In this document: positions 1-64,000 of the stretch, piece by piece | Layout of the letters: the number at the start of each line of letters is the position of its first letter | Position numbering within the stretch: position 1 is the first letter of the stretch | Source: an uncultured Bacteroidales bacterium | Lineage (GTDB): Bacteria; Bacteroidota; Bacteroidia; Bacteroidales; Bacteroidaceae | Direction: 5' to 3' | DNA: 64,000 bases | NCBI GenBank assembly: GCA_902774335.1 | Contig: CACYHW010000004.1 | Span: 76,478 to 140,477, forward strand | Program-made: the position numbers and the translations under genes | The notes under the pieces: generated by a model | What the model was told of the DNA's origin: nothing | Databases searched by the model: none | Seen by the model: only the letters and a program-made list of their open reading frames with translations

Positions 1-773
1 TGCTTGAGGATATCGCCGTTCTTACAGGCGGATTCGTAATCAGCGAGGAGCGTGGTGTTAAGCTGGAGCAGGCTACAATGGATATGCTTGGTACAGCCGA
101 GAAGATCACCATCACCAAGGACAACACCACTATCGTAAACGGTAAGGGTGCCAAGGACAAGATCGCTGACCGCGTTGCCCAGATCAAGGCTCAGATCAAG
201 ACCACCACAAGCGACTATGACAAGGAGAAGCTCCAGGAGCGTCTTGCCAAACTGTCAGGCGGTGTTGCAGTGATCAAGGTAGGTGCTCCCTCTGAGACTG
301 AGATGAAGGAGAAGAAGGACCGTGTTGACGATGCTCTGTGCGCAACCCGCGCCGCTATCGAGGAGGGTATCGTAGCCGGCGGCGGTGTAGCTTACATCCG
401 TTCAATCAGCGCCCTTGACAAGATCAAGGGTGAGAATGCCGATGAGCAGACCGGTATCCAGATCATCCGTCGCGCCATTGAGGAGCCTCTGCGTCAGATT
501 GTGTTCAACGCAGGCAAGGAGGGATCGGTAGTAGTTCAGAAGGTTATGGAGGGCAAGGGTGACTTTGGTTACAATGCCCGCTACGACCGCTACGAGGATA
601 TGGTCAAGGCCGGTGTGGTTGATCCCGCCAAGGTTACACGCGTAGCTCTTGAGAACGCCGCCTCGATTGCCGGTATGTTCCTGACCACCGAGTGCGTGAT
701 CGTTGAGAAGAAGGAGGATAAGCCGATGCCTGCCATGGCTCCCGGAATGGGCGGCATGGACGGCATGATGTAA
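1..773 (+). CDS. groL: Chaperonin GroEL (Hsp60), C-terminal part, 5' truncated by window edge
   Basis: This is the large subunit of the GroEL/GroES folding chamber, a cytoplasmic ATP-driven chaperone. The reading frame is open from the window edge (codons from base 3 read [16 protein letters not shown]), so the gene begins upstream; about 256 of the usual 545 or so residues are present. Visible landmarks are the apical-to-intermediate domain stretch, the equatorial segment with [21 protein letters not shown], and the typical C-terminal tail ending GMGGMDGMM. An internal ATG at base 78 is not the start. A strong terminator follows, so groEL closes its transcription unit here. groES would be expected upstream, outside the window. 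The identification is secure. Confidence 0.98.
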
Positions 774-794
774 TCATCCTCACAGTCATATCAG

Positions 795-836
795 GAAAGA
801 TGGTTCCCATAATCACGGAGCCATCTTTCTTTTTTT
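795..836 (+). terminator. Rho-independent terminator after groEL
   Basis: A stem GAAAGATGG/CCATCTTTC (795-803 with 821-829), extendable inward by a T-G wobble and TCC/GGA, is followed directly by a run of T (830-836). It lies 20 bases after the groEL stop codon. Confidence 0.9.
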
Positions 837-886
837 CAGGTTATTATTAGTAATTTCGCAGGACTAACTAAATCTTATTGCTGACA

Positions 887-2152
887 ATGAATAAACTGTC
901 ATTATCTGTTATTATGTTTTCTGCTCTGGCTGTTTCCTGTCAGTCAGACTATGAGCCCGGCATAAAGGGCTATCGCAGTGTGGGAGACTGGGGTTACATG
1001 GTTGACTCCATCGATATCGTCGTACCTGACCGTGCTGCAGTCAAGAACCTTAAGGCAAGTGATTTTGAGCTTACCGGTAACACCTACGGAACTCCGTATG
1101 ATCCCAATACCGGTGAATTCGCCCAGGATTATGCTGATGATGAGATATCGGTCTCAATAGACCGTAACAGGGTTCGTGTAAGGTTCCGCCCGTTCCGTGA
1201 GGAGGGCCGTCTGGGCCAGAATTTCCGTTCTGTTCCATGGGAACTCAAATGTGAGAAGGCCGGTATCACCGTCACTGACAAGGATGTGACCGATTTTGCT
1301 ACCGACATTATTGACGATTGTATAACGGGCAGTTTCAGCTATGCCGGACTTACCCGTGAATATATGCTTTATCTCCCTAAGGATGAGAACGGCAATCCTT
1401 TGAAGAATGTGCCGCTGCTGGTTTGGCAGATAGGCGGAGGCGAGTACAACAAGCCTCTTCTGGAGACTATCATAGCCAACCGCGGCCTGGTGGCACTGCC
1501 CCAGAAAGGCGTAAAGTGCGCTGTACTGGAGTTTGCACTGGCTAATGAGAACTACTCATACAGTGCTTCACTGTTCCCCGAGAAGATTAAGCTCATTGAC
1601 CGTAACAACGCCTTGCAGATGGCTTTCATCGATACTCTGATTGAACAGGGACTGGTTGACGGCAGCAGACTGTTCTGCGCAGGCGCCAGCAGCGGCGGCG
1701 GTTGCACCATGCGTTTCATGATGCAGTTTGCCGACCGTTTCAAGGCTGCCATACCGTGCTGTGCAATGGACCCCATCGTACCCATACACAGGGTTAACGA
1801 GAAGTATGACGGACAGTTTACAAACGATGTGGTCAAGGCTTTCCAGGGTGATGTATACCGCTGGAACGGCACTGAGATGGTGGCTTCAAAGATCAATCTG
1901 GATGCATTCCTGTCAACTCCGCTCTATTTTGTGCATGCACAGGATGACCAGACCTGCAAGGTGATAAGTTCACACGTATACTTTGACGCCCGCAAGAGAC
2001 TGGGCGCAAAGGACGACAGGATTACCATATATTCCGATGAATATATGAAGAAGTTCGGTGTGGGCGGCATGTTGAACCATTTCTCATGGGTAACACTGCT
2101 CGACGACTACTCGGAGGGCTCTGCTATGGACTGGCTTTTGAAACAATTCTGA
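887..2152 (+). CDS. Secreted lipoprotein alpha/beta-hydrolase (PHB-depolymerase/feruloyl-esterase-like)
   Basis: Predicted surface or periplasmic lipoprotein esterase of about 421 residues. The first ATG after a TTG at 878 gives a clean signal peptide ending in the lipobox ALAVSC, so the ATG is preferred. An N-terminal beta-rich region of about 120 residues precedes an alpha/beta-hydrolase domain. The nucleophile elbow GASSGG, a late acid in HAQDDQT and a histidine in LNHFSW are in the right order for a Ser-Asp-His triad. The family includes polyhydroxybutyrate depolymerase-like and carbohydrate esterases that act on polymer side chains; the substrate cannot be read from sequence. A weak -7-like TAATTTCG at 851-858 lies upstream. 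Four bases separate it from purN, but it is probably an independent function. Confidence 0.75.
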   Translation: MNKLSLSVIMFSALAVSCQSDYEPGIKGYRSVGDWGYMVDSIDIVVPDRAAVKNLKASDFELTGNTYGTPYDPNTGEFAQDYADDEISVSIDRNRVRVRFRPFREEGRLGQNFRSVPWELKCEKAGITVTDKDVTDFATDIIDDCITGSFSYAGLTREYMLYLPKDENGNPLKNVPLLVWQIGGGEYNKPLLETIIANRGLVALPQKGVKCAVLEFALANENYSYSASLFPEKIKLIDRNNALQMAFIDTLIEQGLVDGSRLFCAGASSGGGCTMRFMMQFADRFKAAIPCCAMDPIVPIHRVNEKYDGQFTNDVVKAFQGDVYRWNGTEMVASKINLDAFLSTPLYFVHAQDDQTCKVISSHVYFDARKRLGAKDDRITIYSDEYMKKFGVGGMLNHFSWVTLLDDYSEGSAMDWLLKQF

Positions 2153-2156
2153 TAAG

Positions 2157-2828
2157 ATGATAAGACTTGCCATACTGGCATCGGCCAACGGAACCAATGC
2201 ACAGGCCATAATTGAGGCTGCGCGTGACGGACGTCTTGACGCCCGGATTCCCGTTGTGCTTACAAACAAGGAGGATGCGGGTGTGATTGCACGCGCCCGC
2301 AATTTTGGCATTCCGGTCGAGGTGGTTCCCTCCAAGGGCCACAGGAACCGTGCCGAGTATGATGCATTAGTGGTGGAAACACTGAGAAAATACGATGTCG
2401 ATACCGTTGCGCTGGCCGGTTGGATGCGCATACTGAGCGAGGTGTTCGTAAATGCCTTCCAGGACAGGATTCTGAACCTGCATCCCGCGCTTCTGCCCAG
2501 CTTCAAGGGTGCTACGGCCATTGCCGATGCCTACGAGCACGGGGTCAGGGTTACGGGCTGCTCGGTCCATCTGGTTACTCCCGAGCTAGACGCCGGCCCT
2601 GTGATTATCCAGGCAGCCGTACCCGTAAACGGAACGGTGGACGAGCTGGAGGCGCAGATACACCGCATGGAGCATCGCATTTTCCCTCAGGCCCTGCAGT
2701 GGTTTGCCGAGGGCCGTATCAGCGTTTGGGGACACAAGATAAACGTGGCACCGGCATCGGAACGTGTTAAGAAGATTGATTATATAGAGGGGTGCATTGT
2801 TTCACCTCCGTTAGAAGAAAAGATATGA
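2157..2828 (+). CDS. purN: Phosphoribosylglycinamide formyltransferase
   Basis: Catalyses formyl transfer from 10-formyl-THF to GAR, the third step of de novo purine synthesis, in the cytoplasm. The 223 residues carry the family core NLHPALLPSF, with catalytic N107 and H109, and LDAGPVI with D145. These match E. coli N106/H108/D144 almost position for position. An N-terminal phosphoribosyl-binding loop (ASANGTNAQAI) replaces the usual GNGSN-type loop. The stop overlaps the next start as ATGA, so it is translationally coupled to the purine nucleoside phosphorylase. It is the first gene of a compact operon running to comF. Confidence 0.96.
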   Translation: MIRLAILASANGTNAQAIIEAARDGRLDARIPVVLTNKEDAGVIARARNFGIPVEVVPSKGHRNRAEYDALVVETLRKYDVDTVALAGWMRILSEVFVNAFQDRILNLHPALLPSFKGATAIADAYEHGVRVTGCSVHLVTPELDAGPVIIQAAVPVNGTVDELEAQIHRMEHRIFPQALQWFAEGRISVWGHKINVAPASERVKKIDYIEGCIVSPPLEEKI

Positions 2829-3538
2829 GCAAGGAACAGACACCGTCGGCACACATTGCCGCCAATTACGATGATATCGCCAAGACAGTGATAATGTGCG
2901 GAGACCCCCTCCGTGCCAAGTTCATTGCCGAGAAGTATCTGGAGAACCCTGTACTCTACAACGAGATCCGCGGAATGCTGGGTTATACCGGTTATTACAA
3001 CGGCAAGCGCGTATCGGTCCAGGGTCATGGAATGGGAATACCCTCAATAGGAATCTACTCCTACGAGCTGTTCAACTTCTATGATGTGGAGCGCATTATC
3101 AGGATAGGAACCGCAGGTGCCCTGACCGACGAGATGAAAATAGGCGACATGCTCTTTGCACAGGCTGCCTGCACCGACTCGGACTACGGTCATCAGTACG
3201 GATTCCCGGCACGTTTTGCGCCCATAGCCGACTTCGGCCTGCTTGAGGATGCCGTCCGCGTGGCTCGTGAAAACAACTTCCCGTTCCAGGTGGGCAATAT
3301 CTACTCGGCCGATGTGTTCTACGACGAGTCCAACCGTCAGATGAAATGGGGAAAGTTCGGTGTCAAGGCCGTTGAGATGGAGTCATCGGGACTCTATATC
3401 AACGCTGCCGCTGCCGGAAAAAAAGCGCTTACAATCTGTACCATATCGGACCAGCTGGTGCGCGGCAACTTTGCTACAACCGAGCAGCGCCGCTCCAGCT
3501 TTACCAACATGATGAAAGTTGCATTGGAGATAGCCTGA
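2825..3538 (+). CDS. deoD: Purine nucleoside phosphorylase, DeoD type
   Basis: Hexameric low-molecular-weight PNP that cleaves purine (deoxy)nucleosides with phosphate, for purine salvage. It is 237 residues, close to E. coli DeoD (239). GDPLRAKFIAEKYLE contains the phosphate-binding arginine, VEMESSGLY the nucleoside-binding segment, and ISDQLVRG the catalytic aspartate. The open frame extends to 2792, but the ATG at 2825 gives the family N-terminus and the ATGA overlap with purN, so that start is chosen. The pairing with purN makes a purine synthesis/salvage couple. Confidence 0.96.
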   Translation: MSKEQTPSAHIAANYDDIAKTVIMCGDPLRAKFIAEKYLENPVLYNEIRGMLGYTGYYNGKRVSVQGHGMGIPSIGIYSYELFNFYDVERIIRIGTAGALTDEMKIGDMLFAQAACTDSDYGHQYGFPARFAPIADFGLLEDAVRVARENNFPFQVGNIYSADVFYDESNRQMKWGKFGVKAVEMESSGLYINAAAAGKKALTICTISDQLVRGNFATTEQRRSSFTNMMKVALEIA

Positions 3539-3540
3539 TT

Positions 3541-3972
3541 ATGAAAAAGGGATCACTCATACTCGCTACAGCAGTACTGCTTATGCTTACCGGCTGCCAG
3601 AAGGAGGAGTTTGCCGAAGCTCCCGTGTACGGCGACATATACTGCTCGTCGTCGCATCCCGAGGTGGGTGATACCGTATATCTCAGGGTTCAGATTATTT
3701 ACGCCGGAAACCGTATCAACAGCGGAGCCTACAACTGGAAAATCCGTGATCCTTTCAGCGAAATAACCTCCATTACCACCAGATTTATCAGAAAGACCGG
3801 CGAGAAGTCGCTGTCGCAGGTTCCGGAGACGCAGTGGATTCCCAAGGAAGAGGGAAACCATATAATAAACATGTCGGCCAAGTTCAGTTACTCCATGGGT
3901 GACAGAAACTCCATCATGCGAGGTTCCGCATCGGCATACGGTTCAGTCAAGGTCTATCCTAAATCAAACTGA
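3541..3972 (+). CDS. Small lipoprotein of unknown function
   Basis: A 143-residue protein with a signal peptide and lipobox (LMLTGC at about residues 15-20), so probably anchored to the inner or outer membrane. The mature part is beta-rich (YLRVQIIYAGNRI, NHIINMSAKFSY) and could be a single immunoglobulin-like domain. I do not recognise a named family. It starts two bases after the deoD stop and abuts prmC with no gap, so it is co-transcribed with housekeeping genes that give no hint of its role. Confidence 0.7.
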   Translation: MKKGSLILATAVLLMLTGCQKEEFAEAPVYGDIYCSSSHPEVGDTVYLRVQIIYAGNRINSGAYNWKIRDPFSEITSITTRFIRKTGEKSLSQVPETQWIPKEEGNHIINMSAKFSYSMGDRNSIMRGSASAYGSVKVYPKSN

Positions 3973-4806
3973 ATGAAAGAGCTCCTGACGTCCATAGACA
4001 GAGCTTTGGGCAGACGTTTTGAGGCATTGGAGCTGGAGTCTGTCAGGAGAGCGCTTTGTACCGAATATCTTGGCATCAGTGCCTTGTCATACTATACTAA
4101 AGAAACTCTGAAACCGGATGCTGAGCGGGACAGGCGTCTGGCCGATGCGCTGGCACGGCTGGCTGGTGGTGAGCCGCTTCAGTACCTGCTGGGATGGGCT
4201 CCGTTCTGCGGATTGCAGTTCAAGGTGGATAGCCGGGTGCTGATACCGCGTCCCGAGACTGCCGAGCTTGTGGAGTGGGTGGAACAGGACTGCGCCGGCA
4301 CAGGCTCGCTGCTGGATATAGGCACCGGAAGCGGTTGCATAGCAGTGACGCTGGCACATAAGCTGCCCGGCTGGAAGGTTCAGGGCTGGGATATAAGCGC
4401 CGATGCACTGGATGTGGCGCGTGAGAACAGCCGTCTGAACGGAACTCAAGTTACATTCAGCCAGGTGGATATCCTGGCCGATGCCAAGCCGGAGGGCCGT
4501 TTTGACGTGATTGTAAGCAATCCTCCCTATGTGCTGGACTCCGAAAGGGACAGCATGGAGAGTACGGTGCTTGACTATGAGCCACATACCGCGCTGTTTG
4601 TACGGGACAATGATCCGCTGGTCTTTTACCGGGCTATAGCGGAGTTTGCAGTCGGGGCACTGAACGGCGGCGGACGTCTCTATTTTGAGATCAATCCGCT
4701 CAAGGCACAGGATATGAACGATTTGCTTGTTGATGCAGGATTCCACAATGTGGAACTGCGCAATGATATATTTGGAAAAACACGTATGATAAAAGCTGTA
4801 CTATGA
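3973..4806 (+). CDS. prmC: Peptide chain release factor N5-glutamine methyltransferase
   Basis: Methylates the glutamine of the GGQ motif in release factors RF1/RF2 using SAM. Of 277 residues, the first 80 or so form the helical release-factor-binding domain. The Rossmann part has the SAM loop LDIGTGSGCIAVTLA and the substrate-binding NPPYV motif at residues 183-187, where NPPY is diagnostic for amide-nitrogen methyltransferases. The stop overlaps the recX start (ATGA). Confidence 0.95.
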   Translation: MKELLTSIDRALGRRFEALELESVRRALCTEYLGISALSYYTKETLKPDAERDRRLADALARLAGGEPLQYLLGWAPFCGLQFKVDSRVLIPRPETAELVEWVEQDCAGTGSLLDIGTGSGCIAVTLAHKLPGWKVQGWDISADALDVARENSRLNGTQVTFSQVDILADAKPEGRFDVIVSNPPYVLDSERDSMESTVLDYEPHTALFVRDNDPLVFYRAIAEFAVGALNGGGRLYFEINPLKAQDMNDLLVDAGFHNVELRNDIFGKTRMIKAVL

Positions 4807-5273
4807 CTGAAACAGAGGGAAAAGCACTTGCCGAACGATACTGTTCGGGAGCAGAGCATTGCTGCCACGAGGTGCGGGCCATGCTCTTGAGGCACAAAGC
4901 CGAGAGTGAGGATATTGAGCGTATCCTCAAGCACCTGATCAAAGAGGGTTATATTGACGAGTCTCGCTATGCGCGTGCATTGGTTCATGACAAGGTGCGG
5001 TTTGCCAAGTGGGGCCGCAACAAGATTGCACAGGCACTCCGGCAGAAACGCATCCCGGCTGATATCGCCGATGCGGCTCTGGAATCCATTGATGAGGATG
5101 AGTATATGTCGGCCCTCAAGGAGATAACAGCATCACGTTACCGTGCTGTCAAGGGCGCGACTGAGTATGAGCGCAAACTTAAGACCATGAAAACAGTCTG
5201 TGGACGCGGATATGAGCCTCAGTTGGTGCGTCAGGTTCTGAATATGTCCGATGCCCCCGACTCCATGTTCTGA
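4803..5273 (+). CDS. recX: Regulatory protein RecX
   Basis: RecX-family modulator of RecA filaments; 156 residues made of repeated three-helix units. Family features visible are HLIKEGYIDESRYARALVHDKVRFAKWG and the KIAQALRQKRIPADIADAAL repeat. recA itself is not in the window. It is translationally coupled to prmC and followed five bases later by comF. Confidence 0.88.
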   Translation: MTETEGKALAERYCSGAEHCCHEVRAMLLRHKAESEDIERILKHLIKEGYIDESRYARALVHDKVRFAKWGRNKIAQALRQKRIPADIADAALESIDEDEYMSALKEITASRYRAVKGATEYERKLKTMKTVCGRGYEPQLVRQVLNMSDAPDSMF

Positions 5274-5278
5274 CAATC

Positions 5279-5992
5279 ATGGAACCTTGTGGTTATAAAC
5301 GCCCCGGCTTGCCAAGGATGCTGCTGGAGTTTGTGTTTCCGCGCTATTGCAAGGTGTGCGGACGCCGTCTTGACCCATCTGAGGATCAGCTTTGCATTAC
5401 CTGCTTCCTGGGTCTGCCGCGGATTGAATATCGTCAGGATACGTTGAGCCTTACCGAGCGTATGCTTATTACCGAGAAGAGTCTGGTCCGTGCCGCCTCG
5501 CTGTTCCAATACAGCAAGGAGAGTGACTACCGCAACATACTGTTCCACCTTAAATACTGGCATCATCCCAAGGTAGGACAGTGGCTGGCGTGTGTGGGCG
5601 CAACGGAGCTTCGGGACAAGGGATTCTTTGAGGGCATAGACTGCATTGTGCCTATGCCTATCTCATACTGGAAAGAGCTTCGCCGCGGCTACAACCAGTG
5701 TTCCTATATTGCCAAGGGCATACGTCAGGCCACCGGTATCCCTATCATAAGCAATGCCATAGTTCTGGAAAAGAAGCACTCCAAGCAGGCGGGTCTGGGC
5801 AAATTCCAGCGCTGGAAAAATGCGGAGAACCTGTTCAAGGTCACCGCCTCGGAACTCCTTGCCGGAAAACACATTCTGGTTATTGACGATGTTATTACCA
5901 CGGGAGCCACGCTCTGCTCCCTGATTGACGTCATGGAAAGCGATATTCCTAACATTAAGGTAAGTGTCTTTACTCTTGCAATTGCTTACTAA
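5279..5992 (+). CDS. ComF family protein (phosphoribosyltransferase-like)
   Basis: A 237-residue ComF/GntX-family protein. An N-terminal cysteine cluster (CKVCGRR...CITC) looks like a zinc-binding knuckle. The C-terminal type I phosphoribosyltransferase domain has the PRPP loop VIDDVITTGATL. Relatives are needed for DNA uptake in naturally competent bacteria, but the domain is also widespread in bacteria with no known competence. It is the last gene of the purN-comF run. Confidence 0.88.
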   Translation: MEPCGYKRPGLPRMLLEFVFPRYCKVCGRRLDPSEDQLCITCFLGLPRIEYRQDTLSLTERMLITEKSLVRAASLFQYSKESDYRNILFHLKYWHHPKVGQWLACVGATELRDKGFFEGIDCIVPMPISYWKELRRGYNQCSYIAKGIRQATGIPIISNAIVLEKKHSKQAGLGKFQRWKNAENLFKVTASELLAGKHILVIDDVITTGATLCSLIDVMESDIPNIKVSVFTLAIAY

Positions 5993-6011
5993 CTGGAAAG
6001 AGCATTTCGGA

Positions 6012-6145
6012 TTATTTTTTGGGGGCATTGACGTCAAAACTACGGCCCTTCGGGCCTATCCCTCCCACCGCTTCGCGGCGGGCCCCTCCCTCTAACGTGC
6101 CGAGGGTGGCAACGGTTTTGCCTGTCAATGTCCCCCAAAAAATAA
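6012..6145. repeat. Large palindromic element with internal hairpins (MITE- or structured-RNA-like)
   Basis: Outer arms 6012-6032 and 6124-6145 are inverted copies (TTTTTTGGGGG ... CCCCCAAAAAA, then CATTGAC/GTCAATG) with one inserted base. CAAAAC/GTTTTG continue the pairing inward at 6035-6040/6115-6120. Inside lie at least two GC-rich hairpins: GGCCC-TTC-GGGCC (6044-6056) and CCGC-TTC-GCGG (6068-6078, extended by CCC/GGG). A third possible hairpin is GCC...GGC at 6099-6110. The layout is multibranched. No convincing gene lies in it. It may be a non-autonomous mobile repeat or a folded RNA. Confidence 0.75.
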
Positions 6146-6187
6146 ATCCTCCATTTGTGCGGTATTCTATGGATGTCAAATTCTTTG

Positions 6188-6195
6188 TACCTTTG
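6188..6195 (+). promoter_or_regulatory. Bacteroidota-type -7 promoter element for queA
   Basis: TACCTTTG matches the Bacteroidota -7 consensus TAnnTTTG and ends eight bases before the queA ATG, implying a very short leader. Confidence 0.6.
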
Positions 6196-6203
6196 CAGAC
6201 CGA

Positions 6204-7448
6204 ATGGAGGAAAGCGTAAAACATATCAGGATTAGTGAGTTCAATTATCCGCTGCCCGATGAGCGGATTGCTAAGTTTCCTTTGACCGAGAGGGACAGTT
6301 CCAAGCTGTTGCTTTACAGGCATGGGGAGGTTAGTCATGATGTATTCCGGAATCTGCCGGAGTATTTGCCTAAGGGGGCTTTGATGATCTTTAATAATAC
6401 TAAGGTGATTCAGGCCAGACTCCATTTCCGCAAGGAGGCTACGGGCGGTCCCAAGTCAACGGGTGCCCTGATTGAGATATTCTTGCTTGAGCCGGCCGAT
6501 CCTAATGACTATCAGGTTATGTTTACCCGGACGGAGCGTTGCAGCTGGTACTGTCTGGTGGGTAACCTTAAGCGTTGGAAGGATGATACTCCGGTGCTGC
6601 GCAATACTGTTCAGATAGGTGATCGTACCATTACTCTTGAAGCACGGCGAGGACCTGTGCACGGTACCAGTTACCGCATTGACTTTAGCTGGGACGGAGG
6701 TGTAAGTTGGGCTGAGCTGCTTGAGGCTGTGGGTGAGATTCCAATTCCGCCATATCTTAACCGTGAGTCACAGGAGAGTGACAAGACTACATACCAGACC
6801 GTATATTCCAAGATTAAGGGCAGCGTGGCCGCTCCTACTGCAGGACTGCACTTTACCGAGCGAGTTCTCAAGGATCTGGATGCTCACGGAATAGACCGCG
6901 AAGAACTGACGCTGCATGTGGGTGCAGGAACGTTCCGTCCGGTAAAATCGGAAGAGATAAGCGGCCACGAGATGCATACTGAGTTCATTGCGGTAAAACG
7001 TAGCACTATTGAGAAACTGATTGCGCACGGCGGTGAGACCATTGCCGTAGGAACCACATCAGTCCGCACCATTGAGAGCCTCTATTATATAGGTGTATAT
7101 CTGAGCACCCATCCCGATGCCACCGAGGAGGAGATGCACGTAAACCAGTGGACCCCCTATGACACCAACCCCACAATGTCATCGGTAGAGTCCCTCCAAT
7201 ATATCCTGGATTATCTGGACCGTCATCATCTTGATGTGCTCAAGACCAGTACCCAAATCATAATAGCACCGGGCTACAGATACCACATAGTAAAAATGAT
7301 GGTAACCAACTTCCACCAGCCGCAGAGCACCCTGCTCCTGCTGGTGTCAGCCTTTGTGAACGGAGACTGGAAAACCATCTACCGCTACGCCCTGGATAAT
7401 GATTTCCGTTTCCTGAGCTACGGTGACTCCTCCCTGCTCATTCCGTAA
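6204..7448 (+). CDS. queA: tRNA preQ1(34) S-adenosylmethionine ribosyltransferase-isomerase
   Basis: Converts preQ1 at the wobble position of tRNA to epoxyqueuosine by transferring the ribosyl part of SAM. The 414 residues are longer than E. coli QueA (356). Family landmarks are FNYPLPDERIAKFP, the VKGSVAAPTAGLHFTE-type segment (here KIKGSVAAPTAGLHFT), LHVGAGTFRPV, and the TNFHQPQSTLLLLVSAF block near the C-terminus. The extra length is spread through internal insertions. The ATG at 6204 sits immediately after the -7 element, and its N-terminus fits the family. Confidence 0.95.
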   Translation: MEESVKHIRISEFNYPLPDERIAKFPLTERDSSKLLLYRHGEVSHDVFRNLPEYLPKGALMIFNNTKVIQARLHFRKEATGGPKSTGALIEIFLLEPADPNDYQVMFTRTERCSWYCLVGNLKRWKDDTPVLRNTVQIGDRTITLEARRGPVHGTSYRIDFSWDGGVSWAELLEAVGEIPIPPYLNRESQESDKTTYQTVYSKIKGSVAAPTAGLHFTERVLKDLDAHGIDREELTLHVGAGTFRPVKSEEISGHEMHTEFIAVKRSTIEKLIAHGGETIAVGTTSVRTIESLYYIGVYLSTHPDATEEEMHVNQWTPYDTNPTMSSVESLQYILDYLDRHHLDVLKTSTQIIIAPGYRYHIVKMMVTNFHQPQSTLLLLVSAFVNGDWKTIYRYALDNDFRFLSYGDSSLLIP

Positions 7449-7470
7449 TAAATACATAAAACAGAACGAT

Positions 7471-8328
7471 ATGGATAGACCCACAGTAGCGCTGATGTAT
7501 GATTTTGACGGAACTCTGTCGCCGTCATATATGCAGGAGTATGACTTTATGGATGCTATAGGACTGACCGATAAGGACAAGTTCTGGGAGCAAAGTCACG
7601 GCTTGGCAGAGAAGCAGAAGTCCAGCACAATCCTGGCCTACATGAAACTGATGGTGGATAAGGCACAGGAGAACGGCATAAGCATACGCCGCCAGCAGTT
7701 CGTGGAGTTCGGTCGCGGAATAGGGTTCTTTCCAGGAGTGGAGCAGTGGTTTGAGCTGATAAACCGCAAGGGCGCCGAGATGGGAGTGAATGTGGAGCAC
7801 TACATAATCTCATCGGGCCTTAAGGAACTCATTGAGGGTACATCGATAGCCAAATACTTTAAGCAGATATACGCCTGCTCATTCATGTATGAGAACGACA
7901 AGGCCGTCTGGCCCGCCGTGGCAGTGGATTTTACATCCAAGACCCAGTTCATATTCATGATAAACAAGGGCATCTATGACATCTGGCGTAACGCCCAGAT
8001 CAATGATTCCATGCCCGATGAGGGACGTCCGGTTCCGTTCCATAACATGATTTATTTTGGTGACGGAGAGACCGATATCCCCAGCATGCGCATAGTAAAG
8101 GGCGAGGGAGGCCACTCAATAGCCATTTACAAGCCCGGCAACGAATCCAGCCGCGCACAGGCCCGCAACCTGGTACAGAGAGGCCGCGTAAACTTTGCCT
8201 GCCCGGGCGATTACCGTGAGGGCAGCGAACTCTACAACGCCGTAATAGCCACCATAGCCAAGGTAAAGACAGGCTCCGATTTCCACAAGCTGGAGCGCCA
8301 GAACCAAAAGTCCATGCTCGAGGACTGA
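7471..8328 (+). CDS. HAD-superfamily phosphatase
   Basis: Cytoplasmic haloacid-dehalogenase-type hydrolase of 285 residues. Motif I DFDGTLSP (about residues 10-17) carries the two catalytic aspartates, a serine motif sits in IISSG, and motif IV is FGDGETDIPSM. A cap domain lies between motifs I and II. The substrate is unknown. The frame is open back to 7423 inside queA, but the ATG at 7471 places motif I at the usual distance and removes the overlap. Confidence 0.8.
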   Translation: MDRPTVALMYDFDGTLSPSYMQEYDFMDAIGLTDKDKFWEQSHGLAEKQKSSTILAYMKLMVDKAQENGISIRRQQFVEFGRGIGFFPGVEQWFELINRKGAEMGVNVEHYIISSGLKELIEGTSIAKYFKQIYACSFMYENDKAVWPAVAVDFTSKTQFIFMINKGIYDIWRNAQINDSMPDEGRPVPFHNMIYFGDGETDIPSMRIVKGEGGHSIAIYKPGNESSRAQARNLVQRGRVNFACPGDYREGSELYNAVIATIAKVKTGSDFHKLERQNQKSMLED

Positions 8329-8379
8329 GTTCCTCTTCCGTTTCCCTTTGCAGGAGTTTACAAAATGAGAACGACTGTG

Positions 8380-8396
8380 CAAAACGCCCCGTTTTG
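8380..8396 (+). terminator. Short perfect hairpin, possible terminator
   Basis: CAAAACG-CCC-CGTTTTG is a perfect 7-bp stem in the gap between the HAD gene and etfB. No T tract follows, so it may act weakly or in another way. Confidence 0.35.
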
Positions 8397-8414
8397 TCAC
8401 ATCCCCAAAAGGTT

Positions 8415-8447
8415 AGGGGTAGCTTTATCCGTATCTTTGCTACCCCT
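8415..8447 (+). promoter_or_regulatory. etfB promoter inside a 9-bp inverted repeat (candidate operator)
   Basis: The -7 element TATCTTTG (8432-8439) lies between and touches the arms of a perfect inverted repeat, AGGGGTAGC (8415-8423) and GCTACCCCT (8439-8447). The right arm ends at the base before the etfB ATG. This arrangement suits a repressor site or an RNA hairpin that hides the start. Confidence 0.5.
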
Positions 8448-9254
8448 ATGGAAAAGTTCAATATAATAGTTTTGGCAAAGCAGGTGCCCGATACCCGTCA
8501 GGTGGGTAAGGATGCCATGAATGCCGACGGCACCATAAACCGTGCCGCACTTCCGGCCGTATTTAACCCGGAGGACCTCAACGCACTGGAGCAGGCCCTT
8601 GCCATCAAGGACCGTTTTCCCGGCAGTACAGTTACCATGCTGACAATGGGTCCTGAGAGAGCAAAAGAGATAGTGATGGAGGGCGTTTATCGCGGTGCCG
8701 ACGGCGGTTATCTTCTGACCGACCGCCTGTTTGCGGGAGCAGATACCCTGGCAACATCATATGCCCTGTCAACCGCAATCCGTAAGATAGGAAAGTTCGA
8801 TATCATAATAGGCGGCCGTCAGGCTATTGACGGTGATACAGCCCAGGTTGGTCCCCAGGTGGCCGAGAAGCTGGGTCTGAACCAGATTACCTATGTTGAG
8901 GAAATACTTGACATGGACGCCAAGAGCGTAACCGTAAAGCGCGTGATAACCGGTGGTGTGGAGACCGTAAAGGTTCCGCTGCCCTGCCTGCTCACCGTGA
9001 ACGGAAGCGCAGCCCCCTGCCGTCCCCGCAACGCCCGTCTGCTCATGGGCCGCAAGAACTACGAGGTTCCCGCATGGACCGTGGCCGATGTAAACGCCGA
9101 TCCCGCCAAGTGCGGACTGTCAGGCTCGCCCACCAAGGTAAAGAAGATTGAGAACATTGTATTCCAGGCCAAGGAGAGCAAGCGCTATGGTGCCGATGAA
9201 AAGGAGATAGCCGCTCTGATTGAGGAACTGGCCACAAACCATATAATAGGATAA
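8448..9254 (+). CDS. etfB: Electron transfer flavoprotein, beta subunit
   Basis: Small subunit of the FAD/AMP-containing electron transfer flavoprotein that accepts electrons from acyl-CoA dehydrogenases. About 268 residues. IIVLAKQVPDTRQVG and the FNPEDLNALEQAL region are typical, as is IIIGGRQAIDGDTAQVGPQVAE, the adenine-nucleotide-binding stretch. The start chosen (ATG 8448) gives MEKFNIIVLAKQ at the N-terminus; upstream in-frame codons run through the promoter. It is followed three bases later by etfA. Confidence 0.95.
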   Translation: MEKFNIIVLAKQVPDTRQVGKDAMNADGTINRAALPAVFNPEDLNALEQALAIKDRFPGSTVTMLTMGPERAKEIVMEGVYRGADGGYLLTDRLFAGADTLATSYALSTAIRKIGKFDIIIGGRQAIDGDTAQVGPQVAEKLGLNQITYVEEILDMDAKSVTVKRVITGGVETVKVPLPCLLTVNGSAAPCRPRNARLLMGRKNYEVPAWTVADVNADPAKCGLSGSPTKVKKIENIVFQAKESKRYGADEKEIAALIEELATNHIIG

Positions 9255-9257
9255 GCC

Positions 9258-10277
9258 ATGAACAGCATATTCGTATATTGCGAACTGGAAGGAGTCCAGG
9301 TGGCTCCCGTCAGTCAGGAACTGCTCACCAAGGGCCGTTCACTTGCCAACCAGCTGGGTGTAAAGTTGGAGGCCATTGCCATAGGCTGCTGTCTGGACGG
9401 CATAGAAAAGCAGATACTCCCCTACGGAGTGGATGTACTGCACCTGTTTGATGACAAGGCTCTTGCACCTTATACCACAGCACCCCATTCAGCAATCCTG
9501 GTCAAGCTGTTCCAGGAGGAGCAGCCGCAGATTGCACTCATGGGTGCAACGGTTATCGGCCGTGACCTGGGTCCCAGGGTATCATCGGCCCTTGGCAGCG
9601 GACTTACTGCCGACTGCACAAACCTGGAGATCGGTGAGTATGAGGACAAGAAAACCGGTAAGGTTTATGAGAACCTGCTCTACCAGATCCGTCCCGCATT
9701 CGGCGGCAACATCATAGCCACCATCGTCAACCCCGACCACCGTCCCCAGATGGCAACCGTTCGTCAGGGTGTGATGAAGAATGAGATACTCAAGGCAGAC
9801 TATAAGGGTGAGATCGTTAAGCATAAGGTATCGGACTATGTAAATGAGGCCGACCTTGCAGTGAGCGTTATAGAGCGCCACATGCAGAAACCCTCACACC
9901 ATCTGGACAGCGCCAGCATAGTAGTGGCCGGCGGTTACGGAATGGGCAGCCGCGAGGGATTTGACATGCTTTTCAAACTGGCCGATGTGCTTCACGCCGA
10001 GGTAGGTGCCAGCCGTGCCGCCGTTGATGCCGGTTTTGTGGATCATGACCGTCAGATTGGTCAGACAGGTATCACCGTACGCCCCAAGCTCTATATAGCC
10101 TGCGGTATATCGGGCCAGATCCAGCACATAGCAGGTATGCGTGAGAGCAGCCTCATCATGTCAATCAACCAGGATCCCGATGCTCCCATCAACGCCATTG
10201 CCGATTACGTGGTGACCGGCCGCGTTGAGGATGTGATTCCCAAACTGATCCGTAACTTAAAGGAGATTTCAAAATGA
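9258..10277 (+). CDS. etfA: Electron transfer flavoprotein, alpha subunit
   Basis: Large ETF subunit that binds FAD in its C-terminal domain. 339 residues. The FAD signature region reads KLYIACGISGQIQHIAGM, then SINQDPDAPINAIADYVVTG, as in other EtfA proteins. With EtfB it forms the electron shuttle for the acyl-CoA dehydrogenase encoded next; the stop overlaps that gene's start (ATGA). The final acceptor (an ETF:quinone oxidoreductase or a bifurcating partner) is not encoded in the window. Confidence 0.95.
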   Translation: MNSIFVYCELEGVQVAPVSQELLTKGRSLANQLGVKLEAIAIGCCLDGIEKQILPYGVDVLHLFDDKALAPYTTAPHSAILVKLFQEEQPQIALMGATVIGRDLGPRVSSALGSGLTADCTNLEIGEYEDKKTGKVYENLLYQIRPAFGGNIIATIVNPDHRPQMATVRQGVMKNEILKADYKGEIVKHKVSDYVNEADLAVSVIERHMQKPSHHLDSASIVVAGGYGMGSREGFDMLFKLADVLHAEVGASRAAVDAGFVDHDRQIGQTGITVRPKLYIACGISGQIQHIAGMRESSLIMSINQDPDAPINAIADYVVTGRVEDVIPKLIRNLKEISK

Positions 10278-11965
10278 ACAACTATAAGGATACCCCTGAA
10301 CTCAGTGCCCGCATGCACTCTCCGCTTATGGAGCGCATAGTGGAGCTTAAGGAGAACTTCTATGCTGAGGCCGATAAGTACGACTATGCACCGGCTGATT
10401 TCACCGATGCAATGGACAATTTTGAGCGTGTGCTGGAACTGACCGGCAGCGTATGCGATGAGGTGATTGCCCCCAATGCAGAGTCTGTTGACCGCGAGGG
10501 CTCACACTGCAGCGGCGGCCGCGTACAGTACTCTCAGGGTACTGCCCAGAACCTCAAGGTGATGCACCAGGCCGGTCTGTCAGGATTCGGACTGCCCCGT
10601 CAGTACGGCGGTCTGAACATGCCTGTAACGGTATTCAGTGCCGTAGGTGAGATGATATCCCGTGCCGATGCATCGTTCCAGAACGTATGGGGCCTGCAGT
10701 CATGCGCCGATACCATTAACGAGTTCGGAAGCCCTGAACAGAAGGAAAAATACCTCAAGATGGCCAGCGAGGGTGCCACCATGTCTATGGACCTGACCGA
10801 GCCGGATGCAGGAAGTGACCTTCAAAGCGTAATGCTCAAGGCAACTGAGGACGTGGAGAACGGCTGCTGGCGCCTGAACGGCGTAAAGCGCTTTATCACT
10901 AACGGTGACAGCGACATCCACTTGGTACTGGCCCGCAGCGAGGAGGGTACCACCGATGGCCGCGGTCTGTCACTCTTTATATACGACAAGCGTAACGGCG
11001 GCGTGAACGTTCGCCGTATTGAGGATAAGATGGGTATTCACGGATCACCCACCTGCGAACTGGTGTTCAACAACGCCAAGGCAGAACTCTGCGGTGACCG
11101 CCGCTTAGGCCTTATAAAGTACGTTATGTCCCTTATGAACGGTGCCCGCCTGGGTATTGCCACCCAGAGCGTGGGCATTCAGGATGCCGCATGGCGTGAG
11201 GCTGTAGCCTATGCTGCAGAGCGCCGTCAGTTTGGCCGTAACATCGATACATTCCCGGCTGTATATCAGATGCTGGCAGTGATGAAGGCCAAGGTTGAGG
11301 CATCACGCTCACTCATGTATGAGACATCACGCTACGTTGACATATACAAGTCACTTGACCAGATTGCCAAGACCCGCACCCTGACCCCCGAGGAGCGTCA
11401 GGAGAGCAAGCGTTACAGCCGTCTGGCCGATGCCCTGACACCCATCACCAAGGGTATGACCAGTGAGTTTGCCAACCAGAACGCATATGACAGCATCCAG
11501 ATACACGGAGGTTCAGGATTTATGCGTGACTATACCTGCGAGCGCCTGTACCGCGATGCCCGTATCACCTCAATCTATGAGGGTACAACTCAGCTGCAGG
11601 TAGTTGCCGCCCTGCGTTACGTAACCAGCGGCGTATATTCACAGTACGTAAAGGATATGCTTGCCACACTGCCTGACTCAGAGATCAAGGCAGCCATCAG
11701 CACCATGGTTGAGAAACTGGATGCCATGACCGCCCACGTGACCGATCAGAAGGAGACCGAGATGAATGATTTCTGCGGCCGCCGTCTGATGGAGTGCGCA
11801 GCCTACTGCGTAATGAGCACCCTACTGCTTCGCGACTCCATAGAGACTCCGGATCTGTTTGACAAACCCCTCCGCGTCTTCATTGACCTGGCCAAGTCAC
11901 AGGTTGAGGGACATGCATCGGTTGTCATGGGTTGGACTCCCGAGAGCGTAGAGTTTTACAAATAA
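10274..11965 (+). CDS. Acyl-CoA dehydrogenase, long form with C-terminal extension
   Basis: FAD enzyme that oxidises an acyl-CoA to the enoyl-CoA and passes electrons to ETF. At 563 residues it exceeds the usual 380 or so. The N- and middle domains carry DLTEPDAGSDLQ (FAD/substrate loop). The helical C-domain has IQIHGGSGFMRDY and the IYEGTTQLQ motif. About 130 further residues form an extension of the kind seen in long or AidB-like dehydrogenases. Operon position directly after etfBA supports ETF as electron partner. Chain-length specificity cannot be read from sequence. Confidence 0.92.
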   Translation: MNNYKDTPELSARMHSPLMERIVELKENFYAEADKYDYAPADFTDAMDNFERVLELTGSVCDEVIAPNAESVDREGSHCSGGRVQYSQGTAQNLKVMHQAGLSGFGLPRQYGGLNMPVTVFSAVGEMISRADASFQNVWGLQSCADTINEFGSPEQKEKYLKMASEGATMSMDLTEPDAGSDLQSVMLKATEDVENGCWRLNGVKRFITNGDSDIHLVLARSEEGTTDGRGLSLFIYDKRNGGVNVRRIEDKMGIHGSPTCELVFNNAKAELCGDRRLGLIKYVMSLMNGARLGIATQSVGIQDAAWREAVAYAAERRQFGRNIDTFPAVYQMLAVMKAKVEASRSLMYETSRYVDIYKSLDQIAKTRTLTPEERQESKRYSRLADALTPITKGMTSEFANQNAYDSIQIHGGSGFMRDYTCERLYRDARITSIYEGTTQLQVVAALRYVTSGVYSQYVKDMLATLPDSEIKAAISTMVEKLDAMTAHVTDQKETEMNDFCGRRLMECAAYCVMSTLLLRDSIETPDLFDKPLRVFIDLAKSQVEGHASVVMGWTPESVEFYK

Positions 11966-11971
11966 TCTGTG

Positions 11972-11979
11972 TAAATTTG
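11972..11979 (+). promoter_or_regulatory. -7 promoter element before the MATE gene
   Basis: TAAATTTG matches TAnnTTTG and lies 24 bases before the GTG start. Confidence 0.5.
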
Positions 11980-12003
11980 TGCCAGGTTTTTGAATAGACT
12001 CTG

Positions 12004-13404
12004 GTGCACGATAACAGAAGTGACATACTGAAGAGTGAGGCCCGCTACCGCAGGCTCACCGAAACCCCGGTACCCAGGCTGGTTCTCAGTCTTGCCGTAC
12101 CTACCATAATCAGCATGTCGATATCGGCCATCTACAATATCGTAGATTCATGGTTTGTAGGCCACATCAGCACCGCGGCGACAGCGGGTGTCGGTGTGGC
12201 TTTCGCATACCAGTCACTCATACAAGCCACGGGATTCTTCTTTGGTCACGGCTCCGGTAACTTTATGTCAAGGGCCCTGGGCGCACGTGATGCCGAGGGT
12301 GCTGGCAAGATGGCGGCTACCGGATTCTTCTCATCGTTCCTGATGGGAATGGTGTTCATGGTGCTGGGACTCTTTTTCATGACCCCGCTCTCACGCCTGC
12401 TGGGTGCTACACCCGATGTAGTTCCTTACTCCAACGCCTACCTTAAGTGGATACTCATAGCAACACCGTTCCTGGTGTCGCAGATGACCCTGAACAACCA
12501 GATACGTCTGCAGGGCAACGCCATGCTGGCTATGATAGGAATAGCTACGGGTGCGGTGCTCAACATATTCTTTGACTGGCTGCTTATAAGCCGTCTGGAT
12601 ATGGGTGTGACGGGTGCCGGTGTGGCTACGCTGGTGAGTCAGTTCGTGTCATGGGCCATACTGCTTTGGACAACCTCGTTTGACGGTAACGTGCATATCA
12701 GGTTGAGTAACTTTGCCCCGTCATCGGAGCGCTTCCGTGAGATAGGGGCGGGCGGTCTGCCGTCGCTCATGCGCCAGTCGCTCTCCAGCATATCGGCCAT
12801 CTGTATGAACTGGGCAGCCGCCAGCTGGGCTCTTGAGGGTCAGGAGGCATCGACCATTGCAGCCTTTACGGTTGTAGCCAGGATAATGCAGTGCGCAATG
12901 GCGGTGATACTGGGCGTGGGCCAGGGATTCCAGCCGGTATGCGGATTCAACTGGGGTGCCAAGCTGTACGGTCGTGTAAGGCAGTCGTACCGGTTCACCA
13001 TACAGGTGTGCGTGATTGTGCTTATAATAATGTCAAGCCTGGGCTGGATATATTCCGCCGATATAATTGCGTTCTTCCGCGATGAGGATCCGGAGCTGAT
13101 AAGGATAGGCACAAGCGTGCTGCGCTGGCAATGCGTGGCATTCCCGCTGGTGGGCCTGACAACTCCCACCAACATGCTTCTGCAGAACATACGCCGTACG
13201 GGCAAGGCTACGCTGCTGGCTATGAGCCGTCATGGATTCGCCTTTTATCCCACACTCTTTATACTACCGGCCATATGGGGCCTGGAGGGTCTGGAGGCCA
13301 CTATGGCTACGGCCGACCTTATAACATTCTCAATTGCACTGCCTTTCTCAATAGGCATGATCAGGGAACTTTCGGCCCGCGAAAAGGGAACATTTCAAGA
13401 ATGA
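12004..13404 (+). CDS. MATE-family multidrug/cation efflux transporter
   Basis: Twelve-helix Na+ or H+ antiporter of the MATE family in the inner membrane, 466 residues. The N-half begins VPRLVLSLAVPTIISMSISAIYN and includes IVDSWFVG, typical of NorM/DinF-like proteins. The two six-helix halves are both present. A GTG is taken as start: an in-frame stop lies three codons upstream, and the first ATG would cut into helix 1. The exported substrate is unknown. Confidence 0.9.
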   Translation: MHDNRSDILKSEARYRRLTETPVPRLVLSLAVPTIISMSISAIYNIVDSWFVGHISTAATAGVGVAFAYQSLIQATGFFFGHGSGNFMSRALGARDAEGAGKMAATGFFSSFLMGMVFMVLGLFFMTPLSRLLGATPDVVPYSNAYLKWILIATPFLVSQMTLNNQIRLQGNAMLAMIGIATGAVLNIFFDWLLISRLDMGVTGAGVATLVSQFVSWAILLWTTSFDGNVHIRLSNFAPSSERFREIGAGGLPSLMRQSLSSISAICMNWAAASWALEGQEASTIAAFTVVARIMQCAMAVILGVGQGFQPVCGFNWGAKLYGRVRQSYRFTIQVCVIVLIIMSSLGWIYSADIIAFFRDEDPELIRIGTSVLRWQCVAFPLVGLTTPTNMLLQNIRRTGKATLLAMSRHGFAFYPTLFILPAIWGLEGLEATMATADLITFSIALPFSIGMIRELSAREKGTFQE

Positions 13405-13407
13405 TGT

Positions 13408-13415
13408 TAATTTTG
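13408..13415 (+). promoter_or_regulatory. -7 promoter element before the M20 deacylase gene
   Basis: TAATTTTG (TAnnTTTG) straddles the short gap after the MATE stop and ends four bases before the ATG, so the transcript would be almost leaderless. Confidence 0.5.
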
Positions 13416-13419
13416 CAGC

Positions 13420-14487
13420 ATGATTACATCGTATACTGACATGCTGCAGTTGCTCAAGAAGGTCATAAGCACCCCTTCGGTAACACGTTCGGAGCAGGAG
13501 GTATCGGCTTTGATAAAGGCCGATATGGAGAGTCACGGATATACCCCTGAGTGCATCGGACTGAACCTTCTGTGCTACGGACACAACTATAACCCGTCCA
13601 AGCCCACGCTGCTCATGAACAGCCATATGGACACTGTCAAACCTGTTGCAGGCTGGACCAGGGATCCCTTTACTCCCACTGTGGAGGATGGCAGGCTGTA
13701 TGGCCTGGGAAGTAATGACGACGGTGCCGGCCTGGTGTCGCTGCTCTATTCGTTCTACGAGCTGGACAGCAAGCCTCAGGCTTACAATCCGCTGTTCCTG
13801 GCTACCGTCGAGGAGGAGGTTAACGGAACTGGAGGCATGAAACTGGCAGTGGGCAGTCTGCCCAAGGTGGATGTAGCCATCATAGGCGAGCCTACCGGAA
13901 TGCAGCCCGCCATAGCCGAGAAGGGTTTGATGGTACTGGATTTCACGGCACACGGCAAGGCCGGTCATGCTGCACGTAACGAGGGTGTGAATGCACTATA
14001 CCGTGCCATGGATGTGATAGCAATGTTGCGTGATTTCAGTTTCCCCGAGCAGTCGGAACTGTTGGGACCGGTCAAGATGACTGTCACCATGGTCAATGCC
14101 GGCACACAGCATAACGTTATTCCCGATACTTGCACCTTTACTGCCGATATACGCAGCAACGAGTTCTACTCCAACCACAGGATTTTTGATATGGTAAGCG
14201 CCGCCCTGCCCGAGTGGTGCGAGGTCAAGGCAAGGTCCTTTAACCTGAACTCGTCAAGGATTGACCGAAACCATCCGGTAATCCGCAAGGCGGTGGGCAT
14301 GGGAATGGTTCCCTACGGATCGCCCACACTCTCCGATCAGGCTATTCTGGAGTGCCCTTCGTTCAAACTGGGCCCCGGCGAGTCGGCACGTTCTCATACG
14401 GCCGATGAGTATGTCACTCTGGCCGAGCTGGAGCAGGCTGTACCGCGTTATTTGGAACTGCTTGACGGACTGAGACTTGGTGAATAA
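13420..14487 (+). CDS. M20-family metallo-deacylase, probably N-acyl-ornithine deacetylase
   Basis: Two-zinc amidohydrolase of the ArgE/DapE/M20 family, 355 residues. Metal and catalytic residues are visible in NSHMDTV (His and Asp), GSNDDGAG (bridging Asp), TVEEEVNGTGG (catalytic Glu and ligand Glu) and the final histidine in ARSHTADE. A lid/dimerisation domain occupies about residues 170-280 (KAGHAARNEGVNA). Closest overall to ArgE-like deacylases. Bacteroidales use N-succinylated arginine intermediates, so a succinyl-ornithine substrate is possible; no arg genes are adjacent. Confidence 0.75.
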   Translation: MITSYTDMLQLLKKVISTPSVTRSEQEVSALIKADMESHGYTPECIGLNLLCYGHNYNPSKPTLLMNSHMDTVKPVAGWTRDPFTPTVEDGRLYGLGSNDDGAGLVSLLYSFYELDSKPQAYNPLFLATVEEEVNGTGGMKLAVGSLPKVDVAIIGEPTGMQPAIAEKGLMVLDFTAHGKAGHAARNEGVNALYRAMDVIAMLRDFSFPEQSELLGPVKMTVTMVNAGTQHNVIPDTCTFTADIRSNEFYSNHRIFDMVSAALPEWCEVKARSFNLNSSRIDRNHPVIRKAVGMGMVPYGSPTLSDQAILECPSFKLGPGESARSHTADEYVTLAELEQAVPRYLELLDGLRLGE

Positions 14488-14585
14488 TTATGCACTGAGT
14501 TGTAGAATTGCGGGCCGAAAAGTGTTATAATCTGCAAATTTCACTTAAATAGCCCTCAAAAATATACGAGATAAAAAATAAAGAA

Positions 14586-14743
14586 TAACTTTGTACCGCG
14601 ATTACGAAAAACGGCAATGCCGCCAAGTAATCCTAAATTGGTTAGATAGTCCTTTTTATAAATATCATTGGGTATCGTTTGATGTGAATCACGCGCCGCC
14701 AAAAAAAGAGAAGAGTTTGTGCAAGCAAGCTCTTCTTTTTTTA
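14586..14743 (+). ncRNA. Candidate structured small RNA or transcribed leader with own promoter and terminator
   Basis: This fills most of the 293-base gene-free gap. A -7 element TAACTTTG lies at 14586-14593. Transcription from it would start near 14600, where GATTAC (14600-14605) pairs with GTAATC (14627-14632) around an inner hairpin CGGC-AAT-GCCG (14612-14622). A small CTAA...TTAG stem follows. The unit closes with a strong terminator at 14701-14743. The predicted transcript is about 145 nt. No convincing protein is encoded. It could be a free-standing sRNA or an attenuator leader for the ATPase gene 38 bases beyond. Confidence 0.5.
14701..14743 (+). terminator. Rho-independent terminator of the candidate RNA
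   Basis: AAGAG-T-TTG (14711-14719) pairs with CAA-G-CTCTT (14726-14734), and the stem is prolonged by A7/T7 tracts (14701-14707 with 14737-14743). Because of the flanking A and T runs it could also work on the opposite strand. Confidence 0.75.
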
Positions 14744-14751
14744 TACTTTTA
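14744..14751 (+). promoter_or_regulatory. Possible second promoter (-7 like) for the ATPase gene
   Basis: TACTTTTA differs from TAnnTTTG only at the last base and sits between the terminator and the ATPase start, 29 bases before its ATG. Confidence 0.35.
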
Positions 14752-14780
14752 CGGCAGACAAACCATAGACAACAACAGTT

Positions 14781-15602
14781 ATGGAAAGCAGATACGCCGA
14801 TGGCATAAGCCGTATAGAGATCAATTCCCTGTGGGGAAGGAAGCACATCGTATGGGAACTGCGCCCCGATGTTAACATTCTGAGCGGTGTGAACGGCACC
14901 GGCAAGAGCACAATCCTGAACAAGACTGTGGCCCGTCTGGATTATCTGGCAGGCGAGAGTAAGGAGGAGAACGCCGAGGTTACGGTGGATTTCTATCCCG
15001 ACGGATCGGACAAGCTGCGCTACGACGTAATCCGCAGCATAGACCGTCCGCTCATGCACAGCAACCTGCTGGAGAAGATGAGTGACAAGAGCGTGGTGTC
15101 CGAACTGGACTGGCAGCTCTATAAGCTTCAGCGCCGTTATCTGGACTATCAGGTCAATATAGGCAACCGTACCATACAGCTTCTTACATCGGGCGATCCC
15201 GGTAAGATACAGGAGGCCCAGGAGATATCGGCCCCCAGAGTCAGGTTCATGGATTACATGGACGAGCTGTTTGTGGATACGGGCAAGAAGATTGTGCGTA
15301 CCAGCAACGAGATACTGTTTGACCAGTTCGGCGTGACACTTCAGCCCTACAACCTTTCATCGGGCGAGAAGCAGCTGCTGGTGATAATGCTTACCACACT
15401 GGTGCAGGATATGGAGCCTTGCGTGCTGCTTATGGACGAGCCTGAGATATCACTTCACATAGAGTGGCAGCAGCAACTGCTTCAGCGCGTGCGCTCGCTT
15501 AACCCCAATGTACAGATAATCATGACCACGCATTCGCCGGCACTCATTATGGACGGCTGGATGGATGCCGTATATGATGTGGAGGATATTACGGTAAAGT
15601 GA
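14781..15602 (+). CDS. ABC-type/AAA ATPase paired with a TOPRIM protein (AriA-like)
   Basis: A compact 273-residue SMC/ABC-like ATPase. Walker A GVNGTGKST is at residues 36-44, the signature LSSGEKQ near 192-198, Walker B CVLLMDEPE near 213-221, and the switch histidine in TTHSP near 251. There is little room between Walker A and signature for a long coiled coil. A DUF4435/TOPRIM gene starts 13 bases after the stop. An ATPase followed by a DUF4435 TOPRIM protein is the arrangement of PARIS (AriA/AriB) anti-phage systems and related OLD-like pairs, but AriA is larger. The same kind of pair may instead serve a housekeeping role in Bacteroidales. Confidence 0.8.
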   Translation: MESRYADGISRIEINSLWGRKHIVWELRPDVNILSGVNGTGKSTILNKTVARLDYLAGESKEENAEVTVDFYPDGSDKLRYDVIRSIDRPLMHSNLLEKMSDKSVVSELDWQLYKLQRRYLDYQVNIGNRTIQLLTSGDPGKIQEAQEISAPRVRFMDYMDELFVDTGKKIVRTSNEILFDQFGVTLQPYNLSSGEKQLLVIMLTTLVQDMEPCVLLMDEPEISLHIEWQQQLLQRVRSLNPNVQIIMTTHSPALIMDGWMDAVYDVEDITVK

Positions 15603-15615
15603 TTTCCCGGACGTC

Positions 15616-16680
15616 ATGAAGAGACTTACGGACAATATCAACTCCCGCTATTTCGAGGCGGCCGACAGGCTTCTGCCAAGCAAGCGCCGTGGCCGTATCA
15701 TTGCATTTGTGGAAAGCTATGACGATGTCTCTTTCTGGCGCCTTCTGCTCGATGAGTTCGAGACAGGCGACTATTACTTCCAGATAATGCTGCCCAACCG
15801 CGGAGGTCTGACCAAGGGCAAGAAATCGGCTCTGCGTTCATGCATCGAGCATGACGGACTGGGACGAAACCTGATAGCCTGCGTGGACAGCGATTATGAC
15901 TGGCTCCTGCAGGGTGTCACACAGACATCGCGCGACATAATTTCCAATCCCTATGTAATACAGACCTACGCCTATGCCATAGAGAACTATCAGTGCTGGT
16001 CGGGCAGCCTGCATCAGATATGCGTGCAGTGCACTCTGAACGACCATCGGCTTATAGATTTCCAGGCCTTTATGGAGCTCTACTCCAAGGCGGTCTATCC
16101 CCTGTTTGTATGGAACGTGTGGTTCTACCGCAAGAAACTGCACAACCAGTTCAGCATGCAGGACCTGAATATTGACATCAGGCTCAGGAGTGTGGACGTA
16201 CGTCGACCGCAGGGTGCCCTCAGGGGTGTCCAGGAGAGGGTGGAGCATAAGGTGCACTGGCTGGAGAACCACTATCCCGAAGCCATTGACGAGGTTGCAC
16301 AACTGCGCAGGGAACTTACCGACATGGGTGTGACCGAAGACAAGACCTATCTGTTCCTGCAGGGACATCATCTTGTGGAGAATGTCATCCTTAAACTGCT
16401 TATGCCGGTGTGTACGGTGCTGCGTCAGGAGCGTGAGGCCGAGATACGCCGTTTTGCCATGCACGACCAGCAGTACCGCAATGAGATAAGCGCCTATCAG
16501 CACAGTCAGATGAGCCTGGAGGAGGCAATACGAAAGAACACGCACTACCGTGAGTGCGATCTGTACCAGCGCATGAGGGATGACGTGAGTCACCTCTTAT
16601 CTATGCTTCCAGAAGGTGGGGGTGAGAATAAGGAGCACGCTGAAGACCTCAAGTCGGCCGATAAGCATCAGGAAGGTTGA
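15616..16680 (+). CDS. DUF4435 / TOPRIM-like protein (AriB-like)
   Basis: 354 residues. The N-terminal TOPRIM fold is shown by IIAFVESYDD, with the conserved glutamate at residue 33, and by LIACVDSDYDW, with the DxD pair D91/D93 (and D95). These are the metal-binding positions of TOPRIM nucleases and primases. The rest is helical and charged, with RERVEHKVHWLENHYP and a C-terminal region of unknown fold. DUF4435 proteins act with an adjacent ATPase; in PARIS the equivalent protein is the toxic nuclease released on infection. The last 84 bases overlap the convergent trkH gene, so the tail after about residue 327 is likely dispensable. Confidence 0.75.
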   Translation: MKRLTDNINSRYFEAADRLLPSKRRGRIIAFVESYDDVSFWRLLLDEFETGDYYFQIMLPNRGGLTKGKKSALRSCIEHDGLGRNLIACVDSDYDWLLQGVTQTSRDIISNPYVIQTYAYAIENYQCWSGSLHQICVQCTLNDHRLIDFQAFMELYSKAVYPLFVWNVWFYRKKLHNQFSMQDLNIDIRLRSVDVRRPQGALRGVQERVEHKVHWLENHYPEAIDEVAQLRRELTDMGVTEDKTYLFLQGHHLVENVILKLLMPVCTVLRQEREAEIRRFAMHDQQYRNEISAYQHSQMSLEEAIRKNTHYRECDLYQRMRDDVSHLLSMLPEGGGENKEHAEDLKSADKHQEG

Positions 16681-18060
16681 GAACCATTTGCCTATTGTAG
16701 GCATGTCACTCCACGGAATGTTGCATCCGTGATATCCTATAGTAAGACCTACGTTGCTCAGACATGATATGGATATGCCGTATGCCTCGGCTATGTCTAT
16801 TCCTATGGCCAGATAGAAGAACCAGCCCACAAATACCAGCGCAAAGAAGAATATGCTGAAGGTGAGCACACTCTGCTTGGTGGAGTTTGGTACTACCTTG
16901 CTGTTCACGCGTATGGGCAGGATGGCGTTGGGGTGGAGTATGCGGTTGAACTCATTGCGCATGGACTTGAGCAGGATGGCTATTCGGATTGACTTCATTC
17001 CTCCTGTGGTGGATCCGGCGCAGGCACCCATGTACATGCAGAGTCCCAGTATCATCCATATGAAGGGAGGCCACATGGTATAGTCGGTTGTGGTGAATCC
17101 CGTGGTGGTTATGATGGCTGTCACATGGAACAGCGCGTTGCGCAGTGAGGCGGTTCCGTTGTAGGGTGTGGAGATATAGAGGCTCACCGCAACTATGAAG
17201 GTGAACAGCAGTATAAGTCCCAGGAACCATTTGAACTCGGTGTCATCGGCCAACTTACGCAACTGACCGCGGAATATAACAAAGAACAGAAGTCCGTAGT
17301 TGATTCCCGACAGGAACATGAAGAATGTTATGACATACTCTATGCTGTGCGAGTTGAAGTATCCTATGCTGGCGTTCTTGGTGGAGAATCCGCCGGTGGC
17401 CGCCGTGCAGAGCGCATGGTTGATGCTGTCAAAGACTCCCATGCCGCAAAGCCTCAGGGCAACGGCGCAGAGCAACGTGATAAGGATGTAGACGGTGATG
17501 ATCCAACGTCCGCTCACGCTTATCCTGGGGTGCAGCTTGCCGTGTGTGGGGCCGATGGCCTCGGCGGCAAAGAGCTGAACCTCGCCCACTCCGAAGATAG
17601 GCAGTACGGCTACCGTGAAGAATACTATACCCAAACCGCCAATCCACTGTGTCAGGCTGCGCCAGAACAGAAGGCCGTGAGGCATGGCCTCGATGTTGTC
17701 TATGATGGTGGCGCCTGTGGTGGTAAAACCGGACATGGTCTCAAAGTAGGCATCGGTATATGACGGGATGTAACCGCTTACAAAGTAGGGAAGTGAACCG
17801 AACAGCGAGAAGAGTACCCAGCTGGCGGCCACCACGATGTATCCGTCACGGCGTGTCATGGCGCTCTCCTTGTTGCGGGTGCTGCGTCCGATAATGAGGG
17901 AGGTCATGCCGAAGCAGGCCGATGTGAATGCCGCCAGGATAAATCCGAACAGGTCATTCTCCCTGTAGAACAGGGGCAGTAGGGCGCACAGCAGGAGCAG
18001 TCCTGATTCAATCAGAAGCAGGACTCCCATTATGCGGTGTATGATCTTGACGTGAATCAA
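16597..18060 (-). CDS. trkH: Trk-type potassium uptake protein TrkH
   Basis: Membrane subunit of the Trk potassium importer, 487 residues. The four pore-loop repeats are visible as SGFTTTGATI, AATGGFSTKN, TTTGFTTTDY and SNVGLTIGYHG, each with the filter-type glycine. The start is read as TTG overlapping the trkA stop (TTGA), which keeps the first membrane helix intact (IHRIMGVLLLIESGLLLL); an ATG ten codons later is the alternative. It is translationally coupled to trkA, so the channel and its regulator are made together. The C-terminal coding end overlaps the TOPRIM gene. Confidence 0.94.
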   Translation of the reverse strand: MIHVKIIHRIMGVLLLIESGLLLLCALLPLFYRENDLFGFILAAFTSACFGMTSLIIGRSTRNKESAMTRRDGYIVVAASWVLFSLFGSLPYFVSGYIPSYTDAYFETMSGFTTTGATIIDNIEAMPHGLLFWRSLTQWIGGLGIVFFTVAVLPIFGVGEVQLFAAEAIGPTHGKLHPRISVSGRWIITVYILITLLCAVALRLCGMGVFDSINHALCTAATGGFSTKNASIGYFNSHSIEYVITFFMFLSGINYGLLFFVIFRGQLRKLADDTEFKWFLGLILLFTFIVAVSLYISTPYNGTASLRNALFHVTAIITTTGFTTTDYTMWPPFIWMILGLCMYMGACAGSTTGGMKSIRIAILLKSMRNEFNRILHPNAILPIRVNSKVVPNSTKQSVLTFSIFFFALVFVGWFFYLAIGIDIAEAYGISISCLSNVGLTIGYHGCNIPWSDMPTIGKWFSTFLMLIGRLEVFSVLLILTPTFWKHR

Positions 18061-19394
18061 TTGAAATACTTCTCTATGGTTTTGATCATTCCTTCAAGAC
18101 AGAAGACCACTACATGGTCGCCGGGCAGGATCTGGGTGTTACCGGTAACAATGATGGCCTCCTTGTTGCGGATAAGTCCGCCGATGGTCACTCCGCGCGG
18201 GAGCGAAATGTCCTTGACCTGGCTGCGGGTGATCCTGGCGCCCTCGATGACGTTGAACTCGGCTACATCGGCATTGGCGAATGTCAGGCACTTGACGTTG
18301 GTGACATCGGCATCAAGCATCATCTGGTAGATATGGCTGGCGGCAATCTTCTTCTTGTTGATGACGGTGCCTATATCCAGTTTCTCGGCCATGTTGATGT
18401 AGTCTATGTTCTCCACCTCGGCTATGGTCTTTGTTACGCCGAAACGCTTGGCGGCCAGACAGGCCAGGATGTTGGTCTCGGAATTGTCGGTCAGCGCCAC
18501 GAAGGCCTCGGTGTGCTGTATGCCCTCGCTCAGCAGAAGGCTGGGGTCGCGGCCGTCGCCGTTTATGATCATGACCTTGTCGTCGCAGAGCTCGGTGAGC
18601 CTGTCGCAACGGTCTATGTCGCTCTCAATGATCTTGAGGTTCATGTAGTCGGGCATGAGCTGTGCGGTGCGGACAGCGATACGGCTTCCGCCCATGATGA
18701 TGACGTCGCGTACATCGGGCAGCTCCTCCTTGCCGGCTATCTTGCGGATGTGCGGGATATGCTTCTTCATGGTCATGAAGTAGACCAGGTCACCCGCCTG
18801 CATGGTGTCGTGACCGCTCGGGATGATGGTCTCGCCCTCACGCAGGATGGCTACGATGTGGTAGGGCAGCTCTTTGCCCAGTTCGGCCAACGGCTTGTTG
18901 AGTATCTGGGCGTTGTCACGCAGCTTGATACCCATCATGACCAGGGCTCCGCCTGCGAATTCCCACCACTGACGTATCCAACTCAGCTTCATTCCGTCCA
19001 CAATGTCCTTGGCTGCCAGAAGCTCCGGATAGATGAGCGAATCCAGTCCGATGCTGTTGAAGTACTCCATGTTCTTGGGCTGGAGATACTCGTAGTTGTT
19101 GATTCTGGCTACGGTCTTCTTGGCTCCCAGATAGTGGGCCAGCTGGGCGGATATGATGTTGCGGCTCTCGTCGGTGGTTACGGCCACGAAAAGGTCGGCA
19201 TTGCCGGCTCCGGCCTCCTTGAGTCCGTGAAGCGATACCGGCGATTCCTGGATGGTGAGCAGGTCAAAGCTGGAGTCCAGACGGGCCAGCTTCTCGGGGC
19301 TCTCGTCTATCAGGACGATATCCTGATTCTCACCTGCCAGAAGCTTGGCCAGGTGTATGCCTACATTTCCTGCACCTGCAATAACTATTCTCAT
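18057..19394 (-). CDS. trkA: Trk potassium uptake regulator TrkA
   Basis: Cytoplasmic NAD(H)-binding gating subunit of the Trk transporter, 445 residues. Two RCK repeats are present: the first starts [20 protein letters not shown] (Rossmann GxGxxG) with VLIDESPE ending strand two. The second starts near residue 230 ([20 protein letters not shown]). TrkA-C domains follow each ([10 protein letters not shown] and [12 protein letters not shown]). It overlaps dxs upstream by ATGA and trkH downstream, forming a dxs-trkA-trkH operon. Confidence 0.95.
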
Positions 19395-21337
19395 TTTGCT
19401 CTCTTTTCGGTTTTTGAGGTAAGCTCCTCAAGCGCGCTGATTACGGCATCCTGGTCGATATGGCACAGGTGCAGCAGCTGCGGTGTGGAGCCGTGTTCGA
19501 TGAAACGGTCGGGCAGTCCCAACCTCTTGATAACTGGAGAGAAGCCGTTGTCCATCATATACTCCATGACGGCGGTGCCCAGACCTCCGGTCACCGTGCC
19601 GTTCTCGATGGTAATGATGCGGCTGAATTTCTGACCGACCTCCTTGAGGATGCCGGTATCGATAGGTTTGAGAAAACGCATGTCGTAAAGGGCGGCTGTG
19701 AGACCGCTCTCTTTTTCCCATGTAAGGATGGCGTGTTCGGCCAGATTACCTATGGGGCCGATGGAGAGCACTGCCACATCCTGTCCCTCCTTGAGCTTGC
19801 GGCCGGTACCAACCACGATGGGCTGGAACGGCTTGCGCCAGTCGGTAAGTATGCCGTGACCGCGCGGGTAGCGTATCACGAACGGACCCTGGTCGGGGAG
19901 TTGGGCGGTGTACATGAGGTTGCGCAGCTCTATCTCGTCGTACGGTGACGCAATGGTCAGGTTGGGTATGGGACGCAGGAACGCCAGGTCAAAGGATCCG
20001 TGGTGTGTCGGGCCGTCCTCGCCCACCAGTCCGGCGCGGTCCAGACAGAGCACCACGTTGAGTTTCTGGATGGCTACGTCATGTATCACGTTGTCATATG
20101 CGCGCTGCATGAATGACGAGTAGATGTTGCAGAACGGCATCATGCCCTCCTTGGCCAGACCGCCCGAGAATGTGACGGCATGTCCCTCGGCAATGCCCAC
20201 GTCAAAGCAGCGGTCGGGGAAGGCCTTCATGGCTATGTCCATGCTGCATCCTATAGGCATGGCGGGGGTTATACCCAGTATCTTGGGATTCTCCTTCATG
20301 AGTTCCAGAAGGGTCTCGCCAAAGACATCCTGGAAGAGCGGGGGCTGGCCTGAGCCGTTGCCCAGTATGCGCTCGCCGGTAACCTTGTCGAACAGGCCCG
20401 GTGCATGCCAGATGGCCGAGTCCTTCTCGGCGGGTTCGTATCCCTTGCCCTTGACGGTCTTGATATGCAGCAGCTTGGGACCGTGCATGTTCTTTATGTT
20501 GGACAGCACACGTACCAGGTTGAGCACGTTATGTCCGTCGATGGGGCCGAAATAGCGTATGTCCATACCCTCGAACATGTTGTTCTGATGGGTAAGCTTG
20601 ATCTTGATGTGGTTGTTGCGGCGTATGATGTTACGGCGGCGCTGCTCGGTCATGAGTCCCAGCATGTCAAGCACTCTGGAGACATAGTAACGGAACTTGT
20701 TGTAGGAGCGTGAGGTGTGGAGCTGCGTCAGGTAGCTGCGCATGCCGCCCACACTCTGCGAAATGCTCATGTCGTTGTCGTTCAGGATTATGAGCAGGTC
20801 GTTGTCGGTGGTGGAGGCGTTGTTGATGCCCTCAAAGGCCAGTCCGCCGCTCATGGCTCCGTCGCCTATCACGGCAACAACACGTCTTGAGGAGTGTCCG
20901 TTGCGCTTATCGGCCACCGCCATGCCGAGTGCGGCCGATATGGAGTTGGATGCGTGACCCGAGGTAAAGGTATCGTACTCGCTCTCTTCGGGCGAGGGGA
21001 AGGGCCTGAGTCCTCCCATCTTGCGGTTGGTGGAGAACCTGTCGCGGCGTCCGGTGAGGATCTTGTGTCCGTAGGCCTGATGTCCAACGTCCCATACAAT
21101 GCGGTCGTCGGGCGTGTTGAAGACATAGTGGAGAGCTACGGTGAGCTCCACTGTGCCCAAACTTGAACCGAAATGACCGGGGTTGTGGGAGAGTTCATCT
21201 ATTATCATCTGCCTGAGCTCGCTGCAAACTTGCGGCAACTTGTCCGGACTGAGTCTCTTAAGGTCATCCGGGTTGTCGATTCTTGCAAGCAGGCTGCCTG
21301 CCGGTTGTTCCTCTTCTGCCTTCTGCATCCTCTTCAT
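19391..21337 (-). CDS. dxs: 1-deoxy-D-xylulose-5-phosphate synthase
   Basis: Thiamine-diphosphate enzyme joining pyruvate and glyceraldehyde 3-phosphate, the entry step to MEP isoprenoid (and thiamine/pyridoxal) synthesis. 648 residues. Conserved parts: [20 protein letters not shown] with the catalytic-site histidine, [17 protein letters not shown] (ThDP-binding GDG...NN), and [15 protein letters not shown]. The ATG at 21337 is preferred over a TTG at 21349. It is the first gene of the operon with trkA and trkH, an association with no obvious biochemical logic. Confidence 0.97.
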
Positions 21338-21353
21338 TTTGTTGTTCAAACGG

Positions 21354-21361
21354 CAAATGTA
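21354..21361 (-). promoter_or_regulatory. -7 promoter element for the dxs operon
   Basis: On the minus strand TACATTTG (TAnnTTTG) lies 16 bases before the dxs ATG. Confidence 0.5.
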
Positions 21362-21466
21362 CCAAAAATCGTATGAATATACCCCTGTTTAGGTGATATA
21401 TTGCTCTTTTTTTAATATGGTGACAAGGTTGAGGCTAAGTACGTGACAAATAACCGGAATAATGGT

Positions 21467-21474
21467 TATCTTTG
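21467..21474 (+). promoter_or_regulatory. -7 promoter element for murF-alr
   Basis: TATCTTTG (TAnnTTTG) ends 25 bases before the ATG. It diverges from the dxs promoter about 105 bases away. Confidence 0.55.
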
Positions 21475-21499
21475 GCAAACCGGATAAAACGCATTGTAA

Positions 21500-23968
21500 A
21501 TGACATATTCCATAGACGATATCGTGATGATGACGGGAGCCGAAAGGCACGGTTTCTGCCCGGCCGGGATATCCTGGCTTCTTACCGACAGCCGTTCGCT
21601 CTGCTTTCCTGCCGAAACCCTTTTCTTTGCTCTGGTGAGCAAACGCAATGACGGTCACAACTACATACGCGAGCTCTACAACCGCGGTGTAAGGAACTTT
21701 GTGGTGAGTCACCTCCCCGACAATATGGAGGAGTTCAGCGAGACTAACTTCCTGCTGGTAAAGGATACGCTGGCCGCCCTTCAGACCCTGGCCGCCGCAC
21801 ACCGCAAGAACTTTGACATTCCTGTGGTGGGTATAACAGGCAGTAATGGCAAGACCATGATCAAGGAGTGGCTCTACCAGCTTCTGGAGCCCGACTTTGT
21901 GGTGACACGTTCGCCCAAGAGCTACAACTCGCAGATAGGTGTGCCGCTGTCGGTATGGCTGCTCAACAAGCAGTCCGAGATAGGACTCTTTGAGGCCGGT
22001 ATCTCCAAGAAGGATGAGATGGGCCAGCTGTGGAAGATCATCAAGCCCTCCATAGGCGTGATCTCCAACATAGGTTTGGCGCATCAGGAGAACTTCCAGA
22101 CCCTGCAGGACAAGTGCATCGAGAAACTCAAGCTCTTCCGTGACTGCGACGTGGTCATATACAACTGTGACAACGACCTTATCCAGAGCTGTGTGGACAA
22201 GTCCATCATTACTGCCCGCGAGATAGCATGGTCACGCAAGAACCAGGACAAGCCCCTCTTTATATCGTCGGTGGTAAAAGGCGAGGACTCAACCGAGATA
22301 ACATACCGTTATATAGGCCTTGAGAACAAGTTCACAATACCTTTCATTGACGACGCCTCCATCGAGGATGCGCTGCACTGCCTGGCGGTGTGCATCTACC
22401 TGATGGTTCCGCCTGAGAAGATAACCGAGCGTATGGCCAAACTGGAGCCTCTGGCTATGCGTCTGGAGGTCAAGGACGGCAAGAACGGATGCATTATCAT
22501 CAACGACAGTTACAACTCCGACATATCGTCACTGGGCATTGCGCTGGACTTCATGGCACGCCGCCAGGACGGCAAGACCAGGAACAAGACCCTGATACTG
22601 TCCGACATACTCCAGTCGGGATGGTCGGTACACGAACTGTACCGCAGGGTGTCCCAACTGGTGGAGAGCCGCGGCATAACCAAGCTGATAGGAATAGGCG
22701 AGGATATATCGTCCGAGGCCAAACGTTTTGATGTACCCCAGAAATACTTCTTCAACAGCACCGAGAGTTTCCTGAAATCGGATGTCATAAACGAGATACA
22801 CAACGAGCTGGTGCTCATCAAGGGTGCACGCGTGTACGGGTTTGACACCATTGCCGAGCGTCTGGAGCTCAAGGTTCACGAGACAATTCTGGAGGTCAAC
22901 CTGCAGGCCCTTGCCGAGAACCTGAACCGCTACCGCGGAATGCTCAAGATTGAGACCGGAATAGTGTGCATGGTCAAGGCTTCGGCATACGGAGCAGGCG
23001 CCATCGAGGTGGCCAAGACGCTGCAGGACCGTCAGGTGGATTACCTGGCTGTTGCAGTGGCCGATGAGGGTGCCGATCTGCGCAGGGCCGGTATCACCAC
23101 AAACATCATGGTGATGAACCCCGAGCGCACATCGTTCAACACCCTGTTTGACCAGAAGCTGGAGCCCGAGGTGTACAGCTTCCATCTGCTGGACCTGATT
23201 ATCCGTGCCGCCGAGCACAACGGTGTGACCAACTTCCCCATACATATCAAGGTTGATACGGGCATGCACCGTCTGGGATTTGCTCCCGATGACATGCCGG
23301 AGCTGGTTCACCGCCTCCAGAGACAGACTGCCGTTATTCCCTGCTCCGTGTTCTCGCACTTTGTGGGCAGCGACAGTCCCGAGTTCGATGATTTCACAAG
23401 AGTTCAGATAGAGCGTTTCAACAAGGCGGCCGATACCCTGCAGGCCGGATTCAAGCACCATATCCTGCGTCATATATGCAACTCGGCGGGTATTGAGCGT
23501 TTCCCGGAGGTGCACTACGACATGGTCCGTCTGGGACTGGGCCTGTACGGCGTGAATCCGCTCGACAACCAGCCGCTTGAGACGGTATGCACGCTTAAGA
23601 CCACCATATTGCAGATACGTGACCTGGACAAGGGCGAGACGGTGGGCTACAGCCGCAAGGGCAAGATAACCAAGCCCTCCCGCATTGCCGCCATACCTAT
23701 CGGCTACGCCGACGGACTGGACCGCCATCTGGGCAACGGCAACGCCTACTGTCTGGTGAACGGCCAGAAGGCCTGGTATGTGGGTAACATATGCATGGAC
23801 GTATGTATGATCGATGTCACGGACATTGAGTGCCAGGAGGGTGACAGCGTCGAGATTTTCGGCCCCAACCTGCCTGTACACGTCCTTTCGGATATTCTGG
23901 GAACCATCCCTTACGAGATAATATCAACCGTTTCAATCCGCGTAAAGCGAGTCTATTACACCGAATAA
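21500..23968 (+). CDS. murF-alr: Fused MurF (UDP-MurNAc-tripeptide:D-Ala-D-Ala ligase) and alanine racemase
   Basis: Bifunctional cell-wall enzyme of 822 residues, a fusion common in Bacteroidota. Residues 1 to about 455 are the Mur ligase, with the ATP loop VVGITGSNGKT and the family segments KSYNSQIGVPLS and INDSYNSD. Residues of about 465-822 are a fold-III PLP alanine racemase, with the PLP lysine K493 in MVKASAYGAGA, the VDTGMHRLGF strand and the second-subunit tyrosine region VGYSRKGK. The racemase makes D-Ala, which (after Ddl) becomes the dipeptide that MurF adds. The racemase motif has S where KADAYGHG-type enzymes have D. Confidence 0.96.
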   Translation: MTYSIDDIVMMTGAERHGFCPAGISWLLTDSRSLCFPAETLFFALVSKRNDGHNYIRELYNRGVRNFVVSHLPDNMEEFSETNFLLVKDTLAALQTLAAAHRKNFDIPVVGITGSNGKTMIKEWLYQLLEPDFVVTRSPKSYNSQIGVPLSVWLLNKQSEIGLFEAGISKKDEMGQLWKIIKPSIGVISNIGLAHQENFQTLQDKCIEKLKLFRDCDVVIYNCDNDLIQSCVDKSIITAREIAWSRKNQDKPLFISSVVKGEDSTEITYRYIGLENKFTIPFIDDASIEDALHCLAVCIYLMVPPEKITERMAKLEPLAMRLEVKDGKNGCIIINDSYNSDISSLGIALDFMARRQDGKTRNKTLILSDILQSGWSVHELYRRVSQLVESRGITKLIGIGEDISSEAKRFDVPQKYFFNSTESFLKSDVINEIHNELVLIKGARVYGFDTIAERLELKVHETILEVNLQALAENLNRYRGMLKIETGIVCMVKASAYGAGAIEVAKTLQDRQVDYLAVAVADEGADLRRAGITTNIMVMNPERTSFNTLFDQKLEPEVYSFHLLDLIIRAAEHNGVTNFPIHIKVDTGMHRLGFAPDDMPELVHRLQRQTAVIPCSVFSHFVGSDSPEFDDFTRVQIERFNKAADTLQAGFKHHILRHICNSAGIERFPEVHYDMVRLGLGLYGVNPLDNQPLETVCTLKTTILQIRDLDKGETVGYSRKGKITKPSRIAAIPIGYADGLDRHLGNGNAYCLVNGQKAWYVGNICMDVCMIDVTDIECQEGDSVEIFGPNLPVHVLSDILGTIPYEIISTVSIRVKRVYYTE

Positions 23969-23984
23969 CTAACCTTTAATTCAT

Positions 23985-25448
23985 ATGTCAAACAACTCAG
24001 AATCAAATGCCCGGCGGATGACAAATTTCCGTTGGTGGCTGTGCGCCCTCCTGTTTGTGGCCACAACAGTCAATTACCTGGACCGTCAGGTGCTTTCACT
24101 TACCTGGAAAGACTTTATCTCGGCCGATTTCCATTGGACCGACAGCCAGTACGGAAGCATAACGGGTTTCTTCTCAATCTTCTATGCGGTTGCCTGCCTC
24201 TTCAGCGGCAAGTTCATTGACAGACTGGGTACCCGTAAAGGCTATCTGTGGGCCATCTTCATATGGTCGGTAGGTGCCTGCATGCATGCCGCCTGCGGAT
24301 GGGCTGCACTCAAATGGGTGGGCGTGGAGTCAATGGAAGCCGCAAAGAATTCGGCCGATATAGTCCTGCTCATATCGACCGTATCGGTATATATGTTCAT
24401 GTTCTGCCGTGCGGTGCTGGCCCTCGGTGAGTCGGGTAACTTCCCCGCAGCAATCAAGGTTACCGCCGAATACTTCCCCAAGAAGGACCGTGCCTTTGCA
24501 ACTTCGATATTCAACGCAGGTGCGTCGGTTGGCGCTCTGGCTGCTCCCGCCTGCATTCCGCTTCTGGCCGCCAAGTGGGGCTGGGAGATGGCGTTCATCA
24601 TTATCGGTGCGCTGGGCTTTGTATGGATGTTCTTCTGGTTCGGACTCTATCAGAAGCCCGAGAAGTCAAGGTTTGTGAACCAGGCTGAGCTGGAGTACAT
24701 TCATCAGGACGATGCAGCCGAACTTGCTGCCGCACAGGCCGCCCAGGCCGCTGCCAAGGAGGAGAAGTCGATACCTTTCTTCAAGTGCTTTACCTTCCGT
24801 CAGACATGGGCTTTCATATGCGGTAAGTTCTTTACCGACGGTGTGTGGTGGTTCTTCCTGTTCTGGGCTCCCGCTTACTTCAGCGACCAGTACGGCTACC
24901 GCTCCGACTCCAAGGAGGCTATCATGCTTATATTCGTACTCTATCTGATTGTGACCGTGGTAAGCATAGGAGGCGGTTACCTGCCTAAGCTCTTTGTGGA
25001 GAAAAAGGGTATGGAGCCCTATTCAGGCCGCATGAAGGCTATGCTCATATTCGCCTTTTTCCCGCTGCTGGCACTCTTTGCACAGCCCCTGGGCAAGTAC
25101 AGTGCATGGTTCCCCGCAATCATCATCGGCCTGGCAGGTGCCGGACATCAGGCATGGTCGGCCAACCTCTATTCGACCATAGGTGATATGTTCCCCAAGT
25201 CGACCATCGGAACAATCACCGGTGTGGGTACCACCATGGGTGGTCTGGCATCGTTCATGATCAACAAGGGTGCAGGTATGCTCTTTACCAAGAGCGCCGC
25301 TATGGGATCGGCATTCACCTTCCTGGGCTTTGAGGGCAAGGAGGCCGGTTATATGATCGTGTTCTGCATTTGCGCCGTTGCCTATCTGATAGGCTGGACG
25401 GTTATGAAACTGCTTGTTCCCAAGTACAAGCCCATTGTCGTAGACTAA
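23985..25448 (+). CDS. MFS transporter, hexuronate (ExuT/anion:cation symporter) type
   Basis: Inner-membrane major facilitator of 487 residues with twelve predicted helices. The N-terminus reads RWWLCALLFVATTVNYLDRQVLSL, typical of ACS-family hexuronate/galactarate permeases, followed by the loop motif FIDRLGTRKG between helices 2 and 3. A cytoplasmic central loop is alanine-rich (ELAAAQAAQAAAKEE). The substrate is probably an acidic monosaccharide, but this is inference. It starts 17 bases after murF-alr and opens the sugar cluster with an aldo/keto reductase next. Confidence 0.85.
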   Translation: MSNNSESNARRMTNFRWWLCALLFVATTVNYLDRQVLSLTWKDFISADFHWTDSQYGSITGFFSIFYAVACLFSGKFIDRLGTRKGYLWAIFIWSVGACMHAACGWAALKWVGVESMEAAKNSADIVLLISTVSVYMFMFCRAVLALGESGNFPAAIKVTAEYFPKKDRAFATSIFNAGASVGALAAPACIPLLAAKWGWEMAFIIIGALGFVWMFFWFGLYQKPEKSRFVNQAELEYIHQDDAAELAAAQAAQAAAKEEKSIPFFKCFTFRQTWAFICGKFFTDGVWWFFLFWAPAYFSDQYGYRSDSKEAIMLIFVLYLIVTVVSIGGGYLPKLFVEKKGMEPYSGRMKAMLIFAFFPLLALFAQPLGKYSAWFPAIIIGLAGAGHQAWSANLYSTIGDMFPKSTIGTITGVGTTMGGLASFMINKGAGMLFTKSAAMGSAFTFLGFEGKEAGYMIVFCICAVAYLIGWTVMKLLVPKYKPIVVD

Positions 25449-25461
25449 ACCACTTGTTCCC

Positions 25462-26463
25462 ATGGAAGGAACTCCATATAAGGCGGCTCAAACCCGCTAT
25501 GACGGAGGCATGCCCTATTTCCGTTGCGGACGTAGCGGAGTCAAGCTACCGGCCGTGTCCCTGGGCTTCTGGCACAACTTTGGAAGCGTGGATGACTTTG
25601 ACAAGGCGCATGCCACTGCGCGCTGCGCCTTTGACAACGGAATAACCTGTTTTGATCTGGCAAACAACTACGGTCCCGAATACGGTACTGCCGAGGAGAA
25701 TCTGGGCCGCATGATGGATCTTTCTTTCCGTCCCTACCGCGACGAGCTGTTCATCACCACCAAGGCGGGCTATGACATGTGGCCCGGACCGTATGGTGAC
25801 TGGGGCTCACGCAAATACCTTATGAGCAGTCTGGACCAGAGCCTCAAGCGCATGCGTCTGGAGTATGTGGACCTGTTCTACTCGCACCGCTACGATCCCG
25901 AGACGCCGCTCCAGGAGACCATGCAGGCACTGGTGGACATAGTACGTCAGGGCAAGGCTCTGTACGTGGGCATATCCAACTATCCGGTTGAGACCCTGGA
26001 TTTCTGCTTCTCTTATCTTAAGGCTCATGACGTTCCCTGCCTGATTTATCAGGGACGTTACAATTTGATGGACCGCAGGGTAGAGGAGAGCGGAATCCTT
26101 GACAAGTGCTTGGAGGCCGGCGTAGGATTTACCGCCTTCTCACCGCTGAATCAGGGACTTTTGTCGGACCGTTACCTGAGGGGCATTCCGGACGATTCCA
26201 GGATGGCCCGAAACCATTTCCTCAAAAAAGAGGTGCTGACTATGGATATGGTATCCAGACTGCAGCGTCTGAACGATATAGCAACCGCGCGTTCCCAGAC
26301 TCTCTCCGAGATGGCGCTGGCTTGGCTGCTTAAGGATTCTGCGGTGACATCGGTCCTGGTGGGAGCAAGTTCGCCGCAGCAGATCCTGACCGACATCAAG
26401 GCTGTCAACAACACCGGGTTCACAGCCGATGAACTGTACGAAATAGATAAACTTTCAAGATAA
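25462..26463 (+). CDS. Aldo/keto reductase (YghZ / L-glyceraldehyde-3-phosphate reductase-like)
   Basis: NADPH-dependent cytoplasmic reductase with a TIM barrel, 333 residues. The tetrad is visible: Asp and Tyr in FDLANNYGPEYG, Lys in ITTKAGYDMWPG, His in LFYSHRYDP. The NADP-binding end reads TSVLVGASSPQQI. The GYDMWPGPYGDWGSRKY segment is characteristic of the AKR14 (YghZ) group. In this cluster it could reduce or interconvert sugar aldehydes, but no specific substrate is evident. Confidence 0.9.
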   Translation: MEGTPYKAAQTRYDGGMPYFRCGRSGVKLPAVSLGFWHNFGSVDDFDKAHATARCAFDNGITCFDLANNYGPEYGTAEENLGRMMDLSFRPYRDELFITTKAGYDMWPGPYGDWGSRKYLMSSLDQSLKRMRLEYVDLFYSHRYDPETPLQETMQALVDIVRQGKALYVGISNYPVETLDFCFSYLKAHDVPCLIYQGRYNLMDRRVEESGILDKCLEAGVGFTAFSPLNQGLLSDRYLRGIPDDSRMARNHFLKKEVLTMDMVSRLQRLNDIATARSQTLSEMALAWLLKDSAVTSVLVGASSPQQILTDIKAVNNTGFTADELYEIDKLSR

Positions 26464-26484
26464 CCTAACCTTATTGCTTCAATT

Positions 26485-27840
26485 ATGAGTTACAACAAAC
26501 CTACAGTCAGGGAAAAGATAGCATACGCCCTTGGCGATGCTGCTGCAGGTGGCATTACATGGAAGATCATGTCCATTGCCTTCCCCTTGTTTTTCACCAA
26601 CGTTTTCGGATTGACCTTTGCCGATGCTGCTGCGCTGATGCTCATAGCACGTCTGTTTGACGTTGTCACTGACCCCATAATGGGCAGTCTGGCCGACCGT
26701 ACACAGTCCAAGTGGGGCACATACCGCCCTTGGCTTATATTCGGCGCCATCCCCTTTGGACTGATATTCGCGCTGCTGCTCTATACCCCTGACCTGACTC
26801 CCGGCGGCAAGAGAGTGTATGCATATGTACTCTACCTGCTCATGATGGCTGTCTACACTGCTGTCAACGTACCTTACGGCTCACTGCTGGGCGTTATGAC
26901 CGATGACGACAACGAGAAGAACCAGTTCTCGTCATACCGTATGGTAGGTGCATACGCCATGGGATTCATCACCCTGCTCTCATTCCCCTATCTGCAGAAG
27001 ATGGTGGGCGGCACCGATGCCCATCAGTATGCAGTGCTGGGTGCCGTGTTCGGAATAATCGCGGCTGCCATGACGCTGGCCTGCGGTCTGCTGACCAAGG
27101 AGAGACTCAAACCCGTCAGGGCCGAGAAGTACTCGCTGAGCCAGTTTGTGGACCTGTTCAAGAACAAACCCTGGATATACCTGACACTGATTGGTCTCTG
27201 CACCAACTTCTTTAACGGATTCCGTTATGCAGTGGCAGGATATCTTATCTCATACTGCCTGGGCGGCGACGTTACTGTAGGCTCGCTCATCATCAACTAT
27301 ACCGTGCTCATGGCATTCGGCGAGGTTACATGCATGATATTCGGAGGCGTATCACCCAAGTTCGCAAAGTGGGTGGGCTCCAAGCGCATGGCATTCGTCT
27401 GGGCTGCCGTCATCTGTGTGGTATTCTCAGTGCTGTTCTTCTTCATCCCCATGAGCCCCAAGTATATCTGGCTGATGGTGGCAGTGGTTATCCTCACCTC
27501 AGTGGGCGTAGGTCTCTATTCACCCCTTCTTTGGTCCATGTATGCCGATGTGGCTGACTTTGCTACCCGGAAGTTCGGTACATCATCCACCGGTCTGATA
27601 TTCTCGTCAGGTACCATGGCACAGAAGCTGGGCGGCGCCATATCGGGCTCACTCATCGCCCTGCTGCTGGGTCTTGCCGGCGCACGCATGATACCCGATG
27701 AATTCGGCAACATGTCAATCGACCCCGCATCGGTTACCGACTCGGTTTGCACCATGGTATGGTCGCTCTTCTCACTTATTCCGGCTGTCATTGCCGTGAT
27801 AATGGGACTGCTTGCATATAAGTTCCCCTTAAAGAAATAA
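26485..27840 (+). CDS. GPH-family sugar:cation symporter (MelB/XynP-like)
   Basis: Glycoside-pentoside-hexuronide transporter of 451 residues with about twelve membrane helices. Family features: [27 protein letters not shown] at the N-terminus, [26 protein letters not shown] (the D-P-G-x2-D-R-T loop with the KWG-RPW signature), and [11 protein letters not shown]. Five bases before the GH94 gene, so it most likely imports the disaccharide that GH94 phosphorolyses. A second transporter upstream handles a different sugar. Confidence 0.9.
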
Positions 27841-27844
27841 GGTT

Positions 27845-30283
27845 ATGTCAAAGGAATACGGACACTACGACGATAAGAACAGGGAGTATGTAATAACCGA
27901 TCCCTGTACCCCCTGGCCCTGGATCAACTATCTGGGCACGGAGGATTTCTTCGGACTCATCTCCAACACTGCAGGCGGATATGATTTCTGCAAGGATGCC
28001 AAGTTCCGCCGCATAACCCGCTACCGTTACAACGGCGTGCCCATGGATGCCGGCGGCCGTTACTTCTACATCAAGGACGGCGATACGGTATGGAATCCGG
28101 GATGGAAACCCTGCAAGACTGCGCTCGACTTCTACGAGTGCCGTCACGGCATGAACTATACCACCATTGAGGGCCGAAAGGACGGTATTACCGCAAAGGT
28201 CCTGTTCTTTGTTCCGCTGGGGACATGGGCCGAAGTCCAGAAACTCACACTGACAAACACCTCCGATAAGACTAAGAAGTTGAAGGTGTTCAGTTTCCAG
28301 GAGTGGTGTCTGTGGAACGCATCCACCGATATGGAGAACTTCCAGCGCAACTTCTCTACCGGCGAGGTGGAGATTGACGGCTCGGTGATCTATCACAAGA
28401 CCGAATACAAGGAGCGCCGCAACCACTATGCATACTATTCGGTAAATGTTCCCGTGCAGGGATTCGATTCGGACCGCGAGTCCTTCTTGGGCCTGTACAA
28501 CGGTTTTGACGCTCCGCAGGCAGTGCTGGAGGGTAAACCCCGCAACAGCGTGGCCCACGGATGGTCACCCATAGCATCACACTATCTGGAGATAGAGCTT
28601 AAGCCGGGTGAGAGCCGTGACCTTATATTCGTATTGGGTTATGTGGAGAACGCTCAGGACGACAAGTGGGAGAGCAAGGGCGTGATCAACAAGCGCATGG
28701 CCCGTGAGACCCTTTCCCGTCTGAATACATCGGCCCAGGTGGATGCCGAGTTCGTCAAGCTCAAGGAGTACTGGGACAACCTGCTCAGCATATTCAGCGT
28801 GGAGAGCGGCGACGAGCGTCTGGACCGCACGGTCAACATCTGGAACCAGTACCAGTGCATGATAACATTCTGTTTCTCACGCAGCGCGTCGTTCTTTGAG
28901 AGCGGCATTGGCCGCGGCATGGGATTCCGCGATTCCAACCAGGACCTGATAGGTTTTGTACACCAGATTCCGGGACGTGCCCGCGAGAGGATAATAGATA
29001 TCGCATCCACACAGTTTGCCGACGGCGGCTGCTACCATCAGTACCAGCCTCTGACCAAGCGCGGTAACGACGGCATTGGAGGCGGATTCAACGATGATCC
29101 CATGTGGCTGATATTCGGAGTGTGCGGTTACCTGCGCGAGACAGGTGATTTCAGTATTCTGGACGAGCCGGTTCCGTTTGATAACGTGCCGGGCAGCGAA
29201 AAGAGCCTGTTTGAGCATCTGACCATATCGTTCGACCATGTGGTGAATAACCTGGGTCCGCACGGACTGCCGCTCATCGGCCGTGCCGATTGGAATGACT
29301 GCCTGAACCTGAACTGTTTCTCAAATGATCCGGACGAGAGTTTCCAGACCACCGAGAACAAGACCGAGGGCAGCAAGGCCGAGAGCCTGATGATTGCCGG
29401 ACTCTTTGTGTTCAGCGGGCGTGACTATGTGGAACTATGCCTTCAGTTGGGTAAGAATACCGAGGCCGACCGTGCTCAGAGGCATATCGATGCTATGATT
29501 GCCGCTGTTGAGAAATACGGATGGGACGGCAAGTGGTTCCTGCGTGCGTACGACTACTTCGGTAACAAGGTGGGATCGGACGAGAACGAGGAGGGTAAGA
29601 TATTCATTGAGTCGAACGGCTGGTGTACGATGGCCGGCATCGGACTCAAGGAGGGTCTGTGCGACAAGGCTCTTGATTCGGTCAAAGAGCGTCTTGACTC
29701 GGAACATGGTATTGTGCTCAACAACCCCGCCTTTACAAAGTATTACATCGAGTACGGAGAGATATCGAGCTATCCGGCCGGTTACAAGGAGAACGCCGGA
29801 ATATTCTGTCACAACAATCCCTGGGTTATCATAGGTGAGACTGTCCGCGGAAACGGCAAGGCTGCCATGGAATACTGGCGCAAGATATGTCCTGCCTACA
29901 TCAAGGACCAGACACTGCATAAGGTGGAACCCTATGTATACTCGCAGATGGTGGCAGGAAAGGATGCGTTCCGTCCGGGTGAGGGCAAGAACTCATGGCT
30001 TACCGGTACCGCAGCGTGGAACTGGTATGCAGTGACCCAGTTCATCCTGGGTATCAAACCTACCTATAACGGTCTGCAGATTGCCCCGTGCATAAGCCCC
30101 GACATCAAGGGCTTTACCGTGTGCCGCAAGTTCCGCGGTGCTGACTATGTGATTGAAGTGAGCAACCCCGACGGCCGTGAGAGCGGCGTGAGGGAGATCT
30201 TTGTGGACGGTGCTCCGCTCAAGGGTAATGTGATACCCATTCAGGAGAACGGCAGGACCGTAATAATTAAAGCTGTAATGTAA
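27845..30283 (+). CDS. GH94 glycoside phosphorylase (cellobiose phosphorylase-like)
   Basis: Cytoplasmic inverting phosphorylase of 812 residues, the usual cellobiose phosphorylase length. An N-terminal beta-sandwich is followed by an (alpha/alpha)6 barrel. The catalytic acid is D482 in [12 protein letters not shown], matching the Asp of the family DWNDCL motif. Phosphate-site segments include the SARSFFES-type stretch (here [23 protein letters not shown]) and [12 protein letters not shown]. The likely reaction is beta-glucosyl disaccharide plus phosphate to glucose 1-phosphate plus acceptor. Cellobionate or laminaribiose-type substrates remain possible. It is coupled to the GPH importer and an esterase. 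Confidence 0.92.
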
Positions 30284-30293
30284 ATGTAGAGTT

Positions 30294-32165
30294 TTGAAAA
30301 GGATTGCTTTGTTTTTGACACTGGCCCTGGCAGGATTTATCTCATGGGATATGCCGGGCATGTATGCATCGGCCCAGAATTTTGATCCCAATTTCTACGT
30401 CTTTCTTAGCGTAGGCGGTTCCAATATGGAGGGTAAGACTAAGGTCAGGCCTTCGGACAAGCAACCCACCTCCACATTTACGGCCCAGGACTGGGAGAGG
30501 TTCAGGAAGATGGTCGTGGTGGAAGGCGATGAGGCGCCTGTGGGCTCATGGGTAAAGGCCGTTCCGCCTGTAACCAGGCCCGACGCTAAACTGGGCCTTA
30601 ACGACTATATAGGACGTATTCTGGTTACATCGCTCGAGGAGAATATCACTGTGGGCGTTGTGCCTGTTGCCGTTGATAAATGCGCTATGGACGTGTTCAG
30701 CAAGGACCAGGCTGTCTGCTCGGCCTACCTGGAGGGTGCCGATGACAATATCCGTTCCATCGCTGCCGAGTATGGAGGCTATCCCTACGGCAAGCTGGTG
30801 GAGATGGCACGCACGGCCCAGGCATCGGGCGTTATCAAGGGTATCTTTTTCCATCAGGGTGAGACTGATGCCAACGGCGAGGAGTGGCTGCAGAAGGTTT
30901 ATGAGCTCTATGCCAATCTGATAGAGGACCTTAACCTGTCCATGGATACGGTGCCTTTCATTGCAGGCGAGCCTGTCCGTACTGATACTGAGGGTCCTGT
31001 CAAGACAGCCCTGGAGTGGGTTGACAAGATCCCGGAATACTTCAAGACAATGACCGGTAAGGATGTGGCCTATGTGGCATCTTCCGAGGGTTGTTCCGAT
31101 GAGGACGGATACAGTTTCAAGGCAACCGGTTACAACAAACTGTCAAGAAACTACTCAAGCATTATGGTACCTCTTCTGGAACGTTTTATGGACCCGCCCG
31201 TGGTGGATCCCAACTTCTTTGTATTCTTGGGCATCGGCCAGTCCAATATGCAGGGCAAGGCTCCCATCGAGGCCAAAGACCTTGAGTCAAACTCCAACTT
31301 TACCGACGATGACTGGGCCCGTTACTTCAAGATGAATGTGGTTCATGAAAGCTCCAGGAAGGTGGGTAAGTGGGCTACTGCCAAGCCGCCTATTGTACGT
31401 CCCGACACCGAGTTGGGTGTAACCGACTACTTTGGCCGTTATCTTGTAAAGGGACTTGATCCGCAGTACAAGGTGGGAGTCGTGGTTCTGGCTGTGGACG
31501 GCTGTTCCGTAAGGGCTTTCAGCAAGGATGAGAGCGTATGCAGCGCCTATCTGAAGGAGGCCAAGAATGCGGGAGCCACATATGTGACCAATGCCGCTGC
31601 CCAGTATGGCAACTATCCATACGGAAAGTTGGTCGAGATGGCTAAAAAGGCACAGCAGACAGGCGTGATTAAGGGTATAATATACCATCAGGGAGAGACC
31701 GATGCTGCACAGGACGGTGATCTTTGGCTGTCAAGGGTATACGAGCTCTATACCAACCTGATTAATGACCTTGGACTGGATATGGACAAAGTTCCGTTCA
31801 TTGCGGGCGAGCCTGTTCAGGCCTCGGAGGGCGGTGCCTGCTCGGCTGCCATACCCTGGGTGGATAAGATTCCCGCCTATTTCAAGCAGCAGTCCGGCAA
31901 GGATATAGCATATGTGGTCTCCTCAAAGGGATGCACCAAGATATCGACGGATGTCTACCACTTCTCGTCCGACGGATACAGGGAGATGGGAAAACGTTAC
32001 GGACAGATTATGCTTCCTATCCTTTTGAATGACATACAGACCAAGGTGTCACGCAAATACGGTGATCAGGGTTATCTGCGCGTGTTCGATCTGAACGGGC
32101 GCAGTCAGGAATCCCTTAAGCCGGGACTCAATATCATTGACGGAAAAAAGGTCCTGATACGGTAA
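30294..32165 (+). CDS. Secreted protein with two tandem SGNH/SASA acetylesterase domains
   Basis: Signal-peptide protein of 623 residues with two homologous SASA (sialate O-acetylesterase/acetyl-xylan-esterase-like) domains, at roughly residues 33-300 and 305-585. Domain 2 has the full set: GQSNMQG (nucleophile Ser and oxyanion Gln) and the C-terminal His in VYHFSSDGY. Domain 1 has GGSNMEG, losing the Gln, and GYSFKATGY, losing the His, so it is probably inactive. Both keep HQGETDA. The C-terminal tail (YLRVFDLNGRSQ...GKKVLIR) resembles the short sorting-like tails of Bacteroidota secreted proteins. The start is TTG, giving a good signal peptide. The 3' end overlaps folB by 32 bases. Confidence 0.82.
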   Translation: MKRIALFLTLALAGFISWDMPGMYASAQNFDPNFYVFLSVGGSNMEGKTKVRPSDKQPTSTFTAQDWERFRKMVVVEGDEAPVGSWVKAVPPVTRPDAKLGLNDYIGRILVTSLEENITVGVVPVAVDKCAMDVFSKDQAVCSAYLEGADDNIRSIAAEYGGYPYGKLVEMARTAQASGVIKGIFFHQGETDANGEEWLQKVYELYANLIEDLNLSMDTVPFIAGEPVRTDTEGPVKTALEWVDKIPEYFKTMTGKDVAYVASSEGCSDEDGYSFKATGYNKLSRNYSSIMVPLLERFMDPPVVDPNFFVFLGIGQSNMQGKAPIEAKDLESNSNFTDDDWARYFKMNVVHESSRKVGKWATAKPPIVRPDTELGVTDYFGRYLVKGLDPQYKVGVVVLAVDGCSVRAFSKDESVCSAYLKEAKNAGATYVTNAAAQYGNYPYGKLVEMAKKAQQTGVIKGIIYHQGETDAAQDGDLWLSRVYELYTNLINDLGLDMDKVPFIAGEPVQASEGGACSAAIPWVDKIPAYFKQQSGKDIAYVVSSKGCTKISTDVYHFSSDGYREMGKRYGQIMLPILLNDIQTKVSRKYGDQGYLRVFDLNGRSQESLKPGLNIIDGKKVLIR

Positions 32166-32517
32166 GCGTAAAACTTGCCTCAAGACACGGGGCGTCCACT
32201 GGCGGGTGTTCCTTGATAACGGTAACGGTCAGTGACTCAACCGTTGGGAAGGTATCCAGCAAAGCCTGGGCAATCCTGCCGGCCAGATGTTCCAGCAGTG
32301 CCGAGCGTATCTGCATCTGCTCTTTCACCACCGATACTACATGGGCATAGTTGACGGTTCCGCTCAAATCATCAGAGCGGACCGCAGCCCCTGTGTCGGT
32401 CCTGATGGTCAGGTTCACCCTATACCACGCACCGACAACGGCCTCCTGTTCCATCACACCGTGATAGGCATAGAAACGTAGGCCGTTGAGTGATATGGAT
32501 TGTTCCCTGATATCCAT
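32134..32517 (-). CDS. folB: Dihydroneopterin aldolase
   Basis: Converts 7,8-dihydroneopterin to 6-hydroxymethyl-dihydropterin and glycolaldehyde in folate synthesis. 127 residues from the ATG at 32517; a TTG five codons upstream is less likely. LNGLRFYAYHGVMEQE carries the active-site Tyr/Glu region, and the C-terminal VTVIKEHPPVDA contains the catalytic lysine. It follows dnaA by eight bases and overlaps the convergent esterase gene at its 3' end. Confidence 0.93.
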   Translation of the reverse strand: MDIREQSISLNGLRFYAYHGVMEQEAVVGAWYRVNLTIRTDTGAAVRSDDLSGTVNYAHVVSVVKEQMQIRSALLEHLAGRIAQALLDTFPTVESLTVTVIKEHPPVDAPCLEASFTLTVSGPFFRQ

Positions 32518-32525
32518 ATCAGTTC

Positions 32526-33926
32526 TTAGCAACGAAGTCCGCTTTCGATGTTTTCCATATCGGCTTTGAAATTCTTGTCAACCTGAATCTGGTCACGAAC
32601 CATATTGCAGGCGTGAAGAACTGTAGCGTGATCGCGTTTGCCGATGTATGCTCCAATCTTGGAAGTTGAGAAATCGAGATACTTCTTGGCCAGATACATG
32701 CTTATCTGCCTTACCTGTACTATCTCGTGTTTGCGTGATTTTGACTGGATGGATGCCTCGTCTATGTTGTAATAGTCGCAAACCTTTGTGATGATGGACT
32801 CGATAGTGATGGGCTTCTGCTCATGATGCTGGCTCTTGTCTATCACCTCGTGAGTAAGGTTCAGGTCGATGTCCTTTCCGTAGATTGTGGAATAGGCCAT
32901 GAGTGAAACTATCACACCCTCCAGGTCACGTACGTTATCCCTTACCTTATCTGCAATGTAGTCGATAACCGGCTCCGGGAAGTTGAGTCCGTCACGCTTG
33001 GTCTTGTCGCGAAGGATATCCTTGCGCAGGTTCAGGTCGGGACGCTCCAACTCGGCCACGAGACCCCACTTGAAACGGGTTACCAGACGCTCCTCAAGGT
33101 CTTTCATATCCTTGGGCGCACGGTCGCTCGTCATGATGAGCTGCTTGTGGTTAAGGTGCAGATAGTTGAATATATGGAAGAACGTATTCTGTGTCTTGGT
33201 CTGACCGGCCATCTCCTGCATGTCATCAATAATCAGTACGTCGATTGACTGATAGAAATGAATGAAGTCATTGGTGGTGTTGTTCTTTACTGAATCCACA
33301 TACTGGACCATAAAGAGGTGGGCCGATACGTAGAGCACTCTCTTTTCGGGGTGCAGCTCCTTTACCTTACGGCCGATGGCGTTTACCAGGTGGGTCTTAC
33401 CAACGCCGGATGAACCGTAGATGAACAGCGGGTTGAAGGCTGTGCTTGCAGGATTCAGGGCGATGGTCTCACCGGCTGTGCGGGCCAGCTTGTTGCTTAT
33501 ACCCTCTACAAAGTTTTCGAAACTGTAGTTGGGATCCAGCATGGGGTTCAGGTCCTGAACCAGCGGAGCATCGTTTATGGTAGGTGCCTTATTGCCTGTA
33601 TCGGCGGTACCCTTGATGTTATTTGATAAGGTGTTGGCCGAACTTACGCTCTGGCTGATGTTGTTCTCCTTATCGGTAAGGATACTGTAGGCAAGTTTGG
33701 TTCCCTTTCCGAATACCTTTGTTATGGCAGCCCTGATAACATCAAGGTAGTTCTGCTCGAGATATTCATATACAAAGGAGCTGGGAACCTGGATTATGAG
33801 TTCGCCGTTTTCCAGAGAGACAGGCTCTGCTATGGAGAACCATGTATCGAATACGGATTCCGATACATTGTCACGGATGAAATCCAGACATAAGCTCCAT
33901 TGGTTTTTTAGTTCAGTTCCTGTCAT
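32526..33926 (-). CDS. dnaA: Chromosomal replication initiator protein DnaA
   Basis: AAA+ initiator that binds DnaA boxes and opens oriC, 466 residues. Domain I starts NQWSLCLDFIRDNVSESVFDTWF. A low-complexity linker lies near residues 85-125. The AAA+ core has Walker A GSSGVGKTHL and Walker B VLIIDDMQ. Domain IV ends with the DNA-binding signature KRDHATVLHACNMV. The open frame extends to 33989, but the ATG at 33926 gives the family N-terminus. An unusually well-matched promoter lies upstream. The 375-base gap upstream is described separately. Confidence 0.97.
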   Translation of the reverse strand: MTGTELKNQWSLCLDFIRDNVSESVFDTWFSIAEPVSLENGELIIQVPSSFVYEYLEQNYLDVIRAAITKVFGKGTKLAYSILTDKENNISQSVSSANTLSNNIKGTADTGNKAPTINDAPLVQDLNPMLDPNYSFENFVEGISNKLARTAGETIALNPASTAFNPLFIYGSSGVGKTHLVNAIGRKVKELHPEKRVLYVSAHLFMVQYVDSVKNNTTNDFIHFYQSIDVLIIDDMQEMAGQTKTQNTFFHIFNYLHLNHKQLIMTSDRAPKDMKDLEERLVTRFKWGLVAELERPDLNLRKDILRDKTKRDGLNFPEPVIDYIADKVRDNVRDLEGVIVSLMAYSTIYGKDIDLNLTHEVIDKSQHHEQKPITIESIITKVCDYYNIDEASIQSKSRKHEIVQVRQISMYLAKKYLDFSTSKIGAYIGKRDHATVLHACNMVRDQIQVDKNFKADMENIESGLRC

Positions 33927-34301
33927 TATTATATTAATTGTCGAAAACAGCCGGGACGTTTTTGTTTGTCCGCTTTGCAAAGTTGACAATCTTATTCGAT
34001 TTGTCCAAACGGTTTTTCCTCACTCAAAATTTGGCTTTACGTAAAGTGCTGGGAATTAAGGACTTGTAAATTAGGCTTAAAAAGGTTGAAAACAACCTAT
34101 TGACATTTTTTAAATATCTGAAAATGAGCAAGATAACCTGTTGATAACTTCTGAAAGCGGTGCTTTGGACAGAGCGCTATCCCCCTTTTTGAGTGCATTT
34201 TGGATTAGATTGGTTAACGCATGTTTTTATTTTCAATCAACAGGCTTATTTGGATGAAATCTAATTTGGGGCTTATTTTTGATGGCATAAATATGCCGTT
34301 T
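33927..34301. other. AT-rich gene-free region upstream of dnaA
   Basis: A 375-base gap between dnaA and the amidase gene, AT-rich, with no credible gene. It contains the dnaA promoter, a perfect hairpin GGTTG-AAAA-CAACC (34084-34097) and one DnaA-box-like 9-mer TGTTGATAA (34139-34147), which differs at one base from the complement of TTATCCACA. A single box is not enough to call an origin, but position next to dnaA makes oriC possible. Confidence 0.35.
33978..34009 (-). promoter_or_regulatory. dnaA promoter (-33 TTTG, 20-base spacer, -7 CAACTTTG)
   Basis: On the minus strand TTTG (complement of 34006-34009), a 20-base spacer and CAACTTTG (complement of 33978-33985) fit the two-part Bacteroidota promoter with one mismatch in the -7 element. 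The start codon is about 50 bases downstream. Confidence 0.6.
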
Positions 34302-35405
34302 TTATTTGATTTTTGAGGCAATTTCACGCGCTTCTTTGACGCTGATTTTTTTGCCTTGGTAGACCGCAATTACGAACGCATCCTTGTATTTTTTCTGAAC
34401 CTCGGTCTTCGTTTTTTGAATGGCTTCATAATCGGTGGTGTCACCGCAGGTATACTTGCACATTCCGCCCTCGGTATAGTAGTCTATATCGGGGTAGGCC
34501 TTGAGCCTTTTGTCGTTCTTTTTGAGGGGCGTCTTGAGGCTCATGAACTGTACCTTATATATAGGTAGTTCCTTCTGCTCTTCCTTGTTGCCTATGGCCT
34601 GGGCTGCGGGGACAGCTCTCTCAAGGAGTTTGTTATGATAATCCAGATACTCCTGGAATGCCTTATAGAGGCTCATACTCATCTCGTCAACTCCCTTCTG
34701 CGAGGTCAGGTACTTGCATTCATTGTCGTTGGATATGAATCCCAGCTCAACCAGGATGCTGGGCATGGTGCTCTTCCAAAGAACCAGGTATCCGGCCTGA
34801 TGAACGCCGCGGTCGGGGCGCTTGGCGCTCTTGACCATCTGGTCCTGGGTGAAGGAGGCCATCTTGAGGCTCTCTTTCTGATACTCGTTCTGCATGAACT
34901 CGAATATGATCATGCTTTCGGGGCTGTTGGGATCATAACCCTCATAGTGGGTCTCGTAGTCATTCTCCAAGAGGATGGCCTTGTTCTCCTGGAGGGCGGC
35001 GTTGAGGTTGGCGCTGGTGCGGTTCTCTTCGACACCCAGCAGGTAGGTCTCGGCTCCGTTGGCGGTCTTGCTCTTGGCCGAGTTGGTGTGTATGGATATG
35101 AACATGTCGGCACTGGCCTTGTTGGCTATGTCGGCACGCTTGTACAGCTCGACGAACACATCGGTCTTACGGGTATATATGACCTTTACATTCTTGCAGT
35201 TATCCTCAATGAGCTTGCCCATCTTGAGGGCTACGTTCAGGTTGATGCTCTTTTCCTGGCTCTTGCCGTTGACGGCTCCGGGGTCCTTGCCTCCGTGGCC
35301 GGGGTCAATGACCAGCACAAAACGTCCCTGTTCATCGATGGCGTGAGCAGGGCAGAATGTAAGCAACGATGCTGAAAGAATCAGAACTGAAAGCAACCTG
35401 TTCAT
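34302..35405 (-). CDS. N-acetylmuramoyl-L-alanine amidase (Amidase_3), secreted
   Basis: Periplasmic zinc amidase that cuts the MurNAc-L-Ala bond of peptidoglycan, 367 residues. The signal peptide ends near CPAHA. The catalytic domain shows VIDPGHGGKDPGA (zinc His), SIHTNSAKSKTANG (zinc His) and ILVELGFISND (catalytic Glu). The C-terminal 110 residues (IYKVQFMSLKTPLKKND ... DAFVIAVYQGKKIS) look like a SPOR-type domain for binding denuded septal glycan. It lies 18 bases after the second CxxCH lipoprotein and may be the last gene of that operon. Confidence 0.9.
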   Translation of the reverse strand: MNRLLSVLILSASLLTFCPAHAIDEQGRFVLVIDPGHGGKDPGAVNGKSQEKSINLNVALKMGKLIEDNCKNVKVIYTRKTDVFVELYKRADIANKASADMFISIHTNSAKSKTANGAETYLLGVEENRTSANLNAALQENKAILLENDYETHYEGYDPNSPESMIIFEFMQNEYQKESLKMASFTQDQMVKSAKRPDRGVHQAGYLVLWKSTMPSILVELGFISNDNECKYLTSQKGVDEMSMSLYKAFQEYLDYHNKLLERAVPAAQAIGNKEEQKELPIYKVQFMSLKTPLKKNDKRLKAYPDIDYYTEGGMCKYTCGDTTDYEAIQKTKTEVQKKYKDAFVIAVYQGKKISVKEAREIASKIK

Positions 35406-35423
35406 AACGATGTGTGTATTATG

Positions 35424-36902
35424 TTATTGGTTAATCTTTGATTCAAATGATACCTGGGTTGGTTTGGAACCGCGGATGAATGAAGCAATCCTGCGTGCTG
35501 ATATCCTTACCGGCTCAATCGTGAACTCCGGAACATTGAATGCAAACAGGAATTTCCTGTTGAACTCCGGGTCGCGCTGGGGCAGTGCGAACGGTTTTGA
35601 GAATGTTCCGTCACTGTTGAAATGCGCCAGATACAGTCTTGTATATATGCCGTCTTCACGTCTGGTACTGAGCACTACCCATTTGCCTGTGCTGGACCAG
35701 GCATGATAGCTTTCGGCCTGGTCGCTGTTGATTTCTGTCACGTACCTGTGGGTGCCGTTCTCCAGATCGAACATGAAAAGGTCAGATTTGTCCTGATAGG
35801 GAGGGAATACACCGTGGGTGCTGATAGAGCAGAGGATATAGCGGCCGTCCGGACTGACCTTGGGCCATGTGATGCTGCTGTCTATGGCTGCTGCATCAAA
35901 AAACATCTCAGTCGGACCCCATGCACGGGTGTCGGGGTCAAACGGTTTCCTATAGAGGTTATACTTGACCTCATCCATGTGGATGACAATCTGGTTGGTC
36001 GTTTTCATTTCGGGGTAATCGGCCGATGTGTAATAGAGGGTGCGTCCGTCTTTTGACCAGGCTGGATGACACTCCAGGCGGTCAGGTGAGTTCTCAATTA
36101 TACTGACAGCGTTATCCTTTATGTTGTACAGAATAAGGTCACTGAGTTCGTCAAATGCTTCAATCCTGTCCGGATGGACTGTATGCATTATCTGGTATGT
36201 CTTATTGGTCGAGTAGGCTATGTAGTCATGGGTGGGATGCCATGAGGGATAGACGGCTGCGGCCAGTGTGGAATCAGTATTCATGTTAAGTTTGAGCAAC
36301 TTGCCGTCTTGGTAGAATATGGTGCCTCCCAGATACTGACGTGCATGGAACTGCATGTAGTCAGTCTTGTAGTCCCTGAAATAGTGGCAGTTGATGCATT
36401 GTCTGGTGCCGTCTTTCATTACCATGCTGTTGGCATAGATCACCTTCTCCTTGAAAGATGTGAGGTCGCGCTGGTTTATGGAGAGTCTCTGATAACTCTC
36501 GAAAGAGTGCGGTATCACACGGTAGGATATGTAGTTGTCTATCTCATCGGGTGAAACAAATATGGTGAACGGTTTGTATGATATCCATTGGCCTGAAGTC
36601 TGGCTGTATACAGTAACCTTAATGTCTCCCTGACGAGTCAGGCTGTGCCACTTCTTGAAGGGTATCATTACCTTTTTCCCTCTTAAGATGACCTGCTGAT
36701 TGCCAGCCTCCAGAACCGTAATGTGCTTTTGGGCATTATCCTGGATGAGGAAATTGGTGGGGGCTATGTTGGCGGGGACAGTGATTCCTATATTGTCAGG
36801 GAAGATTGACGGATATGAGCTGTCACTGACACTGGTTGAAGGTACTTTGCTGCAACCGGTAAGAACAACTGATAAGATAAGTATTGCTGTAAGTTTTTTC
36901 AT
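35424..36902 (-). CDS. Beta-propeller (PD40/TolB-like) lipoprotein with CxxCH motif, copy B
   Basis: Predicted lipoprotein of 492 residues: lipobox VVLTGC at residues 12-17. A beta-sandwich-like N-terminal domain (residues 30-140) is followed by a conserved motif QCINCH with C169, C172 and H173, i.e. a c-type-heme-like CxxCH, then MQFHARQYLGGT. From about residue 220 there are TolB/PD40-type propeller blades (WHPTHDYIAYSTNKT, HPAWSKDGRTLYYTS, WPKVSPDGRYIL, YHAWSSTGKWVVLSTRRE). A paralogue lies 2 kb upstream with the motif at identical residue numbers. Heme, zinc or structural cysteines are all possible; function unknown. Confidence 0.75.
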   Translation of the reverse strand: MKKLTAILILSVVLTGCSKVPSTSVSDSSYPSIFPDNIGITVPANIAPTNFLIQDNAQKHITVLEAGNQQVILRGKKVMIPFKKWHSLTRQGDIKVTVYSQTSGQWISYKPFTIFVSPDEIDNYISYRVIPHSFESYQRLSINQRDLTSFKEKVIYANSMVMKDGTRQCINCHYFRDYKTDYMQFHARQYLGGTIFYQDGKLLKLNMNTDSTLAAAVYPSWHPTHDYIAYSTNKTYQIMHTVHPDRIEAFDELSDLILYNIKDNAVSIIENSPDRLECHPAWSKDGRTLYYTSADYPEMKTTNQIVIHMDEVKYNLYRKPFDPDTRAWGPTEMFFDAAAIDSSITWPKVSPDGRYILCSISTHGVFPPYQDKSDLFMFDLENGTHRYVTEINSDQAESYHAWSSTGKWVVLSTRREDGIYTRLYLAHFNSDGTFSKPFALPQRDPEFNRKFLFAFNVPEFTIEPVRISARRIASFIRGSKPTQVSFESKINQ

Positions 36903-36907
36903 AATGG

Positions 36908-38758
36908 TCAGAACTGTTCGAGTCCGCGGACAAATGTGTAATAATAATAGTAGGTATATCTTAGTTGGGAGGGTATGATTCTGCGGGCGTCCTTAAGGGA
37001 CTTAAGGTCCATCTCATTCTTTCTGATGACACCGCTGAATGCTTCATACAGATCCTTGGTGTTTTTATCATAAGGGAGAGCCATAAGAGTGCGGTTTTTC
37101 TCCATATTGCCGAACATATAGGCTGCCTCCTGATAATAGCGGTCAAGTTTAGTGGGGTCTGATGAATCCAAATATAACAGGAACTTGGCCCAGAAAGCTC
37201 TGGAATCCTGTGATTTCAGAGCCCAGAACAGTGCGACCCTGTCATAAAACGGTGTGGCTTGTTCGGGTCTTGCTGCCAGAAAATGGTGTGAGAGAGTATA
37301 TTCACATCCGCGGAGGTCTTCCATGAGCTGGTCGTCATAGCAGACTAGGGGGAATATCTTGTCATATGGCGCTGTCTTGGCAGCCAGCTCGCGGTTCAGG
37401 TTTAATGAACGCTGCTGTTCTGACCATTTCCTGTAAAACAGCGTGTGGTCCATCATGTCCAGATATTTTGTAGTCAGTTTGCTGTCTCCGATTGATATGG
37501 AGGTCATGATCAGATATTTGAGCCTATCATAACTCCATCCGAACTCTCCGTTCTCCTCCAGACACCAGCGGTGACAGAATCCGGGAATGCCGTAGTGGAG
37601 ATAGAGAATCCTGCCTATCTGGATTACCATGGGTATGTCATAGCTGTTTTTCTGTTTCATGTCTCCGTCATCAAATGCGAATGCTGATTGGCCCTCTTGC
37701 CCGGTCTTGATGAGTGCCAGGTCCTTTAGCAGTACCATTACACGTGTGGGCTGGTAATCCTTATTCTTGTCAGCTTTGGCGTTGAGATCCTTAAGAAGGC
37801 CTGCTGTCCTGTTCCAGTCCATCTCATTGACGGACTGGATCATGGAAATCTCAGTCCTGTAGTTGGTGTCCTTGAACCATGAGAGATACAGCAGTATGAT
37901 GCAGACTGTGAGAACAGAGGTTTGTAACAGAACCGGTTTTGCCACCGGACGGTTTACGTACGATCTTATGAAAGGTAGAATTACAGGTACTGCCGTGGCG
38001 GTTATGACAGGCAGGAATGTCCTGAAATGAGTCTCAATATAGAGTGAAGTGGGGAGTCCCAAAGACCAGCTTTGCGGAATGTTATAAGTGGTGAGCCCAT
38101 ACAGAGCCAGCGGGGATATGACCGTAACGGCTATCCCGGTGATGAGCGGCACGAACCTGCTGCTGCGTTTGTTGGAACACAGATGATCTGTGCCTGCGGC
38201 TATTATCGCGGCAAAGGCATAATAACCGGCAATCCAGAATCCTGCAAATCCCCAAATGGCAATGAATGCAATCTGTACCGGTACGGAACTGATCCGGCGG
38301 GAGATGGCGACGGTGGCCAGAATGAACAGATACCCAAGTACCGGTGAAAAGAAGTAACCGGGTACGTTCATTATATAAATGAGGTAGCCTATGGACATGT
38401 TTGCTCCTGCAAGCAGGAATGCCGGAATCCATGCCAATACAGAACGGTTTTGACTTATGCCGTATATCCGTTCAGTAAGGAATGCAGACAGGGCAAGCAG
38501 AAGGACCCAAATGAATGATCCCATCCAAGGCAGATGGAGGAACTGGGTCAGGAAGAGTGCGAGACATTGTAGAATGCCCGACGGCGTATTCATGAAATCC
38601 TTTATCCAGAACCAGTCAAACAGGAAAAGGGAACGAGCCTCAACCTGCAGTAGGAAATCCCTTGAGGTTAATACAAGGATAATCCAGAACAGTGCCGGAA
38701 GAAGGTATTTAAGGTATGCGGCGTAAGAACCGTTGTTACTATTCATAGTTTCTCTCAT
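36908..38758 (-). CDS. Polytopic membrane protein (DUF6057-like), copy B
   Basis: Inner-membrane protein of 616 residues; a second ATG four codons in (38746) is an alternative start. About nine to ten hydrophobic helices fill the first 330 residues (LLPALFWIILVLTSRDFLL, FLTQFLHLPWMGSFIWVLLL, IGYLIYIMNVPGYFF). The last 290 or so residues form a soluble helical, TPR-like domain with CHRWCLEENGEFGWSYDRLKYL, which is conserved in copy A. I take it as the uncharacterised Bacteroidales family I recall as DUF6057. Its start overlaps the upstream lipoprotein stop, and its own lipoprotein partner follows five bases later, so the pair is one unit. Confidence 0.7.
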   Translation of the reverse strand: MRETMNSNNGSYAAYLKYLLPALFWIILVLTSRDFLLQVEARSLFLFDWFWIKDFMNTPSGILQCLALFLTQFLHLPWMGSFIWVLLLALSAFLTERIYGISQNRSVLAWIPAFLLAGANMSIGYLIYIMNVPGYFFSPVLGYLFILATVAISRRISSVPVQIAFIAIWGFAGFWIAGYYAFAAIIAAGTDHLCSNKRSSRFVPLITGIAVTVISPLALYGLTTYNIPQSWSLGLPTSLYIETHFRTFLPVITATAVPVILPFIRSYVNRPVAKPVLLQTSVLTVCIILLYLSWFKDTNYRTEISMIQSVNEMDWNRTAGLLKDLNAKADKNKDYQPTRVMVLLKDLALIKTGQEGQSAFAFDDGDMKQKNSYDIPMVIQIGRILYLHYGIPGFCHRWCLEENGEFGWSYDRLKYLIMTSISIGDSKLTTKYLDMMDHTLFYRKWSEQQRSLNLNRELAAKTAPYDKIFPLVCYDDQLMEDLRGCEYTLSHHFLAARPEQATPFYDRVALFWALKSQDSRAFWAKFLLYLDSSDPTKLDRYYQEAAYMFGNMEKNRTLMALPYDKNTKDLYEAFSGVIRKNEMDLKSLKDARRIIPSQLRYTYYYYYTFVRGLEQF

Positions 38759-40235
38759 TTTTTTGTTGGTATCCTACAGGTATGGCTTGTGTTGATGATA
38801 TGAATGATGCGAATTCTCTTGGTGATATGCGTACCGGCTCCTTCATGAACTCGGGTATGTTGTATGAGTACAGGAATGTACGGTTGAAATCCGGGTCATG
38901 CTGCGGGAGTGCAAATGGTTTGGAGAATGTACCGTCCTTTTCCATGTGGGCGATATACAGACGGGTGTATGCACCGTCCTCGCGGCGGGTGCTGAAAATG
39001 ACCCATTTGCCGTTGGATGACCAGGAGTGGTAACTCTCCACTTCCGGACTGTTGAGCTCTGAAAGCGAGCGTACGGTACTGTTTCTGAGGTCTATCATCC
39101 AGAGGTCCGACTCACGGTGCCATATGTGGAATACTCCGTAGGGTGCCATGGAGAACATGAGCCAACGGCCGTCGGGCGATACTCTGGGCAGCGTGGCGCT
39201 CAAGCCTTCACTCGCACAGTCATAGAGTATTGAAGAGGGGCCCCAGGTGCGTGTATCGGGATCAAACTGTTTGCGGTACAGGCTGTATCTGATCCGGTCA
39301 TAATTGATGAACACCTGATCTTTGCGTTTGCTGTCAAACGGAGCGTCATAATAGGCTGAGACATAATAGAGCATATGTCCGTCGGGTGACCATGCGGGGA
39401 AGCACTCAAACTGTTTGGGGTCATTCTCAATTATGCTGACGGCGTTGTTGCGTATATCGTAAAGTATAAGGTCGCTCTCCTCATCGGTTACCTCAATGCG
39501 GTTGTTCCCGATGGAGTGAATGGACTGGTGTGTCTTGTTGGTTGAATATGCTATGTAGTCATGGGTGGGATGCCATGCCGGATAAACACCTGCCGAAATG
39601 GTGGAATCTGTCTTGAGGTTGACCTTGCGCAACTGTCCGTCAATGGACAGGATTGTGCCGCCCAGATACTGACGCGCGTGGAACTGCATGTTGTCAGTGC
39701 CGTAGTTCCTGTAGTGGTGGCAGTTTATGCACTGGCCGTTGCTCTCATCCTGAACCATCTGATTGGCATAGATGACCTTCTCCTTGAATGAGGTGATGTC
39801 GCGCTGGTTTATGCTCAGTCTCTCATAGCTCTCTACGGAGGGCATGATGATCCTGTACGATATATACGGGTCAATCTCATCCGATGGAGTTATGGTGAAC
39901 TCCCTGTAACCGTACCATGTGTTGTCCCTGCGTACATAGACCTGAACGGTTATGGGACCGTTCTCTTTAAGTCCGTTCCATTTGCCGGCCGGTATGATTA
40001 CCTTGTCTCCGCCAAGAGTAACCTTTTTTGAACCCGATGTCAGCAGGGTGACATATTTGTCTCCCTTCTCCTCAATGCTGAAATTGAGGGGTGCGATATT
40101 TGACGGGACTGTGACGTCTGTGTAATCGGGAAATATCGAAGGGGCGTTTTCTACAGATTGGGTGATGTCAGGTACCTGCGGGGAACAGGCGGCCAGCATC
40201 ATCAACAGATTCAGGAAAAACAGGGGACGTTTCAT
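38739..40235 (-). CDS. Beta-propeller (PD40/TolB-like) lipoprotein with CxxCH motif, copy A
   Basis: Lipoprotein of 498 residues from the ATG at 40235, which gives the signal peptide and lipobox LMMLAAC; the open frame starts 19 codons earlier without a signal. The same layout as copy B: N-terminal beta domain with SIFPDYTDVTVPSNIAP, the QCINCHHY motif at C169-C172-H173, MQFHARQYLGGT, then propeller blades (WHPTHDYIAYSTNKT, FPAWSPDGHMLYYVS, LPRVSPDGRWLMFS, YHSWSSNGKWVIFSTRRE). It lies one base after copy A of the membrane protein. The two copies are diverged over their length but keep these blocks, so the duplication is old and both are probably functional. Confidence 0.75.
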   Translation of the reverse strand: MKRPLFFLNLLMMLAACSPQVPDITQSVENAPSIFPDYTDVTVPSNIAPLNFSIEEKGDKYVTLLTSGSKKVTLGGDKVIIPAGKWNGLKENGPITVQVYVRRDNTWYGYREFTITPSDEIDPYISYRIIMPSVESYERLSINQRDITSFKEKVIYANQMVQDESNGQCINCHHYRNYGTDNMQFHARQYLGGTILSIDGQLRKVNLKTDSTISAGVYPAWHPTHDYIAYSTNKTHQSIHSIGNNRIEVTDEESDLILYDIRNNAVSIIENDPKQFECFPAWSPDGHMLYYVSAYYDAPFDSKRKDQVFINYDRIRYSLYRKQFDPDTRTWGPSSILYDCASEGLSATLPRVSPDGRWLMFSMAPYGVFHIWHRESDLWMIDLRNSTVRSLSELNSPEVESYHSWSSNGKWVIFSTRREDGAYTRLYIAHMEKDGTFSKPFALPQHDPDFNRTFLYSYNIPEFMKEPVRISPREFASFISSTQAIPVGYQQKNERNYE

Positions 40236-40236
40236 A

Positions 40237-42168
40237 TCAATAGGTCTGCAGGTTTCTGATAAAGTAATAGAAATAGAAGAATGTCTTGCCAAACTGTTTG
40301 CAGTAGGGGTACGATGCCTCCTTGAGAGAACGGATGGGATGGCTGTTCACGTAACGGTTGAATGCGTCATAACTGTCACGTACGGTTTTGTCATACTGCA
40401 GTTCCATTACATCCTTTTCCAGGCTGCTGTACAGTAGGGCGGCCTCCTGGACTGCGCGCGGAAGCCTGTCAAACTTGTTGGAGTTTACATAGTACATAAG
40501 GCGCTCCCAGAAACTGTTGATGTCCTGGGTACGCATGGCAAACAGCAGTGCGGCACGGTCATACTCGGGGGTGGCCATGACGGGCTGTGCAGCCAGGAAA
40601 TGATTTATCAGGAACACCTCGGGCTTTACCATGTCATTGGACATCCTGTTTTCAAAACACATATATGGGGCAATACTCCTGTAAGGCTCGGTTATGTTTA
40701 TGAGCGATGTGTTGCCTGTCAGTTCCTTTCTGGACTGCGCCCATTTGCGGTAGAACAGGGTTGAGGAGAGCTTGTCCAGATACTTACCTGCCAGTTCATA
40801 CTCGTGTGTAACGATGGCATATTCGGCCATATATCTGAGAGTGCTGAAACTCCATCCGTACTCAACCATATCCTCCATGCACCAACGGTAACACATGTTC
40901 TCCAGTCCGTAGTTCAGATAGAGCTGTCTGGCAGACTGGAACGCCATAGGTATCTGGGTCCGTGATTTCTGGGCACGACCGCCGTCTTTCATGCTGAATG
41001 CCTGGTCAAGAGCCTTGTCCAACTTAAGCAGTGCCAGGTCGCGATACATGACCATTGTGCGGGTGGGCTCAAAGAAACGGCTTTCAAACCGGTCGGTGAT
41101 ATCCATGATCTCATCGTTGCTGCGGGCTTGTGATATTTTGGAAGTACGTGCGTCATATGCTTTTGCATCAGACCGGGAACGGCTGTCGGCAGCCTTGCTG
41201 AATATGTCTACCGCTTTCTGCCAGTCATAGCTGTCTATTGCCTCTGACATGGCCAGTTCCGTACGGAAGTTGCTGTCACGGAACCAGAATGCTGATACCG
41301 TTATGGTCAGAACCGCAGTGGTGATTATCTGTACGGCAATAGCCGGCGTTTTGGGCTCATTGTTTCCGGATAGAAGTCCGGACAGCAACGGGGCAATCAC
41401 CGCTAATGCCAGCAGTATGTAATATGGGGCGCCTATCTGAGCAGACCAGGCGGTATCGGATATGGATGGCAGACCGATGGTCCATGCATCGGCCAGCCTG
41501 AAAGAAGTGTAGAAGTTATAACAGACAAGCGGGATGAGAAATGCCGTTACCGCCGATACCACGGGCAGGATAACCGTCCGGCTACCGGATTCTGTGCGTT
41601 TTCTGATGGCGGACACTCCGACCGACAAGGTGCCTGCGATGGCGTAAATTCCGGTTAAAGGATAGGCGATGCATGCCCAGAAGACTATGAAGGCGGCCTT
41701 GAGTCCACGTCTGGAGATATTCCTGACCGCCAATACGGGAATAAGGACGGTAAGGTATCCCAGGGTGGGACCGAAAAAGTGGTCGGTAACTCTCATGATG
41801 AAGACTCCGTATCCCAGGGACATGTTACTTATTACAAGTATGGCCGCAGGAATGAAAGAGAAAGCTGAATACCGGCTTGGAATATCAAAGGCTTTGGCGG
41901 TGAGCCGGGCCGATGCAAGAAGCGACAGTATCCAGATGAGTGAGCCTAACCACGGAAGGTGAAGGAACTGTGTGAGAAATGAACCTGCAACGGACAGGAT
42001 GCCTCCGGGAATTTGTAAAGAATCCAGGATGAAACCGCCGTTGAACATGAAAAGGGACAGGTCCTCAACCTTGCGTAGGAAACACTCCTCATGAAAGGCC
42101 AGTACGGCCCATAGTAATGCGGCAAATATGAGACATGCGCCGGTAAGTTCCTTCTTCGGTCTTGACAT
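40237..42168 (-). CDS. Polytopic membrane protein (DUF6057-like), copy A
   Basis: First gene of the duplicated module, 643 residues from the ATG at 42168; the open frame runs 30 codons further but the ATG sits 38 bases after a good -7 element. Ten or so membrane helices are followed by a soluble C-terminal half. Blocks shared with copy B: SFLTQFLHLPWLGSLIWIL, NMSLGYGVFIMRV, CYRWCMEDMVEYGWSFSTLRYM, and LSSTLFYRKWAQS. The helical C-terminal part may form TPR-like repeats. Function unknown. Coupling to a lipoprotein suggests an envelope complex. Confidence 0.7.
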   Translation of the reverse strand: MSRPKKELTGACLIFAALLWAVLAFHEECFLRKVEDLSLFMFNGGFILDSLQIPGGILSVAGSFLTQFLHLPWLGSLIWILSLLASARLTAKAFDIPSRYSAFSFIPAAILVISNMSLGYGVFIMRVTDHFFGPTLGYLTVLIPVLAVRNISRRGLKAAFIVFWACIAYPLTGIYAIAGTLSVGVSAIRKRTESGSRTVILPVVSAVTAFLIPLVCYNFYTSFRLADAWTIGLPSISDTAWSAQIGAPYYILLALAVIAPLLSGLLSGNNEPKTPAIAVQIITTAVLTITVSAFWFRDSNFRTELAMSEAIDSYDWQKAVDIFSKAADSRSRSDAKAYDARTSKISQARSNDEIMDITDRFESRFFEPTRTMVMYRDLALLKLDKALDQAFSMKDGGRAQKSRTQIPMAFQSARQLYLNYGLENMCYRWCMEDMVEYGWSFSTLRYMAEYAIVTHEYELAGKYLDKLSSTLFYRKWAQSRKELTGNTSLINITEPYRSIAPYMCFENRMSNDMVKPEVFLINHFLAAQPVMATPEYDRAALLFAMRTQDINSFWERLMYYVNSNKFDRLPRAVQEAALLYSSLEKDVMELQYDKTVRDSYDAFNRYVNSHPIRSLKEASYPYCKQFGKTFFYFYYFIRNLQTY

Positions 42169-42205
42169 AATATTTCTTGCGTGCGCGTGGGCGCGTATTT
42201 TTTTC

Positions 42206-42213
42206 CAAAGGTA
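42206..42213 (-). promoter_or_regulatory. -7 promoter element for the duplicated membrane/lipoprotein operon
   Basis: Minus-strand TACCTTTG (TAnnTTTG) lies 38 bases before the ATG of the first gene, in the gap that diverges to the beta-galactosidase. Confidence 0.55.
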
Positions 42214-42235
42214 TGAAAAATCACGTTTGGGAAAG

Positions 42236-42266
42236 TTTGAGAAGGCAGAAAAAACCATTACTTTCG
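42236..42266 (+). promoter_or_regulatory. Beta-galactosidase promoter (TTTG, 19-base spacer, TACTTTCG)
   Basis: TTTG at 42236-42239 and TACTTTCG at 42259-42266 (one mismatch to TAnnTTTG) are 19 bases apart, and the ATG lies 34 bases further on. Confidence 0.55.
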
Positions 42267-42300
42267 CGCTAAAACCGTAAAACCATAAATTTTCAACTAA

Positions 42301-46007
<3,707 letters not shown>

Positions 46008-46040
46008 TTTCAAGTCTAAGACTATTTAAAAAACTTGAAA
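46008..46040 (+). repeat. 8-bp inverted repeat after the HD gene
   Basis: TTTCAAGT (46008-46015) and ACTTGAAA (46033-46040) form a perfect inverted repeat with a 17-base A-rich spacer. It could be a weak terminator or a protein-binding site. Confidence 0.35.
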
Positions 46041-46077
46041 ACACCCGCGCGTATGCGGTTATTCAATCTTTTATAGA

Positions 46078-46085
46078 TACTTTTG
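46078..46085 (+). promoter_or_regulatory. -7 promoter element for the LptD-like gene
   Basis: TACTTTTG matches TAnnTTTG and ends 29 bases before the GTG start. Confidence 0.55.
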
Positions 46086-46114
46086 CAGTTTGATAAGACC
46101 GAAGGCCTGTCAAA

Positions 46115-48916
46115 GTGAGGAAGAGACAACACAAAATATGGATTCCGATACTCCTCGGAGTGTTCCTGTCAACCGGTAATGCCGCATCGCAGAGTGCGGC
46201 GGATTCAATTGCCGTTGCAGACAGTGTCCTTCAGGCTCAGCCTTTGACTGCCGACTCCCTTGCCGTGGCCGATCCCATCAAGGCGGCAATGGACTCTGTC
46301 ATGGCCGTTCAGGATTCGGTCCCCCCCAAGAGAAAGAAAGAAGCGCTGGATGCCCCGGTGGTCTATGAGTCAAGCGACTCCATGATCTGGGACAACGGCG
46401 GTTATGCATCGCTGTTCGGTAACGGTAAGGTAAACTACCAGAATGTGGAGCTTACCGCAGCCGTCATCAAGATGCAGATGGACAGCAGCCTGGTGTATGC
46501 CGACGGCGTCAGGGACTCGCTGGGTGAGTTGAGCGGTACCCCCATATTCAAGGATGGCGGCACTCCGTACGAGTCCAACCATATCAGCTACAACTTCAAG
46601 ACCGAGAAGGGTTACATCAACGAGATCATCACCCAGCAGGGCGAAGGCTACATGACCAGTGCCGAGGCCAAGAAGGGTCCGGAGGGCGAGTATTACATTG
46701 CCGACGGTATCTACACTACGTGTGATGATCACGAGGATCCCCATTTCAATATCCGCTTTACCCGTGCCAAGGTGCGCCCCGGCCGCGATGTAATATTCGG
46801 CCCCGCATATCTGGAAGTGATGGGTGTGCCCCTGCCTCTCTTTATCCCCTTCGGTTTCTTCCCGTTCCTGGAGGGTGATTACGCATCGGGCATAATCGTT
46901 CCTACCTACGGCGATGAGATGGAACGCGGTTTCTACCTCAAGGACGGCGGATACTATTTTGCCCTGTCCGACTATTTTGACCTGAAGGTGCTGGGTGAGA
47001 TATTCACCAAGGGCTCGTGGGGTATGTCGGCCGAGAGCAAGTACAAGAAGAGATACAAGTACAACGGTAACTTCTACGTCAGTTCTCTGACTACCAAACT
47101 GGGTGACAAGGGACTGCCGGATTACTCGGTTACCAAGGATTTCAAGGTCAGATGGTCACACCGTCAGGATTCCAAGGCGAATCCCTATCAGAATTTCTCG
47201 GCCAGCGTAAACTTCGCAACCCAGAGTTACGAGCGCTCCAACCTGACCAGCCTGTACAACCCGGCACTTACTACACAGAGTACCAGGACTTCAAGTGTGA
47301 GTTACTCAAGGAGCTTCCCGTCAATAGGACTCTCGCTGTCCAGTTCAATGAACCTGACGCAGAACATGCGTGACTCAACGCTCTCCGTTAACCTGCCTTC
47401 GTTGTCTCTGTCACTGCAGCGTATATATCCGTTCAAGCGCAAGAAGGTGGCCGGCAAGGACAAGTGGTACGAAAAGATATCGTTCACTTATACCGGTTCG
47501 CTCAGCAACAGCATATCGTGCAAGGAGAATGAACTCCTGGATAAGAGCATAGTACGCGACTGGCGTAACGGTATGACGCACTCCATTCCCGTGAGCGCGA
47601 CTTTCCAGGTGCTCAAGAACATAAACGTGACCCCGTCGTTCAACTATACCTCCCGATGGTACTCGTATAAGGTCATGCAACACTGGGATGATACCCAGAA
47701 AGCTGCCGTAAGGGATACCGTTTACGGCTTTAACCGCGTTTACAACTACAATATGAGCGTGAGCGCCAGCACAAAGTTGTACGGTATGTACCTGCCTACC
47801 TCGCTCTGGAAGAAGTTGTTCGGCGAGAAGCTTGTTGCTGCGCGTCACGTATTCACCCCGTCGGTGAGCTACAGTATGTCGCCCGATTTCAGCGCCGCCC
47901 GTTACGGCTACTACGATACGTATGTCTATACCGATGAGAACGGCGAGGTGCGTACGGTGGAATACTCGCCCTACACAGGTTCCATGTACGGTGTGCCCGG
48001 AAAGGGCAAATCGGGAACACTCTCCATGAGCGTGGGCAACAACATCGAGGTCAAGGTGCGTGACGACAGGGATACCCTGCGCGGCGAAAGGAACGTAAGC
48101 ATCATTGACGAGTTGGGCGCCTCCATGTCCTATAACTTTGCCGCCGTACGCAAGCCATGGAGTAACCTCACTACCAGACTCCGCCTTAAGCTGCCCGGAA
48201 ACCACACATTCAGCCTGAACGCCACATGGGCCACATACGCCTATGAGTTCGACAAGAACGGCAAGGTTGTTGTGGGTGACCGCACCGAGTACTCCTACGG
48301 TAGGTTCGGCCGATTCCAGGGCATGAGTCAGAATTTCTCGTACACATTCTCAAACAATACTCTGAACGATTGGCGAAACAGATGGAACAACCTGTTCCAC
48401 CGTAGCAGCGAGGAAGAGGAGGAAGAAGAGGAGGAGTACAACGAGAATCCCAATGCCGACCGCACTATGTCACCCAGAGGACAATCGGCTCCCAATAAGG
48501 GTGGAACGGCTGCTGTGGACGAAGACGGCTATGTCAAGTATTCACTGCCATGGTCTTTCTCGCTATCGTACGGTATCTCCATGCGTGAGAACACCGCAGC
48601 CCAGATTAACGTTAAGCGTATGCGCTACCCGTGGAAGCTTTCACACAGCCTGAACATGTCGGGCAATATGAAACTTACCAACAAGTGGAACATCAATTTC
48701 TCGTCGGGTTGGGACTTTACCTATCACGACTTTACGATGACCACGATGAGTATTACCAGAGACCTGCACTGCTTCAACATGTCATGCAGCGTGGTTCTCA
48801 AGCCTTACACATCATATAACTTTACTGTCAGGGCCAATTCGAGCATGCTTTCGGACCTCCTCAAGATCAAGAAGCGCTCAAGCTACAACAGTTACGTAAA
48901 CTGGTATGACGATTAA
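46115..48916 (+). CDS. LptD-like outer-membrane LPS-assembly protein
   Basis: Outer-membrane beta-barrel of 933 residues in the LptD/OstA family, which inserts lipopolysaccharide into the outer leaflet. A signal peptide is followed by an OstA-like beta-jellyroll (residues about 95-230: GNGKVNYQNVELTAAVIKMQ, YYIADGIYTTCDDHEDPHFNIR), the conserved FGPAYLEVMGVPLPLFIPFGFFP block, and then many amphipathic strands to the end. A very acidic loop (SSEEEEEEEEEYNEN) lies near residue 765. The start is a GTG after a good -7 element. Bacteroidota LptD-like proteins are diverged from E. coli LptD. Confidence 0.85.
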   Translation: MRKRQHKIWIPILLGVFLSTGNAASQSAADSIAVADSVLQAQPLTADSLAVADPIKAAMDSVMAVQDSVPPKRKKEALDAPVVYESSDSMIWDNGGYASLFGNGKVNYQNVELTAAVIKMQMDSSLVYADGVRDSLGELSGTPIFKDGGTPYESNHISYNFKTEKGYINEIITQQGEGYMTSAEAKKGPEGEYYIADGIYTTCDDHEDPHFNIRFTRAKVRPGRDVIFGPAYLEVMGVPLPLFIPFGFFPFLEGDYASGIIVPTYGDEMERGFYLKDGGYYFALSDYFDLKVLGEIFTKGSWGMSAESKYKKRYKYNGNFYVSSLTTKLGDKGLPDYSVTKDFKVRWSHRQDSKANPYQNFSASVNFATQSYERSNLTSLYNPALTTQSTRTSSVSYSRSFPSIGLSLSSSMNLTQNMRDSTLSVNLPSLSLSLQRIYPFKRKKVAGKDKWYEKISFTYTGSLSNSISCKENELLDKSIVRDWRNGMTHSIPVSATFQVLKNINVTPSFNYTSRWYSYKVMQHWDDTQKAAVRDTVYGFNRVYNYNMSVSASTKLYGMYLPTSLWKKLFGEKLVAARHVFTPSVSYSMSPDFSAARYGYYDTYVYTDENGEVRTVEYSPYTGSMYGVPGKGKSGTLSMSVGNNIEVKVRDDRDTLRGERNVSIIDELGASMSYNFAAVRKPWSNLTTRLRLKLPGNHTFSLNATWATYAYEFDKNGKVVVGDRTEYSYGRFGRFQGMSQNFSYTFSNNTLNDWRNRWNNLFHRSSEEEEEEEEEYNENPNADRTMSPRGQSAPNKGGTAAVDEDGYVKYSLPWSFSLSYGISMRENTAAQINVKRMRYPWKLSHSLNMSGNMKLTNKWNINFSSGWDFTYHDFTMTTMSITRDLHCFNMSCSVVLKPYTSYNFTVRANSSMLSDLLKIKKRSSYNSYVNWYDD

Positions 48917-48928
48917 AACAAGTATACT

Positions 48929-49966
48929 ATGAGCTATCTGATTATTCCTGAGAATTACAAGCCGCTCATGTCCATGCAGCAGACAGAGCAGGGTATCAAA
49001 CTGATCAAGGAGTTTTTCCAGCAGAACCTTTCCACCGGATTGCAGCTTAGAAGAGTTACCGCCCCCTTGTTCGTACTTAAAGGCATGGGTATCAACGACG
49101 ACCTGAACGGAGTTGAGAGGGCTGTGACATTCCCCATAAAGGACCTTGGAGACGCCAAGGCCGAAGTCGTTCACTCGCTTGCCAAATGGAAGCGTCTGAC
49201 ACTTGCCGAGTACAACATCAAACCCGGTTACGGAATCTATACCGACATGAATGCCATCCGTGCCGATGAGAGTCTGGGCAACCTGCATTCTCTCTATGTT
49301 GACCAGTGGGACTGGGAACGCACAATCACTGCCGAAGACCGTAACATAGACTTCCTTAAGCGTATTGTTCGCAAGATCTACTCAGCAATGTTACGTACTG
49401 AGTATCTGATAAATGAGACATATCCTCAGCTGGAGCCGTTCCTGGCCCGCGAGGTTTTCTTCATTCACTCCGAAGAACTGCGCCGTCTTTACCCCGACAA
49501 GACCCCCAAGGAGCGTGAGGACGCGATCTGCCGTGAACACGGAGCAGTGTTCATAATGGGAATCGGCGGAAAGCTGGGCGATGGTCAGGAACATGACCTT
49601 CGTGCTCCGGACTACGACGACTGGACCACTCCCAACCAGGACGGTTTCCTGGGACTCAACGGTGACCTTCTGGTATGGAACCCCATCCTGGGTCGTGCCA
49701 TGGAGCTCTCTTCGATGGGTATCCGCGTGGACAAGGAGTCTCTGCTCCGTCAGCTTGACCTTTGCGGCAAGAATGAGCGCAAGGAACTCTACTTCCACAA
49801 GAAACTGCTCTCAGGCGAGCTGCCTCTGTCAATCGGTGGCGGTATCGGCCAGTCACGTCTGTGCATGCTCTTCCTTCAGAAGGCTCACGTGGGTGAGATT
49901 CAGGCCAGCATATGGCCCGATGACATGCGCGCACAGTGCGCCAAAGCAGGAATACAACTTATATAA
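48929..49966 (+). CDS. asnA: Aspartate--ammonia ligase (AsnA-type asparagine synthetase)
   Basis: Ammonia-dependent, ATP-cleaving synthesis of asparagine; a class II aminoacyl-tRNA-synthetase-like fold. 345 residues compared with 330 in E. coli. Family blocks: VTAPLFVLKGMGINDDLNG, VHSLAKWKRLTLAEY, GIYTDMNAIRADE, and SIGGGIGQSRLCMLFLQK, the ATP-site motif 3. It starts 12 bases after the LptD-like gene. Confidence 0.96.
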   Translation: MSYLIIPENYKPLMSMQQTEQGIKLIKEFFQQNLSTGLQLRRVTAPLFVLKGMGINDDLNGVERAVTFPIKDLGDAKAEVVHSLAKWKRLTLAEYNIKPGYGIYTDMNAIRADESLGNLHSLYVDQWDWERTITAEDRNIDFLKRIVRKIYSAMLRTEYLINETYPQLEPFLAREVFFIHSEELRRLYPDKTPKEREDAICREHGAVFIMGIGGKLGDGQEHDLRAPDYDDWTTPNQDGFLGLNGDLLVWNPILGRAMELSSMGIRVDKESLLRQLDLCGKNERKELYFHKKLLSGELPLSIGGGIGQSRLCMLFLQKAHVGEIQASIWPDDMRAQCAKAGIQLI

Positions 49967-49968
49967 TT

Positions 49969-50082
49969 GAGAATTGAAAATTGAAAATTGAGAATTGATA
50001 CGAACGCACCTGCGTAAAACTCACGCAGGTTCTGCGATTTAATTCTCAATTCTCAATTCTCAATTCTCAACTCTCAATTCTC
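49969..50082. repeat. Inverted blocks of 7-bp tandem repeats around a perfect 8-bp hairpin
   Basis: Left block (49969-49996): four 7-mers GAGAATT or GAAAATT. Right block (50041-50082): six 7-mers, five AATTCTC and one AACTCTC, the reverse complement of the left unit. Between them ACCTGCGT (50008-50015) and ACGCAGGT (50023-50030) form a perfect hairpin with a 7-base loop. It starts three bases after the asnA stop and ends 13 bases before ung. The hairpin may terminate asnA; the A/T 7-mers look like slippage-prone repeats. Confidence 0.85.
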
Positions 50083-50095
50083 AACTTCTTATAAT

Positions 50096-50758
50096 ATGGA
50101 CGTTCGGATAGACAGCAGTTGGAAGGAGCATCTGCAGACGGAGTTTGACAAGCCTTATTTCAAGACTTTGACAGACTTTGTCAGGAATGAGTATGCTCAT
50201 GGTCCGGTCTATCCTCCGGGCGGACTGATTTTCAACGCCTTTGACCTGTGTCCGTTCGACAGGGTCAAGGTGGTCATAATAGGGCAGGATCCCTATCACG
50301 AGCCGGGACAGGCTCACGGGCTCTGCTTCTCGGTTAACGACGGAGTGCCCTTTCCGCCCTCACTCAGGAATATATTCAAGGAGATAAGTGATGATCTGGG
50401 CAAGCCCGTTCCTCCAAGCGGTGACCTTACCCGGTGGGCCCGACAGGGTGTTCTGCTGCTCAACGCAACTCTGACTGTCCGTGCCGGTCAGGCCGGATCA
50501 CATCAGGGAAAGGGATGGGAGGAGTTTACCGATGCTGCAATCCGTGAACTCAATGCAGGCCGCGACGGTCTGGTGTTCATTCTCTGGGGAGGCTACGCAA
50601 AGAAAAAAGGTGCAATCATAGACCGCACCCGCCATCTTGTCCTCTCATCGGCCCATCCATCGCCCCTGTCAGCTTACAACGGCTTCTTTGGCAACCATCA
50701 CTTCAGCCAAGCCAACGATTGGCTCATAAAACACGGAGAGACTCCCATCGAATGGTAG
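50096..50758 (+). CDS. ung: Uracil-DNA glycosylase
   Basis: Family 1 UDG that excises uracil from DNA for base excision repair, 220 residues. Water-activating motif GQDPYHEPGQAHGLCFSV and the DNA-intercalating motif HPSPLSAYNGFFG, plus the VFILWGGYAKKKG strand, are all intact. It stands alone between the repeat block and the tRNA gene. Confidence 0.97.
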   Translation: MDVRIDSSWKEHLQTEFDKPYFKTLTDFVRNEYAHGPVYPPGGLIFNAFDLCPFDRVKVVIIGQDPYHEPGQAHGLCFSVNDGVPFPPSLRNIFKEISDDLGKPVPPSGDLTRWARQGVLLLNATLTVRAGQAGSHQGKGWEEFTDAAIRELNAGRDGLVFILWGGYAKKKGAIIDRTRHLVLSSAHPSPLSAYNGFFGNHHFSQANDWLIKHGETPIEW

Positions 50759-50772
50759 TCTCTCCTTATTGG

Positions 50773-50845
50773 TACACCCATAGGGAATCGAACCCTAATC
50801 TTGGGAACCGGAATCCCATGTTCTGATCCATTGAACTATGGGTGC
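50773..50845 (-). tRNA. tRNA-Arg, anticodon CCG
   Basis: The complement folds as a 73-nt cloverleaf without encoded CCA. Acceptor GCACCCA/TGGGTGT (G1-T72 wobble), anticodon arm TGGGA-TTCCGGT-TCCCA with anticodon CCG (reads CGG), and T arm AGGG-TTCGATT-CCCT. The discriminator base is A. A -7-like CGAAGTTA complement (50862-50869) lies upstream. Confidence 0.95.
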
Positions 50846-50861
50846 GTGATTTTACCGGACG

Positions 50862-50869
50862 CGAAGTTA
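50862..50869 (-). promoter_or_regulatory. -7-like element for tRNA-Arg
   Basis: Minus-strand TAACTTCG has one mismatch to TAnnTTTG and lies 16 bases before the tRNA 5' end. Confidence 0.4.
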
Positions 50870-50891
50870 AGCAATTATTTCGGGATTTATT

Positions 50892-50921
50892 TTTGCGCTG
50901 AGCAATAATGGCTTATTTTTG
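50892..50921 (+). promoter_or_regulatory. Promoter of the beta-barrel gene (TTTG, 18-base spacer, TATTTTTG)
   Basis: TTTG (50892-50895) and TATTTTTG (50914-50921) fit the two-part Bacteroidota promoter; the ATG is 47 bases on. Confidence 0.55.
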
Positions 50922-50968
50922 CATCGGCCAATTATGCAAGCAACCTGATCACAATAGTTTATTACAAT

Positions 50969-51829
50969 ATGAAGAGACTCTTTCTGACTTTTATGGTGGC
51001 CGCAACAGCCGGCTTCATGAACGCACAGGACAACATGGAGGCTTTCCGTCATCTTTCCGTAGGCGCCGAAATAGGCCTGCACGGTATCGGTGTCGAGGTA
51101 GCCATGCCGATTCAGAAACATCTGGTCATCAAGGCCGGTTACAACTGGGTTCCCTCGGGAGACCTTTTCAATACAGACATCAGCATAGACACCAGGGAAC
51201 TTAAGGAGGCCCAGGAGACGTATGATCCCATTGTACATTTTCAGCACAAGTTCGGTGACGAGGCAATAATCAATACCGGTCTGCAGATGGGTCTTACCAA
51301 CTTCAAGGCCATGATCAACTGGTATCCCTTTGCAACGGGACGTCTCTATCTGGCCGGCGGTGTATACTATACTCCCTCATCCAAGCAGGATCAGCCTTTT
51401 GTAGGACTGAGCGGTAAGACCACCGAGAATGACTGGGCAGCCCTGAAGGAACTCAACGAGTATGAGCATTCAATAAATCCCCTGGCACCCGAGCGTGAAC
51501 TCGCTGTCAAGATAGGCGACGAGAGCTACGCCGTCAAGGAGGTTGACGGTTGCGGATTCATGCAGGCCGATTACCGGTTCGATCCCTTGAAGTACTACGT
51601 GGGTATCGGTCTGGGACGCTGCATCCCCAACAAGTTCATCGGACTTCAGTTTGAGATGGGCGCCATGATATATCATAACTCGGTGCTCTACTGCCAGGAC
51701 AAGGAGGTAGGATCGATAACCCAGGCAGCCGATGCATTCGGCAACGATTCAAAGGAGATACTTGAGTATGTGGACAAGTATCCTTTCTATCCGCAGGTTA
51801 CGCTCCGTCTGAGCTTCCGCATGTTCTGA
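50969..51829 (+). CDS. Outer-membrane beta-barrel protein of unknown function
   Basis: 286 residues with a signal peptide (MKRLFLTFMVAATAGFMNAQ). Alternating strands such as LSVGAEIGLHGIGVEVAMPI, LVIKAGYNWVP, NFKAMINWYPF, RLYLAGGVYYTP, KYYVGIGLGRCIP and a terminal aromatic strand (VTLRLSFRMF) indicate an eight-to-ten-stranded barrel of the Bacteroidota OMP type. The central EYEHSINPLAPERELAVKIG region is an extracellular or plug loop. No family name can be given. GH97 follows 46 bases later. Confidence 0.75.
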   Translation: MKRLFLTFMVAATAGFMNAQDNMEAFRHLSVGAEIGLHGIGVEVAMPIQKHLVIKAGYNWVPSGDLFNTDISIDTRELKEAQETYDPIVHFQHKFGDEAIINTGLQMGLTNFKAMINWYPFATGRLYLAGGVYYTPSSKQDQPFVGLSGKTTENDWAALKELNEYEHSINPLAPERELAVKIGDESYAVKEVDGCGFMQADYRFDPLKYYVGIGLGRCIPNKFIGLQFEMGAMIYHNSVLYCQDKEVGSITQAADAFGNDSKEILEYVDKYPFYPQVTLRLSFRMF

Positions 51830-51875
51830 TACTGTTTTTACCTGTTTTTACTGGAAACTTACAACTATAACACTT

Positions 51876-53891
51876 ATGAAGAAAACATTATTCTATGCAA
51901 TGGCCATGGCGCTTGTTTGCCTGGGTGCGAATGCCCAGGAGAGCGCAGGTGTTCCTGATCTTGTCAGTCCGGACGGACGCCTTGTGGTATCTTTCAACCT
52001 TACGGGAACCGAGAATCCCACCTATTCAGTAAAGTATAACGGAAAGCAGATGCTCGAGGAATCACCTATCGGCATCATGCTTGATATGGGCTCAAAACCC
52101 ACCCTTGAGGGACTGCCCCAGGGACGTGAGGCCGGCAACGGTGACTTTACCAAGAATCTTACACTCGTGGAGTGCAAGACCCAGAGCGCCCAGGTGGATT
52201 ACACCATGGACCGCATCAAGACAGCTCATGTAAGCCATGCCTACAATGCAGCAGTGATTGAGCTCAAGAATGCCGCAAACCAGAACATCGAGTTCGAGTT
52301 CCGTGTAAGCGACAATGACATAGCCATTCGCTATAACATACCCAAACCCCGTCAGCGCGCAAGCACCCGCGTTCTTTTTGAGAACACAGGTTTCCGCTTC
52401 CCTGACGGCACCACCACATTCCTGACTCCGCAGAGTGACGCCATGATTGGCTGGCAGCGCAGCAAGCCCAGCTATGAGGAGGGTTACTCAAACGACGGAC
52501 AGATGAACGTACGCTCACAGTACGGTCACGGCTACACATTCCCCGGCCTGTTCCATGTAGGAGAGAGCGGTTGGGTAATGCTTTGCGAGACCGGCGTAAG
52601 CAGCAGTTACTGCGCATCACGTCTGGGTGACTGCAAGGACAACACCTATAAGATTGAGTTCCCCATGCCCGATGAGAACAACGGCATAGGAACCGTATGC
52701 CCTGCATTCCGTCTTCCCGCATCTACCCCCTGGCGTACCATCACCGTGGGTGCCGACCTCAAGCCTATCGTGGAGACAACCGTCATGTGGGACTATGTAG
52801 AGCCTCTCTACGCTCCCTCACGCGAGTATGTATACGGCCGCAGTACATGGAGCTGGATTGTATGGCAGGATGCATCATGCAACTGGGACGATCAGGTCAA
52901 GTTCATCGACCTGGCCAGCGCCATGGGTTGGGAGTATATCCTGATCGATGCTGGCTGGGATGAGAACATCGGCTACGAGCGCATGGAGCAGCTCATCAAG
53001 TATGCCAATTCAAAGAACGTGGACGTATTCCTGTGGTACAGCTCAAGCGGCTACTGGAACGATATAGTACAGAGCCCCATCTGCAAGATGGACAACTCCA
53101 TTATCCGCAAGCAGGAGATGGCATGGCTCGAAAAGGTAGGCTGCAAGGGAATCAAGGTTGATTTCTGGGGCGGCGACAAGCAGGAGACCATCCGTCTTTA
53201 CGAGGAGGTTCTGTCCGATGCAAACGACCACGGAATCATGTGCATATTCCACGGTTGCACACTGCCCCGCGGATGGGAGAGAATGTATCCCAACTACGTA
53301 GGATCGGAGGCTGTGCTGGCATCTGAGAACATGTACTTTGGTCAGGGCTCATGCGACGAGGAGGCTTTCAAGGCCACTCTACATCCCTTTATCCGTAACA
53401 CTGTAGGCTGCATGGAGTTCGGAGGCTGCTTTATGAACCGCATCCTGAACAAGACCAACAGCGGTCGCGGATCACAGCTCAAGACCACTCCCATATTCCA
53501 GATTGCTACCGAGGTTATATTCCAGAACCCGATACAGAACATTGCCATCTGCCCCAACAACCTGGAGGATGCTCCCAAGATCTGCATGGACTGGCTGCGT
53601 GAGGCTCCCACAACATGGACCGAGACCCGTTTTCTGGACGGCTATCCCGGCAAGTATGTGATCCTGGCACGTAAGTCAACCGACGGCCGCTGGTTCGTAG
53701 CCGGCCTCAACGCTACCAAGGATGTTATCAAGTCAAAGATTGACCTTTCATTCCTGGGTGACGGCGAGGTTCAGTTCTATACCGACGACCCCAAGACACT
53801 GGAGCCCACCCTCAAGACTCTCAAAATCAAGACCAAAAAGCCTTACCAGTTTGAGATGCAGCCCAGCGGGGCAACCATGATGATGAGGTAA
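51876..53891 (+). CDS. GH97 alpha-glycosidase, retaining (alpha-galactosidase-like) type
   Basis: Periplasmic glycoside hydrolase family 97 enzyme, 671 residues with signal peptide. An N-terminal beta-supersandwich is followed by a TIM barrel and a small C-terminal beta domain. D429 in GIKVDFWGG is where retaining GH97 members have their nucleophile aspartate. The SusB-type inverting alpha-glucosidases lack this Asp. Candidate acid/base glutamates are E478 and E484 in GSEAVLASENMYF. So alpha-galactosidase or another retaining activity is more likely than starch-type alpha-glucosidase. No SusC/SusD genes are adjacent. Confidence 0.9.
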   Translation: MKKTLFYAMAMALVCLGANAQESAGVPDLVSPDGRLVVSFNLTGTENPTYSVKYNGKQMLEESPIGIMLDMGSKPTLEGLPQGREAGNGDFTKNLTLVECKTQSAQVDYTMDRIKTAHVSHAYNAAVIELKNAANQNIEFEFRVSDNDIAIRYNIPKPRQRASTRVLFENTGFRFPDGTTTFLTPQSDAMIGWQRSKPSYEEGYSNDGQMNVRSQYGHGYTFPGLFHVGESGWVMLCETGVSSSYCASRLGDCKDNTYKIEFPMPDENNGIGTVCPAFRLPASTPWRTITVGADLKPIVETTVMWDYVEPLYAPSREYVYGRSTWSWIVWQDASCNWDDQVKFIDLASAMGWEYILIDAGWDENIGYERMEQLIKYANSKNVDVFLWYSSSGYWNDIVQSPICKMDNSIIRKQEMAWLEKVGCKGIKVDFWGGDKQETIRLYEEVLSDANDHGIMCIFHGCTLPRGWERMYPNYVGSEAVLASENMYFGQGSCDEEAFKATLHPFIRNTVGCMEFGGCFMNRILNKTNSGRGSQLKTTPIFQIATEVIFQNPIQNIAICPNNLEDAPKICMDWLREAPTTWTETRFLDGYPGKYVILARKSTDGRWFVAGLNATKDVIKSKIDLSFLGDGEVQFYTDDPKTLEPTLKTLKIKTKKPYQFEMQPSGATMMMR

Positions 53892-53912
53892 CCAATCATT
53901 AATTCAAAAGAT

Positions 53913-54515
53913 ATGAAGAAGTTATTTGGTATTTTAGTGTGTTTGGCAGTATGTCTGATGACAGTGTCATGCAGCATACTTGGTATCGGAGCAAAGAACG
54001 GCAGTGCATCCGTAAGCGGACAGGCATCCGGAGCAGCACTCAAGAGCCTTTACTCACAGTATAAGACAGACGGTCAGATTGACGTGACCAACCTGAGCAA
54101 CATCATCATGCTCTCTCAGTTGGCCAACGGCATTCAGGGACTTAAGGGAGTAGATGACAAGAGCGCATTCTATTCCGATTTTGCATCCGGTCTGATACTC
54201 GGATCCGACAACCTGGTGACAAAACAGACTGCCAATCCCGTAACCAGTACTCTTCAGACTCTTGCAAACGGAACGGACCTTTCGACACTCGCAGCTGCCG
54301 GCGTAATGGCTGCCGTAAGCCAGACGGATCAGGCCTCATCGGCCCAGAAGACCGTGGAGCAGACCGCCCAGACCGCCCAGCAGACAACCGCCCAGGTGGC
54401 CAGCACAGCACAGAACGCTGCCTCCGAGGCTGTAGAGATGTTGTCCGATGCCAAGGATGAGGTGTCAAGCACACTCTCGTCGCTCAACACCATATTCGGG
54501 CTTTTGGGCAAATAA
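53913..54515 (+). CDS. DUF4923-like lipoprotein
   Basis: Lipoprotein of 200 residues with lipobox MTVSC near residues 16-20. It contains GAALKSLYSQYKTDGQIDVTNLSN followed by NGIQGLKGVDDKSAFYSDFASGLILGS, which I recall as the Bacteroidales family DUF4923. The C-terminal 90 residues are Ala/Gln/Thr-rich and likely helical or coiled-coil (TAQTAQQTTAQVASTAQNAA). Function unknown. It is co-transcribed after GH97 and followed by a strong terminator. Confidence 0.72.
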   Translation: MKKLFGILVCLAVCLMTVSCSILGIGAKNGSASVSGQASGAALKSLYSQYKTDGQIDVTNLSNIIMLSQLANGIQGLKGVDDKSAFYSDFASGLILGSDNLVTKQTANPVTSTLQTLANGTDLSTLAAAGVMAAVSQTDQASSAQKTVEQTAQTAQQTTAQVASTAQNAASEAVEMLSDAKDEVSSTLSSLNTIFGLLGK

Positions 54516-54539
54516 ACATTGAACCAATGCTAAAATAAG

Positions 54540-54580
54540 GTAATAGCGGTGCCAAAAGTGCCGCTATTACTTTATTTTTT
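54540..54580 (+). terminator. Rho-independent terminator after the DUF4923-like gene
   Basis: GTAATAGCGG (54540-54549) and CCGCTATTAC (54561-54570) form a perfect 10-bp stem followed by TTTATTTTTT. Confidence 0.92.
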
Positions 54581-54582
54581 AG

Positions 54583-54590
54583 TACCTTTG
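54583..54590 (+). promoter_or_regulatory. -7 promoter element for lysS
   Basis: TACCTTTG (TAnnTTTG) starts three bases after the terminator T tract and 31 bases before the lysS ATG. Confidence 0.55.
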
Positions 54591-54613
54591 CCGGCTGTAA
54601 TACAGTATTAGAA

Positions 54614-56122
54614 ATGGAATTAAGCGATCAGGAACTATTCAGAAGAGAGAGCTTGAAGGAGTTGCGCGCAATGGGCATCGATCCCTATCCCGCAGCCATG
54701 TATCCTACCAATGCTTTTGCAACAGAGATAAAAGAGAATTTCAAGGACGATGATGAGCCCCGCCAGGTTTGCGTTGCGGGCCGTATGATGAGCCGCCGCA
54801 TTATGGGTAAGGCATCATTCATCGAACTCATGGATTCCACAGGCCGTATCCAGGTCTATATAACCCGTGACGACATCTGCCCCGACGAGGAGGACAAGGA
54901 GATGTACAACAAGGTATTCAAGAAACTCCTTGACATAGGCGATTTCATCGGCATCGAGGGTTTTGTGTTCCGCACACAGATGGGTGAGATCACAATCCAC
55001 GCCAAGAAACTGACCGTCCTGTCCAAGTCACTGCGTCCGCTGCCTATCGTAAAGTACAAGGATGGCGTTGCATACGACAAGTTCGATGATCCCGACCTGC
55101 GTTACCGCATGCGTTACGTTGACCTGGTGGTTAACGAGGGCGTAAAGGAGACATTCCTCAAGCGCACCAAGGTTATCCGCACACTGCGTTCAGTTCTGGA
55201 CGGTGCCGGCTATACCGAGGTTGAGACTCCTATACTTCAGTCAATCCCCGGAGGTGCAAGCGCACGTCCGTTCATCACACACCATAACACCCTTGACATA
55301 GATCTGTACTGCCGTATCGCCACGGAGCTTTATCTGAAGCGTCTTATCGTAGGCGGATTTGAGGGTGTATACGAGATCGGCAAGAACTTCCGCAACGAGG
55401 GTATGGACCGCACCCACAATCCTGAGTTCACCTGCATGGAGCTCTACGTAGCATACAAGGACTACAACTGGATGATGGACTTTACTGAGAAACTGCTCGA
55501 GAAGATTGCCATTGAGACCAACGGCACCACCAAGGTCAAGGTCGGCGACAACGAGGTTGACTTCAAGGCACCTTACCGCCGTCTGCCTATCCTTGAGGCC
55601 ATCAAGGAGAAGACAGGTTACGACCTGGAGGGCATGAGTGAGGATCAGATGCGTGAGGTTGCCAAAAAGTGCGGTGTGGAGGTTACACCTTCCATGGGCA
55701 AGGGCAAACTCATTGACGAGATATTCGGCGAGACCTGCGAGGGTACATTCATACAGCCTACATTCATCACCGACTATCCTGTGGAGATGTCACCCCTTAC
55801 CAAGATGCACCGCAGCAAGCCCGGTCTTACCGAGCGTTTCGAGCTGATGGTGAACGGCAAGGAACTGGCCAACGCATACAGCGAGCTCAACGATCCCATC
55901 GATCAGTACGAGCGTTTCCAGGATCAGCTGCGCCTGAGCCAGAAGGGTGATGACGAGGCTATGTTCATAGATCAGGATTTTGTGCGTGCTCTGGAGTACG
56001 GCATGCCTCCCACAAGCGGTATCGGCATCGGAATAGACCGTCTGGTAATGCTTATGACCGGACAGCAGGCTATCCAGGAGGTGCTCTTCTTCCCGCAGAT
56101 GAAACCTGAAAGCAAGGATTAA
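54614..56122 (+). CDS. lysS: Lysyl-tRNA synthetase, class II
   Basis: Charges tRNA-Lys; 502 residues, close to E. coli LysS (505). The OB-fold anticodon-binding domain (residues 55-150, VCVAGRMMSRRIMGKASFIEL) precedes the class II core with motif 2 FRNEGMDRTHNPEFTCMELY and motif 3 GIGIGIDRLVML. Many Bacteroidales LysS proteins carry an extra C-terminal stretch; this one ends soon after motif 3 (QMKPESKD). gpsA follows 12 bases later. Confidence 0.97.
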   Translation: MELSDQELFRRESLKELRAMGIDPYPAAMYPTNAFATEIKENFKDDDEPRQVCVAGRMMSRRIMGKASFIELMDSTGRIQVYITRDDICPDEEDKEMYNKVFKKLLDIGDFIGIEGFVFRTQMGEITIHAKKLTVLSKSLRPLPIVKYKDGVAYDKFDDPDLRYRMRYVDLVVNEGVKETFLKRTKVIRTLRSVLDGAGYTEVETPILQSIPGGASARPFITHHNTLDIDLYCRIATELYLKRLIVGGFEGVYEIGKNFRNEGMDRTHNPEFTCMELYVAYKDYNWMMDFTEKLLEKIAIETNGTTKVKVGDNEVDFKAPYRRLPILEAIKEKTGYDLEGMSEDQMREVAKKCGVEVTPSMGKGKLIDEIFGETCEGTFIQPTFITDYPVEMSPLTKMHRSKPGLTERFELMVNGKELANAYSELNDPIDQYERFQDQLRLSQKGDDEAMFIDQDFVRALEYGMPPTSGIGIGIDRLVMLMTGQQAIQEVLFFPQMKPESKD

Positions 56123-56134
56123 AGATATATAGTT

Positions 56135-57136
56135 ATGGCAATTCCACAGGGAAAACTGGCAATTATGGGTGGCGGCAGCTGGGCAACAGCAATAGCCAAG
56201 ATACTGCTGTCAACTGAGGATTCCATTAACTGGTACATCCGCCGTGATGACCGTATTGCCGACTTTAAGCGTCTGGGACACAACCCGGCGTATCTTACCG
56301 GTGTCCAGTTCGATGTGAACCGGATAAACTTCTCGTCCGATATCAACCAGGTCGTGGAGGACTCTGAAATACTGGTGTTCGTAACTCCCTCACCTTACTT
56401 CAAGAGCCACATGAAGAAGCTCAAGGTTAAGCTTCGCGACAAGTTCATAGTATCGGCTATCAAGGGTATAGTGCCAGATGACAATCTGCTCATGTCGGAC
56501 TATTTCCATCGCTACTACGGCGTTCCCATGGAGAATATTTCCGTTGTGGCAGGTCCGTGCCATGCCGAGGAGGTTGCTCTGGAGCGTCTCTCTTACCTGA
56601 CCGTAGGATGCCAGGAGATTGAGAACGCGCAGGGTATTGCCCGCAAGCTCACCAACTCATATGTCAAAACTTCGGTATCGGAGGATGTGGCTGGCATAGA
56701 GTTCAGCTCCGTGCTCAAGAACGTATACGCCATTGCAGCCGGTATATGCAGCGGACTCAAGTACGGTGACAACTTCCAGGCTGTGCTTATGTCCAACGCC
56801 ATCCAGGAGATGAACAGTTTCCTGGCTACCGCGCGTCCCATGCCCAACCGTGCCGTGAACGACTCGGTCTACCTGGGTGACCTGCTGGTTACCGGTTACT
56901 CTAACTTCAGCCGTAACCGCGTGTTCGGTACCATGGTAGGCAAGGGCTATTCGGTAAAGGCCGCCCAGCTGGAGATGGAGATGATAGCCGAGGGTTACTA
57001 CGGAACCAAGTGCATGAAGGAGATAAACGAGCATTACCGTGTCAATATGCCCATCCTTGATGCCATTTACAACATACTGTACGAACATATATCACCTGTT
57101 ATAGAGATTAAACTTCTCACCGACTCTTTTAAATGA
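56135..57136 (+). CDS. gpsA: Glycerol-3-phosphate dehydrogenase [NAD(P)+]
   Basis: Reduces dihydroxyacetone phosphate to sn-glycerol 3-phosphate for phospholipid synthesis. 333 residues. The N-terminal loop [15 protein letters not shown] is the dinucleotide-binding motif. [19 protein letters not shown] and [16 protein letters not shown] contain the catalytic lysine and substrate loops. [18 protein letters not shown] is the conserved C-domain segment. It sits in a lysS-gpsA-pgi-HAD run. Confidence 0.96.
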
Positions 57137-57143
57137 TTGCTTT

Positions 57144-58487
57144 ATGATTAAGATTGACTGTTCACGTATCCTGGATTTTGTACCCCAGAGCGACATCAAG
57201 GCTCTTGAGCCTGTCGTCAAGGAGTCAATCCTGAAACTTGAAAACGGCACCGGTGCCGGAAATGACTTTATAGGTTGGGTAGACCTTGCCTCAAAGATGG
57301 ACAAGGGCCTTATCGCTGATATCAGGGAGACCGCCCAGGTACTTCGCAGCAACTGCGAGGTTGTGGTGGTAGCCGGCATAGGCGGTAGCTACCTGGGATC
57401 ACGTGCAGTGATTGAGGCCTTGAGCAACAGCTTTACCCAGCTTATCCAGGATAAGAAGAATCCCCAGATTCTTTTTGCCGGTCATAACATAAGCGAGGAT
57501 TACCTCTACGAGCTTACCCAGTACCTCAAGGACCGTAAGTTCGGAGTAATCAATATTTCCAAGTCCGGTACAACCACTGAGACCGCACTTGCTTTCCGTC
57601 TGCTTAAGAAACAGTGCGAGCAGCAGCGCGGCAAGGATGTGGCACGTAAGGTCATTGTTGCCATTACCGATGCCAAACGCGGTGCAGCCCGTGTATGCGC
57701 TGACAAGGAGGGTTACCGTAGTTTCATCATCCCCGATAACGTAGGAGGTCGTTTCTCAGTCCTCACTCCGGTTGGTCTGCTGCCTATTGCAATTGCCGGA
57801 TTCGATATTGAGAAACTGGTTCAGGGTGCCGCCGATATGGAGAAGATGACCGCCAGCAGCACTCCGTTTGACCAGAATCCTGCCGCTCAGTATGCTGCAG
57901 CACGTAACGCCCTGTATCGCAGCGGCAAGAAGATAGAGATACTCGTAAACTTCCAGCCTAAGCTGCACTATCTGAGCGAGTGGTGGAAGCAGCTCTACGG
58001 AGAGTCAGAAGGCAAGGAGAACAAGGGTATATTCCCCGCCTCAGTAGACTTCTCTACAGACCTTCACTCCATGGGTCAGTGGATCCAGGAGGGCGAGCGT
58101 TCCATATTCGAGACTGTGATATCGGTCGATAAGGTACAGCATTCAATGCTTGTTCCTGCAGATGAGGAGAACCTTGACGGCCTTAACTTCCTGGCAGGAA
58201 AGCATGTTGATGAGGTCAACAAGATGGCAGAACTGGGTACACAGCTGGCTCATGTTGACGGTGGCGTACCGAATATCCGCATTACCATTCCTGAACTGAG
58301 TGAGTACTGGATAGGCCAGCTCATCTATATGTTTGAGAAGGGCTGCGGCATAAGCGGATATGTACTTGGAGTGAATCCTTTCAACCAGCCCGGTGTAGAG
58401 GCTTACAAGAAGAATATGTTTGCCCTGCTTAACAAACCCGGTTACGAGGAGGAGTCAAAGGCTATTCTTGCCCGCATTAAGAAATAA
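57144..58487 (+). CDS. pgi: Glucose-6-phosphate isomerase
   Basis: Interconverts glucose 6-phosphate and fructose 6-phosphate. 447 residues, the short bacterial form. Sugar-phosphate isomerase motifs: [33 protein letters not shown] (phosphate-binding S-x-S-x-T-T) and QWIQEGER with the catalytic Glu region. It is followed two bases later by a beta-phosphoglucomutase-like HAD gene, consistent with hexose-phosphate metabolism. Confidence 0.97.
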
Positions 58488-58489
58488 GA

Positions 58490-59176
58490 ATGAAATTATT
58501 CTCACTCAAAGACAAAAGCGCCATCCTGTTTGACATGGATGGCGTTTTGTATGATTCCATGCCCAACCACTCCAAAGCCTGGAGCGAGGCTATGGCCAAG
58601 TTCGGCATGCACATGACACCTCACGATGTCTATCTGAACGAGGGTGCTACCGGACATGACACGGTGGTCCGTATCAGCCTGCGTGACCGCGGCTATGAGG
58701 CTACCCAGAGTGAGATTGATGATATATACGGATACAAGGCCAGCCTGTTCCGTTCCATGCCCGAGGCACGAATGATGCCCGGAGCCCTTGAGGTGTTCCG
58801 TAAGGCTGCCGCCGCCGGGCTTAAGATACTTATTGTTACCGGATCGGGCCAGAAGAACCTGATTGAGCGTGTGCAGAGGGATTACGAAGGCTTTATAACC
58901 CGTGACCGTATGGTTACCGCCTTCGAGGTAAAGCGCGGCAAACCGTATCCCGATCCCTATCTCAAGGGATTGCAGATTGCAGGTGTTCCTGCCAGCCAGG
59001 CTGTGGTGGTTGAGAATGCTCCGCTTGGAATACGTGCAGCAGTAGCTGCCGGGATTGATACCATAGCAGTTAACACTGGTCCTCTGGAGGATGAGATTCT
59101 GGAGACCGAAGGCCCTGCAGTCCTGCTTCATTCAATGCAGGAGCTTGCGGACAATTTTGAAAAGTTATTTCGATGA
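58490..59176 (+). CDS. HAD hydrolase, beta-phosphoglucomutase/phosphatase-like
   Basis: 228-residue HAD subfamily IA protein. Motif I LFDMDGVLYDSMPNH has the nucleophile and acid/base aspartates. The small helical cap follows. Motif II is LIVTGSG, motif III the lysine in KRGKPYPDPY, and motif IV VVVENAPLGIRAAVAAG. The motif IV acidic position is VVEN rather than VFEDS, seen in some phosphatases. Next to pgi it may act on a sugar phosphate. The 3' end overlaps aroC by 12 bases. Confidence 0.85.
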   Translation: MKLFSLKDKSAILFDMDGVLYDSMPNHSKAWSEAMAKFGMHMTPHDVYLNEGATGHDTVVRISLRDRGYEATQSEIDDIYGYKASLFRSMPEARMMPGALEVFRKAAAAGLKILIVTGSGQKNLIERVQRDYEGFITRDRMVTAFEVKRGKPYPDPYLKGLQIAGVPASQAVVVENAPLGIRAAVAAGIDTIAVNTGPLEDEILETEGPAVLLHSMQELADNFEKLFR

Positions 59177-60235
59177 GATGTATTGGTCCAGCAGGACCAG
59201 AGCCGTGAGTGCCTCCACTACCGGAACGGCACGCGGAACAACGCACGGATCATGACGTCCCTTGGCGGCGATCGTGGTCTCACGACCGTCACGGGTTACG
59301 GTCTGCTGCTCGCGGCCTATTGTGGGGGTGGGCTTGAATGCCACGCGGAATCTTATAGGCTGACCATTACTGATACCTCCCTGAATACCTCCGCTGTGAT
59401 TTGTCTTTGTTGATACCTGCCCGTTTTCCAGACAGAAAGCGTCATTATGCTCCGATCCGCGCTGTGCAGCGGCTGCGAATCCGTCGCCGTACTCGAATGC
59501 CTTGGCTGCGTTTATGCCCAGCATGGCTTTTGCCAGTGAGGCCTCAAGCTTGTCAAATACGGGATTGCCTATACCTGCCGGCAGACCGCGAACTACGCAT
59601 GTCACGCATCCTCCGGTGGAATCCTGTTCCGTGCGGAGTTGCTTGATATACTCCTCCATCTTTGATGCCAGTTCACCGTCCGGGCAACGGACAACGTTGC
59701 TCTCAGCCATGACAGTGGTGTAGTCCATGTCATTTGCGGGGTTGGTGGAGAACGGGCCTATCTGTGATGTGAATGCGGTAATCTGAAGTGAGGGGATGAA
59801 CTTGCGCATCGCCAGGGTGGCAAGTGCACCGGCTACGCATATGGGTGCGGTCACGCGGGCCGATGAGCGTCCGCCGCCGCGCCAGTCGCGTATGCCGTAG
59901 CGCTGTTCCCAGGCATAATCGGCATGTGACGGACGGAACAGGTCCTTGAGTTCATCGTAATCCGATGAGTGCTGGTCGTTGTTGCGTATGATAAAAGCTA
60001 TGGGCGCTCCGGTCGATACACCGTCAAGCAGTCCTGACAGGAACTCAACCTCGTCTTTTTCCTGACGGCCGGTGGTCACGGTGCTCTGTCCGGGACGGCG
60101 GCGCTGCATGCACTCGCGTACATAGTCAAGGTCGACGGTAATCCCTGCGGGGAATCCGTCCAGTACACCACCTATGGCGGGGCCGTGGCTCTCGCCGAAA
60201 GTGGTCAGTGTGAGAAGTTGGCCCAAAGTATTCAT
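59165..60235 (-). CDS. aroC: Chorismate synthase
   Basis: FMN-dependent last step of the shikimate pathway (EPSP to chorismate), 356 residues. Signature segments: TFGESHGPAIGGVLDGFPAGI at the N-terminus, the RPGQSTVTTGRQEKDEVEFLSG region, RPSHADYAWEQRYGIRDWRGGGRSSAR, and GGIQGGISNGQPI. It is transcribed with the FKBP gene upstream, six bases away. Confidence 0.97.
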   Translation of the reverse strand: MNTLGQLLTLTTFGESHGPAIGGVLDGFPAGITVDLDYVRECMQRRRPGQSTVTTGRQEKDEVEFLSGLLDGVSTGAPIAFIIRNNDQHSSDYDELKDLFRPSHADYAWEQRYGIRDWRGGGRSSARVTAPICVAGALATLAMRKFIPSLQITAFTSQIGPFSTNPANDMDYTTVMAESNVVRCPDGELASKMEEYIKQLRTEQDSTGGCVTCVVRGLPAGIGNPVFDKLEASLAKAMLGINAAKAFEYGDGFAAAAQRGSEHNDAFCLENGQVSTKTNHSGGIQGGISNGQPIRFRVAFKPTPTIGREQQTVTRDGRETTIAAKGRHDPCVVPRAVPVVEALTALVLLDQYISSK

Positions 60236-60241
60236 ATCGGA

Positions 60242-60802
60242 TTATTTTTTGCAGTCTCCGTCGCAGTTGCAGTCACCTCCATTGCAGTCGCCGCCGCTGC
60301 AACCACCGCCGCAGCCCTTGCATTTGGGGTGCAGGATGGCGTCAATCTCCTCCTGTGTGGCAGGACGTGACTCCAGAATGACTCCCTTGAAGGTCAGGTC
60401 CTCACCTGCCAGGGGATGGTTCAGGTCAACTGTGACCTTATCGTCGGTAATATTTGTTACAGTAGCGTTGAATGTCTGCTGACCGTCGCTCAGGGGAATG
60501 ATTGCGCCAACCTTTACATGCTCGTCATCGAACACGCCGTCGCGCAGGAAAATACCCTTGTCCAGGTCCAGGACGTTCTCCTTGCTGTATTCTCCGTAAG
60601 CCTGAGCCGAGGGAATCTCGAATTCAAAGCTTTCGCCTACGTTCTTTGAACCTACGTTGTTTTCAAAAAGGTCCAGTGCATAACCTATGCCGGTGATGAA
60701 GGTAAAAGGTCTTTCACGTGTAGCGCTCTCGTACTTGTACAACTTGCCGTCTGCGTCTTTGAGCATCAGGTCATAGGTAAGGCTGATGAATTTCTTTTCC
60801 AT
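60242..60802 (-). CDS. SlyD-like FKBP peptidyl-prolyl isomerase with cysteine-rich tail
   Basis: Cytoplasmic PPIase/chaperone of 186 residues. The split FKBP domain surrounds an insert-in-flap domain (AQAYGEYSKENVLDLDKGIFL ... VTVDLNHPLAGEDLTF, a SlyD hallmark). The C-terminal 29 residues contain eight cysteines with glycines and aspartates (HPKCKGCGGGC...DCNCDGDCKK), a metal-binding tail comparable to the His/Cys-rich tail of E. coli SlyD, which handles nickel. Here the ligands are almost all Cys. It is first in a two-gene operon with aroC. Confidence 0.9.
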   Translation of the reverse strand: MEKKFISLTYDLMLKDADGKLYKYESATRERPFTFITGIGYALDLFENNVGSKNVGESFEFEIPSAQAYGEYSKENVLDLDKGIFLRDGVFDDEHVKVGAIIPLSDGQQTFNATVTNITDDKVTVDLNHPLAGEDLTFKGVILESRPATQEEIDAILHPKCKGCGGGCSGGDCNGGDCNCDGDCKK

Positions 60803-60818
60803 TTCTAATTATTTGCTG

Positions 60819-60826
60819 CAAAGGTA
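60819..60826 (-). promoter_or_regulatory. -7 promoter element for the FKBP-aroC operon
   Basis: Minus-strand TACCTTTG (TAnnTTTG) lies 16 bases before the ATG. The left 29-bp repeat begins 15 bases further upstream and so covers the expected -33 region. Confidence 0.55.
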
Positions 60827-60841
60827 GTGATAATTTGGGAG

Positions 60842-60870
60842 GTGACACAATAGGGACAGTCCCTTCCGTG
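60842..60870 (+). repeat. Left copy of a 29-bp inverted repeat flanking an AT-rich gene
   Basis: It starts GTGACACAATAGGGAC and is identical over 29 bases to the reverse complement of 62378-62406. The core AGGGAC-A-GTCCCT is itself a near-perfect palindrome. Confidence 0.95.
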
Positions 60871-60955
60871 CCATTTTATAGATAATTCTTTGATAATAAG
60901 AAGTATTATATGTAAATTGCGCTCAATTCATTCATTCTTATTATACATTGTTATT

Positions 60956-62377
60956 ATGAAAATGAAAGATTTAAGGCTAAGAGTAGTAATAACATTGCTT
61001 TTGCTGCTGGGACTGCCCATTTGGGCGGCGGGACAGGATCAGATAAGTTCTGAGACCTTCTTTATATATGGTTACGATGCGGACAGTAGGCCTTTCTTTC
61101 CTAAAGCAAGTGATATCTATCCTATTGAAATCTGTTTTTTAGAGGATGAATTTACTGTCAGGAAAAACTCTGATGTCTCAAAAACCGAGTTAGAGTCTTT
61201 GGTGACGAGGTTTCTTCCGGACGCTCAGTTTGAATGGTATAGCCAGGCTGCGGATGTTTGTTCGGTAATATCCGAAAATGAAGAATTAGACAATGTAATT
61301 GATAATCTTTTGGAAAATGATACTGTTCTATTTGCTCAAAAGATGTGGCTCAGGAAAGTATATATGGACCTGATGAGCTTGTATCCGGTAAGCGAGGTCG
61401 CTACTTATGGATTTGATGGTGAGATATGGTTCTCATGTCTAAGTGATGAAAATGCGAATATGGCCTATTCCCTTTTCGAGTCAATAGGTCTCGAGATTTC
61501 TTATCAGAGTGACAATAGATCGGGTTACGTTATGATTCAAAAGGGGATGGATGTTATTAATATCGCAAACCAGTTACATGAATCCGGATACTTCCTTATA
61601 GCCACTCCAAATAAGTTATATCGTGTCCGGGAAATGACCGTTCAAACAGTTGACAAAGAAAGTCTCCCGTATTATTACGACTACAACAGTAAGAAGTACT
61701 TGTATCTCCTTCCTGACAGATTTATGGTGGAAAAAGATGCATTGACCGATAAGACCGCAGTGGAAACTATAATTAAGAATCATCTTGCAGAAGCGGATAT
61801 AATATGGGATAATGATAGTATGTGTACTGTTATTACATATCCCGAGTGTGTAGAAAATGCAATGTACGCTCTTTCTCAAGAGAAATCAGTTCAAAGGTTA
61901 AGTCGGAAATATATTAAAGAAGGTATTTATGAAGAAACTCTAAAGTTAGGGGATAAGAATCCTGATAGTTTTGGTCTTGATGGAAAACTGTTATTATCCT
62001 TTAAGGAGAATATCTCCAAAGATGATAAGGATGGAGTTATTCGGGATTACAATCTCCATTTAGTAGCTAGCGGCAGGTCTTATGGCAAATATGAAGTTCC
62101 AGACAATTTGGATGTGCTAGAAGTCTGCAGAAGTATATTTGAAACGGGTCTGGTAGAGTATTGTGAACCCAATACTACATACATAGCAAAATTGATTTTC
62201 ATTGATCCTTCGTCAAGTACCACAGGCGTTGAACCCATAGAAGATGTAACAGAGGTAAAGACTGAGTATTATAATCTGCTTGGCCGTCGTATGGAAGAGC
62301 CTTCCGGCCTGACAATCAAAGTAACACATTACAGCAACGGAACTATACGTTCTGAAAAGCAATTGTTTGAAAAGTGA
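60956..62377 (+). CDS. AT-rich secreted protein of unknown function, bracketed by inverted repeats
   Basis: 473 residues from the ATG at 60956; a TTG at 60890 is rejected because the ATG gives a normal signal peptide (LRVVITLLLLLGLPIWAAG). The mature part seems to contain two related units (about residues 35-205 and 215-425). Each has a strand-helix-strand stretch that begins near DRFMVEK or EDEFTVRK, and the second ends SIFETGLVEYCEPNTTY, reminiscent of subtilase prodomains (TGLVEYAEPN). No protease domain follows. The tail (YYNLLGRRMEEPSGLTIKV ... IRSEKQLFEK) resembles Bacteroidota sorting-like C-termini. Base composition is clearly more AT-rich than its neighbours, and it is flanked by the 29-bp repeats, both pointing to transfer. 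Confidence 0.7.
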   Translation: MKMKDLRLRVVITLLLLLGLPIWAAGQDQISSETFFIYGYDADSRPFFPKASDIYPIEICFLEDEFTVRKNSDVSKTELESLVTRFLPDAQFEWYSQAADVCSVISENEELDNVIDNLLENDTVLFAQKMWLRKVYMDLMSLYPVSEVATYGFDGEIWFSCLSDENANMAYSLFESIGLEISYQSDNRSGYVMIQKGMDVINIANQLHESGYFLIATPNKLYRVREMTVQTVDKESLPYYYDYNSKKYLYLLPDRFMVEKDALTDKTAVETIIKNHLAEADIIWDNDSMCTVITYPECVENAMYALSQEKSVQRLSRKYIKEGIYEETLKLGDKNPDSFGLDGKLLLSFKENISKDDKDGVIRDYNLHLVASGRSYGKYEVPDNLDVLEVCRSIFETGLVEYCEPNTTYIAKLIFIDPSSSTTGVEPIEDVTEVKTEYYNLLGRRMEEPSGLTIKVTHYSNGTIRSEKQLFEK

Positions 62378-62406
62378 CACGGAAGGGACTGTCCCTATTG
62401 TGTCAC
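62374..62406. repeat. Right copy of the 29-bp inverted repeat, itself palindromic
   Basis: Outer arms GTGACAC (62374-62380) and GTGTCAC (62400-62406) pair perfectly around the inner AGGGAC-T-GTCCCT stem. TGA at 62375-62377 ends the plus-strand gene, and the TGA complement at 62403-62405 ends the minus-strand gene. Confidence 0.95.
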
Positions 62407-64000
62407 TTGAGGTTCTTTAGGGGAACGGCCGATGAGGCGTTGGGCGCGTCGTTGCGGGTTATCAGGGAGATGGTGGGAGCCAGTACACTCACCGAGATGG
62501 GCTCGTGGTTGATTTCGGCCCTGATACCGTTGCCGTACAGGATCATGGGGAAGGGCTTGGCTACCGGCTTGCGGTAGAACACGGTACCCTCCTTTTCGTC
62601 CGATATGCCCCAACCGGGAATGGCGTCAATGATGATGTCGCCCGACCAGGCGGTATTGAGTCCGTTGCGTTTGCGCACAGCCTCCATATCCGGAACCGTG
62701 GACATCAGGTCACGCATAAGCAGCACGCTCCTGATGCCGGTTACCTGTACCAGCAGGTCCACGCAGTTGGCCAGCACCTCGTGCAGTGCCAGCCCCTTAT
62801 CCTCAATAAGGTTGTGGTTAAGGTAGATATGGTTGCGGTGAAAAGTGCGTACCCATGTGCCGCTGCCGTATTTGGCCGACAGGTACAGGCTGAGCAGTGC
62901 GGTTGCGCGCTCCATGCTCACCTGACCGGTGGGGATGCGTGTGCCGCCCAGTTCGGGAGCGGCGTTCTCCACATAACCGGTTGAGGTAAGGAAAAAGAGC
63001 ACATTGTCAAGTCCCACGCTTGCCACAATGGTATTGATAAGCTCCTCGATGTTCTGATCCAGACGGATGTAGATATCCTGCTGCTCGATTGACCACAAGG
63101 TGTTGGGAGTATGCTTGAAGTTACCGGCATAGTAGGTAAGCGTAAGCAGGTCGGGGGTATCGTCCTTACCCAGTTCCATCTCCTGGACCGATGCCAGCGC
63201 CATATTGGTAATACGGTCGTTGGCGAAGGGGGTGGTGCGCCAGTCCCACACGTCGTTCTTGCGCAGCGGGTATGAGAATGGGCGGTAGCGCTCGTGGTCC
63301 GATACGGGTATGTACATGCTTGTAGAGAGTGCGGGGCGCCAGTCCACATTGTCCCATGTGCTGTCATTGCGGGCGTTGACCCATTCGGGCAGGTAACCGT
63401 AATAGGTCGAGGTGCTCCATCGGGCGTCGTTGTCGTTCATCCAGATAACCACGTCGGGGTCGTGTCCCCCGGCCAGAATGGCGGCATCCCTCTCGATGGC
63501 TATGGAGCAAACCTTGGAGCGGTTGGCCGAACCCAGCTTCATCTCATCGGCCAGATTGGTTGCCAGAAGTTTGCCGGGCGACGACATCTCGATGGTGTTG
63601 ATGCCCTTATAGTTGCTGTCGTCTACGGGTGACGAGGGCATGAGAGTCTTGGGGTTCATCCATCGGCCGGCCACAATTCCGTGCTGGAAGGGTGATGCTC
63701 CGGTATGTATTGATGCCACGGCCGATGCACGGTCCATGTCGTCATAGTCAAATGTGGTGTTGGGGCGGTTGTATCCGTCGGTCCACAGGCGTTTCAGTCC
63801 GCCGCTTCTCATGATGGGCAGCATGCGCTCCAGACACTCCTCGTCAAGCTGGTCAACAACTATACCTACCACAAGCTTGGGACTCTTTTCGGGTTTGGCG
63901 TTGAGCGGCACGGAGAGTGACAGTGCAGCCAGTATTATGGTGATGCGCCATGTGTGGGGTTTGGGCTGAGGGTCCTGGCGCAGTCCCGATGTGAGCTGAA
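62403..64000 (-). CDS. Alkaline-phosphatase-fold (PafA-like) secreted protein, metal ligands lost, 5' partial
   Basis: The frame remains open to the right window edge, and an in-frame signal-peptide-like stretch (WRITIILAALSLSVPLNA) lies just before the GTG at 63911, so the true start is outside the window. The N-part matches PafA-type phosphatases: VVGIVVDQLDEE (metal Asp), GGLKRLWTDGY, SAVASIHTGASPFQHGI. The later ligand motifs are altered. Where the family has FLTADHG it has FLTSTGYVE. The histidine of the late HxPL-type motif is replaced (RKPVAKPFPMILYGNGI), and the D-x3-H block reads YAGNFKHTP. The fold is probably kept but two-zinc catalysis is unlikely. The C-terminus (LAPTISLITRNDAPNASS) looks complete. 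Confidence 0.75.
   Translation of the reverse strand, partial: QLTSGLRQDPQPKPHTWRITIILAALSLSVPLNAKPEKSPKLVVGIVVDQLDEECLERMLPIMRSGGLKRLWTDGYNRPNTTFDYDDMDRASAVASIHTGASPFQHGIVAGRWMNPKTLMPSSPVDDSNYKGINTIEMSSPGKLLATNLADEMKLGSANRSKVCSIAIERDAAILAGGHDPDVVIWMNDNDARWSTSTYYGYLPEWVNARNDSTWDNVDWRPALSTSMYIPVSDHERYRPFSYPLRKNDVWDWRTTPFANDRITNMALASVQEMELGKDDTPDLLTLTYYAGNFKHTPNTLWSIEQQDIYIRLDQNIEELINTIVASVGLDNVLFFLTSTGYVENAAPELGGTRIPTGQVSMERATALLSLYLSAKYGSGTWVRTFHRNHIYLNHNLIEDKGLALHEVLANCVDLLVQVTGIRSVLLMRDLMSTVPDMEAVRKRNGLNTAWSGDIIIDAIPGWGISDEKEGTVFYRKPVAKPFPMILYGNGIRAEINHEPISVSVLAPTISLITRNDAPNASSAVPLKNLK

Follow-up and report, generated by a model that had tools for sequence, protein, structure and literature searches.

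Inverted palindromes that enclose a gene for a probably secreted protein in an uncultured Bacteroidales bacterium look like dispersed repeats settled at gene ends

The window is a stretch of 64,000 nucleotides from the genome of an uncultured Bacteroidales bacterium (here G000), and the locus described here contains three minus-strand genes with a fourth, plus-strand gene among them. The minus-strand genes are PHOS (62403–63911), of the type I phosphodiesterase/nucleotide pyrophosphatase family, FKBP (60242–60802), which encodes an FKBP-type peptidyl-prolyl isomerase, and the chorismate synthase gene aroC (59165–60235), which comes after FKBP. The plus-strand gene, SEC (60956–62377), is convergent with PHOS, its right neighbour, divergent from FKBP, its left neighbour, and encodes a probably secreted protein of 473 amino acids. 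SEC is the single ORF enclosed by two 29-bp arms, which a scan of the window finds as exact inverted copies at 60842–60870 (plus strand) and 62378–62406 (minus strand), and its G+C content is 38%, as against 52% for the remaining window; the perfect inverted repeat round one gene and the AT-richness of that gene had both been reported, correctly, by an earlier sequence-only reading. That reading also took the interior to be a cargo gene with no transposase, in agreement with the finding that SEC is the sole long ORF on its strand inside the bracket and that neither Pfam nor NCBIfam, at E ≤ 1, links it to a transposase family.

Each arm makes up nearly all of an imperfect palindrome of 31–33 bp, here called the TGACAC family, so the small palindrome that had been noticed within each copy is present but is not small. 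Much of the window's "inverted repeat" is there because the arms are themselves hairpins. The left palindrome (60842–60874) lies between the divergent FKBP and SEC genes, and its first 29 bases are those of the right palindrome (62374–62406), which has the opposite orientation; over the palindrome length the two differ by 1 of 31 bases. The outer TGA of the right palindrome is the PHOS stop codon (62403–62405, minus strand) and its inner TGA is the SEC stop codon (62375–62377, plus strand). The units end in TGAC, as do most of the seed copies of the family, and the arms have the orientation of the close-set doublets described below, with inner ends (TTTT and AAAA) like those of many such doublets. 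Three of the four arm strands are predicted to form DNA hairpins with energies between −6.3 and −9.3 kcal/mol, values that 1–4 of 200 shuffles reach, and the plus strand of the left arm is predicted to fold at just −3.9 kcal/mol, which is reached by 32 of 200 shuffles. A 16-mer from the palindrome has three matches in the window at up to 3 mismatches, including the inner half of the right palindrome, and none of 100 window shuffles gave three or more. No target-site duplication is evident by eye at the printed window junctions. Inside the bracket, the region upstream of SEC (60875–60955, plus strand) has no counterpart, by eye, in the PHOS–FKBP gaps of congeners. Outside it, the FKBP upstream region (60803–60841, minus strand, CTCCCAAA..ACTACCTTTGCA) begins right past the left palindrome and is similar in several congeners, and the left palindrome is, within a few bases, the border of new and conserved DNA on the FKBP side.

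The SEC protein has a hydrophobic N-terminus (window 60956–61040; by eye), and several congener matches cover just its C-terminal ~57 residues (window 62200–62377), in frames that are otherwise different. These last ~57 residues may be sorting-domain-like, and together with the hydrophobic N-terminus the recurring C-terminal stretch suggests secretion with a sorting domain. No Pfam family matches SEC above its cut-off (there are two sub-threshold matches), NCBIfam gives no match, and the single-sequence structure prediction has a mean pLDDT of 38.5. Matches to SEC at E ≤ 1e-5 occur in 11 of 36 congeners, and never on the contig that carries the FKBP gene of the genome in question. A full-length homologue with 46% identity comes after a gene with an SprA_N domain in G016, and in G007 the homologous C-terminal part (49%) is included in a longer ORF, next to which an ORF of 2410 residues looks like the same SprA_N-domain gene. 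A search of G000 gives SEC as the single match and no second copy; the sprA locus of G000 (G000:C3, L272 8369–8686) carries an ORF of 105 residues that is 32% identical to the beginning of the G016 homologue. The homologues measured in G016 and G007, at this other locus, have 37% G+C, so the AT-richness of SEC is a family trait and not a sign of recent foreign origin, which was rejected as the explanation of its low G+C. No hairpins of the window's family were found in the printed surroundings of six SEC homologues of congeners.

FKBP is present in all 37 genomes of the genus (G000 included), and the gene order PHOS–FKBP–aroC is that of most relatives examined. Thirty FKBP loci were fetched, one the window's own and 29 from congeners that are other species, not strains. 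PHOS lies directly before FKBP, across a gap of 25–262 bp, in 27 of the 29; the two unjudged loci are one with a run of N in the gap and one with no PHOS found in the stretch. A SEC match is absent from all 29 fetched loci, and the 27 judged ones provide the empty site that the sequence-only reading had proposed to look for. The same adjacency without SEC is found in 21 named Bacteroidales assemblies, partly the same genomes as the congener set (these are the first 21 of 42 loci; three further tested loci have no PHOS match). A three-protein tree of the window and 20 of the 21, one having been dropped for a missing AroC, places L052 as the sister of G000 with a support of 0.87. The gap sequence of L052 is that of G008 and contains an inverted doublet of another hairpin family, and by eye a hairpin or doublet is present in 8 of the 27 PHOS–FKBP gaps, the sister genome's among them. 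The doublets of another hairpin family in the gaps of G008 and G016 may or may not go back to one ancestral insertion with the window arms, from which they differ in position by several bases on both sides (by eye). The PHOS protein of G000 has its end where those of the closer congeners have theirs, with the palindrome's TGA now serving as its stop codon. The accessory gene SEC is a lineage-specific insertion into the PHOS–FKBP junction, which is a hairpin hot spot.

The palindrome family, with the consensus TGACACAATAGGGACAGTCCCTTCTGTGTCA, is dispersed both in G000 and in the genus, the outcome of the search for further copies that the sequence-only reading had recommended. With up to 1 mismatch allowed, the 16-mer is matched 12 times in the whole genome of G000 (each half of a full palindrome counts separately), as against 0 for the reversed pattern; a 15-mer at up to 1 mismatch is present in 25 of the 37 genus genomes (G000 included), with 2 control hits in total. 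Since the hairpin family is dispersed and SEC is absent from the relatives' site, neither of the two results that had been named as contrary to the sequence-only reading, a 29-mer that occurs nowhere else and vertical inheritance of the gene at this locus, was obtained. With a weight matrix, 195 units were located in 104 stretches, 1.04 Mb in total, and 1 on the reversed sequence, at a threshold that admits cousins of the window's family (a stricter score is used for the second pair count below). The stretches were picked round listed family matches of 10 among the 25 matching genomes, to which some Y1 and SEC-homologue loci from other genomes were added, and the counts describe these stretches, not whole genomes. 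Among neighbouring units less than 150 bp apart, 38 of 43 are inward doublets with the AATAGGG halves outside, and the 35 close doublets that were printed have loops of up to 62 bp. These close inward pairs are REPIN-like doublets; no close-set doublet of the window's family was seen in the stretches of G000 that were read.

The outer TGA is the stop codon of the neighbouring gene in 51 of the 125 units whose outer arm has no more than 1 mismatch, in 8 of these at both ends, and the corresponding baseline for other non-coding TGAs in the same stretches is 150 of 2302 (6.5%), with ORFs taken from a simple longest-ORF script and not from a gene finder. When gene ends are counted instead, 59 fall on the outer TGA and 19 on the TAG within AATAGGG, and 65 lie 4–150 bp before the unit. 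The skew of 59 to 19 is improbable (p 6e-6) if genes read into the palindrome equally in either frame, which suggests insertion at or after TGA stops and not random truncation. The SUI1 gene is an example: its stop codon in G000 is a palindrome TGA, and its end is within 1 residue of that at 27 of 29 orthologous loci, the exceptions being one locus that differs by 2 residues and one with a 19-residue extension. This placement suggests how a mobile repeat can settle between packed genes without breaking them. GTAG REPs are known to supply the stop codons of flanking genes, and as outlined in the account of those repeats in PMC3733652 they resemble the window family in that the repeat terminus is the flanking gene's stop and that both abut the ends of convergent genes; GTAG REPs supply TAG, whereas the window family supplies TGA, counted here against a baseline.

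Y1_Tnp matches are present in 23 of the 37 genus genomes. In contig C50 of the congener G015, a Y1 gene lies between two units of the window family (463–493 and 1331–1361), so that a Y1-type gene with the same ends, another of the proposed searches, was found. Among the Y1 loci examined it is the one locus where a Y1 gene is flanked by the exact window family; at several others the hairpins are different, and at some the script showed none. The same contig (L170, 5.5 kb) also contains two DUF5128 lipoprotein genes, and these and the Y1 gene are interleaved with window-family palindromes. G000 has one Y1_Tnp match, at C19, amid TGATACAATTGGGG-type hairpins of a different family, and the 18-kb stretch with this sole Y1 gene found in G000 (G000:C19:18000–36000, L018) has five matches to the palindrome TGATACAATTGGGGCCTGACCCCAATTGTATCA and variants. 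G000's own Y1 gene was rejected as the mover because its hairpins belong to another family, and no Y1 gene with a window-family hairpin was detected in the G000 draft (29 contigs, 87% complete). NHVH and YIHQNP motifs are present in the six Y1 proteins that were printed. For the Y1 proteins of G015 and G000, NCBIfam gives a single family, NF047646 (REP-associated tyrosine transposase), with scores of 61.7 and 55.8, respectively, against a cut-off of 80. The C-terminus of the G015 protein matches HTH_23 (E 0.006) and HTH_28 (E 0.01), both below the Pfam cut-offs, and the G000 protein matches only HTH_5 (E 0.2).

The closest known kind for the window arms is the TIRYT/RAYT-associated palindromes. 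In the TIRYT/TIRtron elements, as characterized in the relevant sections of Di Nocera et al. (2013, PMC3733652), a Y1 gene is flanked by inverted repeats, some of them self-complementary, as in G015, and the repeats are dispersed as singles and dimers, as in the window family. Their core, GGGGWSAS, is fitted or nearly fitted here by GGGGACAG and AGGGACAG, and their C-terminal HTH has a possible counterpart in the sub-cut-off HTH_23/HTH_28 stretch of the G015 protein. The window differs from those elements in that its two copies enclose a host gene instead of a Y1 gene, and in that a cognate Y1 gene was not found in G000. The YIHQNP motif agrees with TIRYT and with the TnpA-Y1 subclass 2.1 of Quentin et al. 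(2018, PMC6006769), and the Y1 proteins here are probably members of that subclass. In the treatment of subclass 2.1 genes in that paper no REP-like sequences were found by them, whereas the Y1 gene of G015 is flanked by hairpins. REPINs or BIMEs with their RAYTs, in the portrayal of their general features by Bertels and Rainey (2011, PMC3116915), are also short inverted palindrome pairs, dispersed and mostly intergenic, and their Y1 transposase is presumed to be active in trans, as it would be here. The matches of the G015 and G000 Y1 proteins to NF047646 point the same way, below cut-off as they are, but the GTAG (GT[AG]G) foot is absent here, the ends being TGAC, and REPIN palindromes are close together, whereas the window arms fit in orientation and are 1.5 kb apart with a gene between them. 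A composite transposon or classical IS has an inner transposase and a target-site duplication, neither of which is seen at this bracket, the duplication being judged by eye at the printed junctions. In insertion sequences of the IS200/IS605 group a Y1 HUH transposase acts on hairpins; the bracket here has no transposase inside, and both of its arms are copies, in opposite orientation, of a single palindrome that is scattered as short singles and doublets. A Y1 transposase linked to palindromes is what the Y1 genes here share with that group, as sketched in PMC6006769.

We favour, at a probability of roughly 0.6, the reading that the arms are dispersed Y1/HUH-linked palindromes of the TIRYT/RAYT type at gene borders and that SEC arrived otherwise. 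In this reading there is nothing exceptional about the window arms within their TIRYT-type palindrome family, whose copies would be set at gene borders by a Y1 transposase that acts in trans on hairpins of single-stranded DNA, and SEC itself would enter the junction by another route; alternatively, SEC may have ended up inside a doublet already in the gap. The insertions would persist because reading frames stay intact and because a hairpin, possibly a two-way terminator, is left between convergent genes. It counts against this view that the position of the left palindrome at the border of new and conserved DNA exceeds chance placement beside SEC, that the arms have doublet orientation, and that G000 showed neither a close-set doublet of the family in the stretches read nor a Y1 gene with this hairpin in its incomplete draft. 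In this one gut genus, known here from draft assemblies, TGA-ended palindromes are tied to a congener's Y1 gene that they flank, to a hot spot of insertion and to an empty site. The bracket in the window is real, yet it looks like repeats settling at gene ends and is not proof of a new gene-carrying mobile element, a warning that perfect inverted repeats round one gene of odd composition need not mean a cassette.

The strongest competitor, unlikely as we judge it, is that the palindromes are the ends of one element with SEC as its passenger, a unit that a TIRYT-type Y1 transposase would move in trans by way of a hairpin-ended single strand. The new DNA does start and stop at palindromes, the arms are oriented as in a doublet with 1 of 31 bases different and doublet-like inner ends, G015 possesses a Y1 gene flanked by these hairpins, and G015:C50 has two further inward pairs with one called ORF each and arms 0 and 1 bases apart. 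An inward bias is nevertheless lacking at gene-sized distances: at 500–3000 bp there are 8 inward, 11 outward and 16 same-way pairs among 35 clear ones, 10 of the 45 pairs being of ambiguous orientation and left out (nearly symmetric palindromes can score in either direction), and with the stricter score at 150–3500 bp there are 5 inward, 6 outward and 6 same-way pairs of 17. Neither count has an excess of inward pairs over independent placement, so the other cargo between copies that the sequence-only reading had proposed to look for did not appear beyond that expectation. The loops of the 35 printed close doublets measure at most 62 bp, against 1.5 kb in the window, and we know of no report of a RAYT or TIRYT moving gene-sized DNA, nor does any title listed by a literature search describe one. 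The arms are also no more alike than unrelated copies of G000, where 8 of 55 copy pairs, the window pair included, differ at no more than 1 of 31 bases and two copies at unrelated places are identical. Arm identity was therefore rejected as proof of a cassette. Three of the five high-scoring gene-sized inward pairs (the window's and the two of G015:C50) have arms no more than 1 base apart, the comparison rate being 5.2% of 784 same-genome pairs in ten genomes. The six SEC homologues without a nearby hairpin of the window's family, already mentioned, stand on the opposing side. It is doubtful, then, that TIRYT-type doublets can carry a whole host gene in the loop and be moved by Y1 in trans, as transposase-free, hairpin-ended cassettes that land precisely on stop codons and of which the window and the two G015:C50 pairs would be the examples; that palindrome, SEC and palindrome moved as one element is possible at comparably low odds.

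A bracket similar to that of the window, in G002, bears on the same point. There a DUF5128 lipoprotein gene lies between two nearly symmetric palindromes that are 1 base apart and were scored as a same-way pair, next to the gene X402. A DUF5128 homologue adjoins X402 in 6 of 30 loci (G002 included): G009, G016 and G010 have it at 62–73% identity with no palindrome at that junction (the G010 contig holds just part of it), G023 (69%) has another hairpin at the junction, and in G008 (46%) the homologue runs in the opposite direction with a hairpin-like stretch at the junction. By eye, no window-family palindrome is present on the 5' sides of the G009 and G016 DUF5128 genes as printed. In six genomes (G004, G006, G015, G021, G022 and G026) X402 is followed directly by a GH95 gene, with exactly one TGATAC palindrome between the two convergent genes in four, and the remaining 18 X402 loci, G000's included, have neither a DUF5128 nor a GH95 gene within the stretch. 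Three congeners carry the DUF5128 gene beside X402 with no palindrome at that junction, and therefore the G002 bracket probably formed round a resident gene; some of the compared genomes share only one neighbour. Of the mobile cassette moved in trans that the sequence-only reading had envisaged, the dispersed Y1-linked hairpin family and the absence of SEC from the site in relatives stand, and movement as a unit finds no support in the pair counts or in the G002 bracket.

It is distinctly improbable that SEC, once flanked by palindromes at another place, was exchanged into a resident doublet when the short repeats recombined. Many copies in G000 are close to one another (0–3 mismatches in 25 of 55 pairs), the same gap holds other-family doublets in G008 and G016, and the sprA locus of G000 has its short SEC-like ORF where G016 and G007 carry the gene, but G000 has no second copy of SEC, and some 30 bp is short for homologous recombination. 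That a metagenome assembler joined SEC into the gap through the repeated palindromes is very improbable: the draft state and completeness of G000 and the position of both joins in repeated sequence would allow it, but SEC relatives and palindromes of this family are both native to the genus, and repeats of ~33 bp are shorter than the longest k-mers usually used.

We note that in G016 a variant palindrome family (TAACACATTAGGGACGGTTCC) is seemingly far more abundant: the family pattern, with up to 3 mismatches allowed, is matched 119 times. In an island common to G023 and G022 (L179 and L237), palindromes separate a RhuM-like gene, a small macro-like gene and two paralogous lipoprotein genes (named by eye).
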